From NCBI GenBank assembly GCA_001768195.1, contig MENI01000061.1, positions 48,661 to 83,143 on the forward strand: DNA of 34,483 nucleotides, given 5' to 3'. Below the pieces are notes generated by a model. That model saw only the letters and a program-made list of their open reading frames with translations, was not told the origin of the DNA and made no database searches. The translations under genes and the position numbers were made by a program. This DNA comes from Bacteroidetes bacterium GWA2_40_15 (GTDB lineage Bacteria; Bacteroidota; Bacteroidia; Bacteroidales; VadinHA17). Shown here piece by piece: positions 1-34,483 of the stretch. Position 1 is the stretch's first letter, and the number at the start of each line of letters is the position of its first letter.

Positions 1-415
1 GGTAAGCATGCCAAAGCACAACACTGTCATATCCTCCAAATTCAATTTTACCTCTTTCAATCAGCTTATTAACAGTGTATTCATTCGTATTGGAATCATA
101 AAAATCTGAATCGCACATCATTACAAAGCAGCATGCAAAATTGGATGTGACCCAGTTAAACGGCACTGTCCGGTATGAGCCTCCATCATATTTTAATTCC
201 TGCTGTTTCCTGCTTCTCCAGTTATGCAGGTCCCTGCGCCATTGATCCCACAGCTTCGGATCATCAGGTGCAGGAATGATATCATTTGAATCCATGATCG
301 CATCACTGACAGCCTGTTGATGGTTGCCTGAAGATATAGCCTCCAGAGATATGACAGAGATAAATGATCCAATTGCTGTGGTCAGAGACTTAGTCAGGAA
401 AGTTCGTCTTTTCAT
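1..415 (-). CDS. Tat-exported protein of unknown function, N-terminal part
   Basis: An open frame reads leftward from an ATG at 415-413 and runs off the left edge with no stop (138 codons). The protein begins MKRRTFL followed by a weak hydrophobic stretch, which resembles a twin-arginine signal. After it come the stretches LWDQWRRDLHNWR, NWVTSNFACCF and FGGYDSVVLWHAY. The start is 31 bp after the stop of the sugar porter gene, so it is probably the last visible gene of the same minus-strand operon. I do not recognise the family; the many aromatic residues and the export signal would fit a glycan-active or binding protein, but that is a guess. The C-terminus is outside the window. Confidence 0.75.
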   Translation of the reverse strand, partial: MKRRTFLTKSLTTAIGSFISVISLEAISSGNHQQAVSDAIMDSNDIIPAPDDPKLWDQWRRDLHNWRSRKQQELKYDGGSYRTVPFNWVTSNFACCFVMMCDSDFYDSNTNEYTVNKLIERGKIEFGGYDSVVLWHAY

Positions 416-445
416 GCTTTACTATTCTTTAGCCGGAATCCGGAC

Positions 446-1852
446 TTATTTACATGTTAACTCTCTTTCGATCTGTTCCAGCGATTTGCCTTTTGTTTCA
501 GGAAGCTTTCTTAAAATGAAGAAGAATCCTATGAAGCAGATGGCGGCGTAAACACCGAATGTGCCTGATGTGCTCAGGGCTTTGTTCAGGAAGGGGAATG
601 AGATTGTCAGAACTGCACATGAGAGCCATAGTGCAAAAGTAGCAACTGACATAGCCTGTCCGCGGATTTTATTTGGAAATATCTCTGAAAGCAAAACCCA
701 TGTTACAGGAGCGAGGGTTAGTCCGTAAATGCTTATGGCAGTCACTACCCAGAAAACCATAAAGATGCCTTTTACCTGGAAATAATAACCTGCTGCAATT
801 ATCACATACACTACGGCAAGACCACCCGCCCCTGTAAGCATCAGTGCTTTACGTCCCCACCGGTCGACCATGAACATTGAAATAACTGTGAAAATAAGGC
901 TTACCGTGCCTGTCAGTACAATATTGAACAGAGTGCCTGAGATACCATAACCTGCAGCTGAAAAAATCTCCTCAGCATAATTGAATATAACATTTATTCC
1001 GCACCATTGCTGAAAAACAGCCAGGATAATTCCAAGTGTGATAATGGGAGCCAATTGCTTTGAAAAGAGGTTGGTGAATTTCTCTTTTGTGTTATGGTTT
1101 CCGTCAACTGCGAGTGTAAGGGCTATTTCGTCGGTTTCACTTTTTGCATACTCCTTTCCACCTATCCGTTCAAAAACCTTTAAGGCTTTATCTGTTTTCC
1201 CGGCTTTGGTGAGCCATCGGGGACTTTCAGGAACCAGCCACATCAGAATGAAAAACAGGCTTGCAGGTATGGCGCATGCCCAGAACATCCAGCGCCATCC
1301 CATCTGACCATTCCACGAATCTCTTATCATCGCATCAGTGGCATCCAGAGGAACTGGTTGAGCTATTATCATGTTTGTGAGCTGTGCTGCAAGGACACCA
1401 AATGCTATTGTAAACTGGTTTATTGCAACAAGCTTGCCCCTCATATGAGCCGGAGAGATTTCTGCTATATATACAGGTGATACATTTGAAGCTATTCCTA
1501 TACCAACTCCTCCAAGTATCCTGAATATCATAAATGAGGTGAAGGAATTAAAGGCACCGGTGCCAAGGGAGGTGAAAATGAAAAGAAAAGCTGAAAACAG
1601 CAGAGGTATCTTCCTTCCGTATCTGTCTGTGAGATTTCCCGAAACTGCTGCTCCTATCAGGCATCCGAACAGTGCGCTGCTCATTGCAAAGCCCTGGTAC
1701 GTGGCAGATGAGGTAATCTCAAAATACCTCTCATAAAATGGTTTGGCGCCTCCTATCACAACCCAGTCGTAACCGAAAAGCAAGCCTCCCATTGCTGAAA
1801 CTATCGACAGGAAAAGGACATATTTTGTATTGATATTCTTGTGTTCTGTCAA
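446..1852 (-). CDS. MFS sugar porter (sugar:H+ symporter family)
   Basis: A 468-residue inner-membrane transporter of the sugar porter branch of the major facilitator superfamily. Visible family marks are GGLLFGYD in helix 1, DRYGRK and DRWGRK in the two halves (loops 2-3 and 8-9), PVYIAEISP and MRGKL before helix 5, QQWCGINVIFNYAEEIF in helix 7, and the C-terminal PETKGKSLEQIE. Length and twelve hydrophobic segments match the family. It starts 7 bp after the stop of the URO-D-like gene and is clearly co-transcribed with the isomerase, kinase and dehydrogenase upstream, which suggests that it imports their substrate (mannose, fructose, lyxose or a related monosaccharide). The substrate cannot be read from sequence alone. 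Confidence 0.95.
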   Translation of the reverse strand: MTEHKNINTKYVLFLSIVSAMGGLLFGYDWVVIGGAKPFYERYFEITSSATYQGFAMSSALFGCLIGAAVSGNLTDRYGRKIPLLFSAFLFIFTSLGTGAFNSFTSFMIFRILGGVGIGIASNVSPVYIAEISPAHMRGKLVAINQFTIAFGVLAAQLTNMIIAQPVPLDATDAMIRDSWNGQMGWRWMFWACAIPASLFFILMWLVPESPRWLTKAGKTDKALKVFERIGGKEYAKSETDEIALTLAVDGNHNTKEKFTNLFSKQLAPIITLGIILAVFQQWCGINVIFNYAEEIFSAAGYGISGTLFNIVLTGTVSLIFTVISMFMVDRWGRKALMLTGAGGLAVVYVIIAAGYYFQVKGIFMVFWVVTAISIYGLTLAPVTWVLLSEIFPNKIRGQAMSVATFALWLSCAVLTISFPFLNKALSTSGTFGVYAAICFIGFFFILRKLPETKGKSLEQIERELTCK

Positions 1853-1859
1853 GGATATT

Positions 1860-2864
1860 CTATTTCAGTTGAGCTTGTGCTTCATTAATAAAGGTAAGAA
1901 TGTTTTCAAGAGATGTGTCACCCTCAACAGCATGGGAAGGGGAGAAGATATATGATCCTTCTGATCCGGCTTTTAGAAGTTTCCGTGATTCTGAGATTAC
2001 CTCTTCTTTCGTTCCGTAGGGAAGAGTCTTCTGAATAGATAGTCCGCCATGGAATGTCAGCCTGCCGCGGTATTTTGTCATCAGGCTGAATGTATCCATC
2101 ACTTCCGGCTGAAAGGGATTGAAGCAGTTGAGACCAATATTAACAAGATCATCAAAAAGCTCATCAACATCACCGCATGAATGTATGAAGACATATTTTC
2201 CTTCATCATGCACTGCCTTATACATTCTTTTCAGCTGCGGGAATATAAATTCCTTCCAGGTTTCGTATCCCATTATAAGTCCGCTTTGCTGACCCCAGTC
2301 ATCGCCAAAGCAGATTGCATCAATGTCATACTTGCAGGCCTGTCTCAGCTGAGCAATGTTATAATCGGCAATCGCTTCAAAAAGCTCATGAACAAATTCA
2401 GGGTTTACCATGAAATCCATCAGCAGGTTCTCAATACCACGCAGCGTCCATGCCCTTTCATAAAGTGAAAAGCCGATCTCATATAGCCTGAACATGTCGG
2501 GATGTGAAGCGATTGATGGTTTAATATCTTCAAAGAACCTGTTATCTTCCGGATCAGGAAAACTGTAACCTTTCAATCCAGGCTCAGCTATTACGCTTCC
2601 TGATATATTTCCTATATCCTTATCAATGCTCCTGTCCCAAACGGCCCCGAATACATCGCGGAACAGGTTATCTCCGATCTGGTCGAAAAATCCTATGTCA
2701 GCGCCCAGAGTGAGAATATGATTATGTAGCACGGTATCAATATCATCTGTTCCGAAATGATTGATAAGCAGATCCTTTGCTTCGACTGTGAATTTAAATG
2801 ACCAGGGAGTATAGGGTGGCTTTTTACCGTCAAGGACAGTTTTAATTACCTCTCTTCTTGTCAT
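1860..2864 (-). CDS. Uroporphyrinogen decarboxylase superfamily protein (non-heme type)
   Basis: A 334-residue soluble protein of the URO-D/MtaA superfamily TIM barrel. It starts MTRREVIKTVLDGKKP, a typical opening of the family members lying outside haem gene clusters. It carries an HSCG motif (H228, C230) of the kind that binds zinc in the methylcobamide:CoM methyltransferase branch, followed by FNPFQPE and FHGGLSIQ. It sits between the DUF998 gene (11-bp gap) and the sugar porter gene (7-bp gap). True HemE is unlikely because no other haem gene is near. Such proteins often occur in Bacteroidota and Planctomycetota sugar clusters, where their reaction is not established. The family call is firm; the role is unknown. 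Confidence 0.85.
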   Translation of the reverse strand: MTRREVIKTVLDGKKPPYTPWSFKFTVEAKDLLINHFGTDDIDTVLHNHILTLGADIGFFDQIGDNLFRDVFGAVWDRSIDKDIGNISGSVIAEPGLKGYSFPDPEDNRFFEDIKPSIASHPDMFRLYEIGFSLYERAWTLRGIENLLMDFMVNPEFVHELFEAIADYNIAQLRQACKYDIDAICFGDDWGQQSGLIMGYETWKEFIFPQLKRMYKAVHDEGKYVFIHSCGDVDELFDDLVNIGLNCFNPFQPEVMDTFSLMTKYRGRLTFHGGLSIQKTLPYGTKEEVISESRKLLKAGSEGSYIFSPSHAVEGDTSLENILTFINEAQAQLK

Positions 2865-2875
2865 GATTTAAGAAG

Positions 2876-3514
2876 CTATACTCTTAGGGTGTTTTTGTGA
2901 CCATCCTTTATGCCCAACAGGTAGGTTCCCATACCTGTAATCCAGAAGACGACCGGATAGAACAGCCACCTCTCGGCGCCACCCACTCCCAGTGTAGGGA
3001 TAAAATACTTCTGAAAAGAGAGCAGGACAAGGGCGATGATGCCAAACGCAACAAAAATATATCTGAGCGGTGAATTGACTATTTTGAAGGAAGTTATCGC
3101 TGCAATACCTCCTGCTATAAATACTATCAGTGCAAATATTCCATGCCACGGTACCATATCCCCCGGAAATGCTCCCACACCTGCAAGTCCTATACCCAGA
3201 AGCCCCATCGGTATGGTCATAAGGTATTTTTTAAATATCTTATGGACAAACCAGGTAGCTGCCAGTACCATAAGTCCGGCACCTATCATTGTGTAATCAA
3301 AGATATGGGCCGAAAGCTTCTGGAATGCAGTTTCGGGATCTATGCTTGCTGCCAGTTCGCTGATGTAGTTATCGCGGGTGTTGAATTCCGCAGTATAAAA
3401 AATCTCACCTGTTATGATTCCCATAAAAATAAAAAAGCCGGAAAGGAACAGTAGTAATCCCGATTTTGTGAGGGATGCTCTGATGTCCGATTTGATAATC
3501 TCATTGATGTCCAT
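2876..3514 (-). CDS. DUF998-like integral membrane protein
   Basis: A 212-residue protein with about six hydrophobic segments (roughly residues 17-37, 73-90, 95-112, 120-140, 148-164 and 180-200). The pattern NYISELAAS after the first membrane segment and GAFPGDMVPWHGIFAL near residue 115 are the features I associate with DUF998, a family of small bacterial membrane proteins without a proven function. It follows the mannitol-1-phosphate dehydrogenase gene by 72 bp, the widest gap in this operon, and precedes the URO-D-like gene by 11 bp. A TATATTTG box in the 72-bp gap could give it a promoter of its own. Confidence 0.8.
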   Translation of the reverse strand: MDINEIIKSDIRASLTKSGLLLFLSGFFIFMGIITGEIFYTAEFNTRDNYISELAASIDPETAFQKLSAHIFDYTMIGAGLMVLAATWFVHKIFKKYLMTIPMGLLGIGLAGVGAFPGDMVPWHGIFALIVFIAGGIAAITSFKIVNSPLRYIFVAFGIIALVLLSFQKYFIPTLGVGGAERWLFYPVVFWITGMGTYLLGIKDGHKNTLRV

Positions 3515-3563
3515 ATTTAATTTCTTTCAGTTATATTTTCAGTCCGATGGTATAATTACTATT

Positions 3564-3571
3564 CAAATATA
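3564..3571 (-). promoter_or_regulatory. Candidate internal -7 promoter box in the sugar operon
   Basis: Read on the minus strand this is TATATTTG, a full match to the Bacteroidota -7 consensus TAnnTTTG. It lies about 50 bp before the DUF998 start, in the only sizeable gap of the operon. I see no good -33 TTTG box at the expected 19-21 bp, so support is moderate to weak. Confidence 0.3.
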
Positions 3572-3586
3572 GGCAGATTTATTGTT

Positions 3587-4804
3587 TTAGACCATTGAGG
3601 AGTAGTGATTCTTAAATCTGTCAATTGTATCTCTTTCATTAACAGGATGAAGACCAAGTAAGTTTATTAGTGTGTTCTCAAAGTTGTCAGTCAGAGCCTG
3701 CAGTAATTTTATATCTTCGGGAAAAAGATTACCCTCTTCATCCCCTTTACTGAATCTGAAACCATACGACATGGCTTTCATTATAAGATCGTAAGGCATA
3801 TTGAACTGCATCGCAAGGTGTATGGATCCCATGAACCTGTCATCTGATCCAAGTTTCCTCACCAGATCATTCCCTACCCTGAAAACAGTGTCCTGCAAAG
3901 CCTTGTTTCTGAATCTGTACAGGAGGTCATCTACATGTTCTTCAATATCTTCCGGCGTATAATCATCAGGATAAACCCTGCAAAGGATATCTGCAGACTG
4001 CATCATAACATCCCTTGTGAAATCCAGAACTTTCCTGTCCTCAAGAACTTCATACATGTATTCCATCGCGGGATGAAGAAAGTTGCCATAATAGGCAGCT
4101 GTAGCATGACCCAGATTGTGAATGAAGGCTTTGCGATCAACCCACGCTTTTATGTTGGTCTTTGGCGCAAGGCCCTGAATGTCAGGTATCGGCGATTTGA
4201 AGCCTTTGCCATCAAGGATAAGAGTGTTGTAGGGCTCGGCAAAAACTACAAGGGGATCCTTTTCTATTTCGGTGAGTGGAATTATTGGTACCATCTTTCC
4301 GATACTGGTTTCGATAAGTCCCACTAAGAGATCTGCAGGATATCCTTCCGGCAGGTATTGTATAAGTTTTTCTTTTGTAAATTCAGCCGCAGATCTCATA
4401 TTCTCGGCAAGAATGATATCGAGAGGGAAATATGGATTCAGTTTCTGACGCAGTTCAAGTCCGGCAGCAATAACCGGAATAACCTTCTCAAGTGCAAATT
4501 TCCCTACTGATACGGCAGCAATTCCTGCTGAAGAAACAGCATTTACCACCTCCTGCCTGTCGGTTGCTGGTATGGCACTTACATCCGGGACTATTATATT
4601 TTCTTCCGGATCACCCTTGATGACCACCCTGTATGAACCTCGTTGGTTCAGTAATCTTACAATTTCAGTGTCAACATCCACAAATACAACTTTATAGCCA
4701 TTGCATCCGAAAAGCTGTCCGATAAAAGAACGGCCTATTTTGCCTGCGCCGAAAATAACAATCTTCTTTGGATCAATCTTCAATCTGTCTTCGGTATGCT
4801 TCAT
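3587..4804 (-). CDS. mtlD: Mannitol-1-phosphate 5-dehydrogenase family protein
   Basis: A cytoplasmic NAD-dependent polyol phosphate dehydrogenase, family reaction mannitol-1-phosphate to fructose-6-phosphate. An N-terminal Rossmann motif FGAGKIGRSFIG lies at about residues 16-27 and is followed by GYKVVFVDVD, typical of MtlD. The catalytic signature K-x4-N-x2-H of the long-chain mannitol dehydrogenases is present as DRKAFIHNLGHA (K225, N230, H233). At 405 residues it is slightly longer than usual MtlD (about 380). I chose the ATG at 4804; a TTG twelve bases upstream would add four residues. Either start overlaps the end of the kinase gene by 32 bp or more, implying translational coupling. 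UxaB-like hexuronate dehydrogenase is a less likely alternative. Confidence 0.88.
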   Translation of the reverse strand: MKHTEDRLKIDPKKIVIFGAGKIGRSFIGQLFGCNGYKVVFVDVDTEIVRLLNQRGSYRVVIKGDPEENIIVPDVSAIPATDRQEVVNAVSSAGIAAVSVGKFALEKVIPVIAAGLELRQKLNPYFPLDIILAENMRSAAEFTKEKLIQYLPEGYPADLLVGLIETSIGKMVPIIPLTEIEKDPLVVFAEPYNTLILDGKGFKSPIPDIQGLAPKTNIKAWVDRKAFIHNLGHATAAYYGNFLHPAMEYMYEVLEDRKVLDFTRDVMMQSADILCRVYPDDYTPEDIEEHVDDLLYRFRNKALQDTVFRVGNDLVRKLGSDDRFMGSIHLAMQFNMPYDLIMKAMSYGFRFSKGDEEGNLFPEDIKLLQALTDNFENTLINLLGLHPVNERDTIDRFKNHYSSMV

Positions 4805-5957
4805 AGTATGGTTCAATTTTCAGCCTTTTCTCCCCGGGATGATCTTCAAAAAATGTTCCGCCAAGGTAGAAGCATGTAAATCCTCCGGATACAATCCCCC
4901 TGCTGCAGGCTTCCCTTAGATCAGGGAGGCTTATTCCTGAATTAAACTGGTTAACGACAGAGGCTATAACTCCACCGGCAAAATTATCACCGCAACCAGT
5001 AGTGTCTCCTCCACGGACAGTTTGTAGTTCATCAGTAACCTTTTTTGAAACAGGCATCTCTAAGTTATCAACTGCGGTGAAGAATCTTCCGTCAGAATAT
5101 GCTGAGATGTTTTTCGATCCGTTGGTTATAATAAGAGATGAAACGTTCTTTTCCCTGAAGAATCTTATGGAATCATCAGATGATCGTTCCCCGCTCAGAC
5201 GAAGAGCCTCCTCCCTGTCTGTAATCAGAAGATCGACAAGACTATAGCTGTCATCACTCTCACCAAGAGGCCATCTGTCGCATAGATCTGACTTCTCACT
5301 CCTGAAATCAAAAACAGTGTTAACGACAGTCCTGCAGCCATTTGCCTTTGCCTTACCGAGCAGGGATGTGAGATTGTCATGTATCCGTGGGACAAGAGCA
5401 GTTCCTCCGAAAACTACAATGTCAGATTTGAAAAAGTCATTGCCGAGGTTTTCAGGACCGTAGTCCCATGCAGCGGCAATTGAGTTTATAAACATCCTTT
5501 CACCGTGACCGTTCTCGTAAGCAGGATCAGACAGAACCACAGTCGAAGGTGTTGGTTTTGCAATAAGTTTGAAATCACCGAGGATAACAGGTGTTTTTCC
5601 CAGCGAATCAATCAGGTATTTCCCCGGTTCATCATTTCCGCCACGCCCATAGAACCGTACTTCACATTGATTTTTATCAACCAGTTGAGCGATATTTATC
5701 AATGACACAATGGAGGGTCCCCCGATGTTTATCTTGTCATGACTTCTTCCTCCGGTTATTTCTCTCAGGACCGTATCGAATGGTTTACCGCAGAATTCTT
5801 CGAATTCTTCCCTGAAAACAAGATGCCCGGGGGTTAAGCCTCCGTCACCACGATTAACTGAAAGGCAGGGTTTTAGAGAATTGCTTCTGAAGTCAATATC
5901 ATTATACAGCATATCAACCAGGCAGCAACCGACTCCTGAAACTATTATTTTGGACAT
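4773..5957 (-). CDS. PfkB-family carbohydrate kinase
   Basis: A 394-residue ribokinase-like sugar kinase. The C-terminal PfkB signature is clear as GGDTTGCGDNFAGG, with the catalytic base at about D324 and the anion hole GCG just before it. Glycines typical of the sugar-binding N-terminus appear as ITGGRSHDKINIGGPS and FYGRGGND. It is longer than common fructokinases (about 300), mainly through an extended N-terminus and loops. It starts 17 bp after the isomerase stop and overlaps the mtlD start. Placed between a lyxose/mannose isomerase and a mannitol-1-phosphate dehydrogenase, phosphorylation of fructose or xylulose is the most economical guess; PfkB specificity is not readable from the motif. 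Confidence 0.88.
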   Translation of the reverse strand: MSKIIVSGVGCCLVDMLYNDIDFRSNSLKPCLSVNRGDGGLTPGHLVFREEFEEFCGKPFDTVLREITGGRSHDKINIGGPSIVSLINIAQLVDKNQCEVRFYGRGGNDEPGKYLIDSLGKTPVILGDFKLIAKPTPSTVVLSDPAYENGHGERMFINSIAAAWDYGPENLGNDFFKSDIVVFGGTALVPRIHDNLTSLLGKAKANGCRTVVNTVFDFRSEKSDLCDRWPLGESDDSYSLVDLLITDREEALRLSGERSSDDSIRFFREKNVSSLIITNGSKNISAYSDGRFFTAVDNLEMPVSKKVTDELQTVRGGDTTGCGDNFAGGVIASVVNQFNSGISLPDLREACSRGIVSGGFTCFYLGGTFFEDHPGEKRLKIEPYYEAYRRQIED

Positions 5958-5974
5958 TATATTACTATATCAGT

Positions 5975-6649
5975 TTAAAGATATTTTTGATAATCATTAA
6001 CAAGCAGGTGTAATGGGTTTACATCCTCCTCAATTTCAGGAAACCGGCCGATCTTTCCGAAAAAACGGTTATCGCTGGCATCATCATTGACCATGCTGAC
6101 TTCGCCTATGAGTACTCTGCCATGTCCCTTTTCTCCATAAAACCTGTGATAGACCCTGGGTTTCAGACATATGCTTTGTCCGGGTTTGAGTATCAGAGGA
6201 ACACCGGCCCTGACAGTTTTCAGGATCCCGTCAATACTTACATCAACAGGTTGGTCAGACATACCATCAGTGTCAGTGGCTTTGTAGAGTTCCATCACAA
6301 GATTTCCTCCACCTCTGTTTATTATGTCCTCTGATTTGTTCCAGTGAAAATGCATTGGTGTTTCCTGTTCTTCATCAGCTGCCATTATCTTTTCGCAATA
6401 CATTTTGTCCTGCTTATCCCAGTTCCCGTTACGGATTGTGAAGAGGCACAAACCCTGTCTTTTGAAGTCAGCGCTTCCGAAGTCGGTGATATCCCATCCA
6501 AGTTTATTGTCAACGATTTCGCCACAGATATCATATTTCCCCTTCCATTCTTCAGGAGACCAGTATGCCCACTCAGGCAGCATGAACCTGTGCATTTCAA
6601 GGAATTCCCTGAAACCGGCTATGATTTCGTTCACTTCACTTCGTTTCAT
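5975..6649 (-). CDS. D-lyxose ketol-isomerase family (D-mannose isomerising) cupin
   Basis: A 224-residue cupin of the D-lyxose isomerase family. Known members interconvert D-lyxose and D-xylulose and also D-mannose and D-fructose using a divalent metal. The metal site is visible as PMHFHWNKSED (H100, H102, with E107 close), then GGGNLVMELY (E120), and a late histidine in RVYHRFYGE (H168). Length and the opening MKRSEVNEIIAGFREFLE match the family. It is the first gene of the minus-strand operon, 17 bp ahead of the kinase. With three alpha-mannosidase-like genes in the same window, mannose to fructose is the likely physiological direction, though lyxose cannot be excluded. Confidence 0.9.
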   Translation of the reverse strand: MKRSEVNEIIAGFREFLEMHRFMLPEWAYWSPEEWKGKYDICGEIVDNKLGWDITDFGSADFKRQGLCLFTIRNGNWDKQDKMYCEKIMAADEEQETPMHFHWNKSEDIINRGGGNLVMELYKATDTDGMSDQPVDVSIDGILKTVRAGVPLILKPGQSICLKPRVYHRFYGEKGHGRVLIGEVSMVNDDASDNRFFGKIGRFPEIEEDVNPLHLLVNDYQKYL

Positions 6650-6690
6650 AATTAATGCAGATTTTTCTTTTTGGATTAAAGATATAAATT

Positions 6691-6890
6691 TTTAAACACA
6701 GAGAACACAACCAGTGCTGTTGAAAATTTGTTTTTGACCCCCCATCCCCCCCAGGGGGGCTTGGTAAAATTCTGTATATCAATAAGTCCCCCTTGGGGGA
6801 TTTAGGGGTCTGATTAACTTTAAGTACTGTATAATCTATTGGGTACAAAATCCAGCCTTTTTTGACAAACTCTGTATTCTCTGTGGTTAA
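6691..6890. repeat. Inverted CACAGAG arms interrupted by a C/G palindrome element
   Basis: The arms 6691-6708 (TTAAACACAGAGAACACA) and 6873-6890 (its reverse complement at 16 of 18 positions) face each other across about 164 bp. Between them sits the C-run palindrome element at 6736-6810. The arms belong to the CTnnGTG heptamer family also found at 16961, 29712 and 32539. The layout suggests that one repeat was inserted into another. This is the main content of the 313-bp gene-free spacer between the divergent operons. Confidence 0.6.
6736..6810. repeat. C/G-run palindrome element without a gene
   Basis: The left arm at 6736-6760 (GACCCCCCATCCCCCCCAGG...) and the right arm at 6786-6810 (GTCCCCCTTGGGGGATTTAG...) are imperfect inverted repeats, ends GACCCC and GGGGTC, spaced by 25 bp. 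Each arm contains its own small hairpin (C-run then G-run). The same architecture flanks DUF559 genes at 9565-9977 and 33959-34483, so this appears to be an empty or solo copy. Confidence 0.7.
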
Positions 6891-6962
6891 TGAATTTAAA
6901 TTCTTTTTAAATATCTTAGTAGTTATTATTGTTATTAAACCTCTCCTTAAAAACCTGATCCG

Positions 6963-8075
6963 ATGAAGAAGACCCCTTCACTTTTTATTGCATTGGCATC
7001 GTTCATCCTGTTAAGCTGTGCTGAAAATCCGAAACCATTTGACAATGAGCCTATAAAAGCCTATGATATTGATTTTAACTGGGGCGAAGGCGGCCCTAAC
7101 GGATTTGCTGCCCCTGGTCTTTGGGCCGATGCAGATCCTGCCGCCCATGTAGAATGGTATGCTTCCCTGGGATGCAATGTAATACAGTCTTTTGCGGTGT
7201 CATGCAACGGATATGCCTGGTATAAAAACGGTATTGTCCCTGAACAGCCCGGACTTAAACATGATTTTCTCACTGAACAGGTGAAACTTGCACATCAGAA
7301 GAATATAAAGGTATTCGGATATTTCTGTGCCGGTTCCAACACCAGGTGGGGACTCGAAAATCCAGATCTAAGCTATGGAGTTCCGTCAGCGCCGCATATA
7401 CCTTATACTACAAAGTATCTCGACTTCCTGTGTGCTTCAATAGAGGATGCAATAAAAAAGACCGGCATCGACGGCGTTTTCATCGACTGGCTCTGGAATC
7501 CGGGTGCAACAATGGAACCATATCCCCCGCTGAAGTGGCTTCCCTGTGAGCAGGAAATGTTCACTGAACTTATGAATCAGCCGTTTCCCGGAATTGAAAA
7601 CATTACACCTGATACAGAACTTCAGTTCCGCCGCAAAGCTATTGACAGAGCCTGGAAGAGAATAAAATATACAGTAAAGAAAACAGATCCGGAGTGTATT
7701 ATATGGCTGACTTCATGCCAGCTTACAAGCAGGGATATTGCAGGCTCTGATATGCTCAGGGAGGTTGACTGGGTGTTGAATGAAGCCGGGGATACCTCTA
7801 CAACCGCTTCAGCACAGGCAATGCTTGGCGAACATACTAGAATGGTGACCTGCCTGGCAAACTGGAACGGTCAGGATGCTGCTGTTGTTATACCTGACGC
7901 AATCAGAAAAAATATTGGTCTCTATGGTTTTACAAAGCCTTTGAATGGATCGATAATGCCTCCGGTCGATTATTACCTCTCTGTTCATCCCGACAGCCTT
8001 AAGGGCGATGCAAGGAATATTGTACTTCTTGCGAGGACATATAACGGGTTGGCGTTTAATTATGTGGAAAAGTAA
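6963..8075 (+). CDS. Exported TIM-barrel lipoprotein, unclassified glycosidase-like
   Basis: A 370-residue protein with a lipoprotein signal ending LLSC (Cys at about residue 19). The mature part reads like a TIM barrel: GPNGFAAPGLWADAD and AHVEWYASLGCNVIQSF near the N-terminus, NIKVFGYFCAGSNTRWG at strand 3, and GIDGVFIDWLWNPG with D175 at the end of a strand where retaining glycosidases often keep their nucleophile. It then has WLTSC and VDWVLNEAGDTS. I have seen such proteins annotated only as hypothetical in Bacteroidota and Planctomycetota and cannot assign a GH number. It stands opposite the sugar operon and is followed by a GH29-like lipoprotein, so a role in exported glycan cleavage is likely but inferred. 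Confidence 0.75.
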   Translation: MKKTPSLFIALASFILLSCAENPKPFDNEPIKAYDIDFNWGEGGPNGFAAPGLWADADPAAHVEWYASLGCNVIQSFAVSCNGYAWYKNGIVPEQPGLKHDFLTEQVKLAHQKNIKVFGYFCAGSNTRWGLENPDLSYGVPSAPHIPYTTKYLDFLCASIEDAIKKTGIDGVFIDWLWNPGATMEPYPPLKWLPCEQEMFTELMNQPFPGIENITPDTELQFRRKAIDRAWKRIKYTVKKTDPECIIWLTSCQLTSRDIAGSDMLREVDWVLNEAGDTSTTASAQAMLGEHTRMVTCLANWNGQDAAVVIPDAIRKNIGLYGFTKPLNGSIMPPVDYYLSVHPDSLKGDARNIVLLARTYNGLAFNYVEK

Positions 8076-8086
8076 GAAAGGCTGAG

Positions 8087-8208
8087 GGCGGAAGGCGGAA
8101 GGCGGCAGGTAATTAGTAATCAGTAATCAGTAATCGGTAATCGGTAATCGGTAATCAGTAATCAGTAATCGGTAATCGGTAATAGATCACGAACCTGGAA
8201 CCTGGAAC
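8087..8208. repeat. Three adjoining tandem repeats, all with a 7-bp period
   Basis: The spacer between two lipoprotein genes holds GGCGGAA repeated about three times (8087-8107), then eleven near-copies of GTAATCR (8109-8185; R is A or G, last copy changed), then GAACCTG repeated about 2.5 times (8191-8208). All three unrelated units are seven bases long. No direct-repeat/spacer structure is present. Confidence 0.9.
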
Positions 8209-8229
8209 AAGAAACATAAAATTAAAAGT

Positions 8230-9504
8230 ATGAAAAACAATCTGTTCACGCTGCTTCTGATAATTTCAATTTTTTCATCCTGCAGAACCGATAATATCAC
8301 GAACCTTCGGTTTGAGGGCGATCTGATCGCAAAACAGATACTTAGAATAAAGTATGATCTGCCGGAAGGCTATTCGGCTCCTGAAATCTCATGGTATATA
8401 TCACCCTCACCAGATAGTGCCTGGGAAAAGCTTCCCGGTATATGGTCGGATGAAATCGTTCTGCTGACGTCCTATGAAGGCAGATTCATGAAATGCATAT
8501 TATCCTGCACTTCGGACAGGGGAAAAAGAATCTCTGCTGAAGTTGTTTCATCTGTTTCTGTTGAAGTTAAGGGCAATCCCAATGCCGACTGGTTCCGCGA
8601 TGCAGGCTACGGTATAATGGTTCATTACCTGAGCTCAAATATTGTACAGGATAGGGGTTCAAAGGAATGGAACGACGCTGTTGACAGCTTCAATACTGAC
8701 GATTTTGCCCTGAAAGCCAGTGAGGCAGGTGCCGGCTATGTTATGTTCACTCTTGGTCAGAACTCAGGTTACTACTGTTCCCCCAATGCTGCATTCGACA
8801 GTATTGCCGGTTCAGGTCCGGGAGATCTCTGCTCAAAGCGGGATCTGCCGATGGACCTTATAAAGTCATTGAAGAAATACAATATTCCTGTTATTCTCTA
8901 TCTGCCTTCAAATCCACCCATCAGCAACAGGCTTGTCTCGGAAAAATTCCGGTACTCCTTCGGAAAAGACTCTGCCACAAGCCAGTACAACCAGCCTATA
9001 CTTGAAAATATGATCAGGGAGTGGAGTCTGCGCTATGGTACGGATGTAGCAGGGTGGTGGTTCGACGGACTCTACTCATGGAATAATATCAAAAGTACAA
9101 GGATGGATATGTCGCTTAAACATAACATCAGCACTCACACCCTCGCTGCAAAGGCAGGCAACAAAAACAGCATTGTTACATATAATTATGGTTTCGGAAA
9201 AATACAGGTTAACACTCCCTACTGTGATTACAGCTCGGGTGAAAAGATGACAATTGATGAGTTCCCTTCTTCGCGATGGGTTGAACCAGGTGTTCAGTGG
9301 TTCCTGTTTACTTACCTCGGTGAAAAATGGGGTGGAAGCGGGAACCAGTTCAAAACAGCCGATCTGGTTGAAAAGGCAAAACAGATTGTTCAGAATGAAG
9401 GAGTGTTATGCCTTGAGGTTGTTGTAACCCCAAAAGGTGAAATACTGCCACATCATCTGGAACAGATAAAGGCAGTTGGAAATAGTCTAGGCCTGGCAGA
9501 CTGA
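8230..9504 (+). CDS. GH29-like (alpha-L-fucosidase-like) exported lipoprotein
   Basis: A 424-residue protein with a lipoprotein signal ending FSSC. Residues about 25-115 look like a beta-sandwich (SWYISPSPDSAWEKLPG). The catalytic-like part begins NADWFRDAGYGIMVHYL, which resembles the GIFxHWG opening of GH29, followed by GAGYVMFTLGQNSGYYCSP, equivalent to the substrate-binding strand, and WWFDGLY with D279 where GH29 has its nucleophile. The canonical KHHDGF is replaced (TLGQNSGYY), so the enzyme may be a divergent fucosidase or act on another sugar. It follows the TIM-barrel lipoprotein by 154 bp of repeats and was probably expressed with it. Confidence 0.72.
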   Translation: MKNNLFTLLLIISIFSSCRTDNITNLRFEGDLIAKQILRIKYDLPEGYSAPEISWYISPSPDSAWEKLPGIWSDEIVLLTSYEGRFMKCILSCTSDRGKRISAEVVSSVSVEVKGNPNADWFRDAGYGIMVHYLSSNIVQDRGSKEWNDAVDSFNTDDFALKASEAGAGYVMFTLGQNSGYYCSPNAAFDSIAGSGPGDLCSKRDLPMDLIKSLKKYNIPVILYLPSNPPISNRLVSEKFRYSFGKDSATSQYNQPILENMIREWSLRYGTDVAGWWFDGLYSWNNIKSTRMDMSLKHNISTHTLAAKAGNKNSIVTYNYGFGKIQVNTPYCDYSSGEKMTIDEFPSSRWVEPGVQWFLFTYLGEKWGGSGNQFKTADLVEKAKQIVQNEGVLCLEVVVTPKGEILPHHLEQIKAVGNSLGLAD

Positions 9505-9564
9505 TCACAATTCCACTTGCTGATTTAGTAAAAAGAATATCATGAATCCGGCAACTGACACTTC

Positions 9565-9610
9565 ACATGAACTCACCCCCCGGCCCCCTCTTTGCGAAGC
9601 AGAGAGGGGG
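9565..9610. repeat. Left inverted palindrome of the decayed DUF559 element
   Basis: It starts ACATGAACTCACCCCC and ends in a hairpin CCCCCTCTTTGC-GAA-GCAGAGAGGGGG (9584-9610), whose arms pair at 11 of 12 positions plus one G-T. A reverse-complement partner lies at 9930-9977. The two enclose the DUF559 remnant. Confidence 0.8.
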
Positions 9611-9656
9611 TGAGAGACTTACAAATATCAGCTGTTTTTTATGTGATAAAAAATAT

Positions 9657-9902
9657 ATGGGTAAATGTAATTATCTTGATTTCAAAGTAATAAAGAAAAG
9701 TGCCAGAGAGCTTAGAAAGAATATGACCAATTCTGAAATCCTTGATGGTCCGATAAATGAAACCACAATTGAATATGACCTGTTCAGAGATGATGAACTT
9801 AAAAAGCTTGGACTTCATATTCTCAGATTAAAAAATGAAGAGCTGAATAGCATGGATGAAGCCCTTTTGAAAATTAAAGGATTTCTTGAAGATATCATTT
9901 AA
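9657..9902 (+). pseudogene. DUF559 endonuclease-like remnant with internal deletion
   Basis: An 82-residue frame that carries only the two ends of a DUF559 domain. The N-terminal family mark is ARELRKNMTNSE; the C-terminal half is DGPINE, YDLFRDDELKKLGLHILR, KNEEL. The middle of the domain, which in the intact copy at 34063-34431 runs from ALWEML through KFRRQ and IVDF to VIEL, is absent, so about 45 residues including the catalytic Asp/Glu region have been lost without breaking the frame. The join is near 9733-9750. An open frame extends upstream to 9567 but only through the palindrome. Flanking inverted palindromes indicate that this is a dead copy of the same element type. Confidence 0.75.
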
Positions 9903-9929
9903 TGTCCAGAAATATACATCCTTAGGCAT

Positions 9930-9977
9930 CCCCCTCTTTGCGGAGCAGAGAGGGGGACTGAGGGGGTGAGTTCATGT
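9930..9977. repeat. Right inverted palindrome of the decayed DUF559 element
   Basis: A hairpin CCCCCTCTTTGC-GGA-GCAGAGAGGGGG (9930-9956) is followed by ACTGAGGGGGTGAGTTCATG and T (9957-9977). Its reverse complement matches the left copy at 9565-9610, including the terminal ACATGAACTCACCCCC. The G-rich ends of both copies point away from the gene remnant. Confidence 0.8.
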
Positions 9978-10042
9978 ATTAGCAGGAGATAAGTTTAATG
10001 AACAGATGAATGTGTTAAAATCAGTATATTAAAATCTATATC

Positions 10043-11665
10043 ATGTATCTGAAAATCAAACAGCTGCTTTTCTTATCATCAGTACTATTGATCTCTTCAT
10101 GTGGCACAAAAGACCAGCAAACCGGCAAAAGTGAAATAAAGGAGATCTCAATGGTTGTTAAGAGCAGATATCTCAATCTACCCGTTTCCCAGGCTGCCGA
10201 TCGTGCAAAGATGACATTTGCCGCAGATGGCAGGCAGGTGAAGGAATTTGTAATACGTCTTGCACCGGAAAAACCTGATTACTGGGTTTTTTACGATGTG
10301 TCAAAATATAAAGGTAAAGCTCTTACTATTTCATATACAGGTAATCCAGAAGGACTTAAGAATATTTACCAGGATGAATATATTGCCGGCCAGGACAGTC
10401 TTTACAAAGAAATAAACCGTCCGCAGGTACATTTCTCATCACGCAGGGGATGGAACAATGATCCTAACGGACTGGTCTGGTTTGATGGTGAATATCATCT
10501 TTACTATCAGCACAATCCGTTTGAAAAATTCTGGGAGAATATGCACTGGGGACATGCGGTAAGCAAAGATCTTGTTCACTGGGAGGAGATTGGAATTGCA
10601 CTGGAGCCTGATGCACTAGGAACAATGTTTTCGGGTTCGGCAGTTATTGACAAGGATAACACTGCAGGCTGGGGAAAGGATGCACTTGTTGCGCTCTATA
10701 CTGCTGCAGGCAAAAAAATGTCACAGAATGTTGCCTACAGTACCGACAGGGGCAGGAGTTTCACAAAATATGAAGGTAATCCAGTTCTCGGTCCTGATCG
10801 CGATCCTAAAGTATTCTGGTATGAACCGAAGAAAACCTGGGTGATGGTGCTATATAATGACAACTATAATATAATTTACAATTCAAGGGATCTTAAGAAA
10901 TGGGAAGAAAAGAGTATTGTTCCGGGGTACTATGAATGTCCGGAGTTTTTCGAACTTGGTGTTGACGGAAACCAGAAGAATAAGAAATGGGTAATGTACG
11001 GGGCTTCAGGTACCTATATAACAGGCAATTTTGACGGAGAGAAATTCATTCCGGAATATGGCAAGTATTACTATTCCTGGGGAAGTCAGTATGCTGCCCA
11101 GACTTACAACAATGTACCTGATGGAAGAAGGATTCAGATTGGTTGGGGCAGGATTGAACACAAGGGCATGCCTTTTAACCAGATGATGTTGTTTCCCTGC
11201 GAACTTACATTAAGAACAACTCCTGAAGGGATCAGGCTTTTCTGTGAACCTGTTAAGGAAATAGCAATCCTTCATGATAAGAAACATTTCTGGACAGACC
11301 TGACAGGCGAAGAAGCTTCTGAAAAACTGAAAGAAGTTAAGAGTGATCTTCTTCATGTTAAAATGGATCTCGAAATTGTCCATGGCTGGGTAACCGAGGT
11401 CCTCTTCAGAGGGAATCCTGTTGTCTCTTTCGATGGTAATTTCAACAGGATTAATGGCGCCCCATATATTTGCGATAAGCCCGGAATTTTCAGATTTAAT
11501 ATTGAAATAATACTTGACAGGACTTCCGTTGAGGCGTATATCGGAAATGGAAAACTCTTCATATCCGAGGTACTTAAGGAGAAAAAATCTGATGAAGGTC
11601 TTGCTTTTAAGGGAGGCCTTAAGATACATTCACTTGAAGTAAATGAATTAAAATCAATTTGGTAA
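10043..11665 (+). CDS. GH32 beta-fructosidase (levanase/inulinase/invertase-like) lipoprotein
   Basis: A 540-residue exported enzyme that hydrolyses beta-fructosides, releasing fructose. The lipoprotein signal ends LISSC. A small beta-rich region (about residues 30-115) precedes the five-blade propeller. All three GH32 acidic residues are visible: nucleophile D140 in WNNDPNG, transition-state stabiliser D254 in RDPK, and acid/base E298 in YECPEF. HWGHAVSKDLVHWEE is a further family mark, and the C-terminal sandwich contains FNIEIILDRTSVEAYI. It lies 65 bp after the DUF559 element, which may have separated it from an upstream promoter. Its product fructose could feed the PfkB/MtlD genes. Substrate (sucrose, levan or inulin) is not decided by the motif. 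Confidence 0.95.
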   Translation: MYLKIKQLLFLSSVLLISSCGTKDQQTGKSEIKEISMVVKSRYLNLPVSQAADRAKMTFAADGRQVKEFVIRLAPEKPDYWVFYDVSKYKGKALTISYTGNPEGLKNIYQDEYIAGQDSLYKEINRPQVHFSSRRGWNNDPNGLVWFDGEYHLYYQHNPFEKFWENMHWGHAVSKDLVHWEEIGIALEPDALGTMFSGSAVIDKDNTAGWGKDALVALYTAAGKKMSQNVAYSTDRGRSFTKYEGNPVLGPDRDPKVFWYEPKKTWVMVLYNDNYNIIYNSRDLKKWEEKSIVPGYYECPEFFELGVDGNQKNKKWVMYGASGTYITGNFDGEKFIPEYGKYYYSWGSQYAAQTYNNVPDGRRIQIGWGRIEHKGMPFNQMMLFPCELTLRTTPEGIRLFCEPVKEIAILHDKKHFWTDLTGEEASEKLKEVKSDLLHVKMDLEIVHGWVTEVLFRGNPVVSFDGNFNRINGAPYICDKPGIFRFNIEIILDRTSVEAYIGNGKLFISEVLKEKKSDEGLAFKGGLKIHSLEVNELKSIW

Positions 11666-11734
11666 TTGATTCGTTAAAATAAATCCGGCAGTCATTAAAT
11701 CTGATTAAGAATATATATTCCGGCTCAGGCTTCT

Positions 11735-12391
11735 CTAAATATACTCCTTCCTTATTACGGATTTAATATATTCTTCAATGCCCTTGTGATCTACGTTGTA
11801 AACAGGTTCTAAAAGAACAAAACTTTTATCTGGTTTGAAATTGCTGCCATTTGATAAAAAGGCAAGTGCGTCTCTTGTCTTGAGCCTGTGATTTGAATAT
11901 TTTACAGCTGTATTAACAATATCTTTCAATAAGATGCCTTCCTTCAGAATTGAGTAGATATCATAATAATCCCTGAATTCACTTCTGCGTAGTATCAGCT
12001 CAATTTTCATAGCCCCGATTGCACTAATGTCTGCAGCTGTTATATTATTGAGTATAGCTACCGGTTTTTTAACCGGACTGAGATTTTCCTGTTTGGCAAC
12101 AAATGTAACCCTTACTCCTTTTACAACATAGTTTACCTGGTCAAATCCCAGGATATCTCTTGACTCAATTTTACCTGCAGTTTCCAGTTCTCTTTCAATG
12201 GCTGGCCAATCGACAGTAGGCTTGTCATTCTTCAGTTTTTTGGTCCAGGTACAAAAATCCATATCCTCGCTTTTTCGCTTATTGATCTGTAAAGATAAGG
12301 CTGTTCCACCAATAAGAATATAACTCCTCAGACAGGGCAATAATGAAACTGCCCTGAATATCTTCCTTGTATCATTGGTTAGTCCCTGCAT
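11735..12391 (-). CDS. AbiEii/AbiGii-type nucleotidyltransferase toxin
   Basis: A 218-residue protein of the AbiEii nucleotidyltransferase family, the toxin half of AbiE-type toxin-antitoxin/abortive infection pairs; AbiEii-like enzymes are known to modify tRNA ends. The fold marks are LIGGTALSLQINKRKSEDMDF, giving GG-T (residues 28-30) and the DxD metal pair D43/D45, and the downstream helix KIELILRRSEFRDYYDI with conserved K, R and D-x2-D. Its start overlaps the end of the upstream partner by 13 bp, typical of a coupled two-gene unit. The gene runs against GH32 with only 69 bp between their stops. Confidence 0.88.
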   Translation of the reverse strand: MQGLTNDTRKIFRAVSLLPCLRSYILIGGTALSLQINKRKSEDMDFCTWTKKLKNDKPTVDWPAIERELETAGKIESRDILGFDQVNYVVKGVRVTFVAKQENLSPVKKPVAILNNITAADISAIGAMKIELILRRSEFRDYYDIYSILKEGILLKDIVNTAVKYSNHRLKTRDALAFLSNGSNFKPDKSFVLLEPVYNVDHKGIEEYIKSVIRKEYI

Positions 12392-12912
12392 TGGATAGAT
12401 TTATATTTTTTATTTATAGAATCGCGGATATACCTGTCCGGATTACTGATATCGAAATACAAAAAAGCGTATAACCGGTTTAACTGGTGGTACATAGGCT
12501 CCTGAGACAACATTTTCACTTTCCATATGTTTCTGATCATCTTTTTTGGAAACAGTGTTAAGAGAGAACTGATCGAATCAATATCAAGATGAATCAGAAC
12601 CTTTTCAATCAGTAAATCATCAGGGATCTGTGAAAATAAGGATTTGTTGAATGACCATAATGCATTCTCAACCTGTAACTTTTTTAAAAGGTCAGCCTTT
12701 ATTTTTTCCTCTTTCTTATCATCCTCCCACTTCATCTCCTGAACCATTTTAAAGCCGCATGCTTCCAGTATTTTTATCCGTGTTTCCATATCAAGGCCCT
12801 GTTCAATAAAACGCTTTTTGTAAACACGGGCTGTTGACCCGTTTATGCCCGAATCCTTATACCAGGCACGTCTGCTGAAAATCCTCTCAAGTGATTTATC
12901 TGTTGTTAACAT
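12379..12912 (-). CDS. AbiE partner, likely antitoxin (helix-turn-helix plus DUF6922-like part)
   Basis: A 177-residue protein coupled to the AbiEii toxin. I chose the ATG at 12912 (MLTTDKSLERIF); a TTG fifteen bases upstream would add five residues. Residues about 10-55 (FSRRAWYKDSGINGSTARVY... ILEACGFKMVQEM) look like a DNA-binding helical domain. The C-terminal half has NALWSF, IPDDLLIEKVLIHLD, MIRNIWK and LNRLYAFLYFD, a pattern I associate with the domain called DUF6922 found beside AbiEii genes in Bacteroidota; that name is from memory. It is not a recognisable AbiEi, so it may be a phylum-specific antitoxin. Antitoxin function is inferred from gene order and overlap. Confidence 0.78.
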   Translation of the reverse strand: MLTTDKSLERIFSRRAWYKDSGINGSTARVYKKRFIEQGLDMETRIKILEACGFKMVQEMKWEDDKKEEKIKADLLKKLQVENALWSFNKSLFSQIPDDLLIEKVLIHLDIDSISSLLTLFPKKMIRNIWKVKMLSQEPMYHQLNRLYAFLYFDISNPDRYIRDSINKKYKSIQCRD

Positions 12913-12916
12913 AACA

Positions 12917-12924
12917 CAAATATA
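12917..12924 (-). promoter_or_regulatory. Candidate -7 box for the AbiE pair
   Basis: The minus strand reads TATATTTG, ending four bases before the ATG at 12912. If used, transcription would start at or next to the start codon, giving a leaderless or nearly leaderless messenger. A clear -33 box was not seen. Confidence 0.35.
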
Positions 12925-13000
12925 CAAAAAACGTTACATTAAAGAAACGAAAATGTTTGAAATAGTATTCTATATATCAAAATCGTCAGGAAAGATCAGT

Positions 13001-13008
13001 TATATTTG
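13001..13008 (+). promoter_or_regulatory. Candidate -7 box for the large glycosidase array
   Basis: TATATTTG matches the Bacteroidota consensus TAnnTTTG and lies 60 bp before the ATG at 13069, in the divergent spacer with the AbiE pair. No convincing -33 box is visible. It could drive the plus-strand array that begins here. Confidence 0.4.
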
Positions 13009-13068
13009 TATAAAATAGGACCTGTTATTACAGCTTTTTATCATACTCTCTTTTATCTGTTTTGAATC

Positions 13069-15714
13069 ATGAATAGAGAAACCTTGTTTCGTAAAATTCA
13101 AAAAATCACATTGTTAATTGCAGTGGTGATTGTTTTTACCAGCTGCAATGACAAGCCTTTACACAATATTTCAACATCAGAGGCTTCTATAAAATATGCC
13201 AGGGAGATCGAAAATAAATCATTTATGGTATTTCCTGAATATCGCGAAAAACCACTGAAATGGTTTGATTCCATTCCTGAGAACAGATTAAAGGAAGCAT
13301 TGGACAGCCGGCAGCTGAAGCTGAATGCACGTCCAGGTGAGTACTTTGTTTTCCAGGCAGGAGTATGGGCAATAAAAAGCGATGTCACCGATATTCAGGT
13401 CGATTTCACAGATCTTACTGCCGGAGGTCAAAAGAAAATAGAAGCCGGTAAGATAACCTGCTTCAATAAGGGTGGAATAGATATTCAGGGTAATCCGTTC
13501 AGTAAAGTTGTTAATATCCCGGCCGGACGGGTGCAGGCTCTCTGGATGGGCATAGACCTTGAAGGTGCTGCTGCCGGGACTTACAAAGGAACTGTAACTG
13601 TCTCATCAGGAGGAGAGAAACAGAGTCTTGATATCGCCTTGAAGGTCGCCGGTGAACCGGTTCCTGACCATGGTTATGATGAGGGCGCCAGGCTCTCCCG
13701 GCTTAATTGGCTCAATTCGCGTACCGGCATAAACAATGAGGTCACAAAAGGTTTCCTCCCGGTTAAAGCCGAAGGAAATAAACTGAGCATCCTCGGACGT
13801 TCTCTGACTATTGCTGACAATGGTCTTCCTGCTTCATATGTCAGCTATTTTGAATCCTCAAATCAATCGATAAATGAAAAGGGTGAATATGTCGTTAAAA
13901 CTCCTTTCAGGTTTATAATTGAAAAGCAGCAGGGAGAAGTTATCAGGCTTGTTCCCGGGGAGCTTGTTTTCACTGATAAATCCGATGCTGGTATAAACTG
14001 GAAAGTTACCAATTCATCAGATGAGGCTGATCTCGAGGTTACCGGGCATCTTGAGTTTGACGGTTTTGTTGAATACAGCCTGAAACTTATCACAAAAAAA
14101 ACTCTGAAGATCAGGGATATCCGTCTTGAGGTCCCTGTAGTAAAGAATAAAGCAGAATATATGATGGGCCTCGGACATGAGGGAGGATACCGGGCTTCTG
14201 TCTGGAAGTGGAAATGGGATGTCTCCAAAAATCAGGATATGCTGTGGATAGGATCTGTTAACGGCGGAATGAGAATTAAGTTGAAAGCTGAGAATTATGT
14301 GAGGCCACTCATAAATGTCTATTACAGGTTCGGTCCGCTGAATCTTCCGACATCATGGGGAAATGAAGGAAAAGGCGGCATAGATGTTTCTGAAAAGGGG
14401 AATGATGTAATAATAAGTGCTTTTTCAGGAAGCAGAGAAATCAGCGAGGGGGAAGTTCTTAATTATAATTTTGAACTGCTTCTTACACCTTTCAGAACAA
14501 TTGACAGAAAGAATAAATTCGGTGAGAGATATTACCATGGCGGCGGAACAAATACTTCTGTGAAAGTAGCTGCAGCCATTGATGCAGGGGCAAATGTCAT
14601 CAATATCCACCATGCTGAGGATATCTATCCCTTCATCAACTATCCTTACCTCGATCCAAATGTTGCTGAACTGAAGAACCTGGTTGCCGACGCTCATGAT
14701 AAGAATATCAGGATGAAATTCTACTATACCACAAGGGAACTTACGAAGAATCTGCCCGAATTCCGGGCCTTCTACAGTCTTGACGGTGAGATTATCTTTC
14801 CCGGCCCGGGCAACGAAAGCAAAACTGTTATAAACTCAAAAGGACCCAACGAATGGCTGGTTAAAAACCTGAGAGAGAAATATATCCCTGCCTGGTATAA
14901 TGTTATTAAAGAGGGGAAATTCAAGGATGAGATTGACCTGTCTGTCATCACAACACCCGACGGACGCCTTAATAACTTCTATGTTGCCGGCCTTGAGTGG
15001 ATGGTTAAAAATATCGGAATAGACGGTGTTTACATTGACGATTCGGCTCTTGACCGTTATACACTTCAGCGTGCAAGGAAAGTTATTGACCAGTACCGCC
15101 CGGAGGGCAGGATGGATCTTCACAGCTGGAACCATTTCAACGACTGGGCAGGTTATACTGACTGTCTCAATCTGTATATGGACCTTCTGCCATATTTTGA
15201 TCTTGTCTGGATAGGTGAGGGACGTGATTATGACCGTTCGCCTGATCACTGGCTGATCGAAGTGTCGGGTATACCCTTCGGACTGCCGGGCCAGATGCTG
15301 GAAGGAGGCGGAAATCCATGGAGGGGAATGGTTTATGGCATCACAAACCGCGCAGGATGGGTTGGAAATACACCTGTTGAAATATGGAAATTCTGGGACG
15401 AATATAGAATCGCAGATATGCTTCTTATTGGTTATTGGGAAGAGAACTACCCTGTCAGAAGCAGCAGCAGCAAAATCTTCACCTCACTGTATAAGGGTGA
15501 GAAAGAATCAATTCTGGCCGTTGCCAACTGGAGTGATAAGGACCAGCCTGTTTCATTGAATATCAGGTGGCAGGCTCTTGGTATTGATCCGTCGGAAGCC
15601 GATATCTTCATTCCTGCAATAAAGGATTTCCAGGAAGCAGCAGAAAATGTTGCGATTAGCAATCTTATAATTCCTGCCAAAAAAGGCTTACTTATAATCA
15701 TTCGAAACAAATAA
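13069..15714 (+). CDS. Large exported glycoside hydrolase-like lipoprotein (DUF6067/GH123-N-like)
   Basis: An 881-residue protein with a lipoprotein signal ending FTSC (Cys at about 26). Residues about 85-200 form a beta-sandwich (GEYFVFQAGVWAI, GRVQALWMGIDL, GTYKGTVTVSS), residues about 205-480 a second beta-rich part beginning ARLSRLNWLNSRTG, then a TIM-barrel-like region from about 490: GANVINIHHAEDIYPFINYP, IRMKFYYTTREL, and GIDGVYIDDSALDRY (D657, D658), followed by LHSWNHFNDWAGY and a C-terminal beta domain. The order and the WLNS signature recall the family formerly called DUF6067, related to GH123 N-terminal domains; this is from memory. Exo- or endo-glycosidase activity is likely; the substrate is unknown. 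It is the first gene of the long array. Confidence 0.75.
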   Translation: MNRETLFRKIQKITLLIAVVIVFTSCNDKPLHNISTSEASIKYAREIENKSFMVFPEYREKPLKWFDSIPENRLKEALDSRQLKLNARPGEYFVFQAGVWAIKSDVTDIQVDFTDLTAGGQKKIEAGKITCFNKGGIDIQGNPFSKVVNIPAGRVQALWMGIDLEGAAAGTYKGTVTVSSGGEKQSLDIALKVAGEPVPDHGYDEGARLSRLNWLNSRTGINNEVTKGFLPVKAEGNKLSILGRSLTIADNGLPASYVSYFESSNQSINEKGEYVVKTPFRFIIEKQQGEVIRLVPGELVFTDKSDAGINWKVTNSSDEADLEVTGHLEFDGFVEYSLKLITKKTLKIRDIRLEVPVVKNKAEYMMGLGHEGGYRASVWKWKWDVSKNQDMLWIGSVNGGMRIKLKAENYVRPLINVYYRFGPLNLPTSWGNEGKGGIDVSEKGNDVIISAFSGSREISEGEVLNYNFELLLTPFRTIDRKNKFGERYYHGGGTNTSVKVAAAIDAGANVINIHHAEDIYPFINYPYLDPNVAELKNLVADAHDKNIRMKFYYTTRELTKNLPEFRAFYSLDGEIIFPGPGNESKTVINSKGPNEWLVKNLREKYIPAWYNVIKEGKFKDEIDLSVITTPDGRLNNFYVAGLEWMVKNIGIDGVYIDDSALDRYTLQRARKVIDQYRPEGRMDLHSWNHFNDWAGYTDCLNLYMDLLPYFDLVWIGEGRDYDRSPDHWLIEVSGIPFGLPGQMLEGGGNPWRGMVYGITNRAGWVGNTPVEIWKFWDEYRIADMLLIGYWEENYPVRSSSSKIFTSLYKGEKESILAVANWSDKDQPVSLNIRWQALGIDPSEADIFIPAIKDFQEAAENVAISNLIIPAKKGLLIIIRNK

Positions 15715-15728
15715 TTAATATCTGAATC

Positions 15729-16946
15729 ATGAAAAAAACACACCTGTTCACTCCTGTTGCGATATTGGTAATCATCACAATATCATTGATCTGCTGTAAG
15801 CAGCCTGACGTTGCTGAAAAGCAGTCATTTTCTTTTGAGATCCCGGCAGATTATCTGAGAGAGGCTCCGGATATTCCCCCTTTCTGGGTATCTGAGTATA
15901 AGGAAGTATATGCCTTTCTTGACAAAATTGTGAAGAAAGGCAAGATTGAAGTTATTGGTACATCAGCAGGTGGCAGGGAGATAAAAGCTGTACTTTATGG
16001 GACAGGCCGTCAGGGAAAAGGCACAACAACTTTCTCCGGGTCACTCGGTTTTGGTGATGTTAAGGCTTACAGAGGGCCTGACCATGACAAAACTGTATAT
16101 ATGGGAATGTCGGCAGTGCACGGTGGGGAATTTGAAGGTATCGTCGGTACTGTTAACCTGATCTCAGTTCTTGAAACAGGAAAAGACCTCAGGGGAAAAG
16201 AATGGCCGTTAATAAATGAGTTAGCCACAAAAATTGACAGGCTTATCCTTATTCCGGTTGTAAATCCTGATGGGAGGGAGAGGATTCCCCTTCGGATGGA
16301 ACTGTATCGTGATACCGATTTTACTGTAGCAGAGTATCTTAACACTGGTGGTGATGATAAGGGAAAGATTACAGGCTGGCCACAGATAAAGGAGTTCATT
16401 CCGATGGATTTCTCTAAACCCGGTTTTCCTGGCGGATACCCCAATGATGCAGGAGTAAATATTCAGCATGATGATTTTCTTGGTGATATTCAGCCCGAAA
16501 CTCAGGCTCTGTTTGACCTGACTGAAAGAGAGAAACCAGACCTTATTATAAATATGCACACTGGTGCGGTATTCATGCTTATGCACAGACCTTTGGGTGA
16601 ACCAGCCCTGCTTCCGTTCTTCGACACTCTTTTCAGTTATGTTCATTCTGAACTTGCATTGAAAGATCTTCAGTATACAAATGATCCTGCCGAAGAGGGT
16701 AAATCCTCCCGTACAGCAACCAGTACCTACAATCTCGACGGGGCTTTAAATTACCATTGCGGCGCCCTGAGTGTGGTTGTTGAATCACCCAGCCATTCAT
16801 TTTCCGGAAACAGGGTAACTCAGGAGAGAAAAATTGAATCTCCTGATAATCTGATTGATGCACAACTGATTTGTCATCAGCAGGCAATGAAGTTCCTGGC
16901 AGAAACAGGAGGTAGATCCAAATGGTTACCAGGTAGAAGGCGATGA
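15729..16946 (+). CDS. M14-family zinc carboxypeptidase-like lipoprotein
   Basis: A 405-residue exported protein with a lipoprotein signal ending SLICC. Metallocarboxypeptidase marks are present: the zinc pair HxxE in SAVHGGEFEG (H131, E134), the NPDGRER motif at about residue 178 with the substrate-binding Arg, a later histidine in NMHTG (H277), and the general-base glutamate in VVVESPSH (E352). The gene starts 15 bp after the glycosidase stop, so they are co-transcribed. M14 enzymes remove C-terminal residues or cleave amide bonds in peptidoglycan-like or modified peptides; among glycosidases this hints at a glycopeptide or amide-bearing glycan. Amidated sugar or amino-acid ester substrates are alternatives. 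Confidence 0.85.
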   Translation: MKKTHLFTPVAILVIITISLICCKQPDVAEKQSFSFEIPADYLREAPDIPPFWVSEYKEVYAFLDKIVKKGKIEVIGTSAGGREIKAVLYGTGRQGKGTTTFSGSLGFGDVKAYRGPDHDKTVYMGMSAVHGGEFEGIVGTVNLISVLETGKDLRGKEWPLINELATKIDRLILIPVVNPDGRERIPLRMELYRDTDFTVAEYLNTGGDDKGKITGWPQIKEFIPMDFSKPGFPGGYPNDAGVNIQHDDFLGDIQPETQALFDLTEREKPDLIINMHTGAVFMLMHRPLGEPALLPFFDTLFSYVHSELALKDLQYTNDPAEEGKSSRTATSTYNLDGALNYHCGALSVVVESPSHSFSGNRVTQERKIESPDNLIDAQLICHQQAMKFLAETGGRSKWLPGRRR

Positions 16947-16960
16947 ATTCAAAAAAAATT

Positions 16961-17046
16961 ACCACGGAGTTACACGGTGTTTTCACGGAGTTGCACTGTT
17001 TTATACTCCGTGTTTTACTCCGTGTAACCCAGTGTCACTCCGTGGT
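16961..17046. repeat. Long imperfect inverted repeat of CTCCGTG/CACGGAG heptamers
   Basis: The left arm 16961-16991 (ACCACGGAGTTACACGG...) and the right arm 17005-17046 are imperfect inverted repeats around a 13-bp centre. The right arm contains CTCCGTG at 17006, 17018 and near its end, plus CCCAGTG, at 10-12 bp spacing. It could fold as a large hairpin in the messenger between the M14 and amidohydrolase genes. No T-run follows, so a simple terminator is not supported. Confidence 0.8.
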
Positions 17047-17081
17047 TTCAAATAAATTAGTTAAAACAAACAACGAATCCC

Positions 17082-18404
17082 ATGAAGAAATATCTGCTCT
17101 TTCTTTCCGTGTTGCTTTTTGCTGCCTGTCAGCAGAGTTCATATGATAAGATCCGTAACTATCTCGAAACCATAGAGATAGTTGATACTCATGAGCACAT
17201 CCAGGTGCCTGGTGATTCAGCTGATTTTCAGTTCTTTAATGGCATATCATACTTTCCTGCAGATATGACATCTGCCGGCGCTCCCTCATTCAGGGAATTA
17301 CAAAAAAATGGCTTCGATGCGGATAAGCTATGGGAACTGTCCGGCAGTTACTATAACTATTCACGCGCAACAAGTTATCATGAACAGTTCATGAATACCC
17401 TCAGGATCCTGTATGATTATGAGAAACCATATCTCAGGAAAGAGGATATAAAACCATTATATGACAGAATGCTGGCAAATAATTACAGGAACTATGATGC
17501 GTGGTTTGCCTCAGTTTATAAAAAAGGGAAATTTAAAACTATGATCCTTGATCAGTACTGGGATCACTTCAATATTGATATTGATACTTCATACTTCCGT
17601 CTGGTTTGCAATATAAATAGTCTTGTAATGCTTGTCAGCGAAGCAGCTGAAAACAAAAAAGTAACATCAGCAAGTGGATTACTAAAGCTGATGAACAGGA
17701 AGGAGATTGTTGCCGAAAGCCTTGACGACTACCTTTCAGTTGTGAGTTCGGTACTTGGAATATTTAAAAATAATGGGGCGGTAGCTATCAAGAATACACT
17801 GGCTTACAGCAGGAGTATATATTTTGAAGATGTCACCTTTGAAGAGGCCTCAGTGCTTTATAACAAAAAGGTTAAACTTGAATGGGCCGACAGGAAGAAG
17901 CTTGAGGATTTTATCTTCCATCATATTATCCGGCAGTCGATTAACCTTGATATGCCCATTCAGATCCATACAGGTTATCTGGCCGGCAATAACAGCCGTC
18001 TCGATAACGGCCAGCCCATGAAGCTTCTTAACCTTTTTCTTAAATTTCCCAAAGCCAGGTTCAGCCTTTTCCATGGCGGCTATCCATGGACGGGCGATTT
18101 TGTTGCAATCGGGAAAAATTTTACCAACGTCCATCTGGACCTTGTATGGCTTCCTCAGATATCTAAAACTGAAGCTGTAAGTACCTTGCATGGAATGCTT
18201 GATGCTGTACCATATAATAAGATCATGTGGGGAGGCGATGTTTCCTGGATCGATGACAGTATAGGATCACTTGAGCTGGCGAAGGAAGTGGTTGCGACAG
18301 TTCTTTCGGAAAGAGTTGATAAGGGATGGTTAACCAAAGAGCTGGCCCTCGAAATTGCAGGAAGGATATTCAGGGATAATGCTATGGATTTCTTCAAATT
18401 GTAA
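17082..18404 (+). CDS. Amidohydrolase-superfamily metal-dependent lipoprotein
   Basis: A 440-residue exported protein with a lipoprotein signal ending FAAC. The amidohydrolase metal site is readable: HxH in VDTHEHI (H37, H39), a histidine after strand 5 in IQIHTGYL (H296), one after strand 6 in LFHGGYPW (H331), and the catalytic aspartate in WGGDVSW (D386). This places it in the amidohydrolase-2/uronate isomerase-like branch. An all-alpha insertion fills about residues 60-240. Possible reactions are amide, lactone or ester hydrolysis, or isomerisation. Export and the neighbouring M14 peptidase suggest that it acts on decorated sugars or peptides outside the cytoplasm. Specific activity unknown. 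Confidence 0.85.
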   Translation: MKKYLLFLSVLLFAACQQSSYDKIRNYLETIEIVDTHEHIQVPGDSADFQFFNGISYFPADMTSAGAPSFRELQKNGFDADKLWELSGSYYNYSRATSYHEQFMNTLRILYDYEKPYLRKEDIKPLYDRMLANNYRNYDAWFASVYKKGKFKTMILDQYWDHFNIDIDTSYFRLVCNINSLVMLVSEAAENKKVTSASGLLKLMNRKEIVAESLDDYLSVVSSVLGIFKNNGAVAIKNTLAYSRSIYFEDVTFEEASVLYNKKVKLEWADRKKLEDFIFHHIIRQSINLDMPIQIHTGYLAGNNSRLDNGQPMKLLNLFLKFPKARFSLFHGGYPWTGDFVAIGKNFTNVHLDLVWLPQISKTEAVSTLHGMLDAVPYNKIMWGGDVSWIDDSIGSLELAKEVVATVLSERVDKGWLTKELALEIAGRIFRDNAMDFFKL

Positions 18405-18438
18405 CAGATTATTGTTAAAACATTATAAAATTCTCATT

Positions 18439-20304
18439 ATGAGAAGTATGAGATTTATTTTGAGTGTGGTTGCAGCTGTGCTTTTGCTCACTTTAGGTGC
18501 ATCGTGTACAAGGAATCTGAAAGTTACATCTCCTGATAAACAAAACAGCATTTCGCTGGAATTAAATGAAAAAGGTACATTGTATTATTCCGTCCTGTCA
18601 CACGGGACAGATGCAATAATGCAATCAATGATGGGCATGGAATTAACAGATTCCCTCTTTGATTTTAATTCAGGTCTTTCACATGAAAGGACAGTAAGAT
18701 CGGTAATTGATGAAACATATTCATTGCCTACAGGAAAAACCTCTGTTTACATCAACAAAGCAAATGAGGCAGTCTTCAGCTTTAAAAACAGGCACGGTAA
18801 AATTCTTCAGGTTGTTTGCCGTGCATATGATGACGGAGTTGCTTTCCGCTATGTTATTGTGAGTTCATCAGGCATTACTGTAAGGAAGGAATTAACCAGA
18901 TTCGGAATGCCCCTGAATACAATGAGCTGGATAATGGATTATGTTCCTCATTATGAAAATATCTATCAGGAGAGACTTTTTGATACCATTGGAATAAAGG
19001 CACTTTCATTTCCTGCCCTGATGCATATTGATAACAATTTCTGGTTATTATTGACCGAAGCATCTGTCTACAATCAGCCTGCCTGTCATCTTAAGAAGAT
19101 TGCCACGGGTAATGAAATGGAAATAGAGCTTCCGGAAGAAAACTATTCAATGGAATCTGTCTGGGAATCACCATGGAGAACGTTTATTTTGGGTACTGAT
19201 ATTGGTACCATTACCGGATCCATTATGGTTGAGAACCTCAATCCGCCTTCTGTGATTTCTGATATGAGCTGGATCAAACCGGGGGTGGCAGTATTTCCAT
19301 GGTGGGGTAACTGGATGGCAAACAGCTATATCGACACTCTGAAGATGTATGTTGATCTCGCTGCTGAAATGAACTGGGAATGGATTGAATTTGATGTTTC
19401 CCTTGTAGGTTCACCTTTCAGAACATCAAAACTATGGGAAACAACTGACTGGCTTCCGGAATTTACTTCATATGCAAGATTAAAAAATATCAGTGTTTAT
19501 GGCTGGGATGAGATAAATATCTTAAAAACACCTGAAGGCCGCGATCATATTTATGGGAGATATCTTGATCTGGGAATAGAAGGGATTAAGATAGATTATA
19601 TAGATTCCGATAAACAATATGCTATGCAATTCCGGAATTATGCCATGAAGGATGCTGCCGAAAGAAATCTGATGGTCAGTTTTCACGGAGAGACAATGCC
19701 GAGAGGACAGCGCCGTACCTATCCTAACGTTATGACCCTCGAAGCTGTTATGGGAGCAGAATATTACACTTTTAAAGGAAATCATTCCCCTTCACCTGAA
19801 CAAAATTGCACACTGCCTTTTACACGCAATGTGGTTGGTCCGATGGATTATACCCCGGTTACTTTTACAATCCGCCCCGAAGTTCCCAGAACAACTACTT
19901 ATGCTCATGAGCTGGCTCTGTCAGTTATTATTGAATCGGGATGGCTGGTTATGGCCGATCGACCTGATGCTTACCTTAATTCACCAGCCAGGAATTTCCT
20001 GAAAAAACTAGAGTCTGCATGGGATGAAACCCGGTTTATTGATGGTTATCCCGGAGATTATATATGTCTGGCCCGCAGGAAGGGCGATAAATGGTTTGTC
20101 GCCGGTATTAATTCGGGAGAAAAGAGAGAGATCGACATTAATCTTGGATTTATGAAAGATGGTAAATATGAGATTGAAATTTTTGAAGACAAGCCCGGAG
20201 AAGAAATGACAAATCTCCGTATCCGTAAAGAAATTGTAACAAAAGATAGTACATTGCATGTAACAATTTCAGCCAATGGCGGATTTTGCACACTTATTGA
20301 GTAA
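18439..20304 (+). CDS. GH97 glycoside hydrolase, probably retaining (alpha-galactosidase-type)
   Basis: A 621-residue exported enzyme. I start at the ATG at 18439 because it gives a clean lipoprotein signal ending LGASC; an open frame extends 28 codons upstream into the amidohydrolase gene but lacks signal-like sequence. The N-terminal beta-sandwich (VTSPDKQNSISLELNEKG, DGVAFRYV) leads to a TIM barrel with WWGNWMANSYIDTLKMY, WEWIEFD, and GIKIDYIDSD, where D386 sits where the retaining GH97 enzymes keep their nucleophile. HGETMPRGQRRTYPN and TLEAVMGAE (E435) are further family marks; the latter may carry the acid/base. The Asp favours a retaining alpha-galactosidase-like rather than the inverting SusB type, by family knowledge only. 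Confidence 0.93.
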   Translation: MRSMRFILSVVAAVLLLTLGASCTRNLKVTSPDKQNSISLELNEKGTLYYSVLSHGTDAIMQSMMGMELTDSLFDFNSGLSHERTVRSVIDETYSLPTGKTSVYINKANEAVFSFKNRHGKILQVVCRAYDDGVAFRYVIVSSSGITVRKELTRFGMPLNTMSWIMDYVPHYENIYQERLFDTIGIKALSFPALMHIDNNFWLLLTEASVYNQPACHLKKIATGNEMEIELPEENYSMESVWESPWRTFILGTDIGTITGSIMVENLNPPSVISDMSWIKPGVAVFPWWGNWMANSYIDTLKMYVDLAAEMNWEWIEFDVSLVGSPFRTSKLWETTDWLPEFTSYARLKNISVYGWDEINILKTPEGRDHIYGRYLDLGIEGIKIDYIDSDKQYAMQFRNYAMKDAAERNLMVSFHGETMPRGQRRTYPNVMTLEAVMGAEYYTFKGNHSPSPEQNCTLPFTRNVVGPMDYTPVTFTIRPEVPRTTTYAHELALSVIIESGWLVMADRPDAYLNSPARNFLKKLESAWDETRFIDGYPGDYICLARRKGDKWFVAGINSGEKREIDINLGFMKDGKYEIEIFEDKPGEEMTNLRIRKEIVTKDSTLHVTISANGGFCTLIE

Positions 20305-20342
20305 GAAACTATAATTATCAATTATTTAATACATTGCATAAT

Positions 20343-21995
20343 ATGAGAACAAGTTTAAAACGACTGTCGGGAATCGTTCTGTTCACAGCGGTTACACTTT
20401 TTTATTCAGTTTCAGTCTGGTCCCAACCATTATGGGATGCTGCAAACAAGAACAAGGATGTTCTGAGAATCTCCACTTTGTTCACGGCACAGGATTGCCG
20501 TGATAAGATAAACACCACAGAAGGTCTGGAAGCTGCAGTAAAATGGTGCAAAGAAACAGGCCTTACAAATGTCTTTATTGAATCATTCCGTGGCGGATAT
20601 TATGCTGAAAAAGAAACTCTTATTAAAGCGAGAGACCGTTTTAAAAAGGAGGGTTTTGACGTGGCGGGTTGTGTCACAACAGTTAAGGTTGGTAAAAATG
20701 GTGTCGGCGGATGGGGGCAGACACCTTGTTATGTAAATGAAAGCACAGTTCTGGAGTTTGAAAAGATTTTCAAATATACAGCCTCAATCTTTGATCTGAT
20801 AATGATTGATGATTTCCTGTTTACTGAGTGTACATGCGAGGATTGTATAGCTGCCAAAGGGGATCTTACCTGGGCAAAATTCCGCAGCGATCTTCTTGTT
20901 GAGTTCAGTCGCGACCATATCCTGAAACCCTCGAAGGCTGAAAATCCAAATGCTAAAGTCATAATTAAATACCCGCTCTGGTATGATTTTTTCCAGGAAC
21001 GGGGATATGAGGTCGTTCGTGAGACTAAAGATTATGATTTCACATGGGTCGGTACAGAAACACGGGATTATAATTTCGATCTGAAACCGGGAGGTACAGT
21101 TCAGTATAATGCGTTCTTCATCATGAGATGGCTCGATGGTATTGGTGCAGGTAAGGCTGGCGGAGGATGGATTGATGCACTTGGAACAACTCCTGAGTTT
21201 TATGTTGAGCAGGCACGGCAGACTGTTCTGGGAAATGGAAAGGAGATAATGTTGTTTCACTATGGCAGCCTGCTGACCGAGACAAATAAATATGATGGCT
21301 ATGATGGTACTCCAATAAAGAATGTAGATAAATTGAAGAAGGAGATACCTCTGCTTTTCGACCTGGCAAGGCTGATAAAAGACAAACCGCTAAAAGGTAT
21401 TTATCTGCCTAAACTTCCTAACAGCGAGCCGATTAAGGAGAACTATATATTTAGTTACTTCGGAATGCTCGGACTTCCCCTTGTTCCCGGACATGAGCTT
21501 ACGAGCAATCATGCTTCTGTAATATATACAACACATGCACTTAAAGATCCCTCATTTTCAGGCAAGCTTGCAGGAGTTCTGAATTCCGGCAAACAGGTGC
21601 TTATTACTGAAGAACTTGCAAAAAGACTTACAGATCAGACATTGCTGGAGAACAAAAATCTGATGGTGTTCAAAACTGGAGATGATCCCAAAAAGCTTCT
21701 GAAACTTACTCAGGCTGAACTCAAACCTATCAGGGATAAACTGTTGGCTCCCCTGGGAATGAAATTCGATGCTCCTAACAAGGTCAGTCTTTATCTGCTG
21801 GGGGATAATACTATAATAATTGAGAATTTTAATGATGAAAAGGTGGATGTTTGGCTTGAACTGCCTGCGGTATCTTCAGTGCAGGCCAGGCTTACCATTC
21901 CTTCCGATGGAAAAGCTGTCCTGTCGAGAAATAAGAATACTGTAAGTATTAAAGACCTTTCTCCCCGGACACTGGTGCTATATGAATACCGGTAA
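20343..21995 (+). CDS. Exported TIM-barrel protein, unclassified glycosidase-like
   Basis: A 550-residue protein with a signal peptide ending near SVSVWSQ. The start is the ATG at 20343; a TTG three codons earlier is less likely. The barrel-like order is ISTLFTAQDCRD, GLTNVFIESFRGGYY, FDVAGCVTT, then LIMIDDFLFTECTCEDC, where D156, D157 and E162 are candidate acids and the two-residue-spaced cysteines could form a disulfide or bind metal. WVGTETRDY and GGGWIDALGTTPEFY follow, then a Rossmann-like half (HASVIYTTHALKD, SGKQVLITEELA) and a final beta domain. I do not know its family. Position 38 bp after GH97 and ahead of mannosidase genes implies glycan work. Confidence 0.7.
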   Translation: MRTSLKRLSGIVLFTAVTLFYSVSVWSQPLWDAANKNKDVLRISTLFTAQDCRDKINTTEGLEAAVKWCKETGLTNVFIESFRGGYYAEKETLIKARDRFKKEGFDVAGCVTTVKVGKNGVGGWGQTPCYVNESTVLEFEKIFKYTASIFDLIMIDDFLFTECTCEDCIAAKGDLTWAKFRSDLLVEFSRDHILKPSKAENPNAKVIIKYPLWYDFFQERGYEVVRETKDYDFTWVGTETRDYNFDLKPGGTVQYNAFFIMRWLDGIGAGKAGGGWIDALGTTPEFYVEQARQTVLGNGKEIMLFHYGSLLTETNKYDGYDGTPIKNVDKLKKEIPLLFDLARLIKDKPLKGIYLPKLPNSEPIKENYIFSYFGMLGLPLVPGHELTSNHASVIYTTHALKDPSFSGKLAGVLNSGKQVLITEELAKRLTDQTLLENKNLMVFKTGDDPKKLLKLTQAELKPIRDKLLAPLGMKFDAPNKVSLYLLGDNTIIIENFNDEKVDVWLELPAVSSVQARLTIPSDGKAVLSRNKNTVSIKDLSPRTLVLYEYR

Positions 21996-22029
21996 GTATT
22001 AAACTGGTTTTAAACATTAATTGTTATTT

Positions 22030-22693
22030 ATGAGGAATGTAAGCCTGCTCCTGATCGTGTGCCTGATGCTCTCCGGCAATTTATTGATGGCACAGAAAGA
22101 AATTTCAGTAAATTATTATAAACCATATGATTATAAGGCAATTGATGGAAGAACCGTTGTAAAGGCCTGGCTTGATAAAAGTGAGGTAAACCAGGAATTC
22201 TCTGGTATTGCCACAGTTGATATTTCAGGATTGAAAGGGACGGAATGGATTGTATATGATGCAGGAGGTAAAGTAATCCCTTCACAGATAGTTATAAAAG
22301 GAACGGAGAGATCTGTGACATTCGAAGCGGAAAATATTCCGTCGTTAGGATATAAAACATACTTTCTGAAAAAGGGCAGGACTCATTCTGACAGTGAGAT
22401 AAAAGCAGGGACCAACTATTATGAGAACCGTTTTTATTCTGTGAAATTAGGCCCCGGCGGCATCACCTCTTTAACTGACAGGGAGCTTGACAGGCAGGAC
22501 AACTACATGGGCGTTACCATGTCAACCAACCTGGCTGTTGCCGACTGGATTGATCCCGGACGTGAATCGGTTGATTACACCGTGCTTCAGGGGATATTGC
22601 TTTCCTCTCACAAGAGTTGTCACGGAGAAGGGAAAGGAGTTGGAAATCAGCCTTGGCAAAAATTCCATCGAAACATACAAGATTTCATTTTAG
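22030..22693 (+). pseudogene. GH38 alpha-mannosidase remnant, deleted and frameshifted
   Basis: This small gene starts at an ATG with a signal peptide (LSGNLLMAQ) and then shows only pieces of a GH38 C-terminal region. SVTFEAENIPSLGYKTYFL matches the PSVGYKTYYL segment of the GH38 protein at 27024-29699, YYENRFYSVKL matches its FYENNFFRVEF, and VADWIDPGRESVDYTVLQ and SSHKSCHGEG match its VFDWIDP... and ASRKSCHGEG. The catalytic half (about 400 residues) and about 165 residues between these blocks are missing. After SCHGEG the reading frame shifts: the next frame gives KELEISLGKNSIETYKISF and a stop at 22693, the same ending as the neighbouring GH38 proteins. Translation without the shift would run to 22701. 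Confidence 0.8.
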
Positions 22694-22713
22694 TAACCTA
22701 AATATTTTCTGCT

Positions 22714-23907
22714 ATGAAAAAGATATCTGTAACCCGTCGTCAATTTATTCAGACAACTGCTGCACTTACCGGTCTGGCATTAGTTGCTTCCGAATGTAAA
22801 CCAAAACCTGAACCGGACATTACAGCCTCCTCAATTCCGAGGTGGCGGGGCTTCAACCTCCTTGAAAAATTCATTGCTTCAAACAGTAATGATCCTTTCA
22901 GGGAGTCAGATTTTGCCCTTATGGCTGAGCTGGGATTTGATTTTGTCCGCCTCCCGATGTCATATCGCTGCTGGGCAGATCCGTCCGACTGGAAGAAACT
23001 TGATGAAAAGATTCTTAAGGAGGTCGATCAGGCAGTAGAATTCGGAAAGCAATATGGCATTCATGTTAATGTTGCATTTCACAGAGCACCTGGTTTCTCT
23101 GTTGACAGATCACTCCGTGAACCATTTAACCTCTGGCTCGATGAGGAGGCACAGCAGGCATTTGATTATCACTGGAGTCATTTCGCCCTGAGATATAAGG
23201 GAATACCTAATAAAAATGTGAGTTTCAACCTGGTCAATGAACCGGCATCACTCGATTTTGAAAGGACAAAACCTCTCCCCGTCGATCTTCATGCAAAGGT
23301 TATGAGAAGAGTTGTAAAAGCTATACGAGATGTTGATCCGAACCGTCTGATCTTTGCTGACGGTATGTGGTGGGGCAGGGACCCGATGCCGGAACTGGCT
23401 GATCTTAATATAGTCCAGAGTACCAGGGGATATGAACCCTCACAGATTACACATTACCTCGCAGGGTGGGTGGACGGTGCCGATAAATGGCCTGTCCCGG
23501 CATGGCCTTTTGTACCCGAAATGTCCACAGAATTGAGGTATCTCAGCGATGAGATGAATCAGACTTATAAGGATAAGATAGAACGTTGGGGAATATCGCT
23601 GGGAGCAGAATGGAACAGTGAAAGGATCCGCCTGCAGATGATCGAACCCTGGAAAAAGGTACAGGCAATGGGAGTGGGAGTACATGTCGGTGAATTCGGT
23701 GCCTTCAGCAAAACACCTCACTATGTTGTGCTTGCATGGATGAGGGAACTTATGGGGCAATGGAAGGAAGCAGGATGGGGATGGGCAATGTGGAATTTCA
23801 GGGGTGCTTTTGGAATCCTCGACAGCGAAAGGGCTGATGTGCAATATGAAGACTTCAAAGGTCATAAGCTCGACCGTAAAATGCTGGAATTGATAAAAGA
23901 ATTTTGA
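22714..23907 (+). CDS. GH5-family glycoside hydrolase, Tat-exported
   Basis: A 397-residue enzyme with a twin-arginine signal (TRRQFIQTTAALTG) followed by ASEC, possibly a Tat-lipoprotein. The GH5 barrel begins WRGFNLLEKF, then LMAELGFDFVRLPMSY, GIHVNVAFHRAPG and the acid/base in SFNLVNEPAS (E176). The nucleophile is E327 in VHVGEFGAFS, with WAMWNFRGAFGILDSER at the end, a common GH5 finish (W-x-F-x-G). These are the two catalytic glutamates of clan A enzymes. GH5 includes cellulases, beta-mannanases and beta-mannosidases, so a beta-linked mannose or glucose target is possible. It starts 20 bp after the GH38 remnant. Confidence 0.9.
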   Translation: MKKISVTRRQFIQTTAALTGLALVASECKPKPEPDITASSIPRWRGFNLLEKFIASNSNDPFRESDFALMAELGFDFVRLPMSYRCWADPSDWKKLDEKILKEVDQAVEFGKQYGIHVNVAFHRAPGFSVDRSLREPFNLWLDEEAQQAFDYHWSHFALRYKGIPNKNVSFNLVNEPASLDFERTKPLPVDLHAKVMRRVVKAIRDVDPNRLIFADGMWWGRDPMPELADLNIVQSTRGYEPSQITHYLAGWVDGADKWPVPAWPFVPEMSTELRYLSDEMNQTYKDKIERWGISLGAEWNSERIRLQMIEPWKKVQAMGVGVHVGEFGAFSKTPHYVVLAWMRELMGQWKEAGWGWAMWNFRGAFGILDSERADVQYEDFKGHKLDRKMLELIKEF

Positions 23908-23949
23908 TCAAAAATTATCTGAATTGATTAATCCGTGCCATATTGTTTA

Positions 23950-23972
23950 GGCACCGATTACAAATCGGCGCC
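23950..23972. repeat. Short near-perfect hairpin
   Basis: GGCACCGATT-ACA-AATCGGCGCC forms a ten-position stem with a single A-C mismatch and a three-base loop. It lies 43 bp after the GH5 stop. No T-run follows, so it is not a standard terminator; it adjoins the 25-bp repeat array and may belong to the same element. Confidence 0.7.
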
Positions 23973-23980
23973 AGCATTTG

Positions 23981-24055
23981 AGGTGAATCGCACCGCAATA
24001 TTTGTAGGTTCAGCGAACCGTAATATTTGCAGGTGCATCGCACAGCAATATAATT
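23981..24055. repeat. Three tandem 25-bp units, each with a small covarying hairpin
   Basis: The units start at 23981, 24006 and 24031. Each contains a short inverted repeat then CAATATTTG-like sequence. The stem changes from GGTG/CACC to GGTT/AACC, then to GTGC/GCAC, so paired bases change together. The array ends 28 bp before the GH38 start and occupies its leader region. Confidence 0.8.
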
Positions 24056-24083
24056 ATTCATATATTTATTGAAAATAAATATT

Positions 24084-26993
24084 ATGAATATGTTCCGTAA
24101 GTATCAGATTATTATCATTATATCAATATTGAGTGTCCTTGACGTACCAATAATGGACGCCCAGAAAAAGTCATCCAGACCTCTTTTCCCGGAATCAATT
24201 GAATGTACTGTAAAACCCTATTTCCGTCACAGAACTGATGGAAGACCAGGACGGGAAGTACTGCTAAAATTTTCCGGAAGTAAATTTTCCGGAAAAGGGA
24301 CTGTAGACATCGACTGCCAGGGAGCAATAGAAACCGTTCAATTAGACGTAATTGAGCCAATTGATAGTTTATCTGTCCAGCTTCCGGATGGGGTTGCTGT
24401 TAATTCAGCTTCCGAAGTAAAATTCATTCTACGTAGCGGTAAACGTGAGATTAAGAGTATTGTAACCGTGCCTCCGAAAAGGCAGTGGACCGTTTATATT
24501 TATCCTCATTCACATGTTGATATTGGATATACAAATACTCACGAGAATGTGGAGCTGATTCACAAGAGAAACCTGGTTTACGGTATCGATCTGGCAAAGA
24601 AGACAAAGGATTACCCAAAGGATGCAAGATATCTCTGGAATCCCGAAGTTCTCTGGCCTGTTGAAAGATACCTCAGGAATGCCACTCCGGAACAGAAACA
24701 ATCAATTGTGGAAGCAGTTCAGAAAGGCTGGCTGCATCTCGATGCTGGCTATGTTCATACAAACACTACTGCTGCTGCCGAAGAGGAACTATTTGAGTTC
24801 TTCCGTGAGTGCGCAGCAATGAAAGAGCTTACCGGTAAGAAGATTGAAACTCTTGTGCAGGTTGATATCCCGGGCATGACCTGGGGAATTGTCCCTGTTG
24901 CCTCCGAACTGGGGATAAAGTATTGTCTCGCAATGAATAACGGATCCGACAGGGTCGGTCTTTCCACCGATTTCAGTTTCAAACCATTCTGGTGGCAGAG
25001 TCCCGACGGCAATTCAAAAATTCTCTTCTTCCAGCCGGGCAGCTATAATCCGGGAGCTGTTTATAAAGGATTTCAGTACTGGCCATTAATGGCGGGTCAG
25101 ACAGATACTTCAAAACTGCTGAAGATTGTCAAAACAGATAATCCACGTGCCTTTTTCATCGATAAATATCTCGAAGATAAGTTACCTGTGCTTGAAAATT
25201 CAGATTACTATCCTTATGATATCTTCCTGATGACATGGGCAATGGCTGATAATACTCCCATCGACGCCGATCTTCCGGACGCTGTAAAAAGCTGGAACGA
25301 GGATTATGCCTACCCTCATCTTGTAATTGCCAGCGCTACTCAGATGATGCAGGCATTCGACCTGAAGTATGGAGATAAACTGCCCGTACTTTCAGGTGAT
25401 TTTACAGAATACTGGACTGACGGACTTGGGACTGCAGCAAAACAGACAGCCATGAACAGGGCTTCAAAGGAGAGACTGATACAGGCTGAAACACTCTGGT
25501 CAATGCTCAATCCTGCTGATCCTGCTCCAAGGTCAGAGATCAGTGAGGCATGGAGAAACATCATTATGGGCACTGAGCATACCTGGTGCTATATGGATCC
25601 TAAGCGACAGCCAATCACGAATGATATTCTTAAGGTTAAGTTTGAATTCTTCCAGCAGGGAGAAGATATAAGCAAATCAGTCCTTGAAAGGTCACTGAAA
25701 AATGTAACAGATGAAGGGAGCAGTGAGATAGGGGTATTCAATACACTTTCATGGAGCCGCGGCGGACTTGTTTATCTTACACCCGGACAAGCCGGGAAAT
25801 ACAATTCGGTTGTGGATGGCCGGGGGAAATATGTTCCGGCTCAGAAACTTACAACCGGAGAGCTCGTCTTCATGTCTAGCCAGATTCCATCTATGGGTTC
25901 AAAAAAATATATCCTTAAAGAGCGGAAAGTTAAGAATGTGAATGGAATCGCTTTTGGTAATGTTCTGGATAATGGAATAGTTAAAGTGGTCATAGATCAG
26001 CAGACCGGTGATATTAAGAGCTTTATAAGCGGCAATTATGAATTTGCCGACAATAAATCAGCCACCCTGGTAAACAGTTACAGGTACCTTCATGGTGAGG
26101 ATCGTCCTGAGAAAGCAACGGCAGCACAAAATGTAAGAATAGCAGTTAAGGAAAATGGACCACTACTGGCAACTATTCAGGTGACATCAGAGGCTGAAGG
26201 CTGCCGGAGCCTGACCCGCGAAATTACACTGATAGCTGACCGGTCTCACCTTGAAATTAAGAATACTGTAGATAAAATTGCAGTAACGGAAAAAGAGGGA
26301 ATACATTTCGGGTTCGGCTTCAACATTCCCTCCCCAAAAACCATGTTTGACATACCTTGGGGAATCGTTGAGCTTGAGAAAGACCAGCTTGCCGCTGCAA
26401 ACCGCAACTGGATCGCTTTTCAGAGATGGCTCGATATCTCAAACGAAGAGAGGGGCGTTACCTTCTGTTCACTCGATGCGCCTATGTTTGAAAATGGTAC
26501 ATTATCGGCCAATGTTCTTGGAGCAGCCACAAATTCTCCAAGGTGGATCCGTAAACTTGAGTCATCACCTACAATCTATTCATGGGCTCTTAACAATCAC
26601 TGGCACACCAACTTCCCTCTGAACCAGGAGGGTGTTGTATCTTTCAGGTACCGAATTCTTCCACACAACACAAAATATGATGCTGCATCAGCAAACAGGT
26701 TTGGTCTTGAACAGGCTCAGCCTCTTATTGCCACAAATCTTAAGAAAGATGTAATCACCGGACAGCCTTTCACAGTGGAAGGTAGCAGCAGTATCTATGT
26801 TACAATAATTAAATCCGGTAACGGAAGCGAACCATCAAAGATCCGCCTGCGTTCGGTTTCGGACAAACCTGAATCTGTAACGTTGGTATGGAAAAGCCTG
26901 AAGCCTCAATCGGTTAAACTTAATGGAGCAGCTGTGATAAGTGAAATAATAGTACCTGCTAAAGGATTTGTTACACTTGATGTAGTTTATTGA
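24084..26993 (+). CDS. GH38 alpha-mannosidase, exported (first copy, divergent type)
   Basis: A 969-residue enzyme with a signal peptide ending near MDAQ. I use the ATG at 24084; the frame opens with a TTG five codons earlier. Residues 30-130 are a beta-sandwich extension not seen in the other two copies. The GH38 catalytic zinc site follows: HSHVDIGY (H144, D146), the nucleophile D261 in QVDIPGMTWG, and the third histidine H499 in GTEHTWCYMD. Central bundle and C-terminal beta domains (VFNTLSWSRGGLVYL, VPAKGFVTLDVVY) complete the family architecture. The family cleaves alpha-mannosides with retention. Its sequence is clearly unlike the two downstream paralogues, so it probably handles a different linkage. 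Confidence 0.92.
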   Translation: MNMFRKYQIIIIISILSVLDVPIMDAQKKSSRPLFPESIECTVKPYFRHRTDGRPGREVLLKFSGSKFSGKGTVDIDCQGAIETVQLDVIEPIDSLSVQLPDGVAVNSASEVKFILRSGKREIKSIVTVPPKRQWTVYIYPHSHVDIGYTNTHENVELIHKRNLVYGIDLAKKTKDYPKDARYLWNPEVLWPVERYLRNATPEQKQSIVEAVQKGWLHLDAGYVHTNTTAAAEEELFEFFRECAAMKELTGKKIETLVQVDIPGMTWGIVPVASELGIKYCLAMNNGSDRVGLSTDFSFKPFWWQSPDGNSKILFFQPGSYNPGAVYKGFQYWPLMAGQTDTSKLLKIVKTDNPRAFFIDKYLEDKLPVLENSDYYPYDIFLMTWAMADNTPIDADLPDAVKSWNEDYAYPHLVIASATQMMQAFDLKYGDKLPVLSGDFTEYWTDGLGTAAKQTAMNRASKERLIQAETLWSMLNPADPAPRSEISEAWRNIIMGTEHTWCYMDPKRQPITNDILKVKFEFFQQGEDISKSVLERSLKNVTDEGSSEIGVFNTLSWSRGGLVYLTPGQAGKYNSVVDGRGKYVPAQKLTTGELVFMSSQIPSMGSKKYILKERKVKNVNGIAFGNVLDNGIVKVVIDQQTGDIKSFISGNYEFADNKSATLVNSYRYLHGEDRPEKATAAQNVRIAVKENGPLLATIQVTSEAEGCRSLTREITLIADRSHLEIKNTVDKIAVTEKEGIHFGFGFNIPSPKTMFDIPWGIVELEKDQLAAANRNWIAFQRWLDISNEERGVTFCSLDAPMFENGTLSANVLGAATNSPRWIRKLESSPTIYSWALNNHWHTNFPLNQEGVVSFRYRILPHNTKYDAASANRFGLEQAQPLIATNLKKDVITGQPFTVEGSSSIYVTIIKSGNGSEPSKIRLRSVSDKPESVTLVWKSLKPQSVKLNGAAVISEIIVPAKGFVTLDVVY

Positions 26994-27023
26994 TTTAATG
27001 CATTTCAATTTAAAACACTTAAC

Positions 27024-29699
27024 ATGAAGACACTTCCATGGAGTCTAAAATGGATCTATCCTGTTCTTTTTCTGCTTATTATGTCCGTAAATATTTTCGG
27101 TCAGACTAATAAACCTGAGGCCGGAAAAAAGACTGATTATTCATATTTTAAAGGCGGAACCATTAGTGTAATTCCTTCATCTCACCAGGATATTGCATGG
27201 ATGGACAGCATCGGTGCCTGTATTGAATTCCGTGATAAAATGATGATTACACCTGTTCTGAAAAGGCTCAGGGAAAACCCGGAATTCAAATTTTCGGTTG
27301 AAGATGCATTAAGCCTCAGGGAATACCTGCTTCGTCACCCCGATTCCTGGAATGAGATACTTAAATATACAAAAGAGGGGCGTCTCGACTGGGGTGCCAC
27401 ATACAAACAACCTTATGAATCGATGTATGATGGTGAATCACTGATCCGTCAGACTTATCTTGGCAGAAAGTGGCTCAGAAAAACTCTCCCGGGCTGTGAT
27501 TTTAAAACATACTGGAACGAAGATGTTCCCGGAAGATCATTGCAGATGGCTCAGATATTATCCAAAGCAGGCATCCCATATATGCAGTTCAGCCGTCACC
27601 AGCCCGGAATATACCGATGGTACAGTCCGGATGGAAGCTATATAACATGTTACACTCCCGGACAGTATGATGAGGTTGGAATCCCTGTACGACAGGCAAA
27701 TACGGATGTAAGCCAGCTAACAAAAGTATTTACAACAATGATTGCCGACTGGAACGGTTATTTCAGGGAAAGAAAGCTGAATCCGGAGTTTCCGTTCATC
27801 TATTCACATGACTTCGCCACTCCACCCGATTATGATGCATTCTTTACCGATTGGAATAAAAAGTCAGTTTCACTGGGGAAACCTGCTATAAAATATGCCA
27901 CCGGTACAGAATTCTTGCAGGCTGCCGCGAATGGGGAACCGAATTTTGATGTAATTGAAGGAGAACGTCCGGATGTATGGTTGTATATTCATGGCCCGTC
28001 GCACCAGAAAGCTTTGAAAGCATCAAGGGAAGGTTCACGCTTGCTGACTGCAGCAGAGAAATTTGCCACCTTCGACGCTCTCCAGCAAAACAGTTTTGCC
28101 GCTTATCCCCAGGCTGAACTGACAAAGGCATGGGAAAACGCCATTTACCCCGATCACGGATGGGGAGGAAAGCATGGCGACCTTACCGACAGGGCTTTCC
28201 GCACTGCCTATGAAACTGGTCGTGATATTGCTGCCTCAGTTCTGGATAAGTCAATTAAGAATATTGCTTCAAGAATAAACTTTTCAGGAAAAGGAATTCC
28301 TGTAACTGTATTTAATCCTCTGTCATGGAAACGTACGGATCTTGTCAGATTCACAATGAATGTTGAGGGAAATGACATGAATACTTTTAAGCTGCTTGAT
28401 GAAAAAGGGAGTGAGATACCCTACCAGCTGATTGATGACCACAAAATTACAGGTAACAGGGATGAAGTGATAACATTTCTCTTTGTGGCAAAGGAAGTAC
28501 CTTCAGTCGGATATAAAACATATTACCTGGTGAAGGAGAAACCATCTGTATTCAAAAGCACTTCAAAAATTGATGGAGCTTTTTATGAAAATAATTTCTT
28601 CAGGGTTGAATTTGCAGATGGGGGACTAAAATCAATATTTGACAAAGAGCTGTCGGCCAGTCTTTTAAATACTGATAAATTTCTTGGAGGAGAATTGTTT
28701 ACCATGCAATCGGTTGGTAATGGTGCCGGTGAATTCACTGATGTACAGCAGCCGACAATGGAAGGCTTTGAGAAAATGAGCCAGTATAAACAGCCATGGT
28801 ACCTGGTTTCTTCAGGACCGGTAAGAGATGTTTATGAATTTAAAAAAGCAATAAATCATGTCACTGTTGTTGAAAGGGTTATTTTTTACCAGGATCTGAA
28901 AAAAATCGACTTTGAGGTAGAGCTTCTGGGCTTCAATGGTGAAAGATACCGCGAGTTCAGGCTGGCCTTCCCGCTTAACCAGACGATTTCAGACGTTGCA
29001 TATGAAGTACCTATGGGTGTTGTCAGGATTGGAAGGGATGAAATGGCCGGTGCTGCCGGTTTCTCAAAAGCTTCACAGATTTACAGTACTCCATGTGCCC
29101 AGGTGCATCCGCGGGAGGTTCAGGACTGGTTCTCGGCATTTGATGGAAAGAATTCTGTTACTATAAGTTCAGATGTAGCTGTTTTTGACTGGATTGATCC
29201 TACAGAAAATCCAGTCAGATACACAATTCTGCAGCCCTTGCTTCTTGCAAGCCGCAAAAGCTGTCATGGAGAAGGAAATTATTACCTTCAGCCAGGAGAT
29301 CATTTCTATTCTTTCTCACTTTATTCAAATACCTACGACTGGAGAGGAGGCTACCGTCAGGCAATTCAGTCAAACCAGCAAATGAAGGCTGTTGTTACAG
29401 ATCCTTCAAAGAAAACCGGAAGCATGCCTGAAACGCTGAGCTTTGTTTCTGTTGAGAATAAGAATCTGATCCTTAGTGCTATAAAAAAATGTGAAGATGA
29501 TGACAATGTAATCGTCCGTTGCTATGATATTGAGGGTATCGATTCGGAAGCTGATATCAGAATCCCTTTGACTTTCAGAAAAGCTGAGCTTACTAATATG
29601 ATTGAAGAGGAGGGAAACGAAATACCGGGTTCAGGTAATAAACTTAATCTGAAGATCGGTCACCATTCAATTGAGACTATTAAGCTGTTTATGAAATAG
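27024..29699 (+). CDS. GH38 alpha-mannosidase, exported (second copy)
   Basis: An 891-residue enzyme with a signal peptide ending near IFGQ. Zinc and catalytic residues: SSHQDIAWMDS (H54, D56), the nucleophile D167 in YWNEDVPGRS, and H378 in PDHGWGGKHGDLTD. WLYIHGPSHQKAL is a further conserved block. C-terminal beta domains carry VFNPLSWKRTDLV, SVGYKTYYL, FTMQSVGNGAGEF, VFDWIDP and ASRKSCHGEG, ending KIGHHSIETIKLFMK. It begins 30 bp after the first GH38. It and the next gene share long stretches and look like a tandem duplication; the remnant at 22030-22693 derives from this subtype. Probable product is mannose from an alpha-mannoside; linkage undetermined. Confidence 0.93.
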   Translation: MKTLPWSLKWIYPVLFLLIMSVNIFGQTNKPEAGKKTDYSYFKGGTISVIPSSHQDIAWMDSIGACIEFRDKMMITPVLKRLRENPEFKFSVEDALSLREYLLRHPDSWNEILKYTKEGRLDWGATYKQPYESMYDGESLIRQTYLGRKWLRKTLPGCDFKTYWNEDVPGRSLQMAQILSKAGIPYMQFSRHQPGIYRWYSPDGSYITCYTPGQYDEVGIPVRQANTDVSQLTKVFTTMIADWNGYFRERKLNPEFPFIYSHDFATPPDYDAFFTDWNKKSVSLGKPAIKYATGTEFLQAAANGEPNFDVIEGERPDVWLYIHGPSHQKALKASREGSRLLTAAEKFATFDALQQNSFAAYPQAELTKAWENAIYPDHGWGGKHGDLTDRAFRTAYETGRDIAASVLDKSIKNIASRINFSGKGIPVTVFNPLSWKRTDLVRFTMNVEGNDMNTFKLLDEKGSEIPYQLIDDHKITGNRDEVITFLFVAKEVPSVGYKTYYLVKEKPSVFKSTSKIDGAFYENNFFRVEFADGGLKSIFDKELSASLLNTDKFLGGELFTMQSVGNGAGEFTDVQQPTMEGFEKMSQYKQPWYLVSSGPVRDVYEFKKAINHVTVVERVIFYQDLKKIDFEVELLGFNGERYREFRLAFPLNQTISDVAYEVPMGVVRIGRDEMAGAAGFSKASQIYSTPCAQVHPREVQDWFSAFDGKNSVTISSDVAVFDWIDPTENPVRYTILQPLLLASRKSCHGEGNYYLQPGDHFYSFSLYSNTYDWRGGYRQAIQSNQQMKAVVTDPSKKTGSMPETLSFVSVENKNLILSAIKKCEDDDNVIVRCYDIEGIDSEADIRIPLTFRKAELTNMIEEEGNEIPGSGNKLNLKIGHHSIETIKLFMK

Positions 29700-29711
29700 A
29701 TAAATGAATTA

Positions 29712-29816
29712 TTTTAGCGCAAAGGTCACAAAGGAATACACAAAGGTCACAGAGAATGAACTGATTTGGATTCTTTGTGTCCTCTGTGCGAATCTTTGTG
29801 TACTCTGTGTTTAAAA
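29712..29816. repeat. Long imperfect inverted repeat of CTTTGTG/CTCTGTG heptamers
   Basis: The left arm 29712-29756 and the right arm 29771-29816 can be aligned in inverted orientation along their whole length with scattered mismatches. The right arm alternates CTTTGTG, CTCTGTG, CTTTGTG, CTCTGTG at 9, 12 and 9 bp. It fills the 130-bp spacer between the two paralogous GH38 genes and could form a large hairpin 14 bp before the next start codon. Confidence 0.8.
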
Positions 29817-29829
29817 TAAAAAAAATGTT

Positions 29830-32526
29830 ATGCTGAAAAAAACTCTCGTATCAATAGTATTATTAATAATCACATTATCAATCTATTCTCAAAGTAATGG
29901 TCTTGTTTTTAAGTGTAATAACGACACTTATAAATTACTGAAGGAAATCTCAGCTTCAGTTGCTTCGAAAGGCGAAATACTGCTCTCAATCACTACACAT
30001 CAGGATCTGGGTTGGGTTGATGAAGTGGAAAAGTGTGTGATATTGCGTGATACACTCTGGATGACTCCCTATCTTAAGAGGCTTAAGGAAGATCCCTCTT
30101 TCAAGATGGATATCGAACAGACCTCCATAATTGTTGAATATCTGAACCGCCACCCTGATAAGAAAGCAGAGATTCAGAAAGGTCTTGATGAAGGCAGGAT
30201 TCTGATAGGTGCAACATATACTCAGCCTTACGAGGAGATGTTCAGCGGGGAGTCGCTTATCAGGCAGTTATACCTTGGCAAGAAATGGCTTACTTCTAAC
30301 TTTAACGGCTACAAATCAGATACCTATTATAATTCGGATGTTCCCGGACGTACTTTACAAATGTCCCAGATCCTGGCAAAGTCAGGAGTTAAAAATATGT
30401 TTGTGAGCCGTCATGAGAAGGGTGTTTTTGACTGGTACAGCCCTGACAATTCAAAGGTGACAATGTTCTCATCAGGGCATTATATAGATTTCTATAACAT
30501 CCTTGGCAAGGAGAGTGAGGCCGGGATCAGGCAGATGGCGGAAGAGGTTCTCTTCTGGGGGAATTATTATGATTCAAAATCAAAAAAAGTGATTATTCCT
30601 GCTCTGCTCAATTATGAATTCATATGGGACCAGAAGCCGGTAAAAAATTGTGATCCCTTCATGGCTCTGTGGAACAGCATCAAAGTAATCGAAAATGAGA
30701 AGGGAGAGAAGATAAAAGTTACACTTCCGCCGCTCAGATACGGAAACCTTAATACCTGTCTCAACGCAATCCGTGAAAATTCAACAAAAATAAAACCGAT
30801 TTCAGGCGAGCGCCCTGCAGTATGGCTCTATATTCACGGACCCTCTCACCATTACGCAATAACAGCCAGCAGGGAAGCCGATATCCTGTTGCCAGATGCT
30901 GAGAAATTTGCTGCAATAAACAGTCTGCTCGAGGGAACCTTCCGGAACTATGATGTTGCTGCCTTTGATGAAGCATGGGAAGCAAAAATATATCCCGACC
31001 ATGGATGGGGAGGCAAAGGCGGGGAGATAACTGACCGGCTGTTCCTGAGCAAATTTGTTAAAGCAGAACAGGATGCAACAAATCTTCTTAACGGAGCGCT
31101 CAACCGGATTGCATCAAAGATCAATTTCATCCAGTCAGGTATTCCCCTGGTGGTATTTAATGGCCTGAACTGGAGAAGAGACGATCCTGTAACTTTTGAA
31201 TGTCGTTTTAACAAGGGCGAGGCTTTCGGGGTGAAGATTATTGATAGTGATAAAAAGGTGATTAACAGTCAGCTGCAAAGCCAAAAGTACTACGATGATG
31301 GTTCACTCAGATCAGCCACTGTCTCATTTATTGCCTCCGGTGTTCCCTCTGTCGGATACTCAACTTTCTACGCCGAACCACTTAAACAGGTTGAAAAGTC
31401 TGTTGCCACAGTCTTTAACCCCGTATTCGGGAACCAGTTCTTCTCAGTCCGTTTCGGAAAAGGAGGAATTGAAAGGCTTTATGACAAGACACTCGGGAAA
31501 GAGATAATTGATGCTTCAAAATTTGCACTGGGTGAGGTTTTTACAATGCAGTCAGTAGGAAATGGAGCAGGTGAATTTGCTGATATACAACAGCCTTCTA
31601 TGGAAGGATTTGACAAAATCGGATTTTATAACACCAAATGGGAAAAGGTAAGTGAGGGCCCTGTGTTTACATCATTCAAATACCGCCAGCCTGTGAAACA
31701 TGCCGTAGTTGAAGAGACAATTATTATCTATAACCAGATCAAAAGAATTGATTTTGAGATAGATATTAAAAACTGGGAAGGAATTCTTTACAGGGAGTTC
31801 AGGGCAGCATTCCCTTTGAATATGAGATCTTCAAAAGTAACTTATGAGGTTCCCATGGGGGTTGTTGAGGTGGGAAAGGATGAGCTGAAAGGAGCTGCCG
31901 GCCATATGTACACCACAGAATGTAAGCTTATACATCCCCGCACATTGATCGACTGGGTCAATGCTTCTGATGATAGTTTTGGAGCTACGATAAGTTCAAG
32001 TGTCATAGCTTTCGATTATCTGGATCCAACTCCCGATCCTGCTCAGTCAACGTTTATTCAGCCCATACTGTTTGCTTCCCGTAAAAGCTGTCACTGGGAA
32101 GGCAATGACTATATACAGCTTGGTGATCATCACTTCTCCTTCTCCCTCTACATACATGAACCGGGATGGAAAAACGGATTCCGGTCAGGGAAGCAGGGCC
32201 AGAATAAACTATATTCGACCATGGATCCGATCAGCGGCAGTAGTAGACCTCTTCCTGAAGAACAGAGTTTCTTTTCAGTCAGTGGAGAATTGATGATGTT
32301 TACAGCTTTAAAGAAAAGCGAAGATGATAACAGCATTACTCTTAGGATGACTGATATGAGCGGTGCAGAACAGAATATTGAACTCGAAATGTTTATGCCA
32401 CTTACGAAAATCTACAAGACAAACCTGATTGAAGAGGAAGAAAAAGTTTCAAACCTTAGTGGGAAATCATTCAATCTTAAGGTTGGCAAAAACTCAATAG
32501 AGACCTTCAAACTTAAATTGGAGTAA
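29830..32526 (+). CDS. GH38 alpha-mannosidase, exported (third copy)
   Basis: An 898-residue paralogue of the preceding protein with a signal peptide ending near IYSQ. Catalytic marks are TTHQDLGWVD (H57, D59), the nucleophile D170 in YYNSDVPGRT and H391 in PDHGWGGKGGEITD. WLYIHGPSHHYA, FTMQSVGNGAGEF, PSVGYSTFY, FDYLDPTPD and ASRKSCHWEG match the second copy block for block, and it ends KVGKNSIETFKLKLE. Variation is spread through the protein, so the duplication is old or one copy arrived separately. All catalytic residues are kept, so both are probably active, perhaps on different alpha-mannoside linkages. Confidence 0.93.
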   Translation: MLKKTLVSIVLLIITLSIYSQSNGLVFKCNNDTYKLLKEISASVASKGEILLSITTHQDLGWVDEVEKCVILRDTLWMTPYLKRLKEDPSFKMDIEQTSIIVEYLNRHPDKKAEIQKGLDEGRILIGATYTQPYEEMFSGESLIRQLYLGKKWLTSNFNGYKSDTYYNSDVPGRTLQMSQILAKSGVKNMFVSRHEKGVFDWYSPDNSKVTMFSSGHYIDFYNILGKESEAGIRQMAEEVLFWGNYYDSKSKKVIIPALLNYEFIWDQKPVKNCDPFMALWNSIKVIENEKGEKIKVTLPPLRYGNLNTCLNAIRENSTKIKPISGERPAVWLYIHGPSHHYAITASREADILLPDAEKFAAINSLLEGTFRNYDVAAFDEAWEAKIYPDHGWGGKGGEITDRLFLSKFVKAEQDATNLLNGALNRIASKINFIQSGIPLVVFNGLNWRRDDPVTFECRFNKGEAFGVKIIDSDKKVINSQLQSQKYYDDGSLRSATVSFIASGVPSVGYSTFYAEPLKQVEKSVATVFNPVFGNQFFSVRFGKGGIERLYDKTLGKEIIDASKFALGEVFTMQSVGNGAGEFADIQQPSMEGFDKIGFYNTKWEKVSEGPVFTSFKYRQPVKHAVVEETIIIYNQIKRIDFEIDIKNWEGILYREFRAAFPLNMRSSKVTYEVPMGVVEVGKDELKGAAGHMYTTECKLIHPRTLIDWVNASDDSFGATISSSVIAFDYLDPTPDPAQSTFIQPILFASRKSCHWEGNDYIQLGDHHFSFSLYIHEPGWKNGFRSGKQGQNKLYSTMDPISGSSRPLPEEQSFFSVSGELMMFTALKKSEDDNSITLRMTDMSGAEQNIELEMFMPLTKIYKTNLIEEEEKVSNLSGKSFNLKVGKNSIETFKLKLE

Positions 32527-32538
32527 CATTTATTAAGA

Positions 32539-32578
32539 CCTTGGTGACCCTTTGTGCCTTAGCGCCTTAGTGGCAAAA
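32539..32578. repeat. Single-arm CTnnGTG heptamer repeat
   Basis: CCTTGGTGACCCTTTGTGCC followed by TTAGCGCCTTAGTGGCAAAA contains CTTGGTG, CTTTGTG, CTTAGCG and CTTAGTG at 8-10 bp spacing. It resembles one arm of the elements at 16961 and 29712, without an obvious opposite arm, and lies in the 80-bp spacer before the epimerase gene. Confidence 0.65.
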
Positions 32579-32606
32579 TAAATAAATTAGTTAATTGAAT
32601 CTGTAA

Positions 32607-33863
32607 ATGAGATCTGTAATCAATGAATTAAAGCAATACCGCACCTTTTTCCATAACGAACTTCATTATGATATCCTGCCATACTGGATGAAGTACGGAG
32701 TTGAAAAAAACGGACATCGATTCTATGGTGCCGTCGACCTTGACGGCAATCCTGTTCTCACTGCAAACAAGACAAGTGTCCTGAATGCCAGGATCTTATG
32801 GACCTTCTCGGCAGCAGCCATGCTTGAAGGTAACGTGGAGTATGCAGCCATTGCTGACAGGGCTTACAAGGTAGTAACTGAGGATTTTGAAGATAAAGAG
32901 TATGGCGGCTATTATATGGAATTATCTTCTGTCAATAAGGTTGCCAACGATATAAAACATACATATGCCCAGGCCTTTGTCCTCTATGCTCTGTGCAAAT
33001 ATTATGAGTTCAGGTCACTGGAATCAGTGATGTATAAGATCAGGGAATTCTTCGGCCTTCTTGAAGCGAAAGCAAAAGATCCTGATCATGCGGGTTATCG
33101 CGAATCCTTTACACGCGACTGGAATATCTATGGCGAAAACAGGATGGCTGACAATAATGAACCAAGGTCGATGAACACCCATCTGCATGTTCTTGAAGCA
33201 TATGCTGCCTTGTACAGGGTCTGGAAAGATCCTGCAGTTGAGCTCAGGCTGACTGAACTGATGATCCTCTTTCCGGGGAAGATAATAAGGGACGAAGGTC
33301 ATTTTGGTATTTTTTTCGATGAGTCATTCAATGAGGTGGAATCATCAAAAGGGATCTGTTCCTTTGGTCATGATATTGAAGGATCATGGCTGCTGTGGGA
33401 AGCAGCTGAGATTCTTGGCAATGAGAATATTTTAAAAAGGATGCGACCTGTTGCTGTTAAGATGGTGGATAACATTGAAAGAGTGGCTGTCGATAAAGAT
33501 GGTGGCCTCTTCCTTGAATCGACCCGGTTTGGAAGTCATGTTAAAACAAATAAGCACTGGTGGCAGCAGGCAGAAACCATGGTAGGTTTCATGAATGCAT
33601 TCGAAATTACAAAAGATGCAAAGTACTGGAATACAGTTAAATTATCATGGAAGTTTATCGACACCTTTCTGATCGATCATGAACGGGGTGAATGGTATAC
33701 AAAGCTTAACCGGCTCGGTGTTCCTTTTCTTGTTGAACCACCCGATGATCCCTCTCCTTATTACCGGAATGACTGGAAGATAGATCCCTGGAAATGCCCC
33801 TATCACAACGGAAGGTCAATGATGGAGATGATGAAGAGGATCGACAGAATGTTGAAAAGTTGA
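32607..33863 (+). CDS. AGE-family 2-epimerase (cellobiose/mannobiose/mannose 2-epimerase-like)
   Basis: A 418-residue cytoplasmic (alpha/alpha)6-barrel protein without a signal peptide. Family histidines are visible: H255 in FGHDIEGSWLLWEA, H317 in NKHWWQQAE and H400 in KCPYHNGRSMMEM. The opening ELHYDILPYWMKY and EYGGYYMEL and the ending are close to cellobiose 2-epimerase and mannobiose 2-epimerase; relatives that interconvert mannose and glucose also exist. Placed after three GH38 genes, conversion of mannose or mannobiose to the glucose form is the likely task, linking exported mannosidases to central metabolism. It is the last gene of the plus-strand array and the only one clearly cytoplasmic. 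Confidence 0.92.
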   Translation: MRSVINELKQYRTFFHNELHYDILPYWMKYGVEKNGHRFYGAVDLDGNPVLTANKTSVLNARILWTFSAAAMLEGNVEYAAIADRAYKVVTEDFEDKEYGGYYMELSSVNKVANDIKHTYAQAFVLYALCKYYEFRSLESVMYKIREFFGLLEAKAKDPDHAGYRESFTRDWNIYGENRMADNNEPRSMNTHLHVLEAYAALYRVWKDPAVELRLTELMILFPGKIIRDEGHFGIFFDESFNEVESSKGICSFGHDIEGSWLLWEAAEILGNENILKRMRPVAVKMVDNIERVAVDKDGGLFLESTRFGSHVKTNKHWWQQAETMVGFMNAFEITKDAKYWNTVKLSWKFIDTFLIDHERGEWYTKLNRLGVPFLVEPPDDPSPYYRNDWKIDPWKCPYHNGRSMMEMMKRIDRMLKS

Positions 33864-33958
33864 AGGGCTTGAAAGAGATGAAGGAGAGAGTTCCCCTCCT
33901 GGGGGCATAGCCGTCAACCTAAGTGAAGTTTTGTGGCAGGAAAGAATGGTATAAGTTT

Positions 33959-34039
33959 CCCCTCCTTTTGAAGGAGGGGTGGCCGCAGTGCAATGATAAT
34001 TAATATATTGCAAAGTCAATCTGCGGCCTGGGTGGTTGA
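33959..34039. repeat. Left palindrome element beside the intact DUF559 gene
   Basis: A perfect hairpin CCCCTCCTT-TTG-AAGGAGGGG (33959-33979) is followed by a nested stem, GGCCGCAG (33981-33988) with CTGCGGCC (34021-34028) enclosing TGCAAT/ATTGCA (33989-33994, 34007-34012), and ends GGGTGGTTGA (34030-34039). The last ten bases are repeated in reverse complement at 34459-34468, on the other side of the gene. A further GTTCCCCTCC lies at about 33890, so an additional partial copy may precede it. Confidence 0.75.
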
Positions 34040-34062
34040 GTGGTTTATCAGATCTTTTTTCC

Positions 34063-34431
34063 TTATTTTTTATTGAAAACTTTCCTTATCTCACTTTTTA
34101 TATATTCAGGTTCACGGAATACAAATCTGTTTTCAAATCTTAATACTGTGAATCCTAAGCTCTCTATGAATTTATCCCTGTTTTCGTCTTCCTGTATTCT
34201 ATGGGATTCCCCGTGGGAATCTCCGTCAAGTTCAATAACAAGTTTTTCTGAAGGACAAGAGAAGTCGACAATGTAACTACCAATACTGAATTGTCTCCTG
34301 AATTTTCTTCCGTCAAGTTGTTTTGATTTTAACATCTCCCATAATGCTGCTTCAGCCGAAGTGGACCTTTTCCTGAGAGATGATCTGAAAGATTTAAGGC
34401 CTTTTCTGTTGAAGATGTTCTCGTTTTTCAT
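34063..34431 (-). CDS. DUF559 domain endonuclease-like protein, intact
   Basis: A 122-residue single-domain protein of the DUF559 family, related to very-short-patch-repair (Vsr-like) endonucleases of the PD-(D/E)xK superfamily. N-terminal STSAEAALWEMLKSKQL is followed by KFRRQFSIGSYIVDF (catalytic Asp) and KLVIELDGDSH (catalytic Glu), then FIESLGFTVLRFENR. All motifs missing from the remnant at 9657-9902 are present here. It is read leftward, towards the epimerase, and sits between inverted copies of a G-rich repeat end. Small DUF559 genes are common and scattered in Bacteroidota; their biological role is not established as far as I know. Confidence 0.88.
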   Translation of the reverse strand: MKNENIFNRKGLKSFRSSLRKRSTSAEAALWEMLKSKQLDGRKFRRQFSIGSYIVDFSCPSEKLVIELDGDSHGESHRIQEDENRDKFIESLGFTVLRFENRFVFREPEYIKSEIRKVFNKK

Positions 34432-34458
34432 GGATGTAAAGATAAAAAAACGAATAAA

Positions 34459-34483
34459 TCAACCACCCCGTCCCGACGCTTCG
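34459..34483. repeat. Right palindrome element beside DUF559, cut by window edge
   Basis: TCAACCACCC at 34459-34468 is the exact reverse complement of 34030-34039. The following GTCCCGACGCTTCG looks like the first arm and loop of a hairpin whose second arm (GGGAC) would lie just outside the window. Confidence 0.65.

What the first reader, a model, noticed from the sequence alone, without database searches (positions are those of the whole stretch)
33864..34483. Intact DUF559 nuclease gene bracketed by inverted C/G palindromes: candidate nuclease-palindrome mobile element
Seen: a DUF559 gene with its Asp and Glu motifs lies between GGGTGGTTGA (34030-34039) and its exact reverse complement (34459-34468), each attached to a structured C/G-rich palindrome. 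Known: REP palindromes with RAYT transposases form a comparable pairing of a single-domain nuclease with dispersed palindromes, and DUF559 is a Vsr-like PD-(D/E)xK family. Inference: the nuclease may spread or maintain these palindromes. A direct prediction is that the bases just right of the window complete a hairpin (GGGAC...) and then read CCCCTCC...GGAGGGG.
Basis: partly seen in the sequence, partly recalled or inferred. Interest (0 to 1): 0.75.

Follow-up and report, generated by a model that had tools for sequence, protein, structure and literature searches.

The report
Nuclease gene bracketed by triplex-forming DNA
A small DNA-cutting enzyme gene in this bacterium sits between two mirror-placed G/C-rich DNA motifs predicted to fold into a three-stranded structure; the same pairing recurs around such genes in several bacterial phyla, even inside essential genes, and may explain what spreads a common DNA repeat of unknown origin.

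Summary
The DUF559 gene (34063-34431, minus) lies between GGGTGGTTGA and its exact reverse complement; the genome holds 124 such tails (reversed control 2) and 32 DUF559 matches. Two layers lie behind it.

(1) In this genome the unit rides in an IS231-type mobile insertion cassette: ends CATAGSCGTYAASYTAAG, 9-11 bp target duplications (8 of 34 exact; shuffled mean 0.27), shorter copies mostly internal deletions. A relative of the same order has an IS4-family transposase between the same kind of ends. DDE transposition in trans best explains dispersal here.

(2) The nuclease-palindrome unit exists without those ends. In 40 Bacteroidota genomes 26 of 40 free-standing DUF559 genes are bracketed by inverted palindromes (2 of 53 other ORFs). 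Palindrome plus tail fits known intrastrand triplex motifs: 51 within 400 bp of DUF559, 10 in the other 201 kb. Brackets recur on plasmids of cyanobacteria, Deinococcus and Sphingomonas; E. coli ycjD has one motif 167 bp away. DUF559 with such ends sits in frame inside metH and leuS.

That the nuclease itself drives spread, homing-like, is inferred, and the leuS site also takes unrelated repeats. The triplex motif is known; my paper searches found none linking it to DUF559.

The parts
33906..33923 (+). Left outer end of the cassette, CATAGCCGTCAACCTAAG; fits the published IS231-subgroup end pattern CAT-------AA--TAA---
   Evidence: sequence; (71 such ends in the genome, control 1); pattern from PMC2266710 Table 1 (passages)
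33959..33979 (.). C/G hairpin CCCCTCCTT-TTG-AAGGAGGGG, the stem of the left triplex motif
   Evidence: (scan of the window end with a long second loop)
33981..34028 (.). Extra hairpin GGCCGCAG...CTGCGGCC lying between stem and third strand
   Evidence: same place in other copies, with other hairpins in some
34030..34039 (+). Tail GGGTGGTTGA; with the base before it, the third strand (mirror of AAGGAGGGG with T for A), one mismatch in this copy
34063..34431 (-). DUF559 nuclease gene, 122 aa, PD-(D/E)xK, intact
   Evidence: Pfam; NCBIfam below cut-off; PDB profile matches
34459..34469 (-). Right tail, TCAACCACCCC (reverse complement GGGGTGGTTGA)
34470..34483 (.). First part of the right extra hairpin, GTCCCGACGCTTCG, cut by the end of the contig; right stem and right outer end not in the assembly
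   Evidence: continuation inferred from L036 and L041

Best explanation
The feature is one copy of a two-layer mobile element. Inner layer: a DUF559 (Vsr- and I-Bth0305I-like PD-(D/E)xK) nuclease gene bracketed, in inverted orientation, by G/C hairpins whose G-rich tail mirrors the purine arm, that is, by intrastrand triplex motifs. This unit is found without any IS ends in many genomes and inserted in frame in housekeeping genes, so it is a discrete unit (shown). Outer layer, in this genome only: IS231-type ends with 9-11 bp target duplications, so the composite is copied as a mobile insertion cassette by an IS4-family DDE transposase acting in trans (well supported; no such transposase was found in this assembly). 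Most likely mechanism of the inner layer (inferred): the nuclease nicks or cuts DNA, at or near structures such as its own motifs or at empty sites, and repair from the occupied copy carries the gene and its motifs along, as with homing endonuclease genes; the stop-poor G/C motifs let the unit settle in reading frames.
For: Cassette: 71 outer ends against 1 control; 34 two-ended elements, exact 9-11 bp duplication in 8 and at most one mismatch in 14, shuffled pairs mean 0.27 and 0.95, highest 4 and 5 of 2000; 30 of 34 covered at 75% or more by two reference copies, these two included, with 0 to 122 DUF559 residues kept; same ends in 31 of 198 genomes of the order, own included, 10 with a control hit; IS4-family transposase between such ends in G184. 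Unit: bracket score 14 or more in 26 of 40 DUF559 loci against 2 of 53 ORFs and 1 of 102 random places. Triplex motifs 51 in 44.4 kb near against 10 in 200.9 kb far; tails fit the mirror of their own stem in 68 of 203 records, swapped tails mean 25.5, highest 36 of 300. metH filled in 11 of 91 matching genomes of one genus, always in frame, and the filled rows are scattered on the host tree. Nuclease under purifying selection among copies, median omega 0.25 over 28 pairs. PDB profile match to the mobile-intron nuclease 3r3p at 2e-6.
Against: No activity of any DUF559 protein on these motifs is known to me. The leuS linker also holds unrelated in-frame repeats without DUF559, so same-site insertion may reflect tolerance and not targeting. 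Insert and host trees in the genus agree in part, and the insert data do not reject the host clade (AU 0.19), so transfer between hosts is not proven. The metH empty sites that I read show no pre-existing motif. Motifs occur in genomes without a DUF559 match. In none of the end-bearing loci held from relatives did the four DUF559 queries match: the cassette carrying DUF559 was seen only in this genome. No transposase with these ends was found here.
Confidence: 0.6

Rival explanations
1. Passenger only. The palindromes and the nuclease have no mechanistic tie; the element is an ordinary IS231-type cassette whose cargo happens to be DUF559, and elsewhere DUF559 genes and repeats simply pile up in the same permissive sites.
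For: IS231-type ends and target duplications; the leuS linker takes unrelated palindromic repeats; relatives carry the ends without DUF559, some with inverted motif pairs alone (L195, L197).
Against: The motif is 23 times denser beside DUF559 than in the rest of the same loci and stands on both sides, inverted, in 17 of 40; it recurs in other phyla without IS231-type ends being needed; selection keeps the nuclease.
Confidence: 0.2
2. Regulatory hairpins. The palindromes are bidirectional transcription terminators or attenuators that shield a small selfish gene.
For: Hairpins flank a short gene on both sides; the authors of PMC2869309 presume a terminator role for CCCTCTCCC..GGGAGAGGG in Enterobacter sp. 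638 (passages).
Against: The tail co-varies with the stem as its mirror, which a terminator does not need; the motifs lie inside translated frames of metH, leuS and hsdR; PMC4666352 found no hint of a general regulatory role (section read).
Confidence: 0.1
3. Structure-cutting partner. The nuclease does not spread the unit but cuts the triplexes that the motifs form, as a repair or defence enzyme, and the brackets persist because they mark or regulate its own gene.
For: Vsr-like fold family (PMC1189080, PMC12907096 passages); triplex motifs are linked to instability in E. coli (PMC4666352 abstract); weak PADLOC match to DpdF.
Against: In-frame insertion in at least three kinds of host gene and scattered presence at the metH site look like a mobile unit and not a housekeeping repair gene.
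Confidence: 0.1

Closest known systems
Intrastrand triplex motifs of bacteria (TM, TMECO; PMC4666352)
   Same: G/C hairpin followed by a G-rich third strand that mirrors the purine arm, short loops, often in inverted pairs; the E. coli motif beside ycjD fits my class-II scan.
   Different: The paper ties the motif to no gene: its authors say they never found mobility functions beside TMECO (passage). Here a nuclease family is bracketed by it. In the window an extra hairpin sits in the second loop.
IS231-type mobile insertion cassettes (MIC231; IS4 family, PMC2266710)
   Same: End pattern CAT-------AA--TAA---, about 10 bp duplications, passenger gene in place of a transposase.
   Different: The passenger is a DUF559 nuclease inside its own motif bracket; targets are often C/G palindromes (one search list); host is Bacteroidota, and no transposase with these ends was found in the assembly.
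REP palindromes with RAYT transposases
   Same: Dispersed palindromes in inverted pairs around a single-domain nuclease gene, with short gene-less derivatives (RAYT features recalled).
   Different: PD-(D/E)xK and not HUH nuclease; triplex-type tail; in-frame insertions in genes.
Homing endonuclease genes of the Vsr-like group (I-Bth0305I, PDB 3r3p; name I-Bth0305I recalled)
   Same: Profile match at 2e-6; same-site, scattered occupancy of conserved genes.
   Different: No intron or intein; the host protein is simply extended by the in-frame domain; paired triplex motifs at the ends.
Rickettsia palindromic elements
   Same: Palindromic repeats inserted in frame in protein genes (recalled; search listing only).
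   Different: They encode no nuclease (recalled).

Membership tests
IS231-type mobile insertion cassette | Ends CAT-------AA--TAA--- | tested here: met
   CATAGCCGTCAACTTAAG; against PMC2266710 Table 1
IS231-type mobile insertion cassette | Target duplication of 10-12 bp | tested here: met
   9-11 bp, 8 exact of 34, shuffled highest 4; the window copy itself cannot be tested, its right end is missing
IS231-type mobile insertion cassette | IS4-family transposase acting in trans on the same ends | tested here: inconclusive
   Found in a relative, L191 of G184; none of 11 DDE_Tnp_1 matches in the own genome has such ends; movement not testable
Intrastrand triplex motif, class II purine | Hairpin plus third strand mirroring the purine arm | tested here: met
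   Mirror fit 68 of 203, swapped mean 25.5; the window copy fits only with a long second loop and one mismatch
Intrastrand triplex motif, class II purine | Triplex forms in DNA | not testable with these tools
   Shown in vitro for TMECO in PMC4666352 (abstract), not for these copies
REP/RAYT | HUH Y1 transposase of the RAYT family | tested here: not met
   The bracketed gene is DUF559
REP/RAYT | Inverted palindrome pair around the gene | tested here: met
Homing endonuclease gene | Nuclease related to a known homing endonuclease | tested here: met
   3r3p_A Mobile intron protein, E 2e-6
Homing endonuclease gene | Occupied and empty alleles at one conserved site | tested here: met
   metH 11 of 91 filled in one genus draw; leuS 5 of 98 with an insert of DUF559 size
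Homing endonuclease gene | Spread between hosts independent of host phylogeny | tested here: inconclusive
   Scattered occupancy, at least 6 forced changes; insert tree partly follows the host
Homing endonuclease gene | Cleaves the empty allele | not testable with these tools
   needs enzyme assay
PD-(D/E)xK, DUF559/YcjD | Family profile and conserved acidic residues | tested here: met
   Pfam 115.9 bits; invariant E27, D56, E67, H73, D82 among 22 rows, D69 nearly so

The most novel reading that the evidence does not exclude
DUF559 nucleases and intrastrand triplex motifs form one widespread class of two-part selfish element, in Bacteroidota, cyanobacteria, Deinococcota and Proteobacteria (E. 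coli ycjD with its motif being a member), in which a homing-type nuclease acts with triplex-forming ends to copy the unit into new sites, in frame within essential genes included, and leaves behind solo and paired motifs as the long unexplained triplex repeats of bacterial genomes.
Probability: 0.4. Interest if true: 0.93.

Novelty: new variant of a known kind. Interest (0 to 1): 0.8.

Why it matters
[quoted passage not shown] coli motif. A dedicated nuclease family that is bracketed by the motif gives that open question a candidate enzyme and a direct test. It would also give a role to DUF559, a large family of unknown function, and would describe an element that lives inside translated essential genes without an intron or intein.

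Tried and rejected
REP/RAYT membership: rejected, the gene is no HUH transposase. An autonomous transposase with the same ends in the own genome: none among 11 DDE_Tnp_1 matches, and the relative's transposase has no tblastn match in the loci then held from the own genome; the assembly is in 127 contigs, so it may be missing. The 1.1 kb element of C91 (L112) was read as a possible autonomous copy: only short ORFs. An RNA family: no Rfam match above the gathering score in 4 loci. A related-loci scan with a 5-row alignment could not run; a single protein gave 10 loci, 4 of them at 70% identity or more. Formal horizontal transfer of the metH insert: suggestive only (the tested groups were named after seeing the trees). 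Sequence-specific homing at leuS: weakened by unrelated repeats in the same linker. Phage records: 3 with weak DUF559 matches, not followed.

Selection of rows: the 40 DUF559 loci were picked by me from the list (best-scoring matches, open frame under about 300 aa, one per genome) before seeing flanks; the 12 plasmid loci are 12 of 39 records, chosen for spread of organisms; 20 of the 30 other genomes with the ends were searched; one false pair (L033, 208 bp) of 35 was dropped; L320 (short flank) and L361 (contig end) were dropped before the tree; of the 40 loci only 24 entered the protein tree. Pfam gave names to the metH, leuS and hsdR hosts and one Type ISP enzyme; two other host frames (L214, L218) had no match.

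Full report
1. The observation. The tail GGGTGGTTGA (34030-34039) and its exact reverse complement (34459-34468) flank an intact 122-aa DUF559 gene on the minus strand (34063-34431). The own genome (4.77 Mb, 127 contigs) has 124 such tails against 2 for the reversed pattern and 32 DUF559 matches. Of 30 of these inspected, 22 have both tails, 5 one (4 of them cut by a contig end or a run of N) and 3 neither. The window ends where its contig ends, so the right side of this copy is not in the assembly.

2. Layer one: an IS231-type cassette. Outside the tails and hairpins lie ends of the form CATAGSCGTYAASYTAAG, 71 in the genome against 1 control; the window has the left one at 33906-33923. They fit the end pattern given for the IS231 subgroup of the IS4 family, CAT-------AA--TAA---, whose duplications are 10-12 bp (PMC2266710, passages). 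Among 34 two-ended elements 8 have an exact 9-11 bp duplication and 14 one with at most one mismatch; pairing flanks at random gives means of 0.27 and 0.95 and highest values of 4 and 5 in 2000 shuffles. Several of the duplications are themselves C/G palindromes, such as CCCCAAGGGG and CCTTTGAAGG. 30 of the 34 are covered at 75% or more by two full copies (these two included), while the DUF559 residues kept range from 0 to 122: shorter forms are mostly internal deletions. Eight long DUF559 copies show purifying selection, omega 0.14 to 0.42, median 0.25, in 28 pairs.

3. The same ends occur in 31 of 198 genomes of the order, own included; 10 of the 198 had one hit with the reversed control. 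In G184 a 1.6 kb element has such ends and a 416-aa IS4-family transposase (NF033592, 167.7 bits) with the Y-x2-R-x3-E-x6-K spacing by eye. Short elements of G195 and G138 have the ends and exact 10 bp duplications in two cases (L197, L211); in G195 two of those read hold an inverted pair of palindrome plus tail and no gene. None of the relatives' loci held matched four DUF559 queries. In the own genome none of 11 DDE_Tnp_1 matches has these ends. So DDE transposition in trans is the best account of dispersal here, and the DUF559 cassette was seen only in this genome.

4. Layer two: the bracketed nuclease. From the DUF559 matches in 395 Bacteroidota genomes (222 with a match) I took 40 free-standing genes from 40 genomes. 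The best local alignment between the upstream flank and the reverse complement of the downstream flank scores 14 or more in 26 of 40, against 2 of 53 other ORFs and 1 of 102 random places; 20 or more in 15, 0 and 0. On 12 of 39 plasmid records with a DUF559 match, 8 of 12 score 14 or more and 7 score 20 or more (Pseudanabaena, Deinococcus, Sphingomonas); random control places in the same loci reached 18.0, 17.5 and 14.5 in three of them. Photobacterium and Azospirillum showed none. In three Deinococcus plasmids the gene sits at three different places of the same hpa gene cluster.

5. What the palindromes are. The stem is a C-rich arm, a short loop and a G-rich arm; the tail reads as the mirror image of the G-rich arm, with T allowed for A. 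That is the geometry of a class II intrastrand triplex motif. A scan for it finds 51 motifs within 400 bp of the 40 DUF559 domains (44.4 kb) and 10 in the remaining 200.9 kb; 24 of 40 loci have one and 17 have them on both sides. Tails fit their own stems in 68 of 203 hairpin records, against a mean of 25.5 and a highest value of 36 when tails are swapped (300 shuffles); with G-rich tails only, 68 of 111 against 24.7 and 36 (500 shuffles); the unmirrored order fits 29. On the plasmids 21 motifs lie near (9.3 kb) and 21 far (54.0 kb), 10 of 12 loci; in 16 loci with DUF559 inside long frames 30 near (13.0 kb) and 11 far (38.8 kb), 13 of 16 loci. In the window the third strand is set apart from its stem by an extra hairpin and has one mismatch.

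6. Prior art for the motif. PMC4666352 (abstract, passages, sections 15 and 18) describes such motifs in more than 260 genomes, 23 copies in E. coli K-12, some in inverted pairs, linked to instability, and says that no mobility functions were found beside them; 'endonuclease' and 'DUF' do not occur in its main text. Enterobacter sp. 638 has 100 CCCTCTCCC..GGGAGAGGG palindromes (PMC2869309, passages). In K-12 the annotated DUF559 gene ycjD has one motif 167 bp away, the only one in the 12 kb that I took. At 23 motifs per 4.64 Mb that is a chance of about 0.4%, a figure reckoned by hand after seeing the distance. In one strain with the eef efflux operon between fabI and sapF, ycjD and motif are both absent, and the K-12 stretch between the two aligned flanks holds both. 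Of 5375 E. coli genomes with a match, 3333 cover at least 80% of the region. PMC12817139 (passages) reports ycjD in place of eef in phylogroups A, B1 and C and reads it as eef loss. My searches listed no paper that ties DUF559 to such motifs; of the 14 papers with the word DUF559 I saw the listing, and passages of one.

7. In-frame insertions. DUF559 with such ends lies inside methionine synthase between its two B12 domains, in leucyl-tRNA synthetase just before the editing domain, and in HsdR between its N-terminal and ATPase domains. In a draw of 101 genomes of one genus 91 matched the joined metH flanks; 11 are filled, always in frame; 76 are whole, 3 have short linker variants and 1 is cut by its contig. 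With one more filled genome (L363), 12 filled and 33 empty rows on a tree of metH flanks need 9 changes, at least 6 forced by well-supported forks, and one clade of filled rows is rejected (AU p 5e-142); shuffled labels give about as many changes (mean 10.7, 62 of 500 as low). In a tree of 63 DUF559 proteins 14 of 15 metH inserts form one supported group across three families, leuS and hsdR inserts one each, and L348 stands apart, with few columns and many open forks. Insert and host trees agree in part; L357 groups differently (host data reject the insert grouping, AU 3e-4; insert data do not reject the host clade, AU 0.19).

8. Against targeting. Of 98 matching genomes at leuS, 80 are whole and 18 split; 5 have an insert of DUF559 size (one of them, L396, diverged), and 13 have longer linkers, several with unrelated palindromic repeats in frame. 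The site is thus permissive in general. Over 395 genomes the palindrome CCYYTCTCC..GGAGARRGG is in 60 (reversed control in 8), and 50 of the 60 have DUF559 against 172 of the other 335 (Fisher p 2e-6, not corrected for phylogeny, assuming that the two searches drew the same genomes). Ten genomes with the palindrome have no DUF559 match, one with 31 copies.

9. The enzyme. A profile of 25 DUF559 domains matches 3hrl (endonuclease-like protein, 2.7e-34) and 3r3p (mobile intron protein, 2e-6) in the PDB. Earlier work puts YcjD in the PD-(D/E)xK superfamily near Vsr (PMC1189080, passages), and a Caulobacter DUF559 protein is called Vsr-like (PMC12907096, passages).

10. Reading. Shown: bracket, motif geometry, in-frame unit, cassette ends with duplications. 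Inferred: that the nuclease and the motifs act together to copy the unit, in the manner of homing.

Noticed in passing
L380-L392 (leuS linker of Flavobacteriaceae-like family f124): The linker before the leucyl-tRNA synthetase editing domain carries several unrelated short palindromic repeats in frame, such as TCATTCCGAGCGAAGCGAAGGAATCT and CACCCTGAGCGCAGTCGAAGGGTCT: an insertion hot spot inside an essential gene.
   Followed up: partly
L191 (G184:C156): IS4-family element of 1.6 kb with IS231-type ends in the same order, a likely autonomous relative of the cassette.
   Followed up: partly
L195, L197 (G195): Roughly 250 bp elements with the same ends that hold an inverted palindrome-plus-tail pair and no gene.
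   Followed up: partly
L372, L373, L378 (Deinococcus plasmids): Bracketed DUF559 at three different places within the hpa catabolic gene cluster.
   Followed up: no
L379 and L400, L402 (E. coli): ycjD plus triplex motif and the eef efflux operon exclude each other between fabI and sapF in the two strains compared.
   Followed up: partly
window 33981-34028 and 34470-34483; L033, L036, L041: The second loop of the motif holds different extra hairpins in different copies (GGCCGCAG type, GTCCCGAC type, longer ones in L033), as if further repeats nest there.
   Followed up: no
L112 (C91): A 1.1 kb element with the outer ends and a 9 bp duplication that is filled with other repeats and has no long ORF.
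   Followed up: partly
window 6963-33863: The six window proteins scanned include a GHL6, an alpha-fucosidase-like, a GH32, a GH38 and a GlcNAc 2-epimerase-like protein: a carbohydrate-use region.
   Followed up: no
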